A stretch of DNA of 64,000 bases, from the NCBI RefSeq assembly GCF_021295335.1, contig NZ_JAIWOT010000001.1:1367001-1431000 (forward strand), given 5' to 3'. A model generated the notes under the pieces. That model did no database searches and was not told the origin of the DNA. It saw nothing but the letters and a program-made list of their open reading frames with translations. Shown piece after piece: positions 1-64,000 of the stretch. Source of the stretch: Komagataeibacter sp. FNDCF1 (GTDB lineage: Bacteria; Pseudomonadota; Alphaproteobacteria; Acetobacterales; Acetobacteraceae). Positions within the stretch are counted from its first letter, which is position 1. Each line of letters begins with the position of its first letter. A program made the position numbers and the translations under genes.

Positions 1-573
1 CTGGCGTGGTTTGTCCATGATGCCATGCGTCCACCCGTTCTGCCCCTGCGTGCCGATGGCATCGTCGCGCTGACCGGCGGGCAGGGGCGTATCGAGGAAT
101 CCCTGCGCCTGCTGGCACAGGGCCGTGCCGGCCGGCTGCTCATTTCGGGTGTGGACCCGCATGCCACACGCGGTGACTTCCTGCGCCACCTGCCCCAGCC
201 GGTCCCGCTTGACATATGGACGCACACGGCACTGGGCCACCGCGCCACGTCCACACTGGGCAATGCGGACGAGACGGCGGCATGGGTGCATGAATACGGG
301 CTGCACAGCCTGATCGTGGTCACGGCGGGCTATCACATCCGCCGTGCCATGCTGGAGATCTCGCGCACGGTGCCCGGTGTGCGACTGTATGGCTACCCCA
401 TACGCTCGCCCGCCCTGTTGCACCCGTTCCATCCCGCCACGATGCGGCTGATGGTGGTGGAATACGACAAATGGCTGCTCGCCTGCCTGAATGTGGTGCG
501 GCTGACGCGTCCGCTCCATGGGCTGGTCAACCGCAGCGACACCCGCCCCGACATGCCCGACAGCATGGGATGA
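1..573 (+). CDS. YdcF family (DUF218) protein, 5' end outside window
   Basis: This is an envelope-associated DUF218/YdcF-like protein of unknown biochemical role. The visible part has the family's glycine-rich opening (DGIVALTGGQGRIEESL), the central GNADETAAWVHEYGLHSLIVVTAGYHIRRA stretch split around the T-A-G-Y-H core, and a hydrophobic C-terminal segment. The frame is open to base 1 and reads LAWFVHDA before the first ATG at 25. The true start, probably with a membrane anchor, is therefore likely upstream. About 191 codons are visible. It lies 77 bp before plsC on the same strand. The family call is good; the function is not known. Confidence 0.75.
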   Translation: MAWFVHDAMRPPVLPLRADGIVALTGGQGRIEESLRLLAQGRAGRLLISGVDPHATRGDFLRHLPQPVPLDIWTHTALGHRATSTLGNADETAAWVHEYGLHSLIVVTAGYHIRRAMLEISRTVPGVRLYGYPIRSPALLHPFHPATMRLMVVEYDKWLLACLNVVRLTRPLHGLVNRSDTRPDMPDSMG

Positions 574-649
574 CGCGGGCATTGCCGCTTGTCGCAACCC
601 GGCTTTTCTGGTGTTAGGAAAAAACCATGCCCACTGATGGACCTGTTTC

Positions 650-1393
650 ATGACCGTACTGCGCGCGCTGATGTTCAACCTGTATTTCCTGCTGCTGACC
701 ATCGTGATGGGTGTGCTGGCCTTTCCCATCAGGCTGCTCGCCCCGCGCCTTGCGCTGGGCTACGCCAAGCTCTGGACGGGACTGACGCTGCGCGGGCTGC
801 GCCATATCTGCAACATCACCATACAGGTCACCGGGCGCGAGCATCTGCCACAGGGGCCGTGCCTGCTGGCCTGCCAGCATCAGTCCATGTTCGATACGCT
901 GGTGTGGATGAACCTGGTTCCCCTGCCCGCCTATGTCATGAAACGCGAGCTGGAGCGCATCCCGCTGGTTGGCCCCATGCTGCGGCTGAGCGGCATGATA
1001 CCGGTGGACCGGGATGGCAAGGCAAAAGCCCTGCGCACCCTGCTGGCCGCAACGGACGACGCGGTGGCCAAAGGCCGCCAGATCATCATCTTTCCCGAAG
1101 GCACCCGCACGCCGCCCGGCGCACCGGTCCGGCTGCAGCCCGGCATTGCCGCCCTGTCCACCCATACCGGCATGCCGGTCATTCCGGTTGCGACCGATGC
1201 GGGACTGCACTGGGGGCGCAATGCCCTGATCAAGCAGCCGGGCACCATTCATATCGTCATAGGTCAGCCCCTGCCGCCGGGCCTGCGCCGGGCACAGCTC
1301 CTGCCTGCCATCGGCGCGGCGTGGCGGACGCTGTGCACGGATAACGGGCTGCCGGTTCCCCCCGCCGGGACAACCACCGCCTCCGCCAGCTGA
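650..1393 (+). CDS. plsC: 1-acyl-sn-glycerol-3-phosphate acyltransferase (PlsC family)
   Basis: Transfers an acyl chain to the sn-2 position of lysophosphatidic acid to give phosphatidic acid, at the inner membrane. The 247-residue protein has a hydrophobic N-terminus (about residues 8-30). The acyltransferase HX4D motif is H77-D82 in CQHQSMFDT, and the glycerophosphate-binding FPEGTR is at 148-153. Length is normal for the family. It lies downstream of the YdcF-like gene on the same strand and may share its transcript. Phospholipid genes psd and pssA lie 3 kb further on. Related acyltransferases (for example ornithine-lipid OlsA) share these motifs, so the exact acceptor is inferred. Confidence 0.85.
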   Translation: MTVLRALMFNLYFLLLTIVMGVLAFPIRLLAPRLALGYAKLWTGLTLRGLRHICNITIQVTGREHLPQGPCLLACQHQSMFDTLVWMNLVPLPAYVMKRELERIPLVGPMLRLSGMIPVDRDGKAKALRTLLAATDDAVAKGRQIIIFPEGTRTPPGAPVRLQPGIAALSTHTGMPVIPVATDAGLHWGRNALIKQPGTIHIVIGQPLPPGLRRAQLLPAIGAAWRTLCTDNGLPVPPAGTTTASAS

Positions 1394-1518
1394 CCCGCAC
1401 CACCCCATCCGGGCGGGCGGCCTTTTGCTCTACGCCCTTCGTGCACGCCAGCGACTGCCGCGATACGGGCTGCCTGCAGGCAAACTGATACCCCGCATGA
1501 TGACGCCGGAATGGAATA

Positions 1519-1547
1519 CCGGCATGACATGCGCCATGTCAGGCCGG
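1519..1547. terminator. hairpin between convergent plsC and phaR
   Basis: Two 13-nt arms (CCGGCATGACATG and CATGTCAGGCCGG) pair with one mismatch around a 3-nt loop. It lies in the 211-bp gap between plsC and the 3' end of phaR. There is no T-run on either strand, so it is not a classical intrinsic terminator. It may act as a transcript-end stabiliser for either gene. I see nothing else in this gap. Confidence 0.35.
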
Positions 1548-1604
1548 CATCACCCCACGGTCAGGCCGTGAAGGAGACGAAACAGGCGGGATGCAGGGCC
1601 ATCT

Positions 1605-2147
1605 CTAGTCCGGGGTGGGGGGTGGCTGCCCCTGCCCCACGCGGGCCTGCAGTGCCGCCACCTGCTGGCGCAGGTCCATGATTTCGTGCAACAGGTCTTC
1701 AACCGTACGGTCGCCTGCCTGCTCCACAGCGTATAGCGACGTGAAGAGTGACATGGCCTGACGCACCACGGCGGCGTTTTCCTGCCCCAGGCTTTCCAGC
1801 CCGTCAGGCACTCCGGCGGTTGCAGGACGGTCCATGAAGGCCGTCATCATGCGTTCAAGATAATCAGAAACCTCACCCTGCCTCCTGTCACCATAACAGC
1901 GGATGAGCTGGCGCAGGAAGGCGACGGGCAGCATGGCCCGACCGCGCGTTTCCTCTTCCAGCATCACCTGCGCCAGCACGCCACGGGTTATGTCATCGCC
2001 CGTGCGGGCATCCAAGATGACGAAGGCACGGTCCTGCTTGACCATGTCCATGAGGTTTTCAAGCGTAATATACGCCGAAACCTCGGTATCGTACAGCCGC
2101 CGGTTTGCATATTTCTTGATTATGACGGGGGCAGAAGAGACCGACAA
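1605..2147 (-). CDS. phaR: polyhydroxyalkanoate synthesis repressor PhaR
   Basis: DNA-binding regulator that in other bacteria represses phasin and PHA genes and responds to PHA granules. The N-terminal PhaR domain is unmistakable: VIIKKYANRRLYDTEVSAYI followed by a conserved TLENL, VKQD and ARTGDDIT region. The C-terminal third is a heptad-like segment ending in a proline-rich tail. I place the start at a TTG at 2147, three bases after AAGGAAGG, which puts the start just before the conserved domain (180 aa). In-frame ATGs at 2195 and 2228 would add 16 or 27 residues without family similarity. No PHA synthase lies in the window, so here it may regulate carbon-storage or phasin genes elsewhere. 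Confidence 0.85.
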   Translation of the reverse strand: MSVSSAPVIIKKYANRRLYDTEVSAYITLENLMDMVKQDRAFVILDARTGDDITRGVLAQVMLEEETRGRAMLPVAFLRQLIRCYGDRRQGEVSDYLERMMTAFMDRPATAGVPDGLESLGQENAAVVRQAMSLFTSLYAVEQAGDRTVEDLLHEIMDLRQQVAALQARVGQGQPPPTPD

Positions 2148-2243
2148 ATGCCTTCCTTTCGCATGGATCAGGGGCCTGTCGCCCCGATACGCCATGGTGC
2201 AGATTTCATGAACGCGGCATGAGAACACACTGCCACATCATTA

Positions 2244-2260
2244 GGGCAAAATATTTGCCC
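2244..2260. promoter_or_regulatory. palindrome upstream of phaR (possible operator)
   Basis: GGGCAAA-ATA-TTTGCCC is a perfect 7-bp inverted repeat, 97 bp upstream of the TTG start of phaR. PhaR proteins elsewhere autoregulate through GC/TGC-containing dyads, so autoregulation is a reasonable guess, not shown. The rest of the roughly 300-bp stretch between phaR and the 3' end of gloB holds a run of nine or ten C near 2370 and no recognisable gene. Confidence 0.4.
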
Positions 2261-2451
2261 CGACCATGTGCCCGATCAATCAATCCTGCATTTTCACGTC
2301 ATCGATGATGCCCGCTCCCACCCGTGGCCCGGCGCTCTGCCAGGGTGCTCCAGCCACGACCATTGCGCCCCCCCCCGGCGCATCGGCACGCGCCGCGCCA
2401 CACGCGGCCACGGCGCATTATGCGCATGCCGGGACATCATGACATATCATA

Positions 2452-3183
2452 TCAGAAACTGTCCTTTTCCCGACGCAGGCGGGCCAGGGTCGCCACATCC
2501 TCCGCACGCAGGAACGGGTTTGTCGCACGTTCCAGCCCAAGTGTTACCGGCACGGTCGGCCGTCCCTCGTGGCGCAGGGCGTCCACCTGCGCCGCACGGG
2601 CGCGCAGCGCCGCGTTATCGGGGTCGACATGCAGGGCGAAGCGCGCATTGGACTGCGTGTATTCATGCCCGCAGCAGACAAGCGTGTCATCCGGGAGTGC
2701 CCCAATGCGCTGCAGGGAGCCGTACATGTCGGCGGGCGTACCCTCGAACAGCCGCCCACAGCCCATGCTGAACAGCGTATCGCCACAGAACAGGGCGGGG
2801 CCGGCGGGGAAGTAGTAGGAAATCTCCCCCGATGTATGTCCCGGTGTTGCCATGACACGGGCTTCGGCCTGCCCCAGACGCACGATGTCCCCATCGCGCA
2901 CCGCCATATCCAGCGTGGGCAACCGGCGGGCATCGGCCGCCGCCCCCACGATCTTCGCGCCATAGCGCGCGCGCAGCGCCGCCGCCGCCGCAATATGGTC
3001 GGCATGGTGATGGGTCAGCAGGATCAGGTCCAGCCTGCCGCCTGCCGCATCGATGGCCGCGACAGGCGGGGCTTCCTCCGCGGGGTCGACAATGCCTGTC
3101 GCCCCGGTCGCCCCGTCGCGCACGAACCAGGCATAGTTGTCCGCCAGAATGGGAATCGCCCGGATGAAAATAGCGTCTGCCAT
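2452..3183 (-). CDS. gloB: hydroxyacylglutathione hydrolase (glyoxalase II)
   Basis: Hydrolyses S-D-lactoylglutathione to D-lactate and glutathione, completing methylglyoxal detoxification in the cytosol. It is a metallo-beta-lactamase fold protein with the THHHADH metal motif, a downstream TPGHTSGEISYYF histidine, CGDTLFSMGCGRLFEG (bridging aspartate) and CCGHEYTQSNARFAL. These are glyoxalase II signatures. The start at 3183 (MADAIFIRAIPILADNYAW) matches the family N-terminus and gives 243 aa; an upstream ATG at 3228 would add 15 unrelated residues. It is divergent from the methyltransferase gene at 3269, a pairing common in alphaproteobacteria. Confidence 0.92.
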   Translation of the reverse strand: MADAIFIRAIPILADNYAWFVRDGATGATGIVDPAEEAPPVAAIDAAGGRLDLILLTHHHADHIAAAAALRARYGAKIVGAAADARRLPTLDMAVRDGDIVRLGQAEARVMATPGHTSGEISYYFPAGPALFCGDTLFSMGCGRLFEGTPADMYGSLQRIGALPDDTLVCCGHEYTQSNARFALHVDPDNAALRARAAQVDALRHEGRPTVPVTLGLERATNPFLRAEDVATLARLRREKDSF

Positions 3184-3268
3184 GACTGTTCTCCCTGTCT
3201 GTGCCGGTTGCCACGGGCTGGCCACCATACGTGATGGCCGGGGCCACGGGGTGTGCTAGTGTGTACCA

Positions 3269-4033
3269 ATGCAAGCCAACATGCACACCGCCGCGCGTTT
3301 TTATGAAAGCCATCGGGGCCGCGTGGCGGCACGCCTGCTGGGCCAGCGCATGACCGCCTTCTGGCCCGGCATGCCGCACGGCCATACGCTGGGGCTTGGC
3401 TACGCACTGCCCTTCCTGCCACTGTGGGACCGCGACGACGCGCCATGCATGTCCGCGCGGCTGGATACACATGTCACGCGCGACGCACCGCCATGGCAGG
3501 GGCGCGACTGCATCACGGATGGCAGGCACCTGCCGTTCGAGGACCTGAAATTCGACCGTATCCTGCTTATCCACGCGCTGGAGGTAAGCGAGGACAAGAA
3601 TGCCCTGCTGCGGCAGGTGTGGAAGATACTCAGGGATGACGGGCGCCTGCTGCTGGTCGTGCCCAACCGGGCGGGGCTGTGGGCACATACCGACAACTCC
3701 CCTTTCGGGCAGGGGACACCGTTCTCGCGCCGCCAGATCGGCCGCTGGCTGGCCGATGCCTGCTTCCGCGCCGAACGGTATGAGGATGCGCTCTATATCC
3801 CCCCCGTCGGCCCCTGCCCCGCAACATCGCCCGGCATGGTGGAATGGACGGGGCGCAACCTGTTCCCCCGCCTGGGGGGTGTGTGCATGATCGAGGCGGT
3901 AAAGGACATCTATGCCGGTGTGCCCACCCGCCCCGCGGTCGTGGTGCCCGGCGGGCTGCGGCTGGGGGCGGCACGCGTCTTCTCGCGCAGCGTCACGCAG
4001 CGGCGGCCGCCCACGGATGCGCAGAATACTTGA
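3269..4033 (+). CDS. class I SAM-dependent methyltransferase (gloB-linked)
   Basis: This is a methyltransferase-type 11-like protein of 254 aa. The SAM-binding core is atypical at motif I (LGLGYALPFL). Later elements are clear: the post-core FDRILLIHALEVSEDKNALLRQVWKILRDDGRLLLVVPNR, read in two parts around ALE and LLLVVPN. The C-terminus is basic. Its substrate is not identifiable from sequence. It sits divergently from gloB, in the arrangement seen in many alphaproteobacteria. Its ribosome binding site is weak, and a second ATG at 3281 is an alternative start. Confidence 0.75.
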   Translation: MQANMHTAARFYESHRGRVAARLLGQRMTAFWPGMPHGHTLGLGYALPFLPLWDRDDAPCMSARLDTHVTRDAPPWQGRDCITDGRHLPFEDLKFDRILLIHALEVSEDKNALLRQVWKILRDDGRLLLVVPNRAGLWAHTDNSPFGQGTPFSRRQIGRWLADACFRAERYEDALYIPPVGPCPATSPGMVEWTGRNLFPRLGGVCMIEAVKDIYAGVPTRPAVVVPGGLRLGAARVFSRSVTQRRPPTDAQNT

Positions 4034-4067
4034 CCAATTTTACTGAAATCTTCATGAAGAGTGTCCC

Positions 4068-4745
4068 ATGTCACTGATTCAATCCCTCAGGCTCGTCATC
4101 GCGCCGCCACACCCGGCCGCGCGTCCCTTCCTTCTCGGTTCGGGCGCCGTGGCCGTTATCGGTCGCCTGCTGCCCTTCAGGGCGACAAGGCTGCTGGGTA
4201 CCGCCAGCGGGCTGTTCTTCGGTTTCTGCCTGTACTTCTTCCGTGACCCCGAACGCGTCACGCCGGCGGAACCGAACCTGGCCGTGGCACCGGCCGACGG
4301 GCATGTCGTCTCGATCGAGAAGGTCGCTCCCCCTCCGGAACTGGATATGGGGGATGCACCGGTATGGCGCGTCGCCACCTTCCTGTCCGTACTGGACGTG
4401 CATGTGAACCGCATGCCGGTGGCCGGCACGGTCACGCGCATTGCCTACCATGCGGGCCAGTTCCTCAATGCCAGCCTGGACAAGGCATCGGAACTGAACG
4501 AGCGCAACGCGCTGCGCGTGACCCTGCGTGACGGGCGTCAGGTCGCGGTGGTGCAAATCGCGGGCCTGATCGCGCGCCGCATCCTGTGCGATGCGGAAGA
4601 AGGCATGCAGTATGAAACGGGCGAACGCTTCGGCCTGATCCGCTTTGGCTCCCGCACCGACCTGTACCTGCCCGCCGATGTCACCCCGCTGGTTGAAGTT
4701 GGCCAGACCATGATCGGCGGCGAAACCGTGATGGCGCGGCTCTAG
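4068..4745 (+). CDS. psd: phosphatidylserine decarboxylase proenzyme
   Basis: Decarboxylates phosphatidylserine to phosphatidylethanolamine using a pyruvoyl group made by self-cleavage. At 225 aa it is the short bacterial form. It has a hydrophobic N-terminal region (about 20-60), the FFRDPER motif, [13 protein letters not shown], the histidine-containing [13 protein letters not shown], and the cleavage site G194-S195 in [11 protein letters not shown] near the C-terminus. It lies 6 bp upstream of pssA, which makes its substrate; the pair forms a two-gene operon. Confidence 0.93.
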
Positions 4746-4751
4746 ACCTCC

Positions 4752-5615
4752 ATGGCGCTTCCCCCCCCTGACCGACCGGCACGCCGGATCCGGCGGCTGA
4801 AAAAACGCCAGCGCCCCCGCGTGCGCGGCCTGTCCTTCAACCGCATGGTCCCCAATCTCATGACCATGCTTGGCCTGTGCGCGGGGCTGACCGGCATGCG
4901 CTTCGGGCTGGAAGGGCGTTTTGGCAGCGCGGCCACGGCGCTGCTCATCGCTGCGTGCATTGACGGGCTGGACGGGCGCATTGCCCGCCTGCTGCGCGGC
5001 ACCAGCCGCTTCGGGGCGGAGTTCGACAGCCTGTCGGACTTCCTGTGCTTTGGCGTGGCACCCGCCTTTGTCCTGTACCTGTGGGCCCTGCATGAAGGCG
5101 GGCGGTTCGGCTACATTCCCTGCATCATGTTCACGGTGTGCATGGCGCTGCGGCTGGCGCGCTTCAACGCCAGCCTGGATGATGATGCCGACAAGCCGAA
5201 GTACGCCAGCAACTTCTTTACCGGCGTGCCCGCCCCCGCCGGTGCGGGGCTGGCGCTGTTCCCGCTGTTCCTGGGACTGGAAGCACAGCGGCTGCATCTG
5301 GACTGGCTGTACGAACTGACGCGGGACCCGCTCCTGCCTGCCCTGACACTCAGCGGTACGGCATTCCTTCTGGTCTCCACGCTACCGGTCTGGTCATTCA
5401 AGAATTTCAAGGTACCGTCTCCCCTTATCCTGCCCACCATGCTGGGCACCGGGGCCTGTGCCGCGGTACTGGTGGCCGAGCCATGGGGCGCGCTGGCGGC
5501 GGCAGGCGTGCTGTATATCCTGCTGCTGCCCATGAGCCGCCGCAGCTTTCACCGCCTGCGCCGCGAAGCCGACGCGCTGCAGGAAAGTGACGATACGCCC
5601 GCCCACCCGTCCTGA
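4752..5615 (+). CDS. pssA: CDP-diacylglycerol--serine O-phosphatidyltransferase
   Basis: Makes phosphatidylserine from CDP-diacylglycerol and serine at the inner membrane. The CDP-alcohol phosphatidyltransferase motif DGX2ARX8GX3DX3D starts at D71 (DGLDGRIARLLRG then FGAEFDSLSD). About eight hydrophobic segments follow, and the first 27 residues are rich in Arg/Lys. Length is 287 aa, normal for the family. It is translationally close to psd (6-bp gap), so substrate and product enzymes are made together. The downstream gene is convergent. Confidence 0.93.
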   Translation: MALPPPDRPARRIRRLKKRQRPRVRGLSFNRMVPNLMTMLGLCAGLTGMRFGLEGRFGSAATALLIAACIDGLDGRIARLLRGTSRFGAEFDSLSDFLCFGVAPAFVLYLWALHEGGRFGYIPCIMFTVCMALRLARFNASLDDDADKPKYASNFFTGVPAPAGAGLALFPLFLGLEAQRLHLDWLYELTRDPLLPALTLSGTAFLLVSTLPVWSFKNFKVPSPLILPTMLGTGACAAVLVAEPWGALAAAGVLYILLLPMSRRSFHRLRREADALQESDDTPAHPS

Positions 5616-5642
5616 TCCCGTCTTGGCCTGCTTCTCCCGCCT

Positions 5643-6098
5643 TTATTCCGGGGGCGCGGGCCTGTCTTCCCCCATGCGCCAGCGCACGAGGGCGTCCAGT
5701 ATCGTGGCGGGCGCGGGTGGACAGCCCGGCAGCGACAGACTGGCACGCGCCCGCTCGCCTACCCCCCCCAGCACGGCGTAACCGGGCACGAACAGGCCGC
5801 CATCCACCGCGCAGTCCCCCAGTGCGCCAAGAAGCCGGGGGCCGGGCATGGCCTGCCAGGCCAGTTCCACCACAGGGGCCATCGCCATGGTCAGGCTGCC
5901 GGTCAGGAGCAGCATGCCAGCCTGACGTGGCGTGGTGACGAAACGGATATCGATGCTGGCCGCCACCAGTGCCCGCGACACGGCGCGCAGTTCCAGTGCG
6001 CAGCCGGTGCAGCCACCGGTTTCGATATGAAAGATATCCAGCGCCCGCGGGCGCGGCAGCACCGTCCCCTCGGGCCAGAACAGGTGCAGATACGCCAT
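5643..6098 (-). CDS. NuoB/HyfI-like iron-sulfur small subunit of Ehr-type complex
   Basis: This is a homologue of the electron-transfer small subunit of hydrogenase-4/formate hydrogenlyase (HyfI, HycG) and of NuoB. All four ligands for a proximal [4Fe-4S] cluster are present: C30 and C33 in GGCTGC, C96 in LGDCAVDGG, and C126 in LPGCPPAP. The protein is 151 aa, a little short. AAGGAGG, overlapping the stop of the preceding large-subunit gene, provides its ribosome binding site (10-bp gap). It is the last gene of the six-gene operon that starts at about 11.95 kb. The cluster ligands are kept although the large subunit lost its metal ligands, so the protein can plausibly still carry electrons. 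Partner and acceptor are unknown. Confidence 0.85.
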   Translation of the reverse strand: MAYLHLFWPEGTVLPRPRALDIFHIETGGCTGCALELRAVSRALVAASIDIRFVTTPRQAGMLLLTGSLTMAMAPVVELAWQAMPGPRLLGALGDCAVDGGLFVPGYAVLGGVGERARASLSLPGCPPAPATILDALVRWRMGEDRPAPPE

Positions 6099-6108
6099 CG
6101 CCGCCTCC

Positions 6109-7578
6109 TTACAGATCAGCCCCCGCAGCCGACAGGCCCAGCGATATCAGCACGGGATCAACATCTTCGTACATCGCGCCGGACAGGATGGCGGGCAATG
6201 CCTGTATATGCGCAAGCGACGGATCACCGCACCACCATGCGGCAATCCGGCCGTTTTTCACCCGCACCCAGTGCCATACGGGGCCTGCCGGACCTTCGGC
6301 AAGGCCAAGACCCTCGCCGGTCATATCGTCCGGGCCGGGATGCGGCGGCAATTCCGGCAGCGTATCCGCCGTGGACAGGATCGCCACGCTTTCCCCCATT
6401 TCATGCAGGCGGGTGGCAAGGCGGGCGGTCATGTCGCCCCCGCCACGCGGCGGGGGTGTCAGCCATCCCGGCGCGTAGCCGGGCCCGTCGCGCCGCAGGT
6501 CGGCCTCGATGCCCGAAGCCCGCCCCGCGCAACCCGCAATTCCCCAATGCCGGGCGACGTCAGTGGTCAGGACGCCCCGGCCCAGCAACTGCGTGGCCAG
6601 CCCGCGCGGCCGCCAGAACAGGCGTTTCAAGGCCAGACAGCCGGCATGCAGATCGTCCATCATCCCTGCCGCGGGTACGCGGGCCGCATGCGCATCGGGG
6701 GGGGAGAACACATCAAACAGCAGCCGGTGGCCATACAGTGCGTGACAGGCCTGCCTTACGCGTTCAAGCAGGGTTGCGGCCAGGGTGGCGAAGCGTCCAT
6801 CCGCCAGCAGGTCCGCCATCTGCCCCAGCATGTCCAGATGGGTCGCCACCCGTTCAAGTTCAGCGGGGAAAATGGCCGACCGGGCCAGCCAGTCCGCTGC
6901 CCCCCCGGCGGCAGCCACGGCACGCGCAAGGGCCAGCTGGTGTGCAACCGTTGCCGTCGCGTCAATCCGGGCGACCAGCCCCGCCGCCCCGGCCAGCGTA
7001 TTGCCCCGCATGCGCGCGCACAGTCCACGATGGGCATAGCCCATGCGGGTATGGACCTGCATGATCCGCTCCCCCGGCACACCCAGGCGCAGATGCAGGG
7101 GGGCATGAAAACCGCCCTCCGCCGGGCCGTAACCCAGCATGATGCCCCCTGCCCGTTCCATGGCGCTGCCATCATCGAATTCCACCCCTTCGGGTGGCGG
7201 CGGGGCGGGTGGCGGGCGTTCCCGCAGGGGCCATGTCACCCCCCACTGTCCCTGATCAAGCCAGGGCGCCGTACCGGTTGCCCCCATGGCCTCGACCCCC
7301 CACAGATCATGGATCATGCGCTCATGGGCCTGCGCCCCGGCGCGCGCGGGGGAAAGGGCATGATAACGCCCCCCGTCCACCTCCACACTGGCAATCAGCG
7401 GCCCCGTGCCATCCAGGAACAGGGCATGCACCTGCGCGCCATCCGACCACAGCCCGCATAGCCGTGCGCGGCAATGGGGCAGTTCCTCCACCATCCCACG
7501 CCATGCATCGGGGGTCAGGACAAAGCGCCCGTCACAGGACGTGGGCTGACCGGCGCGGACAAGGGCGCGCAGCTTCAT
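6109..7578 (-). CDS. NuoCD/HyfG-like large subunit lacking [NiFe] cysteines
   Basis: This is a fused NuoC-NuoD/HycE-like subunit of 489 aa. The NuoC-like domain is about residues 1-120 and ends with the family's W..PLR. A proline-rich linker follows (about 121-130), then the NuoD/large-subunit domain (about 145-489) with LGYGPAEGGFHAP and RMGYAHRGL. Group 4 [NiFe] hydrogenases carry RxCGxC here and DPCxxC at the C-terminus. In this protein the first is RIDATA (residues 204-209) and the second DPVLIS (474-479), so none of the four cysteines remains. It cannot bind the canonical Ni-Fe site and is not a hydrogenase. The family level fits the energy-converting hydrogenase-related (Ehr) group. It overlaps the hyfF-like stop by ATGA. 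Confidence 0.85.
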   Translation of the reverse strand: MKLRALVRAGQPTSCDGRFVLTPDAWRGMVEELPHCRARLCGLWSDGAQVHALFLDGTGPLIASVEVDGGRYHALSPARAGAQAHERMIHDLWGVEAMGATGTAPWLDQGQWGVTWPLRERPPPAPPPPEGVEFDDGSAMERAGGIMLGYGPAEGGFHAPLHLRLGVPGERIMQVHTRMGYAHRGLCARMRGNTLAGAAGLVARIDATATVAHQLALARAVAAAGGAADWLARSAIFPAELERVATHLDMLGQMADLLADGRFATLAATLLERVRQACHALYGHRLLFDVFSPPDAHAARVPAAGMMDDLHAGCLALKRLFWRPRGLATQLLGRGVLTTDVARHWGIAGCAGRASGIEADLRRDGPGYAPGWLTPPPRGGGDMTARLATRLHEMGESVAILSTADTLPELPPHPGPDDMTGEGLGLAEGPAGPVWHWVRVKNGRIAAWWCGDPSLAHIQALPAILSGAMYEDVDPVLISLGLSAAGADL

Positions 7579-8663
7579 GGCCCGATCCCCCCATGATGGA
7601 TGACAGCGGCAAGCACCACGCAGCCCAGCACCAGCAGCAGGCCGCCCCTTGATCCCATGGCATGCACGCCATCATGCCACGCCATGCCCGGTTCACACCG
7701 GGCCATGACCGGCCACAGGCTCATGCCCGCCAGCAGGGCCACCACAGGCGCATGCGCCATCTGTGCCATCAGCACAAGAACCAGCGCCATGCCCGGCAGG
7801 AACGGTGGCCATGACAGGTACCCCTCATCCACCACGTCATGCGCGGTGGGCCGCATGCAGGCAAGCACCAGCAGACAGGCCGCAAGCGGCAGCCCCGTGG
7901 CCGCCCCCGGCAGACCCGTCGCCAGCACCGCCCATGCCCCCCACGCCATGGCAGGTGTGCCCTGCCGCCCGGTGCGCGGCAGGGCAGCCCATGCCAGACA
8001 GGCCAGCCCCATGAAGGTCAGGACCGGCTGCACGACCGGCCACATATCCGCTGCCCGTGCCACGACCGGCAGGGCGGCCAGCGTATCCATCCCCCGTCCC
8101 GGCAGGCCCGGCGGCGCGGCATCCGCCAGCAGCCCGCAGGCCAGAAGCACACCGCATACCAGCAGCACAGCCCCCGCCTGATCGGCCATGCCGCCCCATT
8201 GCGCCTGCAGCACGGACAGGCCGCCCTGCGCCATGACAAGCCCGCCCAGCCCGCTGCGCAATGCTTCCCACCCGATGCGGTCGAGCCCCCGGGGGCCGTG
8301 CGCCAGTACCAGCCGCACCCCCAGTCCCACGCCCATGATCGCGAAAAGCAGGTCACACCGCCCGAACGCCACCGCAAGCGCTGCATTGCCCGACAGGATG
8401 AACGCGGCAGCGACCGCTCCGGAACCATTCTTCCCGCCGTCATGGACAAACGAGACACGCACGCACAGCGCCAGTGCCGGGGCAAGCCCCATAAGCGCCT
8501 GCGCGGCGGTCGGGGCGACCCATCCGGCCACACCGCATAACGCGACAAGCAGCCCGGCCAGCAGCACGCGCAGGGCCTGTGGCGCTCCCGTGGCCAGCAG
8601 CGCCATGACGGACACGGCCATCCACCCCGCCAGCAGGCTGCCGTAAAGCGGGAGTGACATCAT
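7575..8663 (-). CDS. HyfF-like membrane subunit, short and divergent
   Basis: This is a polytopic membrane protein in the position of hyfF in hydrogenase-4 operons (E. coli order B-C-E-F-G-I). It has about ten to twelve hydrophobic segments and 362 aa, against roughly 520 for E. coli HyfF. Antiporter-like complex I subunits use a buried glutamate and lysines for proton movement. I cannot find these; the only lysine is in a polar loop (HDGGKNG). The start overlaps the hyfE-like stop (TCATGATG); a second ATG follows directly at 8660. Assignment rests mainly on operon position and hydrophobicity and less on sequence, so confidence is moderate. Confidence 0.65.
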   Translation of the reverse strand: MMSLPLYGSLLAGWMAVSVMALLATGAPQALRVLLAGLLVALCGVAGWVAPTAAQALMGLAPALALCVRVSFVHDGGKNGSGAVAAAFILSGNAALAVAFGRCDLLFAIMGVGLGVRLVLAHGPRGLDRIGWEALRSGLGGLVMAQGGLSVLQAQWGGMADQAGAVLLVCGVLLACGLLADAAPPGLPGRGMDTLAALPVVARAADMWPVVQPVLTFMGLACLAWAALPRTGRQGTPAMAWGAWAVLATGLPGAATGLPLAACLLVLACMRPTAHDVVDEGYLSWPPFLPGMALVLVLMAQMAHAPVVALLAGMSLWPVMARCEPGMAWHDGVHAMGSRGGLLLVLGCVVLAAVIHHGGIGP

Positions 8664-9208
8664 GATGAATCCCCACCCGCGCGCGGAATGCTGGCCATGA
8701 CGGCATTCAGCCCGGCGGCAGCCACGATCACCACCAGCATGACCGGCGTGCTGCCCGCGCGCGCGCCCAGCAGCATGACGCCATCCAGCCCGCATGCCAG
8801 TCCCGCGCACAGCGCCGCCGGCCCGCGCGCGATACAGGCACCCCACGCACCGCACAGGATGGCGCACAGGGCCGCCATGACCATGAAGCGCTGCGCCATG
8901 TCCCCCACGGCCCCCTGCACGATGACCTGCGCCAGCACCGTCACGCAGACCAGTCCGCCAGCAAGGCGGATGACGCTGCGCTCACGCCCGCTGGCTGGCA
9001 CATGCAGCATCTGTACTCCCAGCAGGCCCACGCATCCCGCCAGCACCACGGCCAGCAGGCACGCAACACCGACCTGCTGCCCCCCGTTCCAGCCGGACAG
9101 GCACACGCAGCCCGCCGTCAGCCCCCCATGCCATACAAGCCCGCCCCCGCGCCCCCCCGAACAGGACAGCGAACAGATGACAAGCATGCCAAGCAGAAGC
9201 ACCAGCAT
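8660..9208 (-). CDS. HyfE-like membrane subunit, cysteine-rich
   Basis: This small polytopic membrane protein (182 aa, about six hydrophobic segments) lies in the hyfE position of the operon. Hydrogenase-4 HyfE has a NuoK-like C-terminal half. Here the segment around AQRFMVMAALCAILCGAWG and the following helices would match, though without obvious conserved glutamates. It has about twelve cysteines and no lysine. The start at 9208 is 2 bp after the hyfC-like stop. A longer frame exists upstream but would overlap hyfC with unrelated sequence. Its identity is inferred from position, size and topology. Confidence 0.6.
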   Translation of the reverse strand: MLVLLLGMLVICSLSCSGGRGGGLVWHGGLTAGCVCLSGWNGGQQVGVACLLAVVLAGCVGLLGVQMLHVPASGRERSVIRLAGGLVCVTVLAQVIVQGAVGDMAQRFMVMAALCAILCGAWGACIARGPAALCAGLACGLDGVMLLGARAGSTPVMLVVIVAAAGLNAVMASIPRAGGDSS

Positions 9209-9210
9209 GG

Positions 9211-10179
9211 TCAGCCCGCCCCCCGCCCGGCAAAAAGCAGGACCCCGGCCATGATCGTGCAGAGCAGGCCAAGCCCGGCGCGCCAGCCCGCATGCCGCTG
9301 CCCCGACAGAACGAAAACCCGCATGCCCGCCACGCACCCGCACGCCAGCAGCATGTGTATGCCCCATAACAGCATGGCCACGCCCATCGGCCCCGGCCCC
9401 CATGAACGGGCCAGCAGATCAGGCTCCACGATGCTTTCGGGCCAGACCAGATCACGCGCCAGCATCATCCATACCACCGCCAGCAGGTCACGCGCATACT
9501 GGGCCACGGCACGGTCGGGGCCAGCCAGGTCTTCCAGCATGACGGAAAACAGCCTTGCACCGGCTTCGTGACCTTCTTCCACCCCCGTCAGCACCAGCGC
9601 GCCCGCCACCAGCGCCAGCGGCACACGGACCAGATTCATGTCCGCCACATGCGCCTGCCGCACCAGTCCCGCCAGCGTGCCATCGGGCAGGCACGTGCCC
9701 AGTATCGCGCAGGACAGCAGCAGCACCGGCTGGAGCATCAGCCCCCCGGCAACCACCCGCAGCCCGGCATGTCCCGGCCGGGCCAGCCCCGCGGCAAAGG
9801 CCACGGTCACAAGCGCGACAAAAGCCGCTTCCAGCAGCCCTCCCACCACGAGCAGGTCTGACAGATCGCCACAAGGCAGACCGATGGAAAAGGACGGCAC
9901 GAGCATGGCCGCCCCCATGGCCGCCGCCAGCGCAAGCCAGGGGGCAAGGGCGGTAACATGCGCACCCGCGGCCGAGCGCACGCCCGGCTGGCGCCAGGCA
10001 TGCCGCAGCGCGCGCCAGTGCGCGACAGGATCGGGGGGGCGGCGCTCGCCCTCCATCATGGTGGCCATCCAGCGCAGAAGGCCGATCCACAACGGGGTTG
10101 TCAGCATGACCAGCGCCATATGGCAGCCAGCCAGCAGCGTGGCCTGCATCCGCGCGGCCAGCAGGGTTGGCACCGTCAT
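9211..10179 (-). CDS. HyfC/NuoH-like membrane subunit
   Basis: This 322-aa polytopic membrane protein is related to HyfC/HycD/NuoH, the subunit that links the hydrophilic and membrane arms. Family features can be traced though diverged. ERRPPDPVAHWRALRHAWRQ stands where relatives have RRGPPLLQPYxDLLKLxRKE. QYARDLLAVVWM stands where relatives have EYSGRDLALLEW. The lysines and one glutamate of these motifs are replaced, and the protein has no lysine at all. It starts 3 bp after the hyfB-like stop. It was aligned by eye, so residue correspondence is approximate. Confidence 0.7.
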   Translation of the reverse strand: MTVPTLLAARMQATLLAGCHMALVMLTTPLWIGLLRWMATMMEGERRPPDPVAHWRALRHAWRQPGVRSAAGAHVTALAPWLALAAAMGAAMLVPSFSIGLPCGDLSDLLVVGGLLEAAFVALVTVAFAAGLARPGHAGLRVVAGGLMLQPVLLLSCAILGTCLPDGTLAGLVRQAHVADMNLVRVPLALVAGALVLTGVEEGHEAGARLFSVMLEDLAGPDRAVAQYARDLLAVVWMMLARDLVWPESIVEPDLLARSWGPGPMGVAMLLWGIHMLLACGCVAGMRVFVLSGQRHAGWRAGLGLLCTIMAGVLLFAGRGAG

Positions 10180-10182
10180 CGT

Positions 10183-11943
10183 CTATCCATGCCACGCAAT
10201 GAACACGAGCGCCCCCAAGCAGGCCAGCAGCATGACAGCCGGTACGGCAATGACACGCCCCTGCCACAGCCAGTCCATACGATGCAGCAGGACCCTGCCC
10301 CCGCGCCCGGCCCATGCGCGCCACCTTACATATGCCCGCACCCAGCGCAGCCGGGTCGGGGCGGGCACCAGCATGTCCAGCACCATGCGCGCCGGGCTGG
10401 CGGGGCCAGGCTGTGTCAGCGGGTCGCCAAAGACCATCCAGGGCGGAACGGCGGGCGCGCCCTGCTGCCAGCCCGCCACCTGCCGCGCGGGAGTGGGGCA
10501 GGCAAGTCTGCGCAGCAGCAGCGCCACGCCCCCCATTACCGCCACCAGCAGGCACAGCCGCCCGGGGTGAAGAATGGCCGTGCCATCGGGAGAGGCAAGA
10601 ACGATGTCATTGACGGCGGGATGAAGCAGGGAACCGGACAGGCCATGGTCCGCTCCCTCCATCAGTCCCATCCACAGGCCCGGCCAGATGGAGGAAAGAA
10701 GCACCGGCACACCGGCAGCTAGCACGGGTATCATGGCGCGGCCATCCGGGTCGGCCGCCCCCGCGCCACGCGGGGTCCGGGGCCGGCCGCACAGCATGAC
10801 CGCCACCACACGCACCAGCGCCAGCATCCGCACGGCCCAGCCCACACCAAGGGCGACAAGTGCGGCCAGCAGGGGCATGTCCCCCGCCAGTCCACCACCA
10901 TGCGACATGTCGGCAAGCAGGTGCAGCAGCATCCAGATGACGGAAAAACCCAGCAGGGGCGGCAGCCCGCTTTCCGCCAGCAGGCCAAAAGCGAACAGGG
11001 CGGACAGCCAGGGCATGAGCATGCCCAGCCCCCCCAGCCGCAGCAGGATCAGCGCCCCGGTCTCCCGCTCCATCACATCAAGCGCGCGCGCCATGAACAC
11101 CCATGTCAGCAGCGTTGCCACCACCAGCATGGACGTGCGGCTGGCGGATACCGCCATGGCGGGCAGGTCATCGGCACGCGCCAGCAACCCCAGCCCCGCC
11201 AGCACGATCACCAGCGCGCCGGAACCACCCAGAAGCCCGGCCATGACCCCACGCCCCTCACCCGCACGCAGCGCGCGCCACGACGCGGTCATGTAGAACA
11301 GGCATCCCGCCACGACCAGCAGCCAGCCCCAGCGCATGTCCGCCACCATGCCCGCCCGGGGCAGCCGCCCCCACAGGCCCATGGCGGCGATCATGCCCGC
11401 GATATCCGCCAGATGGAACGGCCTGCCCGCACGCGGAGCGATACGGGGGGAAAAGGACAGGCCCAGAAGCCCGCGCGTGGCACACCAGCACAATCCGGGC
11501 AGAAGCCAGCCGGCCCGCTCCGGGCAGGTCAGCCCGGCCGCCAGCAGCAGCAGGGCAATCATGTCGGGTGCATGGCGCGCACCGGCCCGCCGGGTCGTGC
11601 CTGTCACCAGCAGTATCCACCCCGCTCCCGCGCAGGACAGGACATCGTTGCCCATCACCGCAAGGCCCGCCGCGGCACAGGCCGCAAGGTCACGCCAGGC
11701 AGAAGCGGCCCCGCCCGCAAGCCCAAGGGGTACAAGCAGGGCAATGACGCGTGGGGATGCAGACAGGCCATTCCACGCTACCGGCCCGCCCGGCAGCCTG
11801 ATGCCAAGACAGGCCAGAACCGCCATGGCGGCCACAGCCAGCCATCCCCCCCGCAGGCAAGCCAGCGCCAGGCCACCGGATGGGTGGCCACCGCCCCGTG
11901 GCCAGCAGGCCAGCAGGACCGTCGCCCCACCCAGCAGCAGCAT
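10183..11943 (-). CDS. HyfB/NuoL-like membrane subunit without lysine
   Basis: This is the first gene of the Ehr-type operon, a large polytopic membrane protein of at least 586 aa in the position of hyfB (E. coli about 670 aa). It has around fourteen hydrophobic segments and a C-terminal amphipathic region ending in a final helix. Antiporter-like subunits normally carry a WExM glutamate in TM5 and a K-x-PLHxWLP motif. Here the comparable stretch reads AGAGWILLVTG, and there is no lysine anywhere in the protein. The ATG at 11943 has no ribosome binding site, and its frame is open and hydrophobic upstream (AVIIPVIPVIL). The real start may be a non-ATG codon near 11967-11973 just after GGGAGGG. 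Confidence 0.65.
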   Translation of the reverse strand: MLLLGGATVLLACWPRGGGHPSGGLALACLRGGWLAVAAMAVLACLGIRLPGGPVAWNGLSASPRVIALLVPLGLAGGAASAWRDLAACAAAGLAVMGNDVLSCAGAGWILLVTGTTRRAGARHAPDMIALLLLAAGLTCPERAGWLLPGLCWCATRGLLGLSFSPRIAPRAGRPFHLADIAGMIAAMGLWGRLPRAGMVADMRWGWLLVVAGCLFYMTASWRALRAGEGRGVMAGLLGGSGALVIVLAGLGLLARADDLPAMAVSASRTSMLVVATLLTWVFMARALDVMERETGALILLRLGGLGMLMPWLSALFAFGLLAESGLPPLLGFSVIWMLLHLLADMSHGGGLAGDMPLLAALVALGVGWAVRMLALVRVVAVMLCGRPRTPRGAGAADPDGRAMIPVLAAGVPVLLSSIWPGLWMGLMEGADHGLSGSLLHPAVNDIVLASPDGTAILHPGRLCLLVAVMGGVALLLRRLACPTPARQVAGWQQGAPAVPPWMVFGDPLTQPGPASPARMVLDMLVPAPTRLRWVRAYVRWRAWAGRGGRVLLHRMDWLWQGRVIAVPAVMLLACLGALVFIAWHG

Positions 11944-12010
11944 CAGGATGACAGGGATGACAGGAATGATGACGGCCCTCCCGCTTGCACCCGGGGAAAG
12001 GCCGGGCGGG

Positions 12011-12862
12011 TCAGATCATGGCCAGCGGCTCCTTGCGGCGCGGTGGCGCTATGGCTTCATCAATCTGCGCCAGATCCTCGCGCGTCAAGGTTATCTCCTG
12101 CGCGGCAAAGTTTTCACCCTGATGGCGCGGGCTGCCCGCCTTGGGAATGGCCAGTATATTTTCCTGCCGCAGCACCCATGCCAGCGCGATCTGCGCCGGG
12201 GTGGCCGGACCGAGCGACGTCGTGTGCCGCTGCGCGACCTGCCGCAGCACCGGCGCTTTCAGCAGGTCGCCCCCCTGCCCCAGCGGGGAGTAGGCCATGG
12301 TCACGACACCCGCCGCCCGGTCACGTGCCAGCAGGTCAAATTCCACACCCCTGTAATCAAGGCTGTAGAGCACCTGATTCGCGGCGCACGGCGTACCCGC
12401 ATGGATGGATGCGACCTCACGCATGCCATCGGTATCGAAATTGGACACGCCCCAGCTGCGGATCAGCCCCGCATCCACCAGGTCATCAAATCCGGCAATG
12501 GTCTCGGCCAGCGGCACGCTGCCCTGCCAGTGCAGGAGATAGAGGTCGAGGTAATCGGTGCCGAGGCGTCTGAGCGAGGCCTCGCACGCCTTGCGCACCC
12601 CCTTGCGCGATGCGTTGGAGGGCAGCACCTTGCTGACCAGGAACACGTCATCGCGCACGCCGTGTATCGCTTCGCCCACCAGTGTTTCCGACCGGCCGGA
12701 GCCGTACATTTCCGCCGTGTCCACCACGCGGATGCCTGCATCCAGCCCCGCACGTATGCTGCTGATCTCGTCCTTGCGGCGGCTGGCGCTGTCGCCCATG
12801 TTCCATGTCCCCATGCCCAGCGCCGGAACCGTGGTGCCATTGGGAAAAGTGACCGTCTTCAT
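12011..12862 (-). CDS. aldo/keto reductase
   Basis: NADPH-dependent TIM-barrel oxidoreductase for carbonyl compounds, cytosolic. The catalytic tetrad is visible: the aspartate and tyrosine in VVDTAEMYGSG, the lysine in FLVSKVLPS and the histidine in YLLHWQGS. NADPH-binding IPKAGSPRHQGEN lies near the C-terminus. 283 aa is normal for bacterial AKRs of the DkgA/YeaE type. The start at 12862 (MKTVTFPNG) follows a usable GGCAGG; an ATG six codons earlier is less likely. It lies 67 bp upstream of the Ehr-type operon on the same strand and could share a transcript, but its family gives no functional link to it. Confidence 0.88.
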   Translation of the reverse strand: MKTVTFPNGTTVPALGMGTWNMGDSASRRKDEISSIRAGLDAGIRVVDTAEMYGSGRSETLVGEAIHGVRDDVFLVSKVLPSNASRKGVRKACEASLRRLGTDYLDLYLLHWQGSVPLAETIAGFDDLVDAGLIRSWGVSNFDTDGMREVASIHAGTPCAANQVLYSLDYRGVEFDLLARDRAAGVVTMAYSPLGQGGDLLKAPVLRQVAQRHTTSLGPATPAQIALAWVLRQENILAIPKAGSPRHQGENFAAQEITLTREDLAQIDEAIAPPRRKEPLAMI

Positions 12863-12907
12863 CGCTAACCTGCCTTCCATCCTGCGGCACCGGGGTGCCG
12901 TGACGTC

Positions 12908-13354
12908 CTATCTGCGACGCGCCCAGCCTCTGGGCTGCTGCTGCCAGTAGCTCATTTCATGGCCGCCATCGCGCCCTGCCACCCAGCGGCGGCGGGCGGC
13001 GGCAACGGCGGCCCCGTCATGGCCGTCAAACAGGTCGAACACCCGCTCGAACGGGGAAAGATCCGTGACCTCCACCCCGTCCAGCACAAACAGGAAGGTT
13101 GCCCCGTTGGGAACGTCCTCTCCCTCCGTCAGCCAGATCGGCTGCCACGCACCATGCCCCATGGCCTGTGTGCCATGGGGGAGCCACAGCGGGTCGGTCG
13201 CCCGCCACAGCCCCTCGTCGATTTCCTGCACCCGTGCGGGTGTCGCGCAGCGGATGACCGCCCGCCTGCCTTCCGCCAGCGTGCGCCCCAGCAGCGCGGG
13301 CAGGACCGCCAGCGCCGCTGAGCGCGTCAGGTGATAGAAGCCGATCTGCGCCAT
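12908..13354 (-). CDS. holC: DNA polymerase III subunit chi
   Basis: Chi subunit of the clamp-loader assembly, which links DNA polymerase III to single-strand binding protein. The 148-aa protein shows the HolC pattern: N-terminal IGFYHLTRSA, the central RAVIRC and DEGLWR, WLPHG and a C-terminal VFDLFDGHD followed by a basic tail. The start at 13354 (MAQIGFYHL) matches the family; ATG at 13384 adds ten residues. It lies downstream of pepA by 43 bp, and pepA-holC is a common alphaproteobacterial pair. Confidence 0.87.
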   Translation of the reverse strand: MAQIGFYHLTRSAALAVLPALLGRTLAEGRRAVIRCATPARVQEIDEGLWRATDPLWLPHGTQAMGHGAWQPIWLTEGEDVPNGATFLFVLDGVEVTDLSPFERVFDLFDGHDGAAVAAARRRWVAGRDGGHEMSYWQQQPRGWARRR

Positions 13355-13396
13355 GGAGTTCCCTGTTCCGCCCTGACCTGCCACGCGGGGCAGGTA

Positions 13397-14875
13397 TCAG
13401 CCCTCGTAATACGTGCCGACCAGACGGTCGAGCAGGCGCACGCCAAAGCCGGTCGCGCCCTTGGGCGCATGCGACGTGGGCTTGGAGGAAAACGCGGTGC
13501 CCGCGATGTCCAGATGCGCCCATGGCACATCATTGACAAAGCATTCAAGGAATTTGGCTGCCGTGATCGACCCGCCGGGACGCCCGCCGATATTCTTGAG
13601 ATCCGCAATGTCCGAACGCAGCAGTTCAAGATAGGCGGCATCCAGCGGCATGCGCCACAGCTTTTCGGCCGACCGCTCGCCCACGTCGGACAGTTGTGCC
13701 GCAAGCCCGTCATTGTTGGAGAACAGGCCCGCACGCTCCACGCCTAGGCTGACCACGATCGCACCGGTCAGGGTCGCCAGGTTGACCATGAAGCGCGGCC
13801 TGAAGCGGTCCTGCGTGTACCACAGCACATCGGCCAGCACGAGCCGACCTTCGGCATCGGTGTTGAGCACTTCCACCGTCTGGCCCGCCGCGGTGCGCAC
13901 CACGTCTCCGGGGCGCTGGGCGTTGCCCGACAGCATGTTTTCCACCAGCCCCACCACGCCAACGGCATTGACCTTCGCCTTGCGTCCCGCCAGTGCGGCC
14001 ATGGTGCCGACCACGGCGGCCGCACCAGCCATGTCGGTCTTCATCTCGTCCATGCCGGCGGCGGGCTTGATCGAGATGCCGCCGGAATCAAAGGTCACGC
14101 CCTTGCCGACAAAGGCGACCGGGGCCTCGCCCTCCGCCCCGCCATTCCAGCGCATGATGACCGTGCGCGGCGGCGCGTCGCTGCCCTGGGCCACGCCCAG
14201 CAGCGCGCCGAAGCCCAGTTCGTGCATGGCGTCGCGGTCCAGCACCTCGACCGTGATGCCCATATCACGCAGGGCCAGGATGCGCTGTTCGAATTCGGGC
14301 GGGCGGAGCATGTTGGCCGGTTCGGACACCAGGTCACGGCACAGGTAGACCCCCCGCGCCACGGCCGCCAGCGGTGCCCAGGCAGCACGGGCCGCCGCCG
14401 GATCGGCCGTGGCGACGGTCAGCGCCTCAAGCCCGCCCGTCTCGCCCGCGCGGGGCCGGGTGCGATACGAATCGAAGCGGTAGCTGCCCAGCACCGCCCC
14501 CAGCGCCGCATGCGCCGCAAGTTCGGGGGACAGGGCATCGGCCACGATCACGCCGGTCGTGCCGCCCGCGGCCAGCGCCTTTGCCGCGGCCAGACCAGCC
14601 TTTTCCGCCACTGTGCCGTCCAGCGCGTCCGCATTGCCCAGACCGACCAGGATCACGCGGTCATAGCCCGCGCCGGGTGCAAGCACGACACAGGTCTTGC
14701 CAGCCTCGAACCCGAACCGGGCCGCCCGGGCCGCCCGCTCCAGCGCGCCACCCACGGCACCGTCCACCCGCGCGAACGCGCCTTCGGGCTGCGCGCCGGA
14801 GGGCGCAAGAAGGGCAAGGGAACCGCCCTGGGGCGAAGTAACATCGGAAAAGGCGATATCGAGCATGAGTATCAC
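13397..14875 (-). CDS. pepA: leucyl aminopeptidase (M17)
   Basis: Cytosolic hexameric dizinc/manganese aminopeptidase that releases N-terminal amino acids from peptides. The M17 catalytic domain is complete: KGVTFDSGGISIKPAAGMDEMK (metal and catalytic lysine, here read in two parts), the NTDAEGRLVLAD metal motif, and the GRPGGSITAAKFLECF region. 492 aa is standard. The N-terminal macro-like domain (about 1-170) is divergent as usual. In E. coli PepA also acts as a DNA-binding regulator of carAB, and carAB lies 20 kb away here. Whether that role exists in this organism is unknown. Confidence 0.95.
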   Translation of the reverse strand: MILMLDIAFSDVTSPQGGSLALLAPSGAQPEGAFARVDGAVGGALERAARAARFGFEAGKTCVVLAPGAGYDRVILVGLGNADALDGTVAEKAGLAAAKALAAGGTTGVIVADALSPELAAHAALGAVLGSYRFDSYRTRPRAGETGGLEALTVATADPAAARAAWAPLAAVARGVYLCRDLVSEPANMLRPPEFEQRILALRDMGITVEVLDRDAMHELGFGALLGVAQGSDAPPRTVIMRWNGGAEGEAPVAFVGKGVTFDSGGISIKPAAGMDEMKTDMAGAAAVVGTMAALAGRKAKVNAVGVVGLVENMLSGNAQRPGDVVRTAAGQTVEVLNTDAEGRLVLADVLWYTQDRFRPRFMVNLATLTGAIVVSLGVERAGLFSNNDGLAAQLSDVGERSAEKLWRMPLDAAYLELLRSDIADLKNIGGRPGGSITAAKFLECFVNDVPWAHLDIAGTAFSSKPTSHAPKGATGFGVRLLDRLVGTYYEG

Positions 14876-15018
14876 GGTGCTCCGCTACAAAATGATGGAC
14901 TGACAGGCTGAATTCCCGCCCCGGCACGCCATGGCCGCAACCGGGACAGGCATATCCGGTGCCGCCCGTACCGATTAAAGGCATGACGGCGTGCGATGAG
15001 TAAGCTAATGCGAACAGC

Positions 15019-15804
15019 ATGAATACGCCATCCATGCCAGAACATGAGGACGGATTCCTTCTGGATCTCGCCCTCCGCCTTGCCAGTGAGGCCGCGGACC
15101 TGATCCGCGCCATCCGTGCGCGCGGCTTCGCGACACAGGTCAAGACCGACAGCTCCCCCGTGACCGAAGCCGACCATGCGGCGGAAGCCCATATCCTCGG
15201 CGGTCTGCGCGCCCATGCCCCCGCCATCCCCGTGGTGGCGGAGGAAGAAATGGCCGCGGGCATCCGCATCGATACGGGCAGCGAATTCTGGCTGGTGGAC
15301 CCGCTTGATGGCACGCGGGAATTCGCGGCGGGTCGTGATGACTTTACCGTCAATATCGGCCTGGTGCGCCATGGCCGCCCGGTGCTGGGGGCCGTGGCGC
15401 TGCCCGCCTATCATCAGCTTTATGGCGCGGGTGCGGGGCGCGGGGCCTTTCGCATCGACGCAAACGGCACGCAGGCAATCCATGTGCGGCCCGCCCCGGC
15501 GGAAGGGCTGCGCGTGCTGGCGTCGCGTCATTACGCCGATGATCCGCGACTGAAGGATTTCCTTGGTGGCCACCGCATCGCGCATCTGGGCAATATCGGC
15601 TCGGCGGCCAAGTTCATCCGGGTCGCCGAGGGGCTGGCCGATCTCTACCCCCGGCTTGGCACCACCATGGAATGGGATACCGCGGCCCCACAGGCAATCG
15701 TGGAAGCGGCTGGCGGCACGGTCACCACACCCGATGGCGCGACACTGGGTTATGGCAAGCCTGACTGGCGCAATCCGCATTTCGTGTGTCGCGGCGCGGT
15801 ATAA
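15019..15804 (+). CDS. cysQ: 3'(2'),5'-bisphosphate nucleotidase (CysQ type)
   Basis: Inositol-monophosphatase superfamily enzyme that removes the 3'-phosphate of adenosine 3',5'-bisphosphate, a by-product of sulfate assimilation. Motifs: VVAEEEMAAG (metal glutamates), FWLVDPLDGTREF (the DGT motif in the CysQ-like form PLDGTREF) and WDTAAPQAIVEAAGG at the C-terminus. 261 aa is typical. Histidinol-phosphatase and inositol monophosphatase share the fold, but the REF extension favours CysQ. It is divergent from pepA across 143 bp with no obvious element, and is followed closely by tsaC. Confidence 0.85.
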   Translation: MNTPSMPEHEDGFLLDLALRLASEAADLIRAIRARGFATQVKTDSSPVTEADHAAEAHILGGLRAHAPAIPVVAEEEMAAGIRIDTGSEFWLVDPLDGTREFAAGRDDFTVNIGLVRHGRPVLGAVALPAYHQLYGAGAGRGAFRIDANGTQAIHVRPAPAEGLRVLASRHYADDPRLKDFLGGHRIAHLGNIGSAAKFIRVAEGLADLYPRLGTTMEWDTAAPQAIVEAAGGTVTTPDGATLGYGKPDWRNPHFVCRGAV

Positions 15805-15812
15805 GCCGGGCC

Positions 15813-16787
15813 ATGCACACACGCCTGCTGCCTGACACCCCCGGAGGAATCGAAGCCGCCGCCGCCATCCTGCGCGCTGGCGGCCTGGTCGCCTTCGGCA
15901 CCGAGACGGTGTACGGCCTGGGGGCCGATGCCCGCAACGACCACGCGGTCGCCGCCATCTACGCCGCCAAGGGGCGGCCGGGCATCAACCCGCTGATCAG
16001 CCATTTCACCACCGCCGCGCATGCCTTTGCCCAGGTGGTGCCCACGGAACTGGCCCGCAGGCTGGCCGGACGCTTCTGGCCCGGACCGCTGACCCTTGTG
16101 CTGCCGCGCGCGCCGGGGTGCGCCCTTTCCGCCATTGCCACGGCGGGCCTGCCCACCGCCGGCGTGCGCGTGCCCACGGGGCCTGCCACACAGGCCCTGC
16201 TGGCCGCGTGCGGCTTTCCCGTCGTGGCCCCTTCGGCCAATCCGTCAGGAAAGGTCAGCCCGTCCGATGCCCGGCATGTGCTGGCCGGGCTTGATGGCCG
16301 GATCGATGCGGTGCTGGACTGCGGCCCCTGCCATGTGGGGGTGGAGAGCACCATCGTGGACCTGAGCGGGGAGGTGCCCGTGCTGCTGCGCCCCGGCGGC
16401 GTGACGCTGGAAGCGCTGGAGGATGCCTGCGGCCAGCCGCTTGCCATTCCGCAGGCCAGCAATGACACCTGTCCCACCGCGCCCGGCCAGCTTTCCTCCC
16501 ACTACGCGCCGGGGCTGCCGGTGCGGCTGGATGCGGAGAGCATTGGCCCGGACGAGGCGCTGCTGGCCTTCGGGCCGCCGCTGCCCGGCGCCACGCTGGC
16601 CTGGAACCTGAGCACCGCAGGCGATCTGCACGAAGCGGCGTCCCGCCTCTTCGCGGGGCTGCGGTTTCTTGATATGGAAGGACACCGCCGGGGACTGGCC
16701 AGGATCGCGGTGCAGCCCATCCCCCTCCATGGGCTGGGCCGTGCGATCCGTGACCGGCTTATCCGCGCGGCAAGCCCGCGTCCGTAA
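15813..16787 (+). CDS. tsaC: L-threonylcarbamoyladenylate synthase (Sua5 type)
   Basis: Makes threonylcarbamoyl-AMP from threonine, bicarbonate and ATP for t6A37 modification of ANN-decoding tRNAs. The YrdC domain (about 1-200) contains GGLVAFGTETVYGLGADA and the KGRPGINPLISH loop. A C-terminal Sua5 domain follows (about 205-324), joined by a segment ending LSSHYAPGLPVRL. Length is 324 aa, so it is the long Sua5 form and not the short TsaC. The start at 15813 is 8 bp after cysQ; an earlier ATG at 15786 overlaps cysQ and lacks family sequence. Confidence 0.92.
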   Translation: MHTRLLPDTPGGIEAAAAILRAGGLVAFGTETVYGLGADARNDHAVAAIYAAKGRPGINPLISHFTTAAHAFAQVVPTELARRLAGRFWPGPLTLVLPRAPGCALSAIATAGLPTAGVRVPTGPATQALLAACGFPVVAPSANPSGKVSPSDARHVLAGLDGRIDAVLDCGPCHVGVESTIVDLSGEVPVLLRPGGVTLEALEDACGQPLAIPQASNDTCPTAPGQLSSHYAPGLPVRLDAESIGPDEALLAFGPPLPGATLAWNLSTAGDLHEAASRLFAGLRFLDMEGHRRGLARIAVQPIPLHGLGRAIRDRLIRAASPRP

Positions 16788-16824
16788 TAGTTTCAACGCA
16801 TGACCCGACCCCGGTGCCCCTGAA

Positions 16825-17454
16825 ATGAGCGATACAATCGACCCCAAGGAACTGAAAATCCTTTCGGATATTCTTGCACTCGTGCTGGAAGAACATGCAG
16901 GCCAGTCGGAAAATGCACTGGCCGCCATCCGCACGCGCGCCAGGAAAAACGGGGTAACGGGTGGTGCGCTGAAGAACCTGTTCTCCGCCATCGCCCCCAA
17001 CCCGCCGCAGAAGCCGCCACCAAAGCAGCGTGCGCCGCGCACCACCAAGGCCAGCGCTGCGGCGGCAAAGGAAATTCAGGATTCGCACGCCCGCATCGCG
17101 CAACTGGCGGCCAATATCCGCAAGCTTGACCTGGAACTGCGTGACATGCGCACCAGTAACGAGGCCCTACGCCTGGAACTGAACCAGACCCGGCAGGCCC
17201 GGGCCGAAACGCAGGCCGCGCTGTCAGTCGTGCAGTCCCGCCCCGCGCCAGGGCGTTCGGGCCTGCTGGTGGCGGCCACCGTCGGCCTGCTGACGGGTTT
17301 CGCGCTGACGCAAGGGTGGCACCTGTTCATATCCGGCTCCCGCGCGGAAGCTAGTGCCGGCTATGCGCCCGCCATGCATGGCGGCACCCGTCATGGGCAG
17401 GCATGGCTCCTGTCCCCTCCATCGCCCCTTCATCCAGGAAGCATGCCGTCATGA
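16825..17454 (+). CDS. unknown coiled-coil protein with one membrane segment
   Basis: I do not recognise a family. The 209-aa protein has an N-terminal helical region (about 1-55), a Pro/Lys-rich linker with PPQKPPPKQ (about 56-75), and a long heptad-like coiled coil (about 80-140). One transmembrane helix follows (about 147-165, LLVAATVGLLTGFAL), then a short glycine/serine-rich tail. No signal peptide is seen. Its stop overlaps the start of the FAD dehydrogenase by ATGA, so the two are translationally coupled. It starts 37 bp after tsaC. A membrane-anchored scaffold role is possible but unsupported. Confidence 0.7.
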   Translation: MSDTIDPKELKILSDILALVLEEHAGQSENALAAIRTRARKNGVTGGALKNLFSAIAPNPPQKPPPKQRAPRTTKASAAAAKEIQDSHARIAQLAANIRKLDLELRDMRTSNEALRLELNQTRQARAETQAALSVVQSRPAPGRSGLLVAATVGLLTGFALTQGWHLFISGSRAEASAGYAPAMHGGTRHGQAWLLSPPSPLHPGSMPS

Positions 17455-18908
17455 CCCAGGCCCCCACCACCACATTGACACCAGCCGACCTGGTCAGCCG
17501 TTTCACGGACATGCTTGGCCCGGTGGGGGTGCTGACGGAAGCTGGCGATACCGCCGCCTACTGCACCGACTGGCGTGACCTGTACCATGGCAGGGCGCTG
17601 GCCGTGCTGCGTCCCGCCAGTACGCAGGAACTGGCCGGCCTTGTCCGCTTCTGCGCGGCCCACGACGTGCCCATGGTGCCGCAGGGCGGCAATACCAGCA
17701 TGGTCGGTGGCGCCACCCCTGATACCAGCGGGCGGGAGGTCGTGGTCTGCCTGTCGCGCATGAACCGCGTGCGCGGCATCGACCCGCACGACCTGACCAT
17801 GGAGGTCGAGGCCGGGGTCACGCTCAAGGCCGCGCAGGACGCGGCGAAGGAGGCCGGGTTCATGCTGCCGCTTTCCATCTCGTCCGAAGGCTCGGCCCAG
17901 ATCGGGGGCGTGCTGGCCACCAACGCCGGCGGCAACAACACCCTGCGCTACGGCAATGCACGCGAACTGGTGCTGGGGCTGGAAGCGGTGATGCCCGATG
18001 GCGGCGTGTTCCATGGCCTGCGCCGCCTGCGCAAGGACAATACGGGCTATGCGCTGCGCCAGCTGCTGATCGGGTCGGAAGGTACGCTGGGGTTCATCAC
18101 CACCGCCATCCTCCAGCTTCACCCCCAGCCAAAGGCGATCGAGGCCGTGCTGTGCGCGGTGGATGATGCCGGTGCGGCGCTCAGGCTGCTGGGCCTGCTG
18201 CGCGGGCGCGACCCGGCACTGGTGCAGGCATTCGAGTTCATGTCCGGCACGGGCATGGATCTCGTGATCGATCTCATCCCCGGTGCCACCCTGCCGCTGG
18301 GCGAGCGCGCACCGGCCTATGTGCTGGTGGAGCTTGCCACCCCGCGCCCCGATGCGGACCTGCGGGAATATGCCGAGGACGTGCTGGGAGAGGCGCTGGA
18401 GGACGGCATCATAACCGACGCCGTGATTGCGGAGAGCGAAGGCCAGCGCGCGGCACTGTGGAAACTGCGTGAGGAACATGCCGAGGCCCAGCGCAAGGCC
18501 GGGGCCAGCGTCAAGAACGATGTATCCGTACCCGTGACCCACGTGCCCGAACTGATCGACCGCGCGACGGCGGCCTGCAGCGCGCTGGTAACGGGCATCC
18601 GTCCCGCCCCGTTCGGCCACATGGGCGATGGCAACATCCACTTCAACCTGGTCCAGCCCGAAGGCATGGCGCCCGAGGCCTTCCTCGCCCGCAGCCATGA
18701 CATCATGGATACGGTGGCCGCGATCGTGAAGGAACTCGACGGTTCGTTTTCCGCCGAGCACGGGGTGGGCCAGCTCAAGCCCTACATGATGCCCGCATGG
18801 CGTGGCGGCGCGGAACTGGCGGCCATGCGCCACATCAAGGCGGCGCTCGACCCCCGGAACATCATGAACCCGGGCAAGGTCCTGCCGCCCGTTGCACAGG
18901 GCACATGA
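17451..18908 (+). CDS. FAD-binding 2-hydroxyacid dehydrogenase (GlcD/D2HGDH family)
   Basis: Oxidises a 2-hydroxyacid such as D-2-hydroxyglutarate, D-lactate or glycolate with a bound FAD. The PCMH-type FAD domain has VPQGGNTSMVGGATP and SEGSAQIGGVLATNAGG. The C-terminal FAD-oxidase domain has the histidines PFGHMGDGNIHFNL and FSAEHGVGQLKP, typical of this family. 485 aa. The start at 17451 is within the ATGA overlap with the coiled-coil gene; an upstream in-frame ATG at 17403 overlaps it further. The exact substrate cannot be told from sequence; D-2-hydroxyglutarate is the commonest for this length and motif set. Confidence 0.85.
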   Translation: MTQAPTTTLTPADLVSRFTDMLGPVGVLTEAGDTAAYCTDWRDLYHGRALAVLRPASTQELAGLVRFCAAHDVPMVPQGGNTSMVGGATPDTSGREVVVCLSRMNRVRGIDPHDLTMEVEAGVTLKAAQDAAKEAGFMLPLSISSEGSAQIGGVLATNAGGNNTLRYGNARELVLGLEAVMPDGGVFHGLRRLRKDNTGYALRQLLIGSEGTLGFITTAILQLHPQPKAIEAVLCAVDDAGAALRLLGLLRGRDPALVQAFEFMSGTGMDLVIDLIPGATLPLGERAPAYVLVELATPRPDADLREYAEDVLGEALEDGIITDAVIAESEGQRAALWKLREEHAEAQRKAGASVKNDVSVPVTHVPELIDRATAACSALVTGIRPAPFGHMGDGNIHFNLVQPEGMAPEAFLARSHDIMDTVAAIVKELDGSFSAEHGVGQLKPYMMPAWRGGAELAAMRHIKAALDPRNIMNPGKVLPPVAQGT

Positions 18909-19008
18909 CGCGCGCCACGGCCACACGGCGCGTAACGGACTGTTCCCGCCCCCCATGCCAGAGGGGTTCACCCCTTTTGCCCCGGCGGGAACAGGGCTAG
19001 ACAGGATC

Positions 19009-20175
19009 ATGCCTGTCGTCCGCCCTGCTCCCGACCGTCTTGCGCCACGCCTGTCCATTCTGGACGGCTACATGCTGCGCCAGCTGCTGCTGGCGCTGGC
19101 GGCGACCACGGGCGCGCTGGTCACGCTGATCTGGCTTACGCAGTCGCTGCATTTCGTATCCCTGGTGGTGGGGCGCGGGCTTTCGCTGCGCGTGTTCTTG
19201 GAACTGACCAGCCTGCTGATCCCGTCCTTCGTGGCGGTCATCCTGCCCATCACCACATTCGTGGTGGTGCAGTTCATCTACCAGCGCCTGGGGGCGGACC
19301 GGGAACTGACCGTGATGCAGGCCGCCGGCCTGTCACCCGCGCTCATGGCGCGGCCGGGGCTGATGTGCGCCGCCATATCCACCGTTGTGTGCCTGGTGCT
19401 GAATGTCTGGATCGTGCCGGTTTCGTACCATGCCTTCCGGCAGTACGAATTCCAGATCCGCAACCGCATGGCCGCCTTCCTGATACAGGACGGGGTCTTC
19501 ACGCAGGTTTCGGACAACATGACCGTCTATATCCGCGCGCGCGACAAGGACGGCACGCTGCACGGCATCATGGTGGAAGATGACCGCACCCCCGGCGCCG
19601 AGGCCACCATACTGGCGGAGGAAGGCAACCTGGTCATCATCAATGACCAGCCGCGCGTCGTGCTGTTCAATGGCTCACGACAGGAAATCGACAGCCATAC
19701 CGGGCGGCTGAACGTGCTGACCTTCACACGCAACACCATCGACCTGTCCAGCCCGCACACCGCCCATACCCGCCTGCCGGACGCCAATGAACTCTCGATC
19801 GCGCAGCTGCTCCATCCGGACATGCGCCAGTATTCCCGCCGCGACGAAAGCAAGATGTTCATCGAGGCGTGGCGCAGGCTCAGCACGCCGTTCTGCGCCT
19901 TCTCATTCGCCATGATCGGGCTGGTGGGGGCCATGGGGGGCAGCTATTCGCGCCAGGCCAGCATCCTTCGCCCGGTGCTGGCCATACTGGCGGTGGTGGC
20001 GGTGCAGGCGCTGACGCTGCTGGTGCAGAACCTTGCCTCACGCAACCTGCAGCTCATGCCGCTCATGTGGGTATGCACGATCGGGCCGGGCGTGGTGTGT
20101 GCGCTCATGCTGTTCTGGCCCGAACTGCGCACGGAGCGTGAAAGCCGCAGGCTGGCTGGTGGCGCGCGGTCATGA
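19009..20175 (+). CDS. lptF: LPS export permease LptF
   Basis: Inner-membrane subunit of the LptB2FGC transporter that extracts lipopolysaccharide. It shows the YjgP/YjgQ layout: N-terminal TMs (RQLLLALAATTGALVTLIW and the region of FVAVILPITTFVVVQFIY), a periplasmic beta-jellyroll (about 140-280), and C-terminal TMs. I choose ATG 19009 after ACAGGATC, which gives 388 aa; the frame is open upstream but encodes non-family residues. It overlaps lptG by ATGA, so both permeases are made in a 1:1 manner. Confidence 0.92.
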   Translation: MPVVRPAPDRLAPRLSILDGYMLRQLLLALAATTGALVTLIWLTQSLHFVSLVVGRGLSLRVFLELTSLLIPSFVAVILPITTFVVVQFIYQRLGADRELTVMQAAGLSPALMARPGLMCAAISTVVCLVLNVWIVPVSYHAFRQYEFQIRNRMAAFLIQDGVFTQVSDNMTVYIRARDKDGTLHGIMVEDDRTPGAEATILAEEGNLVIINDQPRVVLFNGSRQEIDSHTGRLNVLTFTRNTIDLSSPHTAHTRLPDANELSIAQLLHPDMRQYSRRDESKMFIEAWRRLSTPFCAFSFAMIGLVGAMGGSYSRQASILRPVLAILAVVAVQALTLLVQNLASRNLQLMPLMWVCTIGPGVVCALMLFWPELRTERESRRLAGGARS

Positions 20176-21287
20176 ACCTTGCCCTGACCCTGTCGCTGTA
20201 CATCGCCCGGCAGTTCACCTGGGCTACGCTGTCGGTCATCGCCTTCCTGACCGGGCTGATCACGATGTTCGACTTCATCGACCTGCTGCGCCGGGTCTCG
20301 ACCCGGCCCAACGTGCCGACATCGCTGGTCAGCCAGATCGCATTCCTGCATATTCCCTTCGCCTGTCTCGAGATCCTGCCCTTTGGCGTGCTGCTGGGGG
20401 GTATCCTGTGCTTCTGGCGGCTGGCGCGGTCATCGGAACTGGTGGTGGCGCGGGCGGCGGGTATCTCGGCATGGCAGTTCCTGGCGGGGCCGGTCATCTG
20501 CGCCGTGCTGATCGGGGCCACGGCCACAACCTGCATCTCCCCGCTGTCCTCCGTCATGTACCGCCGTGCGGAAGCGCTGGACCGGCAGTACCTGCGCGAC
20601 AATAATGGCAAGTCCCTCAACCTGAGCGGTGGCACGCTGTGGCTGCGCCAGGGCGACAGCGGGCTGGTGGACCATGGGGTGGACATCATTCACGCCCGCA
20701 GGGTCCGGCTGGATGGCGGGGTTCTGCACATTGGCGGCATAACCATCTTCCGTCTCGGCCCCGATGACGGGCTGCTTACCCGCGTCGAGGCGGATCGTGG
20801 CTATCTGGGTCACGGACGATGGATACTGGAGGGCGCGCGCATGCTCCGCCCCGATGAACTGCCCGCCGACATGGGGCCCTTCACCCTGCATGCGGACCTG
20901 ACACTGGCCGGGGTAGAGGAAAGCTTCGCCTCCCCCGATACCCTGTCCGTATGGGCGCTGCCGGGCTTCATCCGCCAGCTCAACCGCTCGGGCTTTTCCA
21001 CCATCCGCCACCGCCTGCATTTCCAGAGCCTGCTCACGCTGCCGGTACTGTCGGGCACCATGGCACTGGTCGCCGCGGGCTTTTCCATGCGGCCCGCACG
21101 CCGGGGGGGCGTGATCCGCATGATCAGCTTCGGGGTGGCGGCGGGCTTCGCGCTGTTCGCGCTGTCCAAGATCGCGGCGCAGTTTGGCGAAACGGGCACC
21201 CTGCCGCCCGTTCTTGCCGCATGGGCGCCCACCGGGGCGGGGCTTTGTCTTGCAGTCACGCTACTTCTTCATCTAGAGGACGGTTGA
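20172..21287 (+). CDS. lptG: LPS export permease LptG
   Basis: Second permease of the LptB2FGC exporter. The topology matches LptF: TMs at about 10-35, 55-80 and 95-120, a periplasmic jellyroll domain in the middle, and three C-terminal TMs starting near residue 285 (LLTLPVLSGTMALVAAGFS). 371 aa is normal. It overlaps lptF by 4 bp and shares one base with the lptD start (TGATG), so inner-membrane extraction and outer-membrane insertion genes are tightly coupled. Confidence 0.92.
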   Translation: MNLALTLSLYIARQFTWATLSVIAFLTGLITMFDFIDLLRRVSTRPNVPTSLVSQIAFLHIPFACLEILPFGVLLGGILCFWRLARSSELVVARAAGISAWQFLAGPVICAVLIGATATTCISPLSSVMYRRAEALDRQYLRDNNGKSLNLSGGTLWLRQGDSGLVDHGVDIIHARRVRLDGGVLHIGGITIFRLGPDDGLLTRVEADRGYLGHGRWILEGARMLRPDELPADMGPFTLHADLTLAGVEESFASPDTLSVWALPGFIRQLNRSGFSTIRHRLHFQSLLTLPVLSGTMALVAAGFSMRPARRGGVIRMISFGVAAGFALFALSKIAAQFGETGTLPPVLAAWAPTGAGLCLAVTLLLHLEDG

Positions 21288-23689
21288 TGTACCGCTCCGC
21301 CTCCCCCCTGCGCGCGCCGCACCTGCTGCGGCCCACAGCCGTCCTGCGGCGGCTTCCGCGCGGGGTGCTGCTTTACGCAACCATGCTGGGGGGCATGATT
21401 GGCGGGCTGGGGGGATGGATATCGGCCGCCCATGCCGACCCCGAGGGCGCGCCGAAGCGCAGCATGCCCATCCATGCCCCCAAAAGCCAGGCGCAGGCAC
21501 CGGCAAATTTTTCAGGCACGGTGTCCAACACCGACCCCATGACCTTCCAGGCGGACCATGTCGCCTATGACAGCAGGAACGGCATCGCCACATGGACCGG
21601 CAACGTGCAGGTCTGGCAGAATGACCAGATCATGCGTGCCGACAGGATCATCTATGACCGCAATACCGGCATAGCCTCCGCACGCGGCAACGTGGCCATG
21701 GTGGAGCCCGACGGCACGGTGCTGTTCACCGACTATGCCGAACTGAGCAACGGCATGCGCGATGGCATCATGACGCGCCTTTACGCCCAGATGGCCGACA
21801 ATGCCCGCATGGCCGCCAACGGCATGCGGCGCTCGGGCAGCAAGATCAGTGACCTGACCCGCGTGGTCTATACGGCGTGTGAAATCTGTGCCCGCCACCC
21901 CGAACGCGCGCCGTTCTGGCAGATCCGCGCCTTTGACGCCACGCATGACATGCAGCACAAGCGCTTGGAGTTCCGCGATGCGTTCGTGGATTTCTTTGGC
22001 GTGCCGGTCTTCTACCTGCCCGCCTTCTCCATGACCGACCCGTCCGTGCGGCGGCAGAGCGGGTTCCTGACACCCGGCTTCACCCCGCATGACCGCTATC
22101 TGGGCACCTATGTCACCATTCCCTATTACTGGGTGATCGACCGCCAGTCCGACGTGACGCTGCAGGCCCTGTTCTCCACCCGGACCGGGCCGGAACTGAC
22201 CACCACATACCGGCGCTATTTCTCCAACGCACGCCTGAACGTGGTTGGCGGTATTGCGTATGACACCCATCGTGACACCGATTATGTCAACACCTTCGGC
22301 CAGACCGTTGACAGTTCCGACAACCACGGCATGCAGGGCTACATCTTCGCCAATGGCCAGATCTCGATCAACAAGACATGGCGGGCCGGGGCGAACATAC
22401 GCTGGGCCAGTTCCCCCAACTACATGCGCGATTACCGCGTAAGCGGCTACGGGCAGGACACGCTCAATTCCAGCGTCTATCTCGAAGGGTTTGGCACCGG
22501 TTCCTATTCCCGCCTCGATGCCGAAGGCTACGAAGGCATGAACCAGGGCATCATCCACAACCAGGACCTGCCGTGGGTGCTGCCGCGCTACACCTACAGC
22601 TACTTCGGCCAGCCCGATGCGTGGGGCGGGCGGTTCAGCCTCGATACGACGGATTTCTATGTCTATCGTGAAAACGGCACTTCCGACCAGCGCGGGCAGC
22701 TTTCCCTCAACTGGGACCGGCCGTTCCACAATTCGCTGGGGCAGATCTGGAACCTGACCCTGCATGTTGAATCCGCCATCCACCGCGCGACCGAACTGAA
22801 CCAGCAGCCCAACTATGCCCGCGCCACCACCACCCAGGTACAGGGGCAGGTCCTGCCCACGGTGGGGCTGAAGATGAACTGGCCCTTCCTGCGCAGCTTC
22901 AACCACAATACCGGCACCCAGGTGCTGGAGCCGATCGTTCAGTTCCTGGCCGCCCCCAATACCGGCAACAGCACGTCACGCAACATTCCCAACGAAGACA
23001 GCCTGACCTACGAATTCACGGATTCCACGCTGTTCGCGCTCAACCGCTATGCAGGTACCGACCGGCTGGATGGCGGCCTGCGCGCCAATGTGGGGCTGCA
23101 CAACAACTGGACATGGAATGGCCACCAGATCGATGTGCTGATCGGCGAAAGCTTCCAGGAACATGTCGACCACAACCGCATCCCCTATTCCGGCCTGAAC
23201 CATCACCTGTCGGATGTGGTGATGGGCACGCACATGGTGCCCAACCAGTATTTCGATTTCGATGGCAAGATGCGGCTCGATCCGTACGGGGGCAAGGTGG
23301 ACTTCGCCGATGCGCTGGGCAGTGCCGGGTTCCGCCATTTCCGTGTAACGGGCGGCTACCTGTTCGAACCGGTAACACCCTATTATTATTACGCCCAGCG
23401 CTCCTATGCCAACATAGCGCCTGACATCTATTACCGGCCGGTCAGCGAACTGACGGTGGGTGCCGCTTCCAACTGGGATAACTGGCATATCGCCGCCTAC
23501 CTGCGCCGCAGCCTGTCGCGCAAGGAAAGCGTGGCCGTGGGTGGCGATGCGGGTTATCAGAATGACTGCTTCGGGCTGGATGTGATGTATCTCAAGCAAT
23601 ACACCACGATTGGTGGCCAACAGAGCAATTCGACCGTAATGTTCTCCCTTACGTTCAAAACCATCGGTACATTTGGTATAAATGGCTGA
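21287..23689 (+). CDS. lptD: LPS-assembly protein LptD
   Basis: Outer-membrane beta-barrel that inserts lipopolysaccharide into the outer leaflet with LptE. A signal peptide is present (ATMLGGMIGGLGGWISAAHA, cleavage near AHA-DP). The N-terminal OstA/LptA-like beta-jellyroll (about 65-190) contains FQADHVAYDSRNGIATWTG. A barrel of about 560 residues ends in an aromatic/hydrophobic strand. Cysteines in YTACEIC and NDCFGLDV match the alphaproteobacterial disulfide pattern. It has 800 aa. The start at 21287 overlaps lptG by one base. The C-terminus overlaps surA by 8 bp. Confidence 0.92.
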   Translation: MYRSASPLRAPHLLRPTAVLRRLPRGVLLYATMLGGMIGGLGGWISAAHADPEGAPKRSMPIHAPKSQAQAPANFSGTVSNTDPMTFQADHVAYDSRNGIATWTGNVQVWQNDQIMRADRIIYDRNTGIASARGNVAMVEPDGTVLFTDYAELSNGMRDGIMTRLYAQMADNARMAANGMRRSGSKISDLTRVVYTACEICARHPERAPFWQIRAFDATHDMQHKRLEFRDAFVDFFGVPVFYLPAFSMTDPSVRRQSGFLTPGFTPHDRYLGTYVTIPYYWVIDRQSDVTLQALFSTRTGPELTTTYRRYFSNARLNVVGGIAYDTHRDTDYVNTFGQTVDSSDNHGMQGYIFANGQISINKTWRAGANIRWASSPNYMRDYRVSGYGQDTLNSSVYLEGFGTGSYSRLDAEGYEGMNQGIIHNQDLPWVLPRYTYSYFGQPDAWGGRFSLDTTDFYVYRENGTSDQRGQLSLNWDRPFHNSLGQIWNLTLHVESAIHRATELNQQPNYARATTTQVQGQVLPTVGLKMNWPFLRSFNHNTGTQVLEPIVQFLAAPNTGNSTSRNIPNEDSLTYEFTDSTLFALNRYAGTDRLDGGLRANVGLHNNWTWNGHQIDVLIGESFQEHVDHNRIPYSGLNHHLSDVVMGTHMVPNQYFDFDGKMRLDPYGGKVDFADALGSAGFRHFRVTGGYLFEPVTPYYYYAQRSYANIAPDIYYRPVSELTVGAASNWDNWHIAAYLRRSLSRKESVAVGGDAGYQNDCFGLDVMYLKQYTTIGGQQSNSTVMFSLTFKTIGTFGING

Positions 23690-25091
23690 CCTGATGCGCG
23701 AAAGACTGAGCCGGATGTCCATCTTCCCCGCCATGCGTGGCGCTGTTTCCCTTACCGTACCGCACCCTGGGCACGCGGGCCGCAGGTTTGCCGCGGCATT
23801 GCTGGCCTGCGCGGCCCTGCTGGGGCCGACGCACGGGGCCGGTGCACGCAGCGCCCGCGCCATTGCCCAGCAGGCCCAGGCGGCGGAAGATCAGGATGCC
23901 ATCATCGCCACCGTCAACGGCGCGGTGCTGACCAAGCGTGACGTGGATACACGCGGGCGGCTGTTCGCGCTGTCTTCCGGCCTGGATGTCAGCGATGACG
24001 TGATGCAGCGCCTGCGGCCCCAGATCGTGCGCCAGCTGATCGATGAAAAACTGCGCATGCAGGAAATGCTGGACCGCCACATCAACGTGCCCATCCAGCA
24101 GATCGGGGATGCCATTGCCGGTATCGAGCAGCGCAACGGCATGCCGCAGAACGCCCTGCGCAACAAACTGGCGGAAGATGGTGTCTCGCTGACCACACTG
24201 ATCGACCAGATCCGCGTGCAGCTGGGCTGGACGCAGGTCCTGCGGCAGGAAACGGGGGAACATGGCCGCATCACCGCTGCCGAGATCGAGCAGCGCATGG
24301 CCGCGATGAAGCGCGAGGACGGCAAGCCGGAATACATGATCAGCGAGATTTTCGTGCCGGTTGAAGACCCCCGCCATACGGAAAACGAGCTGAAATTCAC
24401 CGAAACCATCATCCAGGAACTGCGCGAGGGCGCGCCCTTCCCCATCGTCGCCGCCCAGTTCTCGCAGGGGCAGAGCGCGCTGGATGGCGGCATGATGGGC
24501 TGGACGCAGGAGGACGGCCTGGACCCGCAGGTGGTGGAGGTGGCGCGCAAGATGCCTGACGGCGCCATTTCCAACCCCATCCGCGTGGCGGGTGGCTACG
24601 TTATCGCCACCATTGCCGAGCGGCGCACCGTGGGCCACCAGATGGCGACCATCCTGGCCATCCGGCAGGCTTTCTTCGCCTTTGACGCGCCACTTGACCC
24701 CGAAAATCCGAGCGACCAGCAGAAGGCGGCACTGGATGCGGCAAACACCTTTTCCGGCAGCGCCAAAAACTGCGACCAGATGGAGGCCGAGAACAAGAAA
24801 CTGGGGGAGAAGCACCCCAGCGACCCGGGTGAGCTCATGCTGAACCACCTCAACCCCCAGATGCGCGAGGTCCTGGAACCGCTGCCCGTGGGCAAGCCAA
24901 GCCGTCCCCTCGTCTCGATGGACGGCATCGTGGTGCTGATGATCTGCAAGCGCGAGGAGCGCAACATCGCCATCCAGACCCCCAGCCAGATTGCCGATCA
25001 CCTGATGAACGAGCGGGTGGAACAGACTTCGCGCCAGCTCAACCGTGACCTGCAGCGCCGGGCGATCATCGACATGCGTTCCAAGACCTGA
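23682..25091 (+). CDS. surA: SurA-like periplasmic peptidylprolyl isomerase
   Basis: Periplasmic chaperone that helps outer-membrane barrels such as LptD fold. Signal peptide about residues 33-55 ([14 protein letters not shown]). The SurA N-terminal chaperone domain is about 70-215 ([20 protein letters not shown]). One parvulin domain is about 218-320 ([37 protein letters not shown]). The second parvulin domain is diverged. 469 aa is within the family range. It overlaps lptD by 8 bp, so chaperone and client are co-translated. In many relatives pdxA stands between surA and rsmA; it is missing here. Confidence 0.9.
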
Positions 25092-25098
25092 GCGGGGC

Positions 25099-25944
25099 AT
25101 GGCCATTCCCCCGCAACCACGCCACCCCGAACCGCTGCGCGACACCATTGCGCGGCACGGGCTGGACGCACGCAAGGCGCTGGGCCAGCACTTCCTGCTT
25201 GACCCCGGCATCACGGCACGCATCGCGGGGCTGGCGGGGGATCTTGCGGGCCAGCATGTGGTCGAGGTGGGACCCGGCCCCGGCGGCCTGACCCGCGCGC
25301 TGCTTGATACTCCGGCTGCCAGCGTCATTGCGGTGGAGGTGGATACGCGCGCCGTTGCCGTCATGACGGAACTCGCAGCCCACGCCCCCGGTCGCCTGAC
25401 AGTCATCGAGGCCGACGCCATGCGCCTCGACCTGACGACACTGTGCCCCGCGCCCCGGCAGGTCATCGCCAACCTGCCCTATAATGTCGGCACCCCGCTG
25501 CTGGTGGGCTGGCTGCGGCAGGCCGCGGCATGGACACGGCTTACGCTCATGTTCCAGCAGGAAGTGGCCGAGCGCATCTGCGCCGCCCCCAGTTCCGCCC
25601 ATTATGGCCGGCTGGGCGTGCTGGCGCAGTGGACATGCCGTTGCGGCATGCTGATGCACATTCCCCCCGGCGCGTTCTCTCCCCCGCCCAAGGTGCATTC
25701 CACCGTGGTGGGGCTGATCCCGCATGAACGGCAGCCCGATGCCGCGCTGTTCCGCGCCATGGAACAGGTGACGGCGGCGGCTTTCGGCCAGCGGCGCAAG
25801 ATGCTGCGTGGCGCGCTCAAGCCACTCGGCGGCGAGAGGCTGCTGGCCGAAGCCGGGATTGATGGCAGCAGGCGCGCCGAGACGCTTGATATTGCCGAAT
25901 TCGACCGTCTTGCCCGTCTTCACGTCCGCAAGGCTGCGGCGTAG
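25099..25944 (+). CDS. rsmA: 16S rRNA dimethyladenosine transferase
   Basis: Dimethylates two adjacent adenines (A1518/A1519, E. coli numbering) in the 3' hairpin of 16S rRNA during 30S maturation. KsgA signatures: [13 protein letters not shown], the SAM motif [15 protein letters not shown], the catalytic [11 protein letters not shown] (NLPY), and [12 protein letters not shown] at the C-terminal domain. 281 aa. The start at 25099 lies 7 bp after surA. The 3' end overlaps the convergent cfa gene by 25 bp. Confidence 0.95.
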
Positions 25945-27191
25945 CGGGGGTTGTGCCACGGCTCTGCCATGTGGTCCTGCCCCATCGCCGGATACTGGCC
26001 CAGCATGTAATCGCGCGACAGCGGCACGGCACCGATATCGCGCGTCAGCTGCAGCTGGAAGTTCAGGTGCCCCTGCACACGGAAGGCCAGTTCGGACACC
26101 ACCAGATAGAATTCGAACATCCGGCAGAACCGCTCCCCATACAGCAGCATAATCTGCGGGCGCTGGCTGGCGAAGCGATGGCGCCAGTGGGCGATGGTAC
26201 GGGCGTAGTGCAGGCGCCATATTTCGCAATCCGTCAGCCACATCCCGGCCTTTTCCACCGCTGACACCGCCTCGCTCACCGCAGGGGAATAACCACCGGG
26301 AAAGATGTAGCGGTCAATCCACGGATTGGTCACGCCCGGTCCTTCCTTCCGCCCGATGGAATGCAGCACCATGACCCCGTCCGGCCGGAGCGCTTCGCGC
26401 ATGGCGGCAAAAAAGGCAGGGTAATGCGCCACGCCCACATGCTCGAACATGCCGATTGAAATGATCCGGTCATACTGCCGGGTCACGGCACGGTAATCGC
26501 GCAGTTCAAAGCGCACGCGATGGTCCAGACCGGCCTCATGCGCGCGCCTGCGCGCGACATGCAACTGCTCGGCGGACAGGGTTATGCCGGTCACGACCGC
26601 ACCGTAGTCCCGCGCCAGCGTAAGCGCCATGCCACCCCAGCCACACCCCACGTCCAGCACGCTCATGCCCGGACGCACCAGATGCAGCTTGGCGGCAAGG
26701 TGATGTTTCTTGGCCGCCTGCGCCTGGGCCAGCGTTTCCTTTCCCGTGGGGAAGTAGCCACAGGAATACTGCATGTCCTCATCAAGGAAATGACGGTACA
26801 GCCTGCTGTCCAGATCGTAATGATGGGCAACGTTACGCCGCGCGCGGTGCCGTGTATTGTTGCACAGCCACTTGCGCCCCATATGGCGCAGGGGCGAGAG
26901 AACCCGCTCCCCCGCAGGCAGGCGCGCCATGGTATTGAGCATGAGCACATGCAGCAGGTCATACAGCGTGCAGCCTACCGGCTGCAGGGTGCCCGCCATA
27001 TAGGCCTCCCCCACCTTCAGCGCGGGATTGAGCAGCAGGGCGCGTGCCGTCGCATGGTCCGTGATCCGCATGGCGGCATGCGGGCCACCTTTTCCGGCAT
27101 GGACCCGCCTGTCACCATCGGGATAGTAGACGTCCAGCCGCCCAGAAGTAATAAAATGCGCAAAGGCCCGGTCGAGCAGTACAGATACCAT
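25920..27191 (-). CDS. cfa: cyclopropane-fatty-acyl-phospholipid synthase
   Basis: Adds a methylene from SAM across the double bond of phospholipid acyl chains, which makes membranes more acid- and ethanol-tolerant. The protein has an N-terminal lipid-binding domain (about 1-110). The methyltransferase core begins [18 protein letters not shown], with SAM motif [13 protein letters not shown] and the CFA signatures SIGMFEHVG and PGGYSP. 423 aa. I choose ATG 27191, preceded by GGGAGGGGATCG; the longer frame upstream covers the rplI terminator and lacks family sequence. It ends inside rsmA (25-bp convergent overlap). Confidence 0.93.
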
Positions 27192-27246
27192 CGATCCCCT
27201 CCCCACCCGCACGGAACAGGCGGAACGCACCGTGGCCACACAACGA

Positions 27247-27282
27247 CAAAGGCCCGGAAGAGTTTCCTCTTCCGGGCCTTTG
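27247..27282 (-). terminator. hairpin after rplI
   Basis: A perfect 16-bp stem (CAAAGGCCCGGAAGAG with CTCTTCCGGGCCTTTG) encloses the 4-base loop TTTC. It lies 38 bp after the rplI stop and 55 bp before the cfa start. The AAAGG...CCTTT stem base is typical of strong terminators at the end of ribosomal protein operons, though the T-run after the stem is short. It probably separates rpsF-rpsR-rplI from cfa. Confidence 0.75.
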
Positions 27283-27320
27283 CAACCGGGCCTTCCGCCG
27301 TGGGGCGGGGGCTGGTTCAA

Positions 27321-27920
27321 TCAGACTGCAGGCGTTTCCTCGACGGCGGTTTCTTCCGAAACCTCGCCTTCGGATGCAACATCTTCGTCAGCCAGTTCGG
27401 CCAGTGTGGGTTCTTCGTCCTGTTCGGCGCCGATTTCCTCACCGCGTGCCTGGCGTTCCGCTTCCTCTTCGGAGCGGGCGACGTTCACGGTCACCTGCAT
27501 GGACACTTCCGGGTGCAGGGCAACGCTGACTTCATACAGGCCAAGCTGCTTGATCGGCTCGGGCAGGATCACCTGGTTACGGGTGATGCCCAGGCCAGCC
27601 TGGGTTGCCGCTTCCGCGATGTCACGGGTCGTGACGGAGCCGTAAAGGCTGCCACTGTCACCAGCCTGACGGATCAGGATGACGGACAGGCCGTGCATGC
27701 GCTCGGACAGGCGCTCGGCCTCCTCGCGGTTCTTGAGGTTCTGGGCCTCAAGCTGCACGCGCTCACGCTCGAAACGCTCGCGGTTATGCGCGTTGGCACG
27801 GATCGCCTTGCCCTGGGGCAGCAGGAAGTTACGGGCATAGCCCGGCTTCACGCTCACGATCTCGCCCATCTGGCCCAGCTTCTCGACGCGCTGGAGCAGG
27901 ATGAGTTCTACTGCGGACAT
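27321..27920 (-). CDS. rplI: 50S ribosomal protein L9
   Basis: Ribosomal protein of the large subunit near the L1 stalk. The N-terminal domain [20 protein letters not shown] with [16 protein letters not shown] is the L9 signature. The long central helix and C-terminal domain follow to about residue 148. A further 50 residues form a strongly acidic tail ([13 protein letters not shown] and more), which gives 199 aa against about 150 for E. coli. It is the last gene of rpsF-rpsR-rplI and is followed by a terminator hairpin. Confidence 0.96.
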
Positions 27921-27933
27921 GGTTGGGCCTCCC

Positions 27934-28209
27934 TCAGCTTACAATGTAGGGCAGCAGGGCCAGGAAACGTGCACGCTTGATGGCCTGGGCCAGTTCGCGC
28001 TGCTTCTTGGCGGACACTGCCGTGATGCGGCTGGGAACGATCTTGCCACGCTCGGACAGGAAGCGGCTCAGCAGGCGCACGTCCTTGTAGTCGATCTTCG
28101 GCGCGTTGGGGCCGGAGAACGGGCAGGACTTGCGACGACGGTAGAACGGACGGCGCGCGCCAACCGCAACGCGGCGGGCGGCGGGATTGATCTCGGTGGA
28201 TTCTGACAT
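27934..28209 (-). CDS. rpsR: 30S ribosomal protein S18
   Basis: Small-subunit protein that binds 16S rRNA together with S6. It contains [24 protein letters not shown] and [27 protein letters not shown], here quoted around the core DYKDVRLL and KIVPSRIT. 91 aa, slightly long at the N-terminus. It lies 6 bp after rpsF and 13 bp before rplI in the usual order. Confidence 0.96.
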
Positions 28210-28215
28210 CAGCTC

Positions 28216-28701
28216 TTACTCCGCTTCGGCGCCGGCTGTGGCGTTGGCGCGCTGCTGTTCTTCACGCTCGTTACGGGCGCGGAACTCCTCGCGGTCATCA
28301 AAGTTACGGCGCGCGCCACGGCCGCTCTCGAACCGGCCGGTGGGCTTGGGCCCACGGAAGCCACGCTCACGCTCGTCACCCTTGCGCGACAGGATGACGG
28401 ACGGTGCCTCGTCAATCTCGTCAACACGCAGGGTCAGCACGCGCAGCACGTCTTCATTCAGGCCGAGCTGACGCTCGATTTCCTTGATCGCGGCGGAAGA
28501 TGCATCGAGACCCAGAAGCATGTAATGCCCCTTGCGGTTCTTCTTGATGCGGTAGGCCAGCGTGCGCAGGCCCCAGTATTCGCGCTTCTTGACGGAACCG
28601 GATTCCGCCTCAAGCTGGGTGGCGATGCCATCGGCAATGGCTTCTACCTGCTGCTGCGACACGTCATTACGTACGATCAGCACGGTTTCATACAACGGCA
28701 T
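28216..28701 (-). CDS. rpsF: 30S ribosomal protein S6
   Basis: Small-subunit ribosomal protein, partner of S18. The core (about residues 1-100) begins MPLYETVLIVRNDVS and contains the WGLRTLAYRIKKNRKGHYMLL segment. The protein continues for about 55 residues of charged, Arg/Gly-rich tail (RGFRGPKPTGRFESGRGARR), giving 161 aa against 95-135 in most bacteria. Such extensions occur in alphaproteobacteria. First gene of the rpsF-rpsR-rplI operon. Confidence 0.96.
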   Translation of the reverse strand: MPLYETVLIVRNDVSQQQVEAIADGIATQLEAESGSVKKREYWGLRTLAYRIKKNRKGHYMLLGLDASSAAIKEIERQLGLNEDVLRVLTLRVDEIDEAPSVILSRKGDERERGFRGPKPTGRFESGRGARRNFDDREEFRARNEREEQQRANATAGAEAE

Positions 28702-28732
28702 GGGTACTCCCTTCGGATCGCTTCAACCCCGG

Positions 28733-28755
28733 CATGGCGGACACGGTCCGCCATG
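28733..28755 (-). promoter_or_regulatory. hairpin in rpsF leader
   Basis: A perfect 10-bp inverted repeat CATGGCGGAC-CGT-GTCCGCCATG (minus-strand sense) lies 32 bp upstream of the rpsF start. A TATACC hexamer about 20 bases further upstream could be a -10 box, which would put the hairpin in the 5' UTR. In other bacteria S6-S18 binds a leader hairpin for autoregulation. I cannot confirm the bulged motif here, so this is only a candidate. Confidence 0.35.
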
Positions 28756-28860
28756 TTGCCCGAAAGGCACGGGTATAGCCGGGCGCGATGCCACGCACCC
28801 GGCAGGGAAGAGGCGCCTTGAAACACAAACGCGCCCGACAGACAAGAAAAAAAGTAAAAC

Positions 28861-29412
28861 CTATTTGGTCTCGACCGGCCTGAGCCACGTAAAGACCGGA
28901 ACGGGATGGATATCCTGCGGGCGGTCATGGCGGAAGCCGGTCTCGGCCTTGATCAGTTCCAGCGGCACGTCAAGCATGCTGTCCGGCCCACGCGGGTCGA
29001 CCTCCACCTCGCGCAGGGCGGCGGCAAAGGCGCGCTTGCGCAGGGGGGCAAGGGCATCGGGCGCATCGCCGCGCACGTCCAGCGCCAGCCTGTCGCCATC
29101 ACGGCCATCATGCAGCACGACCCAGCGTTCCTCCCCCGCTTCATACCCTGCTGCCTGGCTTAACGGATCGACCATGCCGATATCGCATGTAACAAGCCTG
29201 CCCTCCCGGCACAGGGTCCTGCGGTCGTAATTGGCAATCAGCCCGCTGTCATTATTGGTGCGGATGACAAACCAGCCATGGGGCAGGTCGGCTATGGCGT
29301 AAGGTGCCTCATCGAGCGTGTCGGGCTCCCCCGTATCGCACAGGCCCAGTGCATCGAGCAGTTCCGCACGGTCAACGCCATGGAATTTGTAATAGGATGT
29401 ATCGAAATTCAT
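28861..29412 (-). CDS. unknown cytosolic protein
   Basis: I do not recognise the family. The 183-aa protein is acidic, has no signal peptide or membrane segment, and starts MNFDTSYYKFHGVDRAELL. It has a GWFVIRTNNDSGLIANYDR stretch, a tryptophan pair region around ERWVVLHDGRDGDRLAL, and a conserved-looking C-terminus VPVFTWLRP. Codon use is like its neighbours, which argues for a real gene. It lies 159 bp upstream of rpsF on the same strand. Its ribosome binding site lies inside a 17-bp hairpin (29414-29450), which suggests translational control. Confidence 0.7.
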   Translation of the reverse strand: MNFDTSYYKFHGVDRAELLDALGLCDTGEPDTLDEAPYAIADLPHGWFVIRTNNDSGLIANYDRRTLCREGRLVTCDIGMVDPLSQAAGYEAGEERWVVLHDGRDGDRLALDVRGDAPDALAPLRKRAFAAALREVEVDPRGPDSMLDVPLELIKAETGFRHDRPQDIHPVPVFTWLRPVETK

Positions 29413-29413
29413 T

Positions 29414-29450
29414 GTTCCCTTTCCCTTCCAACTGGAAGGAAAATGGGAAC
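29414..29450 (-). promoter_or_regulatory. hairpin masking the ribosome binding site of the unknown gene at 28861-29412
   Basis: Read on the minus strand, an 18-nt arm (GTTCCCATTTTCCTTCCA), a GT loop and a 17-nt arm (TGGAAGGGAAAGGGAAC) pair over 17 positions, with one bulged A and one G-U pair. The start codon follows one base (A) after the 3' arm. The purine-rich 3' arm is the only Shine-Dalgarno-like sequence, so the folded mRNA would hide it. The pyrimidine 5' arm acts as an anti-Shine-Dalgarno strand. No T-run follows, so it is not a terminator. Confidence 0.6.
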
Positions 29451-29456
29451 GGGATT

Positions 29457-29468
29457 TTGTTATAACAA
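29457..29468 (-). promoter_or_regulatory. palindromic -10 region upstream of the unknown gene
   Basis: TTGTTATAACAA is a perfect 12-bp palindrome containing TATAAC on the minus strand (29459-29464), a good -10 hexamer. A start point about 7 bases downstream would put the first transcribed bases right at the foot of the hairpin at 29450. I see no convincing -35 box 17 bp upstream. The symmetry could also serve a regulator. Confidence 0.4.
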
Positions 29469-29508
29469 TGGATATCGTAACATTTTTGTGTTGAGCCCCC
29501 CCGACGGT

Positions 29509-30097
29509 TCAGGCGATCCGGAGCCGCTGCGGCAGGGGCATGCCCAAGGCATCGGGAATGCTCCATGTCTCGTGGATGGTACGCACCCTGCGAAAGCCTG
29601 CGCGCAGATAGTTGGGCAGCGCGCGCGGGTGATCGGCCGAACAGGTATTGACCCGCACCACGGCAGGCTGCAGCCGCCATGCCGTGGCGACCATCTGGTG
29701 CAGGAAGGCCCGTCCCACCCCGCGGCCGATCCATGCGGGCAACAGGCCGAAATAGGCGATATTCACATCCGGCCCGTACCGGCTGTCGAGTTCACAGAAC
29801 CCCGCCGGCACATCCCCGTCATAAAGCACATATACGCCAATGCCGGGGCTGGACAGCAGGGTGGCAAGCCGGGAGTCGGGCATGACCCGGCGCAGCCACC
29901 AGCAGTAGTCGCGGCCCACTGCATCGTACAGGCCCCGGTACCAGGCCACGCCGGGGCGCGGGACCCGGCGGATGCTGTATCCCTCCGGCAGGGAAACCGG
30001 GGTGCCGGGTGGCGGACGGTCCATGCACAGGAACGTCACGTCCACCCCGATACGCGTGCCGCTGCCGGACGCCCCGACAGGGGCGTCACAGGGTACC

Positions 30098-30108
<11 letters not shown>
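29509..30108 (-). CDS. GNAT family N-acetyltransferase
   Basis: Acetyl-CoA-dependent acetyltransferase, substrate unknown. The GNAT core is in the second half: [17 protein letters not shown], the beta-4 segment [21 protein letters not shown] with the acetyl-CoA loop GRGVGRA, and [22 protein letters not shown]. 199 aa from ATG 30108, which lies inside the last codons of rpoD (11-bp overlap), so it may be translated by coupling with rpoD. A later ATG at 30024 is an alternative start. Confidence 0.82.
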
Positions 30109-32077
<1,969 letters not shown>

Positions 32078-32298
32078 GCCCGATCAATCCCTACCCAGCA
32101 AATCGTTTACACGCGTCAACAGAACCCTGCCCGCGCACAGTGGCTGCCTTCCCTTTTGTCCCCCCTCCGTGCGGCGGGACAGGATACGGCCAATCATACC
32201 GCTTTCATATGCATTTGTTCTGGTGCAGGTGGTCGATAACATGGCCGAAGTCAAGGGCGACCACGCCATCATTTGATCGAAACGGCCAATTTTCCGCC

Positions 32299-34098
32299 CT
32301 ATTCGTCCCAATCCTCCCCACCCCGGCGCAGGGCTTCCAGCGCCAGCAGGCGGGTGCGCAGGCTGAGCCATGCCGCCTCATCCAGTTCGCCCGCGCACAT
32401 GCGTTCGGTATCGCTCCGGATTTCGTCGGCAAACCGCGCGACATTGAGCAGCGCGTAGAAATGCCACCACTCATGGCGCGGGTCGGTGCCGAACAGATCA
32501 TCATCCTCCTGCCCCCGCATCCGCCGCCCGCGCACCGCGCGCACGCGCTGGCACACATCCCCCAGCCCCGCGGCGGACAGGCAGGCCACCAGTTCCGCAG
32601 CCGGGGGCAGTTCGCCGCGCATGTCATACAGGTCGAGCAGTTCCTCACGCAGGGCCGCGATATCGGCAGGCAGTTCAAGCCGGCAGTAGGCGTCCTGCAC
32701 CTCGGGCAGCACGACGGGCTGCTCCAGGATGATGGCGGTCAGGATGCACTGGCGCTGCAGGTCCGCATCCATCAGCGCCACGGGGGCGGTGGCGACCGGG
32801 GCGCGCCTGACCCCGCCCCTGCCCCCCGCACGGCGGAACATCTCGAAAAAACTGTCCAGCAGGGTGGAACGGTATTCCGACGCCAGCGCCCTGTCCGGAA
32901 TCAGGGCAGCCACTTCCACCAGCCTGCGGCGCAGGGCGGCGCGCTGCTCGGGACCGGGGTTGCGCACGCCCTCGCTCAGCAGGCCGAACAGGACCTCTCC
33001 CATCGGGCGGGCGCCCTCGACCAGCGACGCCATGGCGGCCTGGCCATCACGGCGGACAAGGCTGTCGGGGTCCTCGCCTTCGGGCAGGACGCAAAAGCGC
33101 AGGGTGCGTTCCACATTCAGCAGCGGCAGCGCGGTCTGCGCCGCCTTGACCGCGGCGCGCTGGCCCGCCGCATCACCATCGAAACACAGCACCGGGGCGG
33201 GAGCGACCTGCCACAGCGCCTCCAGCTGTTCGGCGGTCAACGCCGTGCCGAGCGGGGCCACCGCGCCGTGAAAGCCCGCCTGGTGAAGGGCAATCACATC
33301 CATGTAGCCCTCCACCACCAGCAGTTCGGCGCCCGCTCCCGTGCCCCGCACGCCTTCACGCGCGCGGTCCAGCCCGAACAGCACCCGGCGCTTGGAGAAG
33401 ACCGCGGTCTCCGGCCCGTTGAGGTATTTGGGCTGCCCGTCGCCCAGAATACGGCCACCAAAAGAGACCAGACGCCCGCGCCGGTCACGGATGGGAAAGG
33501 TCACGCGGTTGAAGAACAGTTCACGCGATGGCCTGCCGTCCTCATCCGCGCGCATCACGCCCGCCTCCACCAGCATGGCGGGGGTGATGTCGTGCTCCGC
33601 CATTTCGGTCACCAGCCCGCCGCGCCCATCGCCCGACCAGCCCAGCCCGAAGGCGGCAATGGTTTCATCGGTCAGGCCACGGCCATGCAGGTAGGCCAGG
33701 CCCTCGCGCCCTTCGGGCTGGTACAGCCTGCGCTGCCAGGACTGCTGCACGGCTTCGAGCACATCGCCCAGCGTGCGGGCCTGTTCGGCACGCGCGCGCT
33801 GGACGGGGTCGGGCTTTGGCATTTCCATGCCGGCGGCGGTGGCCAGTTCCTCCACCGTCTCGATGAAGGTGCGGCCCTCGCTCTGCATCACGAAGGTGAT
33901 GACATCACCATGCGCCTGGCAGCCAAAACAGTGGTAATGGTCATCATAGATATAGAATGATGGCGTCTTTTCCCCGTGGAAGGGGCAGCAGGCCTTCCAG
34001 TTCTTTCCCGAACGCACCAGCTTCGTCCGCCGCCCGATGACGGGGGCGATGGGCGTGCGGGCACGCAGTTCGTCAAGGAATGCGGGGTCAAGCGCCAT
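32299..34098 (-). CDS. dnaG: DNA primase
   Basis: Makes RNA primers for replication. The zinc-binding domain has C38, H41, C57 and C60 (CCPFHGEKTPSF, HCFGCQAHGD). The TOPRIM core includes LLVVEGYMDVIALHQAG and CFDGDAAGQRAA. The C-terminal DnaB-interacting domain is about 430-599. 599 aa. The start at 34098 (MALDPAFLDELRAR) matches the family; the longer frame would run into the yqeY 3' end. It lies 22 bp after yqeY and upstream of rpoD. Confidence 0.96.
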   Translation of the reverse strand: MALDPAFLDELRARTPIAPVIGRRTKLVRSGKNWKACCPFHGEKTPSFYIYDDHYHCFGCQAHGDVITFVMQSEGRTFIETVEELATAAGMEMPKPDPVQRARAEQARTLGDVLEAVQQSWQRRLYQPEGREGLAYLHGRGLTDETIAAFGLGWSGDGRGGLVTEMAEHDITPAMLVEAGVMRADEDGRPSRELFFNRVTFPIRDRRGRLVSFGGRILGDGQPKYLNGPETAVFSKRRVLFGLDRAREGVRGTGAGAELLVVEGYMDVIALHQAGFHGAVAPLGTALTAEQLEALWQVAPAPVLCFDGDAAGQRAAVKAAQTALPLLNVERTLRFCVLPEGEDPDSLVRRDGQAAMASLVEGARPMGEVLFGLLSEGVRNPGPEQRAALRRRLVEVAALIPDRALASEYRSTLLDSFFEMFRRAGGRGGVRRAPVATAPVALMDADLQRQCILTAIILEQPVVLPEVQDAYCRLELPADIAALREELLDLYDMRGELPPAAELVACLSAAGLGDVCQRVRAVRGRRMRGQEDDDLFGTDPRHEWWHFYALLNVARFADEIRSDTERMCAGELDEAAWLSLRTRLLALEALRRGGEDWDE

Positions 34099-34120
34099 CG
34101 GTGTGCGGAACTCCGGCCGG

Positions 34121-34579
34121 TCAGGCGGACAGGCGCGCGCGCACCACGGCGGATGCACGTGCGGGGTCAAGCGCCGCGCCAAACTGCTGCTTCAGCGCCG
34201 CCATGACCTTGCCCATGTCCTTCATGGAGGTGGCATCGGTGCGTTCGATGGCTTCGCGCACGGCGGCCTCGATGGTGGCGTCATCCAGATCGGGCGGCAG
34301 GTAGTCGCGGATGATGGCAATCTCGGCCTCCTCCTTTTCCGCCAGTTCGGGGCGGCCGCCCTGGGTGTACATGGAAGCCGATTCCGTGCGTGACTTGATC
34401 ATGCCGCGCAGCATGGAAATCACGGCTTCATCGCTCACTTGGTCCTCGCCCTTCGCGCGGCCGGCAATATCGACATCCTTCAGCTTTGCGGTGATCATGC
34501 GGATGGTGCCGACCTTTTCGCTCTGGCCTGCCTTCATGGCTGTTTTCAGGTCATCCATGAAACGTGCGCGCAAGGACAT
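34121..34579 (-). CDS. GatB/YqeY domain protein
   Basis: This 152-aa helical protein is a stand-alone version of the tail domain of the amidotransferase subunit GatB; YqeY proteins are thought to act with tRNA. MSLRARFMDDLKTAMKAGQSEKV, quoted here only for the MKAG core, and GKVMAALKQQFGAALDPARAS are typical. The start at 34579 is preceded by GAGGAG. It is divergent from the carA frame and stands before dnaG, the order common in alphaproteobacteria. Molecular role not settled in the family. Confidence 0.88.
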   Translation of the reverse strand: MSLRARFMDDLKTAMKAGQSEKVGTIRMITAKLKDVDIAGRAKGEDQVSDEAVISMLRGMIKSRTESASMYTQGGRPELAEKEEAEIAIIRDYLPPDLDDATIEAAVREAIERTDATSMKDMGKVMAALKQQFGAALDPARASAVVRARLSA

Positions 34580-34630
34580 GACTGTCAACTCCTCTGCCCG
34601 GCGGGAGGGCGGGATGCCCTGCATGGTGCC

Positions 34631-34645
34631 GGGAATAATTTTCCC
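34631..34645. promoter_or_regulatory. dyad 1 in the yqeY-carA divergent region
   Basis: GGGAA-TAATT-TTCCC, 5-bp arms with a 5-bp spacer. It shares arms and spacing with dyad 2 at 34668. The two centres are 38 bp apart. The pattern suggests a pair of binding sites for one regulator between yqeY and the helix-turn-helix/CarA frame. Confidence 0.45.
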
Positions 34646-34667
34646 ACTGTCTCGTTGCGGGGGTATG

Positions 34668-34684
34668 TGGGAATTTTCTTCCCA
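34668..34684. promoter_or_regulatory. dyad 2 in the yqeY-carA divergent region
   Basis: TGGGAA-TTTTC-TTCCCA, perfect 6-bp arms with a 5-bp spacer, 48 bp upstream of the first ATG of the carA frame. It has the same GGGAA/TTCCC half-sites as dyad 1. The helix-turn-helix domain encoded just downstream is the obvious candidate binder (inference). Confidence 0.5.
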
Positions 34685-34732
34685 ATTACCAGAGACACTG
34701 TTAGGCAATACTCCCGGAAGGGACATCATCCA

Positions 34733-36130
34733 ATGCCGATGACGATAGAAAGTATTATCGAACGCCTTGGGGGCGCCGAACAGGCCGCCCGCCTGACGGG
34801 TGTCAGCACCGAGGCCATTCGCAAATGGCGGCAGGCCCGCGCCATACCGCCCAAGCACTGGACAACCGTGCTGCGGGCCACCGGCCTGTCACTGTCCGAC
34901 CTGCAACCTGCCACAGAATCCGACCGACCGGAGCCCAAGATGAGCACGCCAAACCCGAGCGCACCGGCCAGCAGGCCCCCAGCCGCCACCGCCGCCCTGA
35001 TCCTGGCCGACGGCACCGTGTTGTGGGGGCGTGGATTCGGCGCGCACAGCACCGGGCGCACGCTGGGTGAACTCTGCTTTTCCACCGGCATGACCGGCTA
35101 TCAGGAAACGCTGACCGACCCGTCCTTCGCCGGGCAGATCATTACCTTCACCTTCCCCCATATCGGCAATACCGGCACCACGCCGGAAGATGATGAAGCA
35201 GCGCGGATCAGCGCCCGCGCGCTGGTGGTCAAGGAAGACCTGACGGCGCCGGCCAACTGGCGTTCGACCGAATCGCTGGATGCCTGGCTGAAGGTGCGCG
35301 ACGTACCCGGCATATGCGGCATCGACACCCGTGCCATTACGCGGCGCATCCGCGAAGGCGGCCCGCAGACGGCCGTCGTGGCCTATCCCGCCGACGGAAA
35401 GTTCGACATCCCCGCCCTGCACGAACGCGCCCGCGCGTGGCCGGGGCTTGAGGGCATGGACCTTGCGCGTGAAGTCACCTGCGCCGCATCCTACAGCTGG
35501 AACGAGGGCGTGTGGCAGTGGCCGCACGGCACCGCACCGCTGCCGGAAAAACGGCGGAAGGTGGTTGCGGTGGATTACGGGGCCAAGCGCAACATCCTGC
35601 GCTGCCTGGCGAGCGCAGGGTGCGATGTGACCGTGGTGCCGGCCACGGCAACGGCGGAGGAAATCCTCGCCCTCGACCCCGCTGGCGTGTTCCTGTCCAA
35701 CGGGCCAGGTGACCCGGCAGCGACGGCGCAATACGCCGTCCCGGCCATCAGGGGCGTGCTGGACGCGGGCAGGCCGGTCTTCGGCATCTGCCTTGGCCAT
35801 CAGCTTCTGGCGCTGGCACTCGGGGCGAAGACCTACAAGCTGGCGCGCGGGCACCGTGGCGCCAACCAGCCGGTCAAGGACCTGGCGACGGGCAGGGTGG
35901 AAATCACCAGCCAGAACCACGGCTTCGCGGTGGATGACAAATCCCTGCCTACGGACGTGCGCGCCACCCATGTCAGCCTGTTTGACGGATCGAACGAAGG
36001 CATTGCCACCAGCCGCTACCCGGCATTCTCGGTGCAGTACCACCCCGAGGCCAGCCCCGGCCCGTCGGACAGCCACTACCTGTTCCGCCGTTTTGTCGAC
36101 CTGATCGACACCACAACCAAGACCGCGTGA
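34733..36130 (+). CDS. carA: carbamoyl phosphate synthase small subunit with N-terminal helix-turn-helix extension
   Basis: Glutaminase subunit that supplies ammonia to CarB for arginine and pyrimidine synthesis. CarA proper begins about at ATG 34940 ([13 protein letters not shown] six bases upstream, 396 aa). It has the CPSase small domain and a class I amidotransferase domain with the catalytic cysteine in [15 protein letters not shown] and His/Glu in QYHPEASPG. The frame is open upstream to ATG 34733, adding 69 residues that form a YdaS-like helix-turn-helix ([32 protein letters not shown]). No stop separates the two. Either this is a fused DNA-binding CarA (465 aa) or two products come from alternative starts. 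Confidence 0.9.
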
Positions 36131-36143
36131 AAGCCGACCCGAC

Positions 36144-39100
36144 ATGCCAAAACGGACAGACATACGCTCCATCCTGATTATCGGCGCCGGCCCGATCGTA
36201 ATCGGCCAGGCGTGCGAATTCGACTATTCCGGCGCGCAGGCGTGCAAGGCGCTGAAGGAAGAGGGCTACCGCGTCATTCTGGTCAATTCCAATCCCGCCA
36301 CGATCATGACCGATCCGGGGCTGGCGGATGCGACCTATATCGAGCCGATCACCCCGGAATTCGTCGAGCGCATCATCGCGCGTGAGAAGCCTGACGCCAT
36401 CCTGCCCACCATGGGTGGCCAGACCGCGCTGAACACGGCCATGGCGCTGGACAAGTCGGGCTTTTTGAAAAAGCACGATGTCGAACTGATCGGCGCGAAT
36501 GCCGAGGTGATCGACCGCGCAGAGGACCGGCAGAAATTCCGCGAGGCGATGGACGAGATCGGCATCGAAAGCCCGCGCAGCCTGATCGCCCACACGCTGG
36601 AGGAAGCCCGCAGCGCGCTGGAAACCGTGGGCCTGCCCGCGGTGATCCGCCCGTCCTTCACCATGGGCGGTTCGGGCGGCGGCATTGCCTACAACAAGGA
36701 GGAGTTCGACCGCATCGTCTCCTCCGGGCTTGACGCCTCCCCCACCACGGAAGTCCTGATCGAGGAATCCGTGCTGGGCTGGAAGGAGTACGAGATGGAG
36801 GTCGTGCGCGACACGGCGGACAACTGCATCATCATCTGCTCCATCGAGAACATCGACCCGATGGGCGTGCATACCGGGGATTCCATCACCGTCGCCCCGG
36901 CGCTTACGCTTACGGACAAGGAATACCAGCGCCTGCGTGACATGTCGCTGGCCTGCCTGCGCAGGATCGGCGTGGAAACCGGCGGGTCGAACGTGCAGTT
37001 CGGCATCAACCCCGTCGATGGCCGCGTGGTGGTGATCGAGATGAACCCGCGCGTGTCGCGGTCCTCGGCACTCGCCTCCAAGGCCACAGGCTTCCCGATT
37101 GCCAAGGTCGCGGCCAAGCTGGCGGTGGGCTACACGCTCGATGAACTGACCAACGACATTACCGGCAGCACGCCAGCATCGTTCGAACCCACGATTGACT
37201 ATGTCGTGGTCAAGATCCCGCGGTTTACGTTCGAGAAATTCCCCGGCACGCCCGCCCTGCTGTCCACCAGCATGAAGTCGGTTGGTGAGGCGATGGCCAT
37301 TGGCCGTTCCTTCCCCGAGGCGCTGCAGAAGGGCCTGCGGTCGATGGAAATCGGGCTGGCGGGACTGGACCCGGTGGAAGCGCCGGGCGATGGCGGGCCG
37401 GATGCCTTCCGCGCCGCCCTGTCGCAGCCGCGCCCCGAACGCATCCTGATGGCTGCACAGGCCCTGCGCGCGGGGCTGAGTGTCGAGGACATCCACGATG
37501 CCTGCCGCTTCGAGCCATGGTTCCTGCGCGAGATTGCCAGCATCGTGGCCGCCGAGCATGCAGTGATGCGCGACGGCCTGCCGGAAGATGCCGACAGCCT
37601 GCGCGCGCTCAAGGCCATGGGCTTCTCCGACATCCAGCTTGCCCGCCTGTCCGGCACGCAGGAAGGCGAAGTGGCAAAGCTGCGCGAAAGCCGTGGCGTG
37701 CTGCCGGTCTACAAGCGCATTGATACCTGTGCCGGTGAGTTCGCGTCCCCCACGCCGTACATGTATTCGTCCTATGAAGGCGGATATGGCGTGCCGGAAT
37801 GTGAAAGCCGGCCGACTGACCGCAAAAAGATCGTCATCCTTGGCGGTGGGCCGAACCGTATCGGCCAGGGGATCGAGTTCGATTACTGCTGCGTCCACGC
37901 CGCCTATGCGCTGCGCGAAGCCGGGTTCGAGACGATCATGGTCAACTGCAACCCCGAGACCGTGTCGACCGACTACGACACATCCGACCGCCTGTATTTC
38001 GAGCCGCTGACGGCGGAAGACGTCATCGCCCTGATCCGGCGCGAGCAGGAAAACGGCACCGTTCTGGGCTGCATCGTGCAGTATGGCGGCCAGACCCCGC
38101 TCAAGCTGTCACGCGCGCTGGAAGCGGCTGGCATCCCGCTTCTGGGCACACCGGCGGATGCGATCGACCGGGCCGAGGACCGCGAGCGTTTCCAGGCCAT
38201 GCTGCACAAACTCGGCCTGCGCCAGCCCGCCAATGGCATCGCGCGCAGCCCGGCGGAAGCCGAGGCCGTGGCCGAGAAGATCGGTTATCCGGTCGTGGTC
38301 CGCCCGTCCTACGTGCTGGGTGGCCGCGCGATGGAAATCGTGCATGACCGCGCCAGCCTGCAGCGTTACATGCGCGTGGCCCTGCAGCTTGCCGGTGCGG
38401 AAGTCGCCAACGGCCCCGTGCTGATCGACCATTACCTCAATGACGCGATCGAGGCGGACGTGGACTGCATTGCCGATGGCAGCGAAGTCTATGTGGCTGG
38501 CGTCATGGAACATATCGAGGAAGCCGGCATCCATTCCGGTGACAGCGCATGTTCTCTCCCGCCCTATACGCTCTCCCCCGCCATCGTGACCGAACTCAAG
38601 GCACAGACCGAGGCCATGGCGCGCGAGCTTGGCATCGTGGGGCTGATGAACGTGCAGTACGCGATCAAGGGCCACGATATTTTCGTGCTGGAAGTCAACC
38701 CGCGCGCCTCGCGCACCGTGCCGTTCGTTGCCAAGGCCACGGGGGTTCCGGTCGCCAAGATCGGTGCGCGGGTCATGGCGGGCGCGAAGCTTGCCGAATT
38801 CCGGCTTGATGACCGTGCCGTCGCCCCGCATGTGGCGGTGAAGGAGGCGGTGTTCCCCTTCAACCGCTTCCCCGACGTGGACACGATCCTTGGCCCGGAA
38901 ATGCGCTCCACCGGTGAGGTGATGGGCCTTGACGCCTCGTTCGAGCGGGCCTTTGCCAAGTCGCAGCTTGCCGCGGGCGTGAAGCTGCCGCGTTCGGGCC
39001 GGGTCTTCCTGTCCGTGCGTGACAGTGACAAGGCCGCCGTCAAATCCATTGGCCGCCTGCTGTCGGAAATGGGCTTCACCATTCTGGCCACCCGCGGCAC

Positions 39101-39398
39101 GGCCAGATGCCTGCGTGAAGCGGGCGTGAGCGTGGATGTGGTGAACAAGGTGCTGGAAGGCCGCCCGAACTGCGTGGACGCCATCCGCTCGGGTGAGGTG
39201 CAGATGGTCATCAACACCGCACAGGGTGCCCAGGCAGTCAGCGACAGCTTTGACATCCGCCGCTCGGCGCTGACGCATGGCATTCCGCACTACACCACCA
39301 TTGCCGGTGCACGGGCGGCGACGCATGCCATTTCGGCCATGCGTGAGGGGGTTCTTGAAGTCGCGCCCCTTCAATCCTATTTTAAGGGATCATTCTGA
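36144..39398 (+). CDS. carB: carbamoyl phosphate synthase large subunit
   Basis: Makes carbamoyl phosphate from bicarbonate, two ATP and ammonia tunnelled from CarA. It contains two homologous ATP-grasp halves: [11 protein letters not shown] and [10 protein letters not shown] in the first, [16 protein letters not shown] and [11 protein letters not shown] in the second. The C-terminal MGS-like allosteric domain (about 950-1084) has the [17 protein letters not shown] region. 1084 aa is full length. It starts 13 bp after carA and forms carAB. Confidence 0.97.
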
Positions 39399-39532
39399 GC
39401 GTATCGCACAACGCGGGTGGTCCTGCTGGTCCCAAGGCTGGCAGGCCGCCCGCGTCGTATTACAGGCGATGGGCTTGGACCCAGCAACCAACAGTCAGTT
39501 GCGGAAACTGACCTTCACCTCGGGGACAAACC

Positions 39533-40006
39533 TTGCAGAAATTTCCGATGACAGGCCCCGGCCTGCAACGGCTTGAAGACGAACTGCGCAAGCTCAAGAG
39601 TGAAGAACGCCCCGCGATCATTCGCGCGATTGCCGAAGCGCGGAGCCATGGCGATCTTTCCGAAAACGCGGAATACCACGCGGCCCGTGAGCGCCAGTCC
39701 TTTACCGAAGGCCGCATCCAAGAACTGGAGGAGATCGTCTCCTCCGCCGAAGTCATCGACCCTGCCGCCCTCTCGGGCGATCAGGTGAAATTCGGCGCCC
39801 GCGTCAAGCTGGTGGATGAGGAGACCGACAAGGAAGCCTCCTACCAGATCGTTGGCGTGTACGAAGCCGACATCAAGCAGGGTCTGCTGTCCATTTCCTC
39901 ACCGCTGGCCAAGTCACTGATCGGCAAGAGCATTGGTGATACCGTGTCCGTACCCGCCCCCGGCGGTGACCGGACGTACGAAATCCTGGAAGTCACCTAC
40001 GGCTAG
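39533..40006 (+). CDS. greA: transcription elongation factor GreA
   Basis: Rescues backtracked RNA polymerase by stimulating transcript cleavage. The N-terminal coiled coil carries the two acidic tip residues in HGDLSENAEYHAARERQ. The C-terminal FKBP-like domain ends PAPGGDRTYEILEVTYG. The start is a TTG at 39533, giving MQKFPMTGPGL, which matches the conserved GreA N-terminus (MxxxPMT). The first ATG (39548) would cut off these residues. 157 aa. The 134 bp after carB hold no element I can name. Confidence 0.94.
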   Translation: MQKFPMTGPGLQRLEDELRKLKSEERPAIIRAIAEARSHGDLSENAEYHAARERQSFTEGRIQELEEIVSSAEVIDPAALSGDQVKFGARVKLVDEETDKEASYQIVGVYEADIKQGLLSISSPLAKSLIGKSIGDTVSVPAPGGDRTYEILEVTYG

Positions 40007-40017
40007 GCGCACCGATC

Positions 40018-41214
40018 GTGATCACGCTTGAAGACATCACCGCCGCCGCACAGCGGATAAAGGGGCGCGTGCTGCATACGCCAACCGTGCCCTGCCAGAC
40101 CCTCTCGCGCGCAACCGGGGCGGATATCGTGCTCAAGCTCGATAACCTGCAGGCCGTCGGTTCCTTCAAGGAACGCGGGGCGGCCAACAAGCTTGCCCTG
40201 CTGACCCCGCGTGAGCGTGAGCGCGGCGTGATTACCGTCTCGGCGGGCAATCATGCGCAGGGTGTCGCGCGCCATGCCGCCCTGCTGGGCATTGACGCGG
40301 TGATCGTCATGCCGCGCTTTACCCCCGCCGCCAAGGTCACGCGCACCGCCGCGTGGGGGGCGACCGTGGTGCTGGAAGGCGACAACTTCGCCGAGGCCAC
40401 GGCCCACGCCAACATGCTGTGCCAGCGCGAGGGCCGGGTGTTCGTCCACCCCTATGATGACCCCGAAGTCATGGCGGGCCAGGGTACCTTCGCGCTTGAA
40501 CTGTTCGAGGACGCCGGACCGCTTGACACCTTCGTGTGCCCCATTGGCGGCGGTGGCCTGCTTTCGGGCTGTGCCGTGGCTGGGCGTGCGCTCCAGCCGG
40601 ACATGGACATCATTGGCGTGCAGGTGGAGAATTTCTCCTCCCTGTCCGGCTTCCCCGGTGATGAGGTGATGCCGCCCGGGGGCGCCACCATTGCCGAAGG
40701 GATTGCGGTGCTCCAGATCGGGCGGCAGCCGCTGGAGGTCATCCGCGAACTGGTATCAGGCGTACTGGTGGTGCCCGAAAGCGCCATCGAGACCGCGATC
40801 ACCATGCTGGCGGAAGGGGCCAAGCAGGTCAGCGAGGGCGCGGGTGCCACGGCGCTGGCCGCCGTACTGACCTACCCCGAGCTGTTCCGGGGCAAACGGG
40901 TGGCGCTGCCGGTCACGGGGGGCAATATCGACAGCCGCATCCTGGCCAATACCCTGCTGCGCTCGCTGCTGCGTGACGGGCGGCTTCTGTGCCTGAAGAT
41001 GGAAATACCCGACCGGCCTGGCGTGTTGGCCGACATTTCACGCAAGATCGGCGATGCGGGCGGCAACATCATCGAAGTCTCGCACCAGCGCCTGTTTACC
41101 ACGCCCAGCGTGCAGGCCGCCGAGCTTGAGGTGATGATCGAGGCCCGCGACCCCGACCACGCCCGCGCACTGGAAGCGGAACTGGCCAAGACCTATATCG
41201 TGCGCCGCGCCTGA
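40018..41214 (+). CDS. ilvA: threonine ammonia-lyase with ACT domain
   Basis: PLP enzyme that deaminates threonine to 2-oxobutanoate, the first step to isoleucine. The PLP lysine is in VGSFKERGAANKL, the phosphate loop is IGGGGLLSG, and VSAGNHAQGVA is the substrate loop. A single C-terminal ACT domain (about 325-398) has DRPGVLADISRKIGDAGGNI. This is the roughly 400-aa catabolic-like form with ACT, widespread in alphaproteobacteria. Start codon is GTG at 40018, 11 bp after greA. A terminator follows. Confidence 0.9.
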   Translation: MITLEDITAAAQRIKGRVLHTPTVPCQTLSRATGADIVLKLDNLQAVGSFKERGAANKLALLTPRERERGVITVSAGNHAQGVARHAALLGIDAVIVMPRFTPAAKVTRTAAWGATVVLEGDNFAEATAHANMLCQREGRVFVHPYDDPEVMAGQGTFALELFEDAGPLDTFVCPIGGGGLLSGCAVAGRALQPDMDIIGVQVENFSSLSGFPGDEVMPPGGATIAEGIAVLQIGRQPLEVIRELVSGVLVVPESAIETAITMLAEGAKQVSEGAGATALAAVLTYPELFRGKRVALPVTGGNIDSRILANTLLRSLLRDGRLLCLKMEIPDRPGVLADISRKIGDAGGNIIEVSHQRLFTTPSVQAAELEVMIEARDPDHARALEAELAKTYIVRRA

Positions 41215-41221
41215 TTTTGTA

Positions 41222-41310
41222 AAAGAATAAAAGTTTCCGGGTGTCGCCTTTTTTCAAAAAGGCGGTGCTCCCTGAAGCTTTTTGAAAAAAGCTTCACCAG
41301 GAACTTCTTC
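41222..41310. repeat. intergenic palindromic repeat, two tandem hairpins with T/A cores
   Basis: Two palindromes lie 9 bp apart: CGCCTTTTTTCAAAAAGGCG (41245-41264, 9-bp arms) and GAAGCTTTTTGAAAAAAGC plus TTC (41274-41295, 10-bp arms). They are flanked by AAAGTTTCC on one side and GGAACTTCTTCC on the other. A similar single hairpin is at 48233-48259. I recall this type of element as frequent between genes in Komagataeibacter-like genomes, which I could not check here. Confidence 0.6.
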
Positions 41311-41322
41311 CAAAAAATGACG

Positions 41323-41364
41323 AACCTGCGGAGGCCGCATATCGCCGCCCCCGCAGGTTTTTTT
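41323..41364. terminator. bidirectional terminator between ilvA and upp
   Basis: AACCTGCGG (41323-41331) pairs with CCGCAGGTT (41351-41359), with further GGC/GCC pairing inside. On the plus strand it is followed by TTTTTATTT (ilvA side). On the minus strand it is followed, a few bases on, by ATTTTTTGG (upp side). It touches the upp stop codon. Confidence 0.8.
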
Positions 41365-42022
41365 ATTTCGTGCCGAACAGGCGGTCGCCCGCATCACCCA
41401 GGCCGGGGCGGATATAGCCATGTTCGTCCAGCCCCCGGTCAATCGCGCAGGTGACGATCCGTACATCGGGATGGGCCCGGCGCAGGCAGGCGACCCCTTC
41501 CGGTGCCGCCAGCAGGCAGACGAACACCAGCCGCGTGCAGCCCGCCTGCTTCAGCCGGTCGATGGCGGCCGCAGCGCTGTGGCCGGTCGCCAGCATGGGG
41601 TCCACCACCAGACAGATGCGGCTGCCCACATCATCGGGCAGTTTCAGGTAATATTCGACCGGCTCCAGCGTCTCGGGGTCACGATACAGCCCGACATGGC
41701 CGACACGGGCGGAGGGCACAAGGTCAAGCAGCCCGTCCAGAATGCCATTCCCCGCGCGCAGGATGGAAATCAGGCACAGTTTCTTGCCCGCCAGCCGCCA
41801 GGCCTGCATGGGTTCAAGCGGGGTTTCGATCTCCACCGGCTCAAGCGGCAGGTCGCGCATGGCTTCGTAGCCCAGCAGCAGGCTGAGTTCACGCGCCAGA
41901 TGGCGGAAGGCTGCCGTCGGGGTCCCGCGCGCGCGCATCAGGGTCAGCTTGTGCTGGACCAGCGGGTGGCTGACAACACAGACTCCATCATCATGCGGGG
42001 CGGCAGGCTTGGTCATGTTCAT
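41363..42022 (-). CDS. upp: uracil phosphoribosyltransferase
   Basis: Salvages uracil to UMP with PRPP. The PRPP-binding loop is [18 protein letters not shown]. The family stretch [19 protein letters not shown] (normally ILRAGxGMxxG) and the C-terminal [13 protein letters not shown] are present. 219 aa with a slightly long N-terminus; an ATG at 42016 is an equally possible start. Convergent with ilvA, sharing a terminator. Confidence 0.94.
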
Positions 42023-42048
42023 TCCTTCGGGGTCGTCCGGTTAGCCTG

Positions 42049-42450
42049 TCAGCTTGCGCCATCACGCGGGATGAAAGTCAATGCCAGCCCGTTCATGCAG
42101 TAGCGCAGGCCGGTGGGCGGCGGCCCGTCGGGAAAGACATGGCCAAGATGGCCGTTGCAGTGCGCGCAGTGCACCTCCGTCCGGGTCATGCCGTGGCTGG
42201 TATCGGTCGTGGTGCCGATGGCTCCGGGAATGGCATCGTAAAACGAGGGCCAGCCGCTGCCGCTCTCGTATTTCGTGCCGGAGTAAAACAGCGGTGTGCC
42301 ACAACCCGCGCAACGATATTCACCGGCCCGCTTTTCACTGTTCAGCGGGCTGGAACCCGGGCGTTCGGTCCCGTGTTCGCGCAGGATGCGAAGCTGTTCG
42401 GGGCTCAGGCAGCCGCACTGGCCTTCCCCCTTTTGTGCTGGATCGGACAT
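42049..42450 (-). CDS. msrB: peptide-methionine (R)-S-oxide reductase
   Basis: Repairs oxidised methionine (R-sulfoxide) in proteins. Zinc-binding CxxC pairs are in [10 protein letters not shown] and [14 protein letters not shown]. The catalytic cysteine is in [13 protein letters not shown]. 133 aa, a free-standing cytosolic MsrB with no signal peptide. It lies 26 bp upstream of upp on the same strand and divergent from gpmI. Confidence 0.95.
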
Positions 42451-42541
42451 GGCGGTTTCCTTCCTTTGTCAGACGGGCATTTCACGCGCGGCCCTTTTAG
42501 GGCATCATGGCACACAAAATAAAACAGGGAGACAATACCCA

Positions 42542-44095
42542 ATGAACGACCAGGTTGCAGTAAACAGATCCCCCCGCCCCGTCATGCTTGTGGTGCTTGA
42601 CGGGTTTGGCTGGCGCGAAGACCCGGCGGACAACGCCGTCAGGTCCGCCCGTACCCCCGCATTCGATGCGCTGTGGCAGGCGGGGCCGCGCGCCTTCCTC
42701 AAGACCTGTGGGGAGGATGTGGGCCTGCCGCAAGGGCAGATGGGCAATTCGGAGGTCGGTCACCTCAATATCGGCGCGGGCCGGGTGGTGATGCAGGAAC
42801 TGCCACGCATTTCCACCGCGCTGGCCGACGGGTCGGTGGCAAGGGGCGCGGTCATGCGCGATTTCATTGCCGCGCTGAAAAAAAGCGGCGGGACCTGCCA
42901 CCTGATGGGCCTCGTCTCCCCCGGTGGCGTCCATGCCCATCAGGACCATGCCGCGGCCCTTGCCCGCATCGTGCATGAGGCGGGCGTGCCCGTGACCTTC
43001 CATATCTTTACCGATGGACGCGACACCGCGCCGCAGTCGGGGCATGACTATGTCCGCACCCTGCTGGCCAGCCTGCCCGCCGGCGTGAAGATCGGCACCG
43101 TATCTGGCCGCTACTACGCCATGGACCGTGACCGCCGGTGGGACCGGGTGGAAAAGACCTACAACGCCATCGTGGCCGGACAGGGGGAAAAGGCCGGGGA
43201 CGCGCTGGAGGTGCTGGACCGCGCCTATGCGGCGGGCACGACGGATGAATTTGTCGTGCCCACCGTGATCGGGGATTATGGTGGCATGCGCGACGGGGAT
43301 GGGGTGCTGAGCTTCAATTTCCGCGCCGACCGCATCCGCCAGTTGCTTGATGCGCTGCTGGAGCCGGATTTCGAAGACTTCCACCGATCGAAACTGGTCA
43401 ATACCGCGGGTGTCGTGGGCATGACGCGCTACAGCGACCGGCTTGCGGAACGGATCACCGTGCTGTTTCCGCCGCAGGAACTGCATGACCTGCTGGGCGA
43501 TGTCGTGTCCGGTGCCGGACTGAAGCAGATCCGCATGGCGGAGACCGAGAAATATCCCCACGTCACCTACTTCCTCAACGGCGGGCGCGAACGCCAGTTG
43601 CCCGGCGAGGACCGGGTCATGGTCCCCTCCCCCAAGGTTGCGACCTATGACCTGCAGCCCGAGATGTCCGCCCCGGAACTGACAGACCGCGCGGTGGAAG
43701 CCATCGACAGCGGTAAATACGACCTGATCGTACTGAACTTCGCCAATGCCGACATGGTGGGCCATACCGGCGTGCTGTCCGCCGCAATCAGGGCGGTCGA
43801 GGCCGTGGATACCGGGCTGGGCCGGATCGTGGAAGCCATTCACCGCGCGGGCGGCGCCCTGCTGGTCACCGCCGACCACGGCAATGCGGAAACCATGTTC
43901 GACCCCGAGACCAATGGCCCGCACACCGCCCATACGCTTAACGTGGTGCCCGTGGTGCTGACCGGTGTTGCGGGGGGCCACCTGCATGATGGCAGGCTGG
44001 CCGACCTGGCGCCCACGCTGCTCCAGCTTATGGGGCTGCCGCAGCCTGCCGCGATGACGGGCCATTCCCTGCTGGATGGGTCCACGCCATCCTGA
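42542..44095 (+). CDS. gpmI: cofactor-independent phosphoglycerate mutase
   Basis: Interconverts 3- and 2-phosphoglycerate using two manganese ions. The alkaline-phosphatase-like metal motif LVVLDGFGWRED is near the N-terminus. The phosphoserine nucleophile is S70 in QGQMGNSEVGHL. Later metal ligands are in NFANADMVGHTG and TADHGNAE. 517 aa from ATG 42542; the frame extends upstream without family residues. First of gpmI-envC-ctpA-rppH. Confidence 0.95.
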   Translation: MNDQVAVNRSPRPVMLVVLDGFGWREDPADNAVRSARTPAFDALWQAGPRAFLKTCGEDVGLPQGQMGNSEVGHLNIGAGRVVMQELPRISTALADGSVARGAVMRDFIAALKKSGGTCHLMGLVSPGGVHAHQDHAAALARIVHEAGVPVTFHIFTDGRDTAPQSGHDYVRTLLASLPAGVKIGTVSGRYYAMDRDRRWDRVEKTYNAIVAGQGEKAGDALEVLDRAYAAGTTDEFVVPTVIGDYGGMRDGDGVLSFNFRADRIRQLLDALLEPDFEDFHRSKLVNTAGVVGMTRYSDRLAERITVLFPPQELHDLLGDVVSGAGLKQIRMAETEKYPHVTYFLNGGRERQLPGEDRVMVPSPKVATYDLQPEMSAPELTDRAVEAIDSGKYDLIVLNFANADMVGHTGVLSAAIRAVEAVDTGLGRIVEAIHRAGGALLVTADHGNAETMFDPETNGPHTAHTLNVVPVVLTGVAGGHLHDGRLADLAPTLLQLMGLPQPAAMTGHSLLDGSTPS

Positions 44096-44133
44096 TACCA
44101 GGCCTGATCCCGTTCCCCCGCTGGCTGGGCCAT

Positions 44134-45456
44134 GTGGCCCGCGGGAGCGTCCTTGCATGCTGCATGCTGGCGGTCCCGGCGCGGGGGGCCGCACCCGGTC
44201 ACGCCAGCCACGCCACGACCACGCATGCGGCCCGTGCCGGCACGCATGCCCCCACCGCCAGCGAACAGCAGATCCGCCAGCAGATTGAGGCCGCCCGCAT
44301 CGCGCGCGAAAGCCTGCTGGCGCGCCAGCAGCAGCAGGCCCATGACCTGGAGGACCGACGCCGCGCGGAGCAGGCCGCGCGCGAACAGGCCGAGGCCGAT
44401 GCCAGAAAGGCCGCCAGCCTGTCCGCCGCCACGGTCGATGCCACGGCACGCCTGCAACGGACCGAACAGCAGGCGGCCGATCTGGACAGCCGCATTGCCG
44501 ACCTGCATACCGAGCAGGCGACACTCCAGCAGCAGCTTGCACGCGAGACGGCACGCCTTTCCCCGCTGCTCCCTTTGGCTGAACGGCTTTCGCTTTACCC
44601 GGCCGATACCCTGCTGGCCGTGCCCCTGCCCGCGGATCGCGCCGTGACCGGCCTGCTGGTCGTGCGCGGCATGATGGCCGATATCGCCCGCCAGGCCCGC
44701 GCCATCCATGACCGCCGCGCCCGCCTGGCCCAGCTTGATGATGAACTGGCCCAGCAGCAGCAGCAGATGCACCATGTGGTAAGCGAGCGCGAAACCCAGC
44801 GCGATGCCGTCAACCGTGCCGCCCATGCGGCCCTGGAGGCGCAGGAGCGCTCCAATGCCGCAGCCCAGAGCGCGACACAGGCGGTAGCGGAGGCGGCCCG
44901 CCGTGCCTCAAGCGTGCAGGATGCCATCGCCCGTATCGAGGAGACGGAACAGCAGGCGGAAAAGAACCTGGAACAGGCGGCCCGCGCGGCCGAGCGCGCG
45001 CATGACATGCAGGCCGCCACCGCCGCGCGACAGAAGGCGCATGAAATGGAGACCGGCGCCGGACCCGGCATTACCCCCGCCACCGCCAGCAGCGCCGGTG
45101 CCCCGGTTGCGGGCAGCGTACTGACCGCATGGGGCAAGAACACGGAAAGCGGCCCCGCCTCCGGCATCACCTATGCCCCGCCTTCCCGCGCGACGGTGCG
45201 CGCGCCGTGCACGGGGCGGATTGATTTTGCCGGTCCGTTCCGCACATACGGGCAGATGCTGATCCTTGACTGTGGCAAGCATTACCGTTTCGTACTGGCG
45301 GGAATGGGTGAGATCACAGTGGCGGCGGGCCAGCAGGTCAGCCATGGCGCGGCAGTCGGGCAGATGCCGCAATGGAGCGGCGGCGACAGCAGGCCCACCC
45401 TGTTCGTGCAGCTGCGCCACGGGGGCAGCACCGTCAATCCGGCCCCATATCTGTAA
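44134..45456 (+). CDS. EnvC-like M23 family protein, degenerate LytM domain
   Basis: Periplasmic coiled-coil protein resembling EnvC, which activates amidases at the division site. A weak signal sequence is followed by a long Ala/Gln/Glu-rich coiled coil (about 40-310). The C-terminal LytM-like domain (about 325-440) has VRAPCTGRIDFAGPFRTYGQ and FVQLRHGGSTVNPAPYL. The zinc ligands HxxxD and HxH of active M23 peptidases are replaced, so it is probably a regulator and not an enzyme. Start GTG 44134, 38 bp after gpmI; the frame is open further upstream. 440 aa. Confidence 0.82.
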   Translation: MARGSVLACCMLAVPARGAAPGHASHATTTHAARAGTHAPTASEQQIRQQIEAARIARESLLARQQQQAHDLEDRRRAEQAAREQAEADARKAASLSAATVDATARLQRTEQQAADLDSRIADLHTEQATLQQQLARETARLSPLLPLAERLSLYPADTLLAVPLPADRAVTGLLVVRGMMADIARQARAIHDRRARLAQLDDELAQQQQQMHHVVSERETQRDAVNRAAHAALEAQERSNAAAQSATQAVAEAARRASSVQDAIARIEETEQQAEKNLEQAARAAERAHDMQAATAARQKAHEMETGAGPGITPATASSAGAPVAGSVLTAWGKNTESGPASGITYAPPSRATVRAPCTGRIDFAGPFRTYGQMLILDCGKHYRFVLAGMGEITVAAGQQVSHGAAVGQMPQWSGGDSRPTLFVQLRHGGSTVNPAPYL

Positions 45457-45604
45457 TGTCGGCGCGAGACGGTTTTATCCGCGGGCAAGTTCAGTATATG
45501 CTGCCCACCCGTGACGGATGGGCAAGATCACGTTACAACGCAACGCGCAGAGTACATGCAGGCCAGCCGGACCATGGCGGCGGCCATCCAGGAGACAACG
45601 ACGC

Positions 45605-47215
45605 ATGAAGTTCCGTAATGGCCTGCTGATCGGTTGCGCCTTTGTGGCAGGAATCGTGGTGGCCCCGCAGGTTGCCTATTATTCAGTCAGCCGCTGGGCC
45701 AGCCTGGCCCCCATGGCCCATGCGGCGGATACCGTCTCCAAGGATGACAATTCCCCCCACGAGATCGAACAGCTCATGTTCCTGTTCGGTTATGTGCTGG
45801 AAAAGGTGAAGGCCAATTATGTCGAGCCGGTCTCGACCCGTGACCTGATCACCAACTCCCTCAACGGCATGCTCAGCGGGCTGGACCCGCACAGTTCCTA
45901 CATGACGGAAAAGCAGTTCTCCGACCTGCAGGTCCAGACCAAGGGTTCCTTTGGCGGGCTGGGGCTGGAGGTGCAGGGTGAGGACGGGCACGTGCGCGTG
46001 GTCTCCCCCATCGATGACACGCCGGCCGCCCGCGCCGGCATCAAGCCCGGTGACTTCATTGTCGCCATCGATGGCAAGAACATCGATGGCCAGGCACTGG
46101 ACCAGGTCGTGACCCAGATGCGCGGCAAGCCCGATACCCGCATCACGCTCACGCTGATCCGTGAAAAGACGCCCAAGCCCATTACCGTCACGCTGACACG
46201 CGCGATCATTCCGCTGCTGGTCATCAAATCCGCGCTGTATGACACCGTGGGCTACATCCGGATTGCCCAGTTCAACGAGGAAACCCAGTCCGGCCTGCTG
46301 GCGGCGTACAAGAAACTGCAGGCCCAGACGCATAACAAGATGGCGGGGCTGATCATTGACCTGCGCTCCGACCCCGGCGGGCTGCTGACGCAGGCGATTG
46401 ATGTCGGTTCCGACTTCATCCGCAGCGGAGAGATCGTCTCCACCCGTGCGCGCCACCCGCAGGACAGCCAGCGCTGGGATGCCCATAACACCGACATCAC
46501 CGGCGGGCTGCCCATTGTCGTGCTGATCAATGGCGGCTCGGCCTCCGCATCCGAGATCGTGGCCGGTGCGCTGCAGGACCACCAGCGCGCCGTGCTTCTG
46601 GGCGAGAAGACATTCGGCAAGGGGTCGGTGCAGACCATCCTGCCCATTCCGGGTGAAGGGGCGATCCGCCTGACCACGGCGCGTTACTACACGCCGTCCG
46701 GCCGGTCCATCCAGGGGCTGGGCATCATGCCCGACATCCCCGTGCGTGAAGCGCATGACGATGCGGGCTACAGCATTCATGAAGCCGACCTGGCCCACAT
46801 CATCAAGAACCGTGGCGGCAATACCGCCCAGCCCCCGTCCCGCACGGACCTGCCTGCCATTGCCAAATCCATCCCGGCCCAGCCGCCCGCCAACTGGCCT
46901 GCCTTCGACCCGGCCAAGCCCACCACGGACTTCCAGCTGCAGGAAGGGCTGAGGGTCGTGCGCGCCATGGCGGGCCTTCCGGTGCCGGCGGAACCCCCGA
47001 TCCATGATGACAGGACACAGGCAACCCCCGTGCCCGGCGCATCCACCCCCCCGAAAGCGGCGGCCCCGGCGGCTCCGTCCACCACGTCGCCTGCCGCCCC
47101 GGCCCCAGGCACGCCTGCAACGCCCGCCACCCCGGCACCGGCGGAGAAGGAAGCGCCACCAGCCCCCCTTCCCCCTGCCGCAAAGCCCGCACCCACGACG
47201 CCCACCCATCCCTGA
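45605..47215 (+). CDS. ctpA: carboxy-terminal processing protease (S41)
   Basis: Periplasmic tail-specific protease. The N-terminal signal/anchor (about 5-40) is followed by a PDZ domain (about 100-185) with GSFGGLGLEV and the peptidase core. The Ser-Lys dyad is in NGGSASASEIVAGAL and LLGEKTFGKGSVQT. A long Pro/Ala-rich C-terminal tail (about 475-536) is unusual in its richness. 536 aa from ATG 45605 with AGGAGA upstream. It follows the EnvC-like gene by 148 bp. In other bacteria CtpA proteases trim cell-wall hydrolases and their partners, which fits this context. Confidence 0.92.
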   Translation: MKFRNGLLIGCAFVAGIVVAPQVAYYSVSRWASLAPMAHAADTVSKDDNSPHEIEQLMFLFGYVLEKVKANYVEPVSTRDLITNSLNGMLSGLDPHSSYMTEKQFSDLQVQTKGSFGGLGLEVQGEDGHVRVVSPIDDTPAARAGIKPGDFIVAIDGKNIDGQALDQVVTQMRGKPDTRITLTLIREKTPKPITVTLTRAIIPLLVIKSALYDTVGYIRIAQFNEETQSGLLAAYKKLQAQTHNKMAGLIIDLRSDPGGLLTQAIDVGSDFIRSGEIVSTRARHPQDSQRWDAHNTDITGGLPIVVLINGGSASASEIVAGALQDHQRAVLLGEKTFGKGSVQTILPIPGEGAIRLTTARYYTPSGRSIQGLGIMPDIPVREAHDDAGYSIHEADLAHIIKNRGGNTAQPPSRTDLPAIAKSIPAQPPANWPAFDPAKPTTDFQLQEGLRVVRAMAGLPVPAEPPIHDDRTQATPVPGASTPPKAAAPAAPSTTSPAAPAPGTPATPATPAPAEKEAPPAPLPPAAKPAPTTPTHP

Positions 47216-47235
47216 CCGTGCCGGAAGCCCACGCC

Positions 47236-47739
47236 ATGACCGATCCGACCGACCTGCCCTACCGCCCGAATGTCGGCGCGGTCGTGTTCAACCGCAAGGG
47301 AGAGGTGCTGGTCGCGCGCCGGACCGACATGCCCGGTGCGGGTGGCCCGCCGGATCAGGGTGTGTGGCAGTGCCCGCAGGGCGGCATTGATGCGGGGGAA
47401 ACGCCGGAAGTGGCCGTGCTGCGCGAACTGCATGAGGAAATCGGTACCCGTGCTGCCAGAATCATGGCCACCTACCCCGAGTGGCTCAGTTACGACCTGC
47501 CCGCGCATCTGATCGGCAAGGCGCTGGGTGGCCGTTATCGTGGCCAGACGCAGCGCTGGTTCGCCCTGCGCTATACGGGGGAGGACCGTGACATCCGGCT
47601 TGACACGCATCTGCCCGCCGAATTCGATTTATGGAAATGGGTACCGCTGGCACGGCTGCCGCTGCTCAATGTCGGCATAAAAAAGGAAATCTATACCCGG
47701 CTGGCCGCGTATTTCGCCCCTTACGCCACTGCTGCCTGA
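47236..47739 (+). CDS. rppH: RNA pyrophosphohydrolase (Nudix)
   Basis: Removes pyrophosphate from the 5' end of mRNAs and starts decay; also acts on dinucleoside polyphosphates. The N-terminus YRPNVGAVVFNRKGEVLVARR and the Nudix box GGIDAGETPEVAVLRELHEE, followed by IG, are those of RppH/NudH. WLSYDLP and FDLWKWVPL complete the family pattern. 167 aa from ATG 47236; a GTG at 47218 would add six residues. Convergent with, and overlapping by 19 bp, the next Nudix gene. Confidence 0.92.
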   Translation: MTDPTDLPYRPNVGAVVFNRKGEVLVARRTDMPGAGGPPDQGVWQCPQGGIDAGETPEVAVLRELHEEIGTRAARIMATYPEWLSYDLPAHLIGKALGGRYRGQTQRWFALRYTGEDRDIRLDTHLPAEFDLWKWVPLARLPLLNVGIKKEIYTRLAAYFAPYATAA

Positions 47740-48140
47740 GGCATGAGCCCCGCCCGCACAAGGGCTGCCAGCACCTGGCCACGCAGCAGCGGGGCAAGCG
47801 GCAGGGCCGCCAGATCGGGCGCCCCGGCCCAGCGCAGTTCGGCAATTTCGGCAGCGGCACGCGGAGTGCCATCCAGCCGTGCGGGCCATATGCGGGCGTG
47901 CACGCTGTAACCCTGCTCGTTGGCCGCCGCATCCATGAACGTACCGGACAGTTCGCTCCCCGGTATCAGGCCACAGCCCAGTTCCTCCCGAATCTCGCGA
48001 TGCAGGGCATCAAGCGGGGTCTCGACCGGTTCCGGCTTGCCGCCAGGCAGCATGAAGGCCGTGGTCCCGCGCTTTCGGACCACAAGCAGCCGCCCGCCCT
48101 CGATCACCGCTGCACATACGACCCTGATCACATCCGTCAT
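47721..48140 (-). CDS. Nudix hydrolase
   Basis: Small Nudix protein (139 aa). The box is complete: GGKPEPVETPLDALHREIRE followed by ELG. The N-terminus VIRVVCAAVIEGGRLLVVRKRG resembles MutT-like house-cleaning enzymes. The substrate cannot be told. It is convergent with rppH, with the last 19 bp shared. Its start at 48140 (MTDVIRVV) is preferred over ATG 48179. Confidence 0.85.
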   Translation of the reverse strand: MTDVIRVVCAAVIEGGRLLVVRKRGTTAFMLPGGKPEPVETPLDALHREIREELGCGLIPGSELSGTFMDAAANEQGYSVHARIWPARLDGTPRAAAEIAELRWAGAPDLAALPLAPLLRGQVLAALVRAGLMPQAAVA

Positions 48141-48232
48141 ATCGTCCTGCCCTGAAAACCATTCCGGAAAACATGCCATACATCATGGCGGGGAGGACTG
48201 TGATCAGGCTTTTTTTCTGGCAGATTGGGGAA

Positions 48233-48259
48233 CGCCACCTTTTTTGAAAAAAGGTGGCG
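48233..48259. repeat. palindrome with T6/A6 core after emrB
   Basis: CGCCACCTTTTTT-G-AAAAAAGGTGGCG is a perfect 13-bp inverted repeat. It is followed by CTTGAAAACTTCTGTCACT, like the flank of the repeat at 41222. It lies between the 3' end of emrB and the start of the Nudix gene and may end emrAB transcripts. Confidence 0.6.
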
Positions 48260-48310
48260 CTTGAAAACTTCTGTCACTTATCGACCCGGGGCCATGAATG
48301 AAGCCGCCGC

Positions 48311-49885
48311 TTACTTGTTGCCACCCTTGAGCGGCGACATAAGGAAGCAGAACGGAACAACCAGCATGCAGCCTATGCCCAGGATCAGGAACACCTCGTT
48401 ATAGGCCAGGATGGCAATCTGTTTCTGGAACTCCATGTACAGCCGCCCTCTGGCCACGCTGTCCAGCGCCCCCTGCGCGTAGCCGCGCGCCGCCGCGACC
48501 ACACGGCTGTGGGCAAGATATTCATTATACGGCTGGTGGTAGGGTGTCATCCAGTGCACCATGTCGCTCTGATGCGCCTGGCGCAGTTCCGTCACCAATG
48601 CCGTTGCACCGGAAATACTGAGCGAACCCAGCACGTTACGCGCCATGCTGAACAGGGCTGAACCGTCAGCATTCAGGTTGCGGGGCAGCGTGGCGTAGGT
48701 GATGGTCGAAATCGGCACGAACAGGAAGGCCATCGTGCCCGTCTGGCTCATCCGGAAGAACACCAGATGGCGGAAATCCAGCTGCGGCACGAGTTGCGCC
48801 GACCAGAACATCGATATCCCCATAAGGAAGAAGCCGAATGCAATGATGTAGCGCAGTTGCACATACTTCATCACGATGCCAACCAGCGGGATCAGCACGA
48901 TCACCACCATGCCACCGGGCGAGAGGATCAGCCCGGACAGGGTGGCCGTGTAACCCATGATCTGCTGGGAGAACTGCGGCACGATAATGGCCGAGGAATA
49001 CAGCAGCGCCCCCACCGCCCCCATCAGGCCGGTGCCCACGGCAAAATTGCGGTCCTTGAACACGCGCAGGTCCACCGCCGGGTTCTTCGCACGCAGCAGC
49101 CAGAATACCGCCCCCCCGATGCCCAGAACCGCCAGGATGGCCATGATCACGATAATGCGCGAGCCGAACCAGTCCTCGTCCTCGCCGCGGTCAACGGCCA
49201 CTTCGAGACAGCCGAAGCCGATGGTGATCAGCCCGATGCCCACGAAGTCCAGCGGGGCCTTCTGCTTGCGCGCCCATGGCGGATCATCGACCATGATCGA
49301 CACGGCGATGGTCGCCAGGATGCCCACCGGCACGTTGATGAAGAACACCCAGCGCCATGAATAGTTATCGGTAATCCACCCGCCCAGCGACGGGCCGAGC
49401 ACCGGGGCGACCACCGTGGCGATGGCGGTCAGGCCAAACGCCGCAGCCCGCTTGTCGGGCGGAAAGGTGTCAAGGATGATGGACTGCTGGTTGGGCTGAA
49501 GCCCGCCGCCAAAAAAGCCCTGCATCAGCCGGAACATGATCAGTTCGGGCAGGCTGGTGGAGATGCCGCACAAAAAGGACGACAGCGAGAACATGGAAAT
49601 GCAGATAAGGAAATAGTGCCTGCGCCCGAACAGCTTGCCCAGCCAGCCCGAGATCGTCAGCACGATGCCGTTGGCCACCAGGTAGGATGTCAGCGTCCAT
49701 GTCGCGTCATCATACGTGGAAGACAGGTTGCCCGCGATATGCGGCAGCGCCACGTTGACGATGGTGGTGTCCAGGATTTCCATGAACGCCGCCACCGTCA
49801 CGACCACGGCAATCAGCCACGGGTTGTGCTTGGGCTTCCATTCCGTGCCATCCGCCCCGCCGGTGGCCGCTGCGGCGGCGCTCAT
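48311..49885 (-). CDS. emrB: DHA2-family multidrug efflux permease (EmrB type)
   Basis: Inner-membrane proton-driven exporter with about 14 TM helices that works with EmrA and an outer-membrane channel. The major facilitator motifs are visible: ILDTTIVNVALPHIAGNLS (D1 motif), LGKLFGRRHYFLI (motif A) and VAPVLGPSLGGWITDNYSWR (motif C). 524 aa. The start overlaps the emrA stop by ATGA. Drug specificity is unknown. Confidence 0.92.
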   Translation of the reverse strand: MSAAAAATGGADGTEWKPKHNPWLIAVVVTVAAFMEILDTTIVNVALPHIAGNLSSTYDDATWTLTSYLVANGIVLTISGWLGKLFGRRHYFLICISMFSLSSFLCGISTSLPELIMFRLMQGFFGGGLQPNQQSIILDTFPPDKRAAAFGLTAIATVVAPVLGPSLGGWITDNYSWRWVFFINVPVGILATIAVSIMVDDPPWARKQKAPLDFVGIGLITIGFGCLEVAVDRGEDEDWFGSRIIVIMAILAVLGIGGAVFWLLRAKNPAVDLRVFKDRNFAVGTGLMGAVGALLYSSAIIVPQFSQQIMGYTATLSGLILSPGGMVVIVLIPLVGIVMKYVQLRYIIAFGFFLMGISMFWSAQLVPQLDFRHLVFFRMSQTGTMAFLFVPISTITYATLPRNLNADGSALFSMARNVLGSLSISGATALVTELRQAHQSDMVHWMTPYHQPYNEYLAHSRVVAAARGYAQGALDSVARGRLYMEFQKQIAILAYNEVFLILGIGCMLVVPFCFLMSPLKGGNK

Positions 49886-50988
49886 TCCGTATGGACCGTC
49901 GGTTCAACCGACAGGCCAAGCGCAAGCGGCAGGTCTTGGCGCAGCCCCTCGTCGATCAGGATCTTGACCGGCACGCGCTGGACGATCTTCACGTAGTTGC
50001 CGGTCGCGTTCTCGGGCGGGAAGGCGCTGAAGGTCGCCCCCGTGCCCAGCTGGAGCGAATCCACATGCCCCTTCAGCTTCAGGAACGGATAGGCGTCGAT
50101 GGCAATATCCACCTTCTGGCCGGGACGCATGTGGGTCAGCTGGGTTTCCTTGTAGTTGGCGACCACCCAGACCTCGGGCTCGACAATGGAGAAAACGGTC
50201 TGCCCCGCCGTGGCAAGGGTGCCGCGCTCGATGTTGCGCTGTGAGATCCAGCCATCATGCGGGGCGCGGATCAGGGTCCATTCCACGTTCAGCTCGGCCT
50301 CGCGCAGCTTTGCCTCGGCCTGGGTCAGGGTGGCCTGCTGTTCGGTCACGCGCGCTTCGGTGCTGGCGATGTTGGGGATGACGGGCAACGCCGTTTCAAG
50401 GTTGCCCTGCGCCTCGAGCACCTGCGCTTTGGCAGCATCGAGGGCTGCGGTGGCGTAGTCGATATTCTGCTGCGAAGTCGCCTCCCGCGTTACACCATGC
50501 TGGCGGCGGTAATCGGTTTCCGCCCTGAACTGCTGGGCCTGCGCCGCCTGCAGCTGGCCCTGCGCCACCATGAGATGGCCAGGGAAGTTCTTCTTCGCCA
50601 CTTCGGCAAGCAGGGTGTAGTTGCTGACCTGCGCGCGGGCGATATCGACCGCCGCCGCCGCCTGGTCACGCTGGGCGCGCCAGTTGCGGTCATCGATGCG
50701 GGCCAGGATGTCGCCCTGATGGACGAACTGGTTGTCATTGACCAGCAGTTCGGTCACGTAACCGCCCACATGCGGCGCCACCGCGACCGCACGGCCTGCG
50801 GTGAAGGCATCATCGGTCTCGACCTCGTTCCGATGCAGGAACCAGTAGATCCCGCCAATCACGATCACGGCCACGGCAATGCCGATCAGGATCAGCTTGC
50901 GGCGCGGAGAGGCCTCCTTCTTCCCTTCCGCCCCGGGGCCGGGTGCGGCGTGTCCGTCTTCAGCTGCCTTGCCTTCATCCGCGGCCAT
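49882..50988 (-). CDS. emrA: HlyD-family periplasmic adaptor (EmrA type)
   Basis: Membrane fusion protein that links EmrB to an outer-membrane channel. It has a cytoplasmic Lys/Glu-rich N-terminus and one TM (about 33-52, LILIGIAVAVIVIGGIYWFL). The lipoyl halves include VAPHVGGYVTELLVNDNQFV and ARIDDRNW, flanking a coiled-coil hairpin (about 100-215). 368 aa. GAGGGAAG precedes the start. A 35-bp palindrome lies 46 bp upstream. No outer-membrane channel gene is next to it. Confidence 0.92.
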   Translation of the reverse strand: MAADEGKAAEDGHAAPGPGAEGKKEASPRRKLILIGIAVAVIVIGGIYWFLHRNEVETDDAFTAGRAVAVAPHVGGYVTELLVNDNQFVHQGDILARIDDRNWRAQRDQAAAAVDIARAQVSNYTLLAEVAKKNFPGHLMVAQGQLQAAQAQQFRAETDYRRQHGVTREATSQQNIDYATAALDAAKAQVLEAQGNLETALPVIPNIASTEARVTEQQATLTQAEAKLREAELNVEWTLIRAPHDGWISQRNIERGTLATAGQTVFSIVEPEVWVVANYKETQLTHMRPGQKVDIAIDAYPFLKLKGHVDSLQLGTGATFSAFPPENATGNYVKIVQRVPVKILIDEGLRQDLPLALGLSVEPTVHTE

Positions 50989-51034
50989 CTGCTTCCCTCA
51001 TCATCACTTTGATTGCAGCCCTGATCCTGTCAGC

Positions 51035-51069
51035 CCATGCATTGACCGAACGGGTCGGTCAATGCATGG
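51035..51069. promoter_or_regulatory. 35-bp perfect palindrome upstream of emrAB (operator-like)
   Basis: CCATGCATTGACCGA and TCGGTCAATGCATGG are exact 15-bp arms around ACGGG, 46 bp before the emrA start. The core TTGACCGA..TCGGTCAA looks like a TetR-family operator. It also contains a TTGACC that could be the -35 box of emrAB, so a bound repressor would block it. No regulator gene is next to it or elsewhere in the window. Confidence 0.65.
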
Positions 51070-51128
51070 CACGAACCTTGCCACACTTCAACCGCCATCG
51101 CCGGTTCCGATGCACATTCCGCCGCGCG

Positions 51129-52913
51129 CTACAGGGTAAACGCCTGGTTGCGCACCATGCGGGCATATAATCCGTCCTGGTCCATCAATGCGTCATGCGT
51201 GCCGCATTCCACCGCCTGCCCCTGCGCCAGCACCACCACCAGGTCAGCCGAACGCACGGTGGACAGCCGGTGCGCGACCACAATGGTCGTGCGCCCGTGG
51301 CGCAGGTGGGCCAGGGCGTGCTGGACAATGGCCTCGCTCTCGCTGTCCAGCGCGCTGGTCGCCTCATCCAGCAGCAGCACGCGCGGGTTACGCAGCAGCG
51401 CGCGCGCAAGGGCCACCCGCTGCCGCTGCCCGCCGGACAGGCGCTGCCCACCGGGGCCGACCAGCGTATCGTAGCCCTGCGGCAGGGCCTCGATGAAGTC
51501 GTTGGCAGCCGCTGCCCGTGCCGCGTCAGACACCTGTGCGTCGCTGGCCTGCGGGTTGCCCATGCGGATATTGTCCTTCACCGACAGGTCGAACAGAAGC
51601 GTGTCCTGGCTGACATAGGCAATGGCATCACGCAGTTCGGCCAGCACAAGGCGCCTGAGGTCCACGCCATCAAGCGTGATCCGCCCGCCCGATACATCAT
51701 GCAGGCGCGGAATGAGGGAGAGCGCGGTGGACTTGCCCGCCCCCGACGGGCCGACAAGGGCCACGGTCAGCCCCGGGGCCGCCACCATGTCCAGCCCGTC
51801 CAGCCCCATGCGCCCGTCAGGGTAGCGGAAGGACACCTGCTCGAAGCGCAGGTCGCCACCACCCGGCGGCAGATGGAGCGCATCGGGCGCCTGCGCCACG
51901 GCCACAGGTTCGTCAATCACATCAAACACACGCTGCAGGCCACCCAGCCCTTCCTGCAGCGCGATGTTGAGCGTGCCCAGCGCGCGCAGCGGGCGCGCGG
52001 CCAGCAGCAGGGCCGCGACAAAACCGGAAAAATCACCCAGCGTGGCCCCGCCCTGTGTCGCCCGCCAGCCCGCAAAGCCCAGCACGGCGGCCACCGCCAT
52101 GCCGCCCAGAACCTCCAGCATCGGGTCCACGCGTGCCCGCCCCCGCGCAATGCGCAGCAGGCCCGCATGCAGCCCGTCCAGAACGTGGGCTGCACGTTTT
52201 TCCTCCGCCCGTTCCAGACGGTAGACACGGATGGTGCGCGACTGGCTGAAACTTTCCGCCAGCATGGCACTGGTCTCGCCTATCTGTTCATGCACGCCAC
52301 CGGATTCCCTGCGCAGCCGCTTGCCCAGCCTGCGCACCGGCAGGGCGGCGACCGGATACAGCACGGCGGCGATCAGGCTCAGTTCCCAGTCCATGTACAG
52401 CATGGAGGCGATCAGCCCCACCACCGTCACCGCATCGCCCAGGGCGTTGGTGGCACGGATCATGGCTTCACGAATCGAGACGGCATCGGTGGTGAAGCGC
52501 GCCGCGATCTGGGCGGGGGCTTCGGTCTCGATACGTGAGATGTCGGCATGGACCAGATGGTGGAACATGCGCCCCTGCAGCCCCCGTATCACCACCAGCA
52601 CCAGGGACTGTACCGCAATCGACTGCCCGTACTGCGAAATGGCCTTCGCCACGGTAATCACCACCACCAGGATCGGCACCTGGTACAGGATACGCGGATC
52701 ATGGCCCGCAAACATGTCCAGCGCGCGCTGGATGACCAGCGGGTAGAGCGCGCTGAATATCGCCATGAGCGCCGTCAGCACCATGACGGCAAGGATACGC
52801 AGCTTGTGGCGGGCCAGTTCATCATGCCACAGCCGGCGCATGAGCAGGCGCGAGGGCACCGTGGCCACGGGTCTGGCCGGCCTGCCTGGCGTGGACGTGG
52901 GAATTGCGTTCAT
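51129..52913 (-). CDS. ABC exporter, fused permease and ATPase (MsbA-like)
   Basis: Homodimeric half-transporter. Six TMs lie in the first 320 residues. The nucleotide-binding domain has Walker A GPSGAGKST, the signature LSGGQRQRVALARALL, Walker B VLLLDEATSALD and the H-loop VVAHRLST. About 594 aa from ATG 52913; the frame also opens with GTG 52961. It is similar to lipid A flippase MsbA and could feed the LptFG exporter encoded at 19-21 kb. Other lipid or drug exporters look the same, so the substrate is inferred. Confidence 0.85.
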   Translation of the reverse strand: MNAIPTSTPGRPARPVATVPSRLLMRRLWHDELARHKLRILAVMVLTALMAIFSALYPLVIQRALDMFAGHDPRILYQVPILVVVITVAKAISQYGQSIAVQSLVLVVIRGLQGRMFHHLVHADISRIETEAPAQIAARFTTDAVSIREAMIRATNALGDAVTVVGLIASMLYMDWELSLIAAVLYPVAALPVRRLGKRLRRESGGVHEQIGETSAMLAESFSQSRTIRVYRLERAEEKRAAHVLDGLHAGLLRIARGRARVDPMLEVLGGMAVAAVLGFAGWRATQGGATLGDFSGFVAALLLAARPLRALGTLNIALQEGLGGLQRVFDVIDEPVAVAQAPDALHLPPGGGDLRFEQVSFRYPDGRMGLDGLDMVAAPGLTVALVGPSGAGKSTALSLIPRLHDVSGGRITLDGVDLRRLVLAELRDAIAYVSQDTLLFDLSVKDNIRMGNPQASDAQVSDAARAAAANDFIEALPQGYDTLVGPGGQRLSGGQRQRVALARALLRNPRVLLLDEATSALDSESEAIVQHALAHLRHGRTTIVVAHRLSTVRSADLVVVLAQGQAVECGTHDALMDQDGLYARMVRNQAFTL

Positions 52914-52974
52914 CAATCGGCCTATAACCGCATGCCCCGGCAAAACAAAGTGCCACGACACGGGGGGTTACAAA

Positions 52975-54210
52975 TTATGTCCCGCCCGGCATGTCCCCCC
53001 GCAGCACCGCATGCATATGCGCCACACAGGCCGCATGGGCCGGGTTACAGCCATTTTCCAGCCACCACCGCCGCACCTGCGCCAGCACCTGCCCCATCGC
53101 GGCACCCGGCGCGCAGCCCGCCGCGATCAGGTCCCGTCCGGTCAGGGGAAAGACCGGCCGCGCGGTTGCCACCAGCCGGGCGCGCAGCCCGTCCCATGCA
53201 GGGTCCGGCCCGCAGCCCTCCGCTGCCTGCGCCAGCCATGCACGCCACAGCAGGTCACGTGCCGGATGGTCCGCCAGCAGGCGCGCGATCGCGGCGGCAT
53301 CCATGTCGGGCCGGGGCGCGGGTGCCATGCGGGCCTGCGCCAGCGCCGCCCCATCGGCACGGGAAAGCCGGAGATGGCGCGCCACCGCCTGCACGTCTTC
53401 CCCCGCCAGCAGGGCGGCAAGCCGCAGCACCGCTTCCGCCGGTGCGCCACAGGCCAGCAGCCGCCCCAGCAGCCCGATATCCCATGGTGGCGGCAGCACG
53501 TGTGCCAGTACGCCGCACGCCGCCATGCGTTCCAGCGTGACGATGACATGCGGGCCGACAAGGATGCGCCGCAGTTCGGACCAGACCCGCTCGACCGAAA
53601 GGCGGTCGATCATGCCTGCCAGCGCCGTGATGGCGTCCATCGCCTGCGCATCCGGCGCGCCATGGCCATAACGGGCCTGAAAACGGAAGAAGCGCAGGAT
53701 GCGCAGCGCATCTTCGGTAATACGCCTGCGGGCCTGCCCCACGAAACGGACGCGGCCCGCCGCAAGATCGGCCTGCCCGCCAAAATAGTCATGCACCACG
53801 CCCGCGCTGTCACAGGACATGGCGTTGATGGTGAAGTCACGCCTTGCCGCGTCCTCGCGCCAGTCATGGGTCCAGGCGACGGTGGCGTGGCGGCCATCGG
53901 TCTCCTCATCACGCCGCAGGGTCGTGATCTCGAAGGGGCGGCCATCAAGCACCGCCGTGACCGTGCCGTGCGACAGGCCGGTGGGCACCACCTTCACGCC
54001 AGCGTCCTTCAGCCGCGCCATCACCACATCGGGGGCGTGGGGGGTGGCAAGGTCGATGTCGGACACCGCGCGCCCGCACAGCAGGTCACGCACGGCGCCG
54101 CCCACCAGCCGGGCATCGGGCAGGATGGCCCATAACCGCCCGATCTGGTCCAGCACCGCGGGCATGTCGCGACGCAGGCATTCAAGCGGGGTGGCGGTGC
54201 TCAGGGGCAT
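52975..54210 (-). CDS. CCA-adding/poly(A) polymerase-type nucleotidyltransferase
   Basis: Class II nucleotidyltransferase that adds or repairs the CCA end of tRNAs (or adds A to RNA). The head has LVGGAVRDLLCGRAVSDIDL (GG and DxD motifs), FEITTLRRDEETDGRH and DAARRDFTINAM. RRITEDALRILRFFRFQARYG binds the nucleotide. 411 aa. Its 5' end overlaps the DUF1285 gene by 10 bp. Alphaproteobacteria usually have one such enzyme, the CCA tRNA nucleotidyltransferase. Confidence 0.9.
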   Translation of the reverse strand: MPLSTATPLECLRRDMPAVLDQIGRLWAILPDARLVGGAVRDLLCGRAVSDIDLATPHAPDVVMARLKDAGVKVVPTGLSHGTVTAVLDGRPFEITTLRRDEETDGRHATVAWTHDWREDAARRDFTINAMSCDSAGVVHDYFGGQADLAAGRVRFVGQARRRITEDALRILRFFRFQARYGHGAPDAQAMDAITALAGMIDRLSVERVWSELRRILVGPHVIVTLERMAACGVLAHVLPPPWDIGLLGRLLACGAPAEAVLRLAALLAGEDVQAVARHLRLSRADGAALAQARMAPAPRPDMDAAAIARLLADHPARDLLWRAWLAQAAEGCGPDPAWDGLRARLVATARPVFPLTGRDLIAAGCAPGAAMGQVLAQVRRWWLENGCNPAHAACVAHMHAVLRGDMPGGT

Positions 54211-54779
54211 GCGTCATCAGGCATGTGGGACAGGGGGAAGAAGACATTCCGGCTCCACACCCCCAGGCAGGGTACCCCATGACAGTGCCCTGCCACCGCA
54301 AGGGCGGCGAGTTCGTAATAGACCGAGCGCGAGATGCGGGCCTCGATGGGCAGGGCGCCATCGCCATCACGCACATGCAGGTAGGGTACGGGCCCGGTGC
54401 CACAGCTTTCGCACGGGACATCCCACGCGCAGCGAATCGGGTGCTCCGGTCCGGCGCAGATCACCTCGTCCACATTGGTGCGGAAGGAGAGCACCTGCCC
54501 GTGCCCGCAACCATGCCATTCCAGTTCGGTTACGACAAAGGGGGCGTCCTCCACCTCGATCGTACCCTGCTCGACCGGGGTCTGCAGCCGGTAGCCGCCC
54601 TGCGCGTCGCGCCGCAGGGTGGAGGCGAACAGGCAGACCATCGGCTTGCGGCGTATGGGGGAGCCACGGTACAGCCATGTCCCGTCCCGCCTGATCAGGA
54701 ACGGCAGTGCGCCGCATGTGCCCGTCTGCCCCGCTGAGGGGGACGGCGTGGCCTTTCCCGTCTCGAAATCGTCCATCAA
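54201..54779 (-). CDS. DUF1285 family protein
   Basis: 192-aa cytosolic protein with the DUF1285 pattern: FLIRRDGTWLYRGSPIRRKP, LFASTLRRDAQGGYRL and TPVEQGTIEVEDAPFVVTEL. A cysteine-rich insert follows (CAWDVPCESCGTGP), which is unusual for the family and might bind a metal. It is usually next to the moxR cluster and a CCA enzyme in alphaproteobacteria, as here. Function unknown. It is divergent from moxR across 91 bp. Confidence 0.85.
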   Translation of the reverse strand: MMDDFETGKATPSPSAGQTGTCGALPFLIRRDGTWLYRGSPIRRKPMVCLFASTLRRDAQGGYRLQTPVEQGTIEVEDAPFVVTELEWHGCGHGQVLSFRTNVDEVICAGPEHPIRCAWDVPCESCGTGPVPYLHVRDGDGALPIEARISRSVYYELAALAVAGHCHGVPCLGVWSRNVFFPLSHMPDDACP

Positions 54780-54870
54780 TTACGTTAACCCGACACTATG
54801 GAAGCTGCTGGACTTGATATAGGGATCAACACCGGCTTGATGAAACCCCCGGACCTGTCAGACTGTTGGA

Positions 54871-55923
54871 ATGATGACCATGGATGATACCCCACCCCTC
54901 CATGCGGCGCCGCAGGCGGGCATGACATCCCCTCCGGCCCTGACCGGCGAGCAGATCGCGGCGCAGGCCGGGAGCATGGGCAGCCGCCTGCGCGCCGTAC
55001 GCGCGGAAATCGGCCATGTCATACTGGGGCAGGACCGGGTGGTGGAACTGGCGCTGACCACCATCCTGGCGGGCGGGCATGCCCTGCTGGTCGGTGCGCC
55101 GGGGCTGGGCAAGACCCTGCTGGTCACAACGCTGGGTCACGTGATGGGCATGGATGCGCGCCGCGTGCAGTTCACGCCCGACCTCATGCCGTCGGACATA
55201 CTGGGCAGCGAGATACTGGACGAGGATGAAAGCGGGCGCCGCAGCTTCCGCTTCGTGGCAGGGCCGGTCTTCTGCCAGCTGCTGATGGCCGACGAGATCA
55301 ACCGCGCCAGCCCCCGCACCCAGTCCGCGCTCCTGCAGGCCATGCAGGAGCGCGAGGTGGCGATTGCGGGCAGCAACCACCAGTTGCCCCGCCCCTTCCA
55401 TGTGCTGGCCACCCAGAACCCGATCGAGCAGGAAGGCACCTACCCCCTGCCCGAAGCCCAGCTTGACCGCTTCATGATGCAGGTGATGCTGGATTTCCCG
55501 ACCGCCGATGCCGAACGCGCCATGCTGCTGGCCACAACCGGCACCGCCACCGCCACCGCCAGCCCGGTCATGACCGCGGCCGAGGTGGTGCAGGCGCAGG
55601 CGCTTGTCCGCGCCCTGCCGGTAGGCGAGCAGGTGGTGGAGGCCATCGTGCGCCTTGTACGCTCCGCCCGGCCCGAGACCACCGACGACCCGACCGTGCG
55701 CGAGGCCGTGACCTGGGGCCCCGGCCCGCGTGCCGCGCAGGCGCTCATGCTGGCGACGCGGGCGCGCGCACTGCTTGATGGCCGTCTTTCCCCCGGTATC
55801 GAGGATGTGCGGGCACTGGCCCGTCCCGTCCTGGCGCACCGCATGGCGCTGTCCTTTACCGCGCGGGCGGAAAACATGCGCCTGCCCGCGCTGATCGATA
55901 CGCTGGCCGGACGGATCGGCTGA
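54871..55923 (+). CDS. MoxR family AAA+ ATPase
   Basis: ATP-driven chaperone-like protein, usually acting with a VWA-domain partner. Walker A is GAPGLGKT at 75-82. Walker B is in CQLLMADEINRASP. The MoxR signatures TQSALLQAMQEREVAI and VLATQNPIEQEGTYPLPEAQ are present (quoted at 20 residues or fewer). 350 aa. First gene of a four-gene operon with DUF58, DUF4159 and a VWA-like membrane protein. Confidence 0.92.
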   Translation: MMTMDDTPPLHAAPQAGMTSPPALTGEQIAAQAGSMGSRLRAVRAEIGHVILGQDRVVELALTTILAGGHALLVGAPGLGKTLLVTTLGHVMGMDARRVQFTPDLMPSDILGSEILDEDESGRRSFRFVAGPVFCQLLMADEINRASPRTQSALLQAMQEREVAIAGSNHQLPRPFHVLATQNPIEQEGTYPLPEAQLDRFMMQVMLDFPTADAERAMLLATTGTATATASPVMTAAEVVQAQALVRALPVGEQVVEAIVRLVRSARPETTDDPTVREAVTWGPGPRAAQALMLATRARALLDGRLSPGIEDVRALARPVLAHRMALSFTARAENMRLPALIDTLAGRIG

Positions 55924-55925
55924 CA

Positions 55926-56918
55926 TTGCCCCTGTCCTTTTTCCCACGCCTGGCCAGCCGCTTCCGGCAGGCGGCACGGCCTGCCGCCCCGGCGACGGGC
56001 GGCACGGCCGGCACGGGCCTGCCGCACAATGCGGTGTCCGCCACGGCGCTGGCCGATGCACTGGCCAGTCGCGTGCCCGCCCTGATCGTGGCGGCGCGGC
56101 GGATCGCGCAGAATGTGGGACAGGGCACCCATCCCCGCCGCAGGGCGGGCCAGGGAGACGAGTTCTGGCAGTATCGCCAGGCCGTGCCGGGTGAGTCCGC
56201 GACCAGTATCGACTGGCGGCAGTCCGCACGCGGGGATCGGACCTTCGTGCGCGAACGTGAAGCCCAGACCCCCCATACGATATGCATATGGTGCGATAAC
56301 AGCGCATCCATGCGGTGGCGGTCCGGTGACGGGCTGCCGCTCAAGGCGGAACGCGCCTTCCTGCTGGCGCTGGCCAGTGCCGCCATGCTGCTGGGCCAGG
56401 GGGAACAGGTGCGGCTGCTGAGCGTCGATGGCGCGCCACCGCTTCGCCTCCACGGCCACCGGGCGCTGGAACAGATGGCGCAGGCGCTGCTGGCCGCCCT
56501 GCGTGCCGCACCGGACGCGCCGGACCTGCCGCCACCTGCCAGCCTCCCGCCCCGCAGCCGTGTCCTGCTGTTCGGGGACGGGCTGTATCCGGCGCAGAAG
56601 CTGGCCGCCTTCCTGCGCGCGGCGGTTGCGCGGCAGGTCACCTGTACACTGGTGCAGGTCACGGATCCGGCGGAAGCGCACCTCCCCTATGAGGGGCATA
56701 CCCGCTTTACCGGGCTGGAGGATGATACGGTCCTGCAACTCGATGCCAGCGCCGACCTGCGCCACGCCTATGCCACGCTATGGGCACGCCATCAGGATGC
56801 ACTGCGCACCCTGTGCCAGGCGGGGGGCAGCCCCATGGTATCCCACATGACCGACCAGCTACCGGAAAAGGCACTTCTGGCGCTGCACGCGCTGCCCGGC
56901 ATGGGGGGCAGGCCATGA
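55926..56918 (+). CDS. DUF58 domain protein
   Basis: Cytosolic VWA-like protein that is a regular partner of MoxR. The DUF58 stretch is clear: GQGDEFWQYRQAVPGESATS, IDWRQSARGDRTFVRERE, then a VWA-like ICIWCDNSASMRW with a DxSxS metal site (residues D-N-S-A-S). 330 aa. The start codon is TTG at 55926, directly after moxR (2-bp gap). The stop overlaps the next start by ATGA. Confidence 0.88.
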   Translation: MPLSFFPRLASRFRQAARPAAPATGGTAGTGLPHNAVSATALADALASRVPALIVAARRIAQNVGQGTHPRRRAGQGDEFWQYRQAVPGESATSIDWRQSARGDRTFVREREAQTPHTICIWCDNSASMRWRSGDGLPLKAERAFLLALASAAMLLGQGEQVRLLSVDGAPPLRLHGHRALEQMAQALLAALRAAPDAPDLPPPASLPPRSRVLLFGDGLYPAQKLAAFLRAAVARQVTCTLVQVTDPAEAHLPYEGHTRFTGLEDDTVLQLDASADLRHAYATLWARHQDALRTLCQAGGSPMVSHMTDQLPEKALLALHALPGMGGRP

Positions 56919-59635
56919 TCCTTCTCGCGCCATGGATGCTGCTGGGCCTGCTGGCCCTGCCGGTGGTGTGGTGGCTGCTGCACGCGCTGCCCCCCGCCCC
57001 GCGCCCGCAATCCTTTCCGCCCGCCCGCCTGCTGCGTGCGCTCAGCGCCGCGCCGCCGGATGCGACTTCCGCGCCGCCCTGGCGTCTGCTGCTGCGCTGC
57101 CTGGCGGTCACGCTGCTGGTTCTCGGTCTGGCGCAGCCGGTCTTCCCGCGCGGGCAGGCAGGCATGGACGATGCCGACTGCCTGATCGTGGTGGATAATG
57201 GCTGGGCGGCGGCGGCCACCTGGGCGCCACGCATCCACGCACTGGACGGCATGCTCGACCATCTGTCCCGCACCGGGCACAGCGCGCGCATCCTGCTGAC
57301 CGCGCGTGAGGACGCGCTGGCTCCCGTCACCGTCCAGCCTGCACGGCAGGCGCAGGTCCTGCGCGGCATGATCGGCCCGCTCCTGCCACGCGCATGGCCG
57401 GTGGACCGCGCCGCCGCGACCCGGGCGCTTGCCCAGCTTGCGCGACAGGGCTGGCATGGGCCGGTCATCTATGTATCGGACGGGCTGGCCACCGCTGACG
57501 ATGCCGGTTTTGCCGCAGCCCTGGCCGCCATCGGTCCGGTACGGGACATGCAGCTGCCGGATTCGGACATTACCCTGCTTGGCCCATCGGCCAATGCCGG
57601 CAACGGCCTTGCCACCCGCGTCCATGCAGTGCCACGCGCCCATCCGCGCACATGGCAGCTGCGCCTTGAAACCGCGACCGGGGGCACCCTTGGCCTGCTG
57701 CCCGTCACGCTCCCGGCGGGGCAGGAGCATGCGGATGTCACACCCGAACTGCCCGCCGAACTGCGCAACAAGGTCGATCACCTGTCGCTTGATGCAATGA
57801 CGGGGCCAGCCAGCCTGCGCCTGCTTGACGAGCGTGAACGCCAGCGCCCGGTGGGGCTGATCGCCAGTGCATCCTCCGACACGCCGCTCATGGGCAGCCT
57901 GTTCTACCTGCGTCGCGCGCTCCAGCCCGTGGCCGAACTGCGTGAGGGCGATCTGGATGCGCTGCTGGCGCGCCCGCTTTCGGTCATCATCGCCCCCGAT
58001 GGCACGCTGGGCAGCCCGGACAGCCGCCGCAAGGTGGAGGCATGGGTCCGCGGTGGGGGCACACTCATCCGCTTTGCCGGGCCCCTGCTCATCCAGGGAC
58101 CGGACGCGCCGGGACAGGACCGGACACATGCCGATACGCTTCTGCCCGTGCCGCTCATGGGCGGGGAACAGGTGCTGGGGGGGACCATGTCATGGAGCAG
58201 GCCGGAACATCTGGCGCCCTTCCCCGCCTCGTCCCCCTTCCATGATCTTGACATCCCGGCGGATGTCACGGTCTCGCGACAGGTGCTGGCACAGCCTTCC
58301 ACCGATCTGGACAGCCATAGCTGGGCGCGGCTGACCGATGGCACGCCACTGGTCACGCATACGGCACTCGGGGCCGGGCAGGTCGTGCTGTTCCATGTGA
58401 CCAGCACGGCGGAGTGGTCGAACCTGCCGCTGTCGGGCCTGTTCGTCGGCATGCTGGAGCACCTGATCGACCAGGCATCGGGCATCGAGACCCCGGCTGG
58501 CACGACCATGCTGGCCCCCTACATGGTGCTGGATGGCGATGGGGCACTGGTGTCCCCGCCTGCGGGCGCGCAGGCGCTGCGGGCGGATGCGTTTGGCCAG
58601 ACCATCCCTTCCCCCGCGCATCCGCCGGGACTTTACGGGCCGCGCAACAGCCGCCGCGCGCTCAATCCGGGCGACGGCACGCCCGCCCTTGCGGCGCAGG
58701 GCCCGATCGGCACGGTGTCCGACCTGCGCGGGCAGGTGGCGGACATGACCATCGGCCCGCTGCTGCTGGTGCTGGCCGCACTGCTGCTGCTGGCCGATGG
58801 CGCGCTCAGCGTGGTCCAGCGCGGGCGCCGGTGGGGGCGCGGGCTGGCCGTGGCGCTGGTGCTGGCCTGCCCGCTTGCCGCCCGTGCCGATGACATCCCG
58901 CCCGATGTGCCCCGGGCCGCGCTGGAAACCCGGCTGGCCTATATCATGACCGGCCACGACGGGACCGACAGCGTATCGCGCGAGGGGCTGCAGGGCCTGT
59001 CCGATTACGTCAATGCGCGAACATCCGCCGTGCTGGGCCACCCCGATGGCGTGGTGCCCGAGCGCGATGACCTGTCCTACTATCCGCTCATCTACTGGCC
59101 GGTCACGGCCGATGCCGCCACATCCCCCGCGCGCACGGCGGCGCTGAACACCTACATGCGCCACGGCGGCATCCTGCTGATCGATGCGCAGGGCCAGGAC
59201 CCGGCCACCGCGCCGGACAACGCCAGCGGCTACACCGGCTCGGCCCCCGGCACGGCGGCGGCGCTGCGGCGGATGACGGCGGGGCTGGACATCCCGCCGC
59301 TGACCCGGCTCGACAACCGCCATGTGCTGGCCCACACCTTCTACCTGCTGCACAACTTTCCCGGCCGTTACGACGGCATGCCGGTCTGGGTGGCGCAGGA
59401 AGGCGACAGCACGAATGACGGTGTCAGCCCCGTCATCATCGGCAGCAATGACTGGGCGCATGCATGGGCGGTGGATGACAGCGGCAATACACCCTATGCC
59501 CCCGTACCCGACGGGGCCGACCAGCGCGTGCTGGCCTACCGCTTTGGCGTCAATGCCGTGATCTATGCGCTGACGGGCAATTACAAGGCGGATCAGGTGC
59601 ATGTGCCCGCCCTGCTCAAGCGGCTGGGAGAGTAA
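56915..59635 (+). CDS. DUF4159 domain membrane protein with BatA-like N-terminus
   Basis: Large membrane protein, 906 aa. The N-terminus is BatA-like (MILLAPWMLLGLLALPVVWW, then a second TM about 65-82) with a VWA-like domain (CLIVVDNGWAAAAT) lacking the DxSxS metal site. TMs near residue 610 and 645 lead into a C-terminal DUF4159 domain (about 655-906, GLQGLSDYVNARTSAV, YMRHGGILLIDAQGQDP). Its start overlaps the DUF58 stop by ATGA. Function unknown; envelope-linked by membership of the MoxR operon. Confidence 0.85.
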   Translation: MILLAPWMLLGLLALPVVWWLLHALPPAPRPQSFPPARLLRALSAAPPDATSAPPWRLLLRCLAVTLLVLGLAQPVFPRGQAGMDDADCLIVVDNGWAAAATWAPRIHALDGMLDHLSRTGHSARILLTAREDALAPVTVQPARQAQVLRGMIGPLLPRAWPVDRAAATRALAQLARQGWHGPVIYVSDGLATADDAGFAAALAAIGPVRDMQLPDSDITLLGPSANAGNGLATRVHAVPRAHPRTWQLRLETATGGTLGLLPVTLPAGQEHADVTPELPAELRNKVDHLSLDAMTGPASLRLLDERERQRPVGLIASASSDTPLMGSLFYLRRALQPVAELREGDLDALLARPLSVIIAPDGTLGSPDSRRKVEAWVRGGGTLIRFAGPLLIQGPDAPGQDRTHADTLLPVPLMGGEQVLGGTMSWSRPEHLAPFPASSPFHDLDIPADVTVSRQVLAQPSTDLDSHSWARLTDGTPLVTHTALGAGQVVLFHVTSTAEWSNLPLSGLFVGMLEHLIDQASGIETPAGTTMLAPYMVLDGDGALVSPPAGAQALRADAFGQTIPSPAHPPGLYGPRNSRRALNPGDGTPALAAQGPIGTVSDLRGQVADMTIGPLLLVLAALLLLADGALSVVQRGRRWGRGLAVALVLACPLAARADDIPPDVPRAALETRLAYIMTGHDGTDSVSREGLQGLSDYVNARTSAVLGHPDGVVPERDDLSYYPLIYWPVTADAATSPARTAALNTYMRHGGILLIDAQGQDPATAPDNASGYTGSAPGTAAALRRMTAGLDIPPLTRLDNRHVLAHTFYLLHNFPGRYDGMPVWVAQEGDSTNDGVSPVIIGSNDWAHAWAVDDSGNTPYAPVPDGADQRVLAYRFGVNAVIYALTGNYKADQVHVPALLKRLGE

Positions 59636-59640
59636 TCGCC

Positions 59641-61776
59641 ATGCCCGACCTGTCACGTCACATGATGGCATTCAGCCCCCTTGTGCCGGCGTGGTGCCTT
59701 TACGCACTGGCCGCGGCCATGGGCGTGCTGGCGGTCCTGGGGCTTGCGCGCCGGGTGCGCGGCAGCGTGTGGCGGCTGCTGGCCGGGCTTGGCATCCTTG
59801 CCTGGCTGGCCAGCCCGCAGCGCATTACCGAAACATGGCACCCCCTGCCCGAGACCGCGCTGATCGTGGTGGACCAGTCGGCCTCCATGTCCGAACGCAA
59901 CCGCGCCGACATGGCCCGCAATGCCGCCGAGCGCGTACAGGCGGCCATGAGCCGGGTACCGGGGCTGGTGCCGCGCATTGTCACGCTGCGTGAGGCCCGG
60001 CATGGGGGCACAAGGCTGTTTGGCGCGCTGCAGCAGGCGGCGGCGGACATCCCGCCCTCCCGCCTTGCCGGTGCCGTGCTGGTGACCGATGGCGAGGACC
60101 ATGACGTACCGGCCAGCGTGCCGGACATGCTCAACCCCGATGACGGACATGGCCAGCGCACGCTGCTGCCGCTTCATGTGCTGCTGAGCGCAAGGGGAGA
60201 GGAAACCGACCGCCACCTGCGCGTGCTCCAGGCCCCGCCCTTCGCCATTGTGGGCAAGGACGTGACCATACAGGTGGAGATTGACGACCTGGGCGCGCGC
60301 ACAGCCCCCGGCGCGACCACCGAACTTACGCTGACACAGGGCGACGGCACGACCTTCTCGCGCCCTGTCCGGATCGGCCAGCCGCAGGACATCACCCTGC
60401 CCGTCACCCATCCGGGCGAGATGCTGGTGGGCCTGTCCGCCCCGGAGCTGCCCGGGGAGGTGTCGACGCGCAACAACCATGATGTGATCCGCATCAATGG
60501 CGTGCGCGACCGGCTGCGCGTGCTGCTGGTGTCGGGCACGCCCAACCAGGGCGAGCGGGTATGGCGCAGGCTGCTCAAGGCCGACCCGTCGGTCGATCTG
60601 GTGCACTTCACCATCCTGCGCCCGCCCGACCGGGATGATGGCACGCCGCTGTCGGACCTCGCGCTCATCGCCTTTCCTGTCAATGAACTGTTCCAGCAGA
60701 AGATCGGCCAGTTTGACCTGATCATCCTGGACGGGTTTGAAAACCGCGGCATCCTGCCCGAAGCCTATCTGCGCAACATCGTCAACCACATCCGCGCGGG
60801 TGGCGGGCTGCTGCTGATTGGCGGTCCGGAATTCCTGACGCCAGGTTCCCTGCAGGATACGGCGCTGTCGGATATCCTGCCCGCCCACGTCACCACGACC
60901 GACGGCATGGCCATACGCCGCTTCCGTCCCGACCTGACAGAGACGGGGATGCGCCACCCCGTGACATCCGGCCTGCCCGGCGCGCCCGATCATGCGGGGG
61001 CACAACCCGGCTGGGGGCCATGGTACCGCAGCCTGCGCACGGACAGCGCACAGGGCGAAGTGCTGATGACCGGGCCGGACAGGCAGCCCCTGCTGGTGCT
61101 GGACCACGCGCAGAAGGGTCGGGTGGCCTTCCTGCTGTCGGATCAGGCATGGCTGTGGTCACATGGCGAAGGCGGTGGCGGGCCGCAGTCTGAACTGCTG
61201 CGGCGCATCTCGCACTGGCTGATGAAGGAACCGGAACTGGAGGAAAACCAGCTGGAAGCCGGAATTGCGGCGGGACAGATGACCATTACCCGCCGGTCGG
61301 TCGCATCCGGGCCGCCGCCGGTGGTGCATGTAAGCGCACCCGATGGCACGAACCAGCAGGTCACGCTGGAACCGGCGGGCAATACCGGACTTGCCCGCGC
61401 GCGTATCCCGGCACGGCTGGAAGGCATCTGGACCGTGCGTGACGACGCGGGGCATGAAGCCTTTGCCGCCCCGCGGATGGAAGACCCGCTTGAGTTTTCC
61501 GACCTGCGGGCCACGGCGTCGGTGCTGTCGCCCATGGTGGCGGCAACCGGGGGGGCCGTGCACTGGCTGGGCGATGACCCGCGCAACCCGTCGCTGCCTG
61601 ATATTGTCATGGCAGGCGGGCACGATGCGTCCTCCGCCAGCCGGTTTGCCTTCCCGCCGCGCAACGCGCACAGCGTGGCGGGCCAGCAGGCGCATGCGCT
61701 GCTGCCGGCATGGGCCATGGGGCTGTTCGTGGCGGGGATGCTGCTCATGGCATGGTGGCGGGAAAGCCGGTCATGA
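59641..61776 (+). CDS. VWA and GATase-like membrane protein
   Basis: 711-aa protein with two N-terminal TMs (about 14-32 and 43-58), a VWA domain with an intact metal site DQSASMS, a middle beta-rich region, and a class I glutamine-amidotransferase-like domain (LLIGGPEFLTPGSLQDTA). The amidotransferase nucleophile cysteine is missing, so it is not a glutaminase. A C-terminal TM is at about 685-705. It is the last gene of the MoxR operon, 5 bp after the DUF4159 gene. Function unknown. Confidence 0.8.
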   Translation: MPDLSRHMMAFSPLVPAWCLYALAAAMGVLAVLGLARRVRGSVWRLLAGLGILAWLASPQRITETWHPLPETALIVVDQSASMSERNRADMARNAAERVQAAMSRVPGLVPRIVTLREARHGGTRLFGALQQAAADIPPSRLAGAVLVTDGEDHDVPASVPDMLNPDDGHGQRTLLPLHVLLSARGEETDRHLRVLQAPPFAIVGKDVTIQVEIDDLGARTAPGATTELTLTQGDGTTFSRPVRIGQPQDITLPVTHPGEMLVGLSAPELPGEVSTRNNHDVIRINGVRDRLRVLLVSGTPNQGERVWRRLLKADPSVDLVHFTILRPPDRDDGTPLSDLALIAFPVNELFQQKIGQFDLIILDGFENRGILPEAYLRNIVNHIRAGGGLLLIGGPEFLTPGSLQDTALSDILPAHVTTTDGMAIRRFRPDLTETGMRHPVTSGLPGAPDHAGAQPGWGPWYRSLRTDSAQGEVLMTGPDRQPLLVLDHAQKGRVAFLLSDQAWLWSHGEGGGGPQSELLRRISHWLMKEPELEENQLEAGIAAGQMTITRRSVASGPPPVVHVSAPDGTNQQVTLEPAGNTGLARARIPARLEGIWTVRDDAGHEAFAAPRMEDPLEFSDLRATASVLSPMVAATGGAVHWLGDDPRNPSLPDIVMAGGHDASSASRFAFPPRNAHSVAGQQAHALLPAWAMGLFVAGMLLMAWWRESRS

Positions 61777-61842
61777 CGGAAAGATGATTAAATATCGCAT
61801 CCGCCGCAATTTTGCGCTAATCACCAACACTGGCTGGTGCCA

Positions 61843-61862
61843 CGTGGCGGATTTTCGCCACG
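61843..61862. terminator. short hairpin between MoxR operon and ankyrin gene
   Basis: CGTGGCG-GATTTT-CGCCACG, perfect 7-bp arms, about 65 bp after the stop of the MoxR operon. No T-run follows, so it may instead lie in the leader of the next gene, 28 bp before its start. Confidence 0.35.
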
Positions 61863-61890
61863 GGCCGAACGTTCACTCTCGGGACAGGAC

Positions 61891-62487
61891 ATGATTTCCA
61901 GATCCGGCACATATCTTCTTGTCACCGCCCTGTTCGCGGGCCTTGCGGCCCCGTGCGTGCCCATCCACATGGCGCATGCGCAGGATGCCGATGAGGCGGA
62001 AGCCGAATCCGAAGCCGCCGAGGCCGCGAAGAAAGCCGAGGCACGCCGCGCCGCAAAGGCAGCCGCCCCGCCTGCCGCCCTGCCGGGCGCTGAATCGCGG
62101 GAAGAAGAACACGGCCATGCCAGCGCGGACATGAACCCGACCGATGCGCTGTTCGACGCCATCAATCGCGGCAGCCTGGGTGCGGCAAAGGAAGCGCTGA
62201 ACCGGGGTGCGGACATGACTGGCCATAACGTGCTGGGCCAGACGCCGCTGGACATGGCCATCGACCTCAACCGCAACGACATCACCTTCCTGCTGCTGTC
62301 CATGCGTACCTTCTCGGATTCGGACCCGCATTTCTCCTCCACCAGCCTGGCGGAGGGTGCGGATGATACACCCCCGCTGACCATGCCCCGCCATGCCACC
62401 ACCGCATCCAGCATCGACAGGCGTTATGATGCGTCGGGCGGCCATGCCGAGCCATCCGTCGGCTTCCTTGGCTTCGGCGGCAGCTAG
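61891..62487 (+). CDS. exported ankyrin-repeat-like protein
   Basis: 198-aa protein with a signal peptide (LLVTALFAGLAAPCVPIHMA, cleavage near AHA-QD). A Glu/Ala/Lys-rich low-complexity helix follows (about 33-70), then one to two ankyrin-like repeats (about 80-140: DALFDAINRGSLGAAKEALN, GHNVLGQTPLDMAIDLNRND). The C-terminus is disordered and ends GFLGFGGS. The start follows GGACAGGAC. Its stop codon is part of a palindromic repeat. Probably periplasmic; function unknown. Confidence 0.75.
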   Translation: MISRSGTYLLVTALFAGLAAPCVPIHMAHAQDADEAEAESEAAEAAKKAEARRAAKAAAPPAALPGAESREEEHGHASADMNPTDALFDAINRGSLGAAKEALNRGADMTGHNVLGQTPLDMAIDLNRNDITFLLLSMRTFSDSDPHFSSTSLAEGADDTPPLTMPRHATTASSIDRRYDASGGHAEPSVGFLGFGGS

Positions 62488-62526
62488 AGCCATTCCACTG
62501 AACTCCGGCTCAGTGGAATGGCTCTA
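62485..62526. repeat. palindromic element overlapping the ankyrin gene stop
   Basis: TAGAGCCATTCCACTGA and TCAGTGGAATGGCTCTA are exact 17-bp arms around the loop ACTCCGGC. The first three bases are the TAG stop of the ankyrin-like gene. It looks like a mobile-type intergenic palindrome that supplies a stop codon or a transcript end. No T-run follows directly. Confidence 0.65.
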
Positions 62527-62571
62527 ACTCATTGTTTATCGAGCATCTTTACCAGTTCCAGGCCGCGCCCG

Positions 62572-63852
62572 TCAGGCCCCGGGGCCGGTGTTCAGGCCGG
62601 CCTCGATCGACCTGATTTCATGCACGATCTCATCGGGCGTGCGCGTAGCGCGCGCACGGGTATGGGTAAGCAGGATGAACTCCACCGTCATGGGCCGTTC
62701 GGAATAACGCTGGCGGCTGACACGGTAGCGCTTGTAGCCCCGTGTAAAGACCGCCACCCGTCCCCGATCACAATTGGCCCGCACCATGTCGGCCAGGGGA
62801 ATGAAGCCATCCGTGCTGTAGCTGGTGGCGATCCAGCACGTATCCAGCGCGGATAGCAGCTGCCGGTAGGCCGACAGCGCCCGGCTGCGGTGGTTGTAGG
62901 CGCTGCGCCGCGTAATGCGCCAGTCCTGCCTTATGGCAGCCTTGTCCCGCCCCGTGATCTTGGGCGCGAGACGGGGCTGGTCCCACAGGGTAATGGTGTT
63001 GAGGACATGGTAGTTCGCGCCATAGGGATGCTGGTTGTATGGCGGATCGACATAGGCGATCGCCCCCTCCCCTATCCGGCCCGCCAGGTCTGTGGCCAGA
63101 TCCTGCGCATCCATGCGCAGGACCATGTTGTCCCGTCCGTTATCCATGAAGCAGGCGGGGCGCAGTTGCAGATCGGCCGCGATACGGTAAAGGGCCGTGC
63201 CGGTCCGGCCGCCCCAGCCACGATGAAATCCCTTGAACAGCCCGCTGGTATTGCTGTTGTAGCTGGCGCTGTACAACAGGGGTGCCAGCAGGCATGCCCT
63301 CTGCCCCGGCTCCAGCAGGCCATCACGGTCCCATCGGGCGATCCGTTCGCGTATGGCGTCGATGCGCATGCCGTTCTTGCGCATATAGAACATCCGGTCC
63401 CGCGTGGTGTCGTAGCGCACGTCATCATCGGGGCAGAGATGGCGGGTGATCCAGCCTTCCAGCGGTGGCAGGGCGTTCAGTTCGGCCATGACCTGCGCGT
63501 AGCTGCGACCATCATGGAAACCGGGTGCGGCCTGCATGCCGACATGGCACAGGTTGAGCACTTCGCTATAGGGCTCCCAGTCATTGGCCATTACGCGAAA
63601 GCCCAGTCGCTTCGCCAGCCGGGAGACCACGCCGGTCCCGGCAAACAGGTCCACGAAATCCGTGCGGGCCGGGTCCGCCCCCGTGGCGGCAATGGCCTGC
63701 GCGACCAGGCCCAGCAGCTTGCGCTTGTTGCCGATATAGGGGATCAGCTGGCTGAACAGGTATTCATCCGTCAGCACGGCGGAATGACGGGCGGCATTCC
63801 ATTCCATCGCGGGCAGGTCGTGCGGCCCGGCATGATCCGGACGGCGGTTCAT
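62572..63852 (-). CDS. D12-class DNA adenine-N6 methyltransferase
   Basis: Dam-like methyltransferase of 426 aa. Motif X is LIPYIGNKRKLL (36-47), SAM-binding motif I is VDLFAGTGVVS (67-77), and catalytic motif IV is AYVDPPYNQHPYG (DPPY). The insert between motifs (about 105-235) would be the target-recognition region. No restriction endonuclease gene is next to it in the window, so it looks solitary. It lies 45 bp after the stop of a probable CcrM-type gene. Confidence 0.88.
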   Translation of the reverse strand: MNRRPDHAGPHDLPAMEWNAARHSAVLTDEYLFSQLIPYIGNKRKLLGLVAQAIAATGADPARTDFVDLFAGTGVVSRLAKRLGFRVMANDWEPYSEVLNLCHVGMQAAPGFHDGRSYAQVMAELNALPPLEGWITRHLCPDDDVRYDTTRDRMFYMRKNGMRIDAIRERIARWDRDGLLEPGQRACLLAPLLYSASYNSNTSGLFKGFHRGWGGRTGTALYRIAADLQLRPACFMDNGRDNMVLRMDAQDLATDLAGRIGEGAIAYVDPPYNQHPYGANYHVLNTITLWDQPRLAPKITGRDKAAIRQDWRITRRSAYNHRSRALSAYRQLLSALDTCWIATSYSTDGFIPLADMVRANCDRGRVAVFTRGYKRYRVSRQRYSERPMTVEFILLTHTRARATRTPDEIVHEIRSIEAGLNTGPGA

Positions 63853-63897
63853 GCCCCCATTCTCCCGGCTCCCCCGCTCATGCGCCCCTCCGCCGCT

Positions 63898-64000
63898 TCA
63901 GGAGGCGACGGCTGCCTGCTCCGCCCGGATGTCACCACGCAGCACATCAAGCTGCACGAGTTCGCCCTCACGTTCGAAATACCAGAACGTCCAGCCATTG
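63898..64000 (-). CDS. C-terminal tail of probable CcrM-type DNA methyltransferase (partial)
   Basis: Only the last 34 codons are in the window: NGWTFWYFEREGELVQLD followed by VLRGDIRAEQ. This matches the RAMA-type C-terminal domain of CcrM/HinfI-like adenine methyltransferases (N-G-W-T-x-W with a following D-x-L-R). CcrM methylates GANTC and is a cell-cycle regulator in alphaproteobacteria. The identification from 34 residues is tentative. Confidence 0.55.
   Translation of the reverse strand, partial: NGWTFWYFEREGELVQLDVLRGDIRAEQAAVAS

Follow-up and report, generated by a model that had tools for sequence, protein, structure and literature searches.

Organization of the six-gene operon

What could a complex built like a membrane-bound hydrogenase do when the cysteines of its metal site are missing? 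The question is raised by an operon annotated as "hydrogenase 4" in a 64,000-nucleotide stretch of the genome of Komagataeibacter sp. FNDCF1 (the whole stretch is hereafter called the window). The host is a vinegar-type bacterium; among the titles and abstracts listed, which largely excluded subscription journals, no description of the complex in acetic acid bacteria was found. The coordinates, the minus strand, and the set of B, C, E, F, G, and I genes reported in an earlier note on this DNA were correct, and the operon consists of the following genes:

10183..11943, minus strand: B-type (HyfB/EhrA-like) antiporter subunit, 586 aa (PF00361, E 1e-5)
9211..10179, minus strand: C-type (HyfC/NuoH-like) membrane anchor, 322 aa (family profile and alignment)
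8660..9208, minus strand: E-type (HyfE/EhrC-like) membrane subunit, 182 aa, about 6 TM (profile and TM count)
7575..8663, minus strand: F-slot membrane subunit, 362 aa, about 10 TM (letter by position)
6109..7578, minus strand: G-type (EhrL) large subunit, 489 aa (alignment with HycE)
5643..6098, minus strand: I-type (EhrS) small subunit, 151 aa (PF01058, E 5e-20)

The B, C, and E subunits were recognized by profile search, and four TM-rich open reading frames stand in order, as they do ahead of the G gene in 10/10 loci checked. The proposed gene types hold by profile for B, C, and E, whereas the F subunit is placed by position alone and is not recognizably HyfF in sequence.

The gene order B, C, E, F, G, I is that of E. 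coli hydrogenases 4 and 3 (Hyf, Hyc; formate hydrogenlyase), with which the operon also shares the hydrogenase-type CxxC of the small subunit. Unlike Hyf and Hyc, it has no Ni-Fe site and no A, D, or H genes; the absence of the ferredoxin-like A and H had been recognized before, and the D gene is absent too. The core is likewise homologous to that of complex I (NuoB, D, H, L/M/N), but genes of the NuoE, F, G, and I types are missing from the operon. A third relative is Ehr (energy-converting or Ech hydrogenase-related), for which several papers reportedly cite Marreiros 2013. On a comparison by literature only, the operon resembles published Ehr systems (ehrABCDLS of Methylacidiphilum, Ehr of Geobacter, and the hyc-type genes Rv0081-Rv0087 of M. 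tuberculosis) in its homology to group 4 hydrogenases and complex I, the lack of Ni-Fe ligands, the Fe-S small subunit, and the HyfE-like and antiporter-like subunits. In the cited papers, Ehr appears without an established role (PMC6349859, PMC6728331, PMC6688271, PMC10284858, PMC7894505), and ion movement is suspected (PMC6349859).

Phylogenetic position and sequence sets

On the tree of large subunits (47 rows, 13 of them with unlike letter composition), which has flagged long branches and contains no published Ehr sequence, the window grouped with other Cys-less loci, apart from HyfG/HycE and NuoD. This tree includes the comparison with NuoD and HycE/HyfG that had been proposed earlier, and its four outgroup rows were split off by one branch (100/100). 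Within the family, the window and the rows termed degenerate here formed a single clade (support 100/99), which was recovered in all 200 bootstrap trees. A single-protein scan of named genomes gave two Komagataeibacter loci.

The comparison set comprised 18 ordinary loci and represents Ehr from Alphaproteobacteria only; from their gene set and motif loss, we infer that these loci correspond to published Ehr. Locus L085 is intermediate and belongs to neither group in the position counts, although it is one of the "ordinary" 19 in the tree and in the psd/pssA counts. The NuoD-like L174 (G086) was excluded from all counts, and five small-genome loci (L077-L081), whose B and C proteins were too diverged to align, from those of B and C. 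Among the ordinary loci, L092 had no B or C match, and L088 and L103 contributed partial B rows. The 27 degenerate B rows (11 genus rows, 15 loci, and the window) differ from the 27 large-subunit rows, in which the numbers of genus rows and loci are 5 and 21. A further 20 loci were scored separately, outside the counts: L175, L176, and L180-L184 look ordinary in C or B, L172 and L173 are intermediate, one is NuoD-like, and ten are degenerate or partly scorable.

Large subunit

Alignment with HycE confirmed that the four Ni-Fe cysteines are missing from the 489-aa protein, and RIDATATVAH does align with RVCGICGFAH of HycE. The second motif had been placed seven residues too early: DPVLIS (474-479), taken as the counterpart of DPCxxC, aligns with PLIIGS of HycE instead, and DPCYSC corresponds to G481-L-S483-A-A-G486 (GLSAAG, 481-486). 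The positions of the Ni-Fe cysteines hold D206/A209 and S483/G486. A search for canonical CxxC pairs elsewhere in the protein found none among its eight cysteines (15, 36, 41, 187, 278, 314, 350, and 450), and Ni-Fe cysteines were present in 0 of the 26 rows aligned first, which include the window and L029, a row that ends before the second motif.

The residues R204, H247, R353, and E393 are retained in the window, and R204 is found in 27/27 degenerate rows. The proton-donor Glu is gone in 25/27 of these rows; canopy R478 is present in 12/27 and absent from the window, where A431 and G481 stand for the canopy Arg and Asp of Hyf/Hyc. With complex I the comparison is mixed: RID in the window resembles RMD of Thermus and RIE of E. 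coli, and H158 falls in the column of a NuoCD His that we take to be the quinone-site His, whereas A207 stands at a NuoCD Tyr, presumably that of the quinone site. The H158 column is His in 7/27 degenerate rows (the window and six others) and Ile in 18/18 ordinary rows. In Yarrowia, H95 is described as the quinone-serving His (PMC9474812). Structure prediction from three sequences gave poor models of G (mean pLDDT 38) and F (mean pLDDT 41).

Small subunit and its predicted Fe-S cluster

As had been observed earlier, the small subunit retains C30, C33, C96, and C126, which align with the four cysteines of HycG. They are the only cysteines of the protein and form hydrogenase-type CxxC...C...C ligands for one predicted [4Fe-4S] cluster. 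All four are present in 25/26 degenerate small subunits, that of L072 being unmatched in its locus, and in 17/18 ordinary ones (L097 is without one). They were also read by eye in 5/5 further genomes in which the small-subunit gene has moved from the large-subunit gene; these genomes are degenerate by residues and stand outside the tree. In genus g100, three of the four cysteines are lost (2/2 genomes), so the cluster appears to be dispensable in some lineage.

Membrane subunits and the loss of ion-path residues

The B subunit matched NF005086 (hydrogenase 4 subunit B) at E 1.4e-15, which is under the curated cut-off of the model. Of the five key ionizable positions of HyfB, the one in TM5 is missing in the alignment, and the others are A144, A187, W281, and I336 in the window. 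The antiporter Glu/Lys positions are each kept in 15-17 of the 17 ordinary Ehr rows, and none of them in any of the degenerate rows (0/27), four of which have Arg at the TM7 position.

The C subunit was recognized with a profile of the family loci at E 4e-103, the window's own sequence being included in that profile. Two E-channel glutamates are replaced by V142 and Q150. The first (HycD E130) is found in 17/17 ordinary rows vs. 0/22 degenerate C rows, and the second (HycD E138) in 17/17 vs. 2/22. All 17 ordinary rows have an ND1-type loop of 20 residues; in the 22 degenerate rows its length ranges from 4 to 16, with 10 in the window, compared with 17 in NuoH. Mutation of E138 or of E199/E201/E203 in E. 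coli HycD lowered H2 output by 98-99% (PMC9474812).

The E subunit was recognized with a profile of HyfE-like loci (E 6.6e-6). The window's F subunit was not recognized as HyfF (hmmsearch E 0.078; hhalign probability 0.7%), and its 362 aa fall short of the 474-486 aa matched in 17/18 ordinary Ehr loci; when the proteins in the F slot of L075, L076, and L083 are combined, they do match HyfF (hhalign probability 94.5%).

The Ehr class as a whole is without the Ni-Fe cysteines; the unusual trait of the window's clade is a second, much deeper loss. The H188/E193 loop is present in the 18 ordinary loci, and those with scorable C and B also retain the ND1-type loop, the antiporter Glu/Lys residues, and the R-E-E set. 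In the window's clade, hardly any of these features survive.

With the E-channel, the antiporter Glu/Lys set, and the greater part of the ND1-type loop gone, ion pumping by the window's complex is unlikely. The earlier suggestion that the complex couples a quinone or other redox reaction to ion movement is not supported in its second half, while its first half keeps some ground: H158 is present, and some quinone chemistry could remain, but A207 replaces the Tyr and little of the loop is left. The complex may still be an oxidoreductase of the Ehr or complex I type, perhaps quinone-linked, that moves ions via other residues; ion paths could be formed by such residues or by ordered water. The retained six-subunit architecture and the position of H158 are consistent with this reading, as is E. 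coli HycC, which also departs from the standard relay, with L208 for Lys and another N-side path (PMC9474812). However, HycC deviates at some positions, whereas here all five are lost in 27/27 rows, E130 and most of the loop are lost as well, the complex I Tyr is missing, and the F subunit is shorter and unrecognizable. We consider this reading unlikely, if still credible.

Retention, selection, and genome context

The large-subunit frame is open in 19/19 genus genomes, including that of the window, and is thus not a product of chance. Median dN/dS values of the six operon genes were 0.26-0.46, each above those of six flanking genes (0.06-0.21); for the large subunit, the value of 0.32 compares with 0.29 and 0.14 in ordinary Ehr genera. 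In five of the 22 clade genomes (1.9-2.3 Mb), the NuoD family search matched only the Ehr large-subunit gene; in the window's genome, two other NuoD-family genes match the full model. Open frames and dN/dS disfavor a pseudogene.

The excess of dN/dS over the flanking genes is also consistent with slow decay, and the operon might be a relic with no useful role left. Stepwise loss, with intermediates in L085 and the G058/G134 loci, and the missing Fe-S ligands in g100 fit such a history. Against it, dN/dS lies far below 1 in all six genes, with the large subunit near one ordinary Ehr genus, the frames stay open across the genus, the operon is retained in the five small genomes that have no other NuoD-family match, and the Fe-S ligands stay while much else drifts. 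A relic is improbable on this evidence, though it has some weight.

The genes psd and pssA lie within the same 20-kb stretch in 20/22 degenerate loci and 0/19 others, which would suit a membrane scaffold with a structural or lipid-related task and no part in redox reactions, as would the loss of the Fe-S ligands in g100. However, pepA and holC occur in the same stretch in 18/22 degenerate loci, so inherited gene order is sufficient, and a functional link to psd/pssA was rejected on this ground; in the window, pssA is convergent and outside the operon, and 25/26 small subunits keep their ligands. A scaffold of this kind is quite unlikely. Among the 40 largest clusters listed (at least four loci each), there was no neighbor common to most ordinary Ehr loci beyond the operon and antisense frames.

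The window's genome gave no match to NiFeSe_Hases (the NiFe large subunit) or to HypD, the latter being found in 5/41 genomes overall and 1/22 degenerate ones; together with the tree, this agrees with the earlier assignment to a non-hydrogenase, six-gene complex I relative of the Ehr class. A working [NiFe] hydrogenase, for which only homology to HyfB and HycE speaks, was rejected and has practically no chance, the Ni-Fe cysteines, HypD, and a NiFeSe_Hases match all being absent.

Proposed role of the degenerate complex

The best explanation of these data, to which we give slightly less than an even chance, is that the operon encodes a degenerate Ehr: a non-pumping, membrane-anchored complex that acts as a [4Fe-4S] relay or redox-responsive element. 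The sequences show that the operon descends from the Ehr class, in which the Ni-Fe site had already disappeared. One branch of the family then lost the proton-donor Glu, the E-channel glutamates, the antiporter Glu/Lys relay, and much of the ND1-type loop. The six-gene architecture persisted, as did the four Fe-S cysteines and the inner network (R204, H247, R353, and E393), and purifying selection still acts on the genes. The membrane complex probably assembles and carries out neither H2 production nor ion pumping. With less certainty, the single [4Fe-4S] cluster of the complex may relay electrons one at a time to a cytosolic or membrane partner, or act on such a partner as a redox-responsive switch, and the subunits that were once antiporters may provide an anchor and scaffold. 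Against this explanation stand H158, the lost ligands in g100, the excess of dN/dS over the flanking genes, and the Arg residues at the TM7 position (4/27 B rows) and at R478 (12/27 rows).

A possible partner process is suggested by the neighborhood in eight relatives, where a gene resembling that of NrtR, a regulator of NAD biosynthesis, adjoins the small-subunit gene; the five stretches read further beside it continue with nadA-, nadB-, and nadC-type genes. No NrtR-like gene was matched in the window's genome at 1e-8, and we treat this neighbor as a lead only. The Ehr-derived element might take electrons from NAD synthesis or report on it; the idea that one bacterial lineage made a non-pumping [4Fe-4S] redox element, linked to NAD status, out of an entire complex I-type machine is rather unlikely.

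The name "hydrogenase 4" is misleading for these genes. In the usual view, the complex I superfamily is a single coupling machine whose chemistry varies. Here, one natural lineage appears to have dropped most of the known chemistry and most of the ion path and yet retained the complex, and the intermediates can be placed on the tree. The degenerate Ehr clade would thus be a natural experiment that separates the parts needed for assembly and Fe-S binding from those needed for pumping, and it raises the question of what role a complex I relative incapable of pumping may have.

Organization of the operon and its relatives

The large subunit, which lacks the Ni-Fe cysteines, is encoded in the following operon:
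5643-11943, minus strand, six genes in the order B, C, E, F, G, I, overlapping or separated by short gaps

G, the 489-aa large subunit, matched the complex I 49-kDa subunit family PF00346 (E 1.9e-13); I, the 151-aa small subunit, matched PF01058 (E 5e-20). The best solved relatives of G were Thermus Nqo4 and E. coli HycE. The loci of two named genomes, K. rhaeticus and K. diospyri, showed 75 and 62% identity to the window, respectively (best segment). Two different genes elsewhere in the window's genome, G000:C1:1271045 and G000:C1:1645564 (frames of 425 and 615 aa), matched the whole NuoD-family model, which suggests that this genome has two complex I operons. Searches of the same genome for the NiFe large-subunit family and for HypD were negative.

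Alignment with HycE confirmed the claim of an earlier note that all four Ni-Fe cysteines are absent: C241/C244 correspond to D206/A209, and C531/C534 to S483/G486. The second motif had been read at DPVLIS, seven residues ahead of its actual position; the HycE counterpart of DPVLIS is PLIIGS. A hydrogenase-type CxxC...C...C set is present in the small subunit at positions 30, 33, 96, and 126, as had been proposed.

Distribution and the ordinary form

The large subunit was common: of 200 genomes from the family Acetobacteraceae, 166 gave a match at E <= 1e-20. Nine of these matches were weaker than 1e-30, and the nine genomes all gave 3e-65 or better against the clade alignment. A second search covered 20 of the 34 family genomes without a first-round match: G046 had a full-length large subunit, G050 an N-terminal piece, 16 genomes matched mainly within the NuoD-like stretch, and nothing was found in G012 and G066. 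Across Alphaproteobacteria, strong matches (E below 1e-80) were present in 35 of 385 genomes, 31 of them outside the family and spread over 22 families; among the matches listed, the weaker ones were mostly confined to the NuoD-like stretch.

Ordinary Ehr loci, which keep the key residues, carried the large-subunit signature GPVHAGIIEPGHFRF, RxSGDSTVA, and DFPLCNKSFNCSYSGxDL. In 18 ordinary rows, the first and fourth Ni-Fe cysteine positions were uniformly Ser and Gly, respectively (18 each). The second was Ser in 16, Ala in one, and Thr in one; the third was Ser in 16 and Thr in two. One ordinary locus with an intact signature, L103, comes from a genome of only 0.9 Mb in a different family (G367). 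It was the sole match in that genome by the class-wide search, so NuoD may be absent there.

Residues lost in the degenerate form

Large subunits of 18 ordinary loci (L086-L103) were compared with that of the window, with five copies from its genus, and with those of 21 family loci (L064-L084), which represent the degenerate form. The Glu at HycE E193 was present in 18/18 ordinary versus 2/27 degenerate rows, and the loop His (H188) in 18/18 versus 1/27. The column of D529 held Asn in 18/18 ordinary rows versus Gly in 23 of 27 degenerate ones, with Asp in one, and R478 was retained in 18/18 versus 12/27 (Ala in the window). In the passages of the source cited, E193 is the proton donor and R478 and D529 are canopy residues (PMC9474812).

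The membrane subunits had changed as well. In the C subunit, E130 and E138 (HycD numbering) were found in all 17 ordinary rows versus 0 and 2 of 22 degenerate rows, and the loop had 20 residues in 17/17 ordinary rows versus 4-16 in the degenerate ones. The antiporter residues of the B subunit, namely Glu TM5, Lys TM7, Lys TM8, Lys TM10, and Glu TM12, occurred in 16, 16, 15, 17, and 17 of 17 ordinary rows, respectively, versus 0/27 degenerate rows at each position; four of the 27 had Arg at the TM7 position. The F subunit of the window comprised 362 aa versus 474-486 aa matched in 17/18 ordinary loci, and profile search and hhalign recovered no recognisable sequence match between it and HyfF. 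The F-slot proteins of three loci (L075, L076, L083) were recognisable as HyfF (hhalign 94.5%).

Large-subunit matches in L007, L119, and L120 (G135, G585, G594) leave out window residues 355-376, and among the 19 genus copies, seven have a length of 463-465 aa; thus, these probably have in common a deletion of about 20 residues.

A possible quinone site

At the column of HycE D192, E. coli NuoCD has a His, which we take to be the counterpart of Yarrowia H95. The latter is thought to donate a proton to quinone in complex I, according to the part of the source cited (PMC9474812). The column contained His in the window (H158) and in six of the remaining 26 degenerate rows versus Ile in 18/18 ordinary rows. 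Quinone chemistry may therefore be retained in the window's genus, as judged from this alignment, and H158 is a result against our main reading. However, the partner Tyr of the complex I quinone site is replaced in the window (A207), and the pocket-closing loop is mostly gone.

Retained features

The four Fe-S cysteines were conserved in 25/26 degenerate and 17/18 ordinary small subunits. R204 of the large subunit (HycE R239), which presumably lies beside the Fe-S cluster as in complex I, was invariant in 27/27 degenerate rows. H247 (HycE H284), R353 (R395), and E393 (E437) were found in 23, 25, and 24 of 27, respectively; for HycE, these three residues are a proposed route of protons from the canopy (PMC9474812). 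Four TM-rich ORFs preceded G in 10/10 loci checked, including those with B, C, or E barely matched by profile. The genes psd and pssA, convergent and adjoining the operon at window positions 4068-5615, lay within the same stretch in 20/22 degenerate loci versus 0/19 others.

In both genomes of one genus, g100 (L082, L165, L210, L211; G157, G100), the small-subunit gene is present with three of the four Fe-S cysteines lost, which speaks against a redox role in every lineage.

Phylogeny and selection

On a 47-row tree, the 24 degenerate rows grouped in a single clade (100/99; 100% of 200 bootstrap trees) that arose within the family's ordinary loci. Some members were on long branches with unsure placement, and deviating residue composition was flagged in 13 rows. 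The nearest ordinary relative, L085, was half-way: Glu TM5, E193, and E138 were kept, and the four other antiporter residues, E130, and H188 were lost. Another kind of intermediate, L172 and L173 (G058, G134), has antiporter residues E-K-N-K-E and has lost H188 and part of the E-channel; each genome has a second strong match elsewhere.

Within the genus, median dN/dS (NG86) was 0.36 (B), 0.27 (C), 0.34 (E), 0.46 (F), 0.32 (G), and 0.26 (I), versus 0.06-0.21 for six flanking genes. The large subunit gave 0.29 and 0.14 in two ordinary genera; these values call for caution, as third positions there are 88-90% G+C versus 74% in the window's genus. Thus, the operon genes are under constraint, at a level close to that of one ordinary genus and below that of the other. 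The large-subunit frame was open in 19/19 genus genomes. In 5/22 clade genomes (1.9-2.3 Mb, rated 100% complete), this gene was the sole NuoD family match.

Small-subunit gene adjacent to an NrtR-like gene

In five genomes (G022, G149, G085, G008, G046), the small-subunit gene was located elsewhere with its cysteines intact, directly followed by an NrtR-like gene (4-base overlap or abutting). Both NrtR-like proteins tested matched PF21906. The subsequent genes were nadA, nadB, and nadC in the one locus tested, and genes of these types followed in the five stretches read further. The same junction in G025, G079, and G192 brought the count to 8/8 genomes looked at (L215-L219, L169, L171, L223); since these genomes are related, it may represent one event. 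The NrtR-like protein had matches in 31 of 45 genomes searched and none in the window's genome; therefore, the NAD link is a lead that cannot fully account for the operon of the window.

Interpretation

Ehr complexes are known, and their function is not established in the portions of the literature cited (PMC6349859, PMC6728331, PMC6688271, PMC10284858, PMC7894505). Among the matches listed, no description of the second round of loss, seen in the degenerate form, was found in the open-access literature. The name "acetic acid bacteria" may be extended to the whole degenerate clade by inference from two named Komagataeibacter loci.

The alignments demonstrate, at the level of predicted proteins, that the complex has lost what H2 chemistry requires, together with the conserved elements of the ion path, and that its quinone pocket has at the least been strongly changed. 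The retained parts would be a scaffold and a site holding one [4Fe-4S] cluster; we infer the assembly of the complex, the presence of the cluster, and the function. In the reading we favour, the operon product would be a non-pumping, membrane-anchored Fe-S element that may act as a one-electron relay or a redox-responsive switch.
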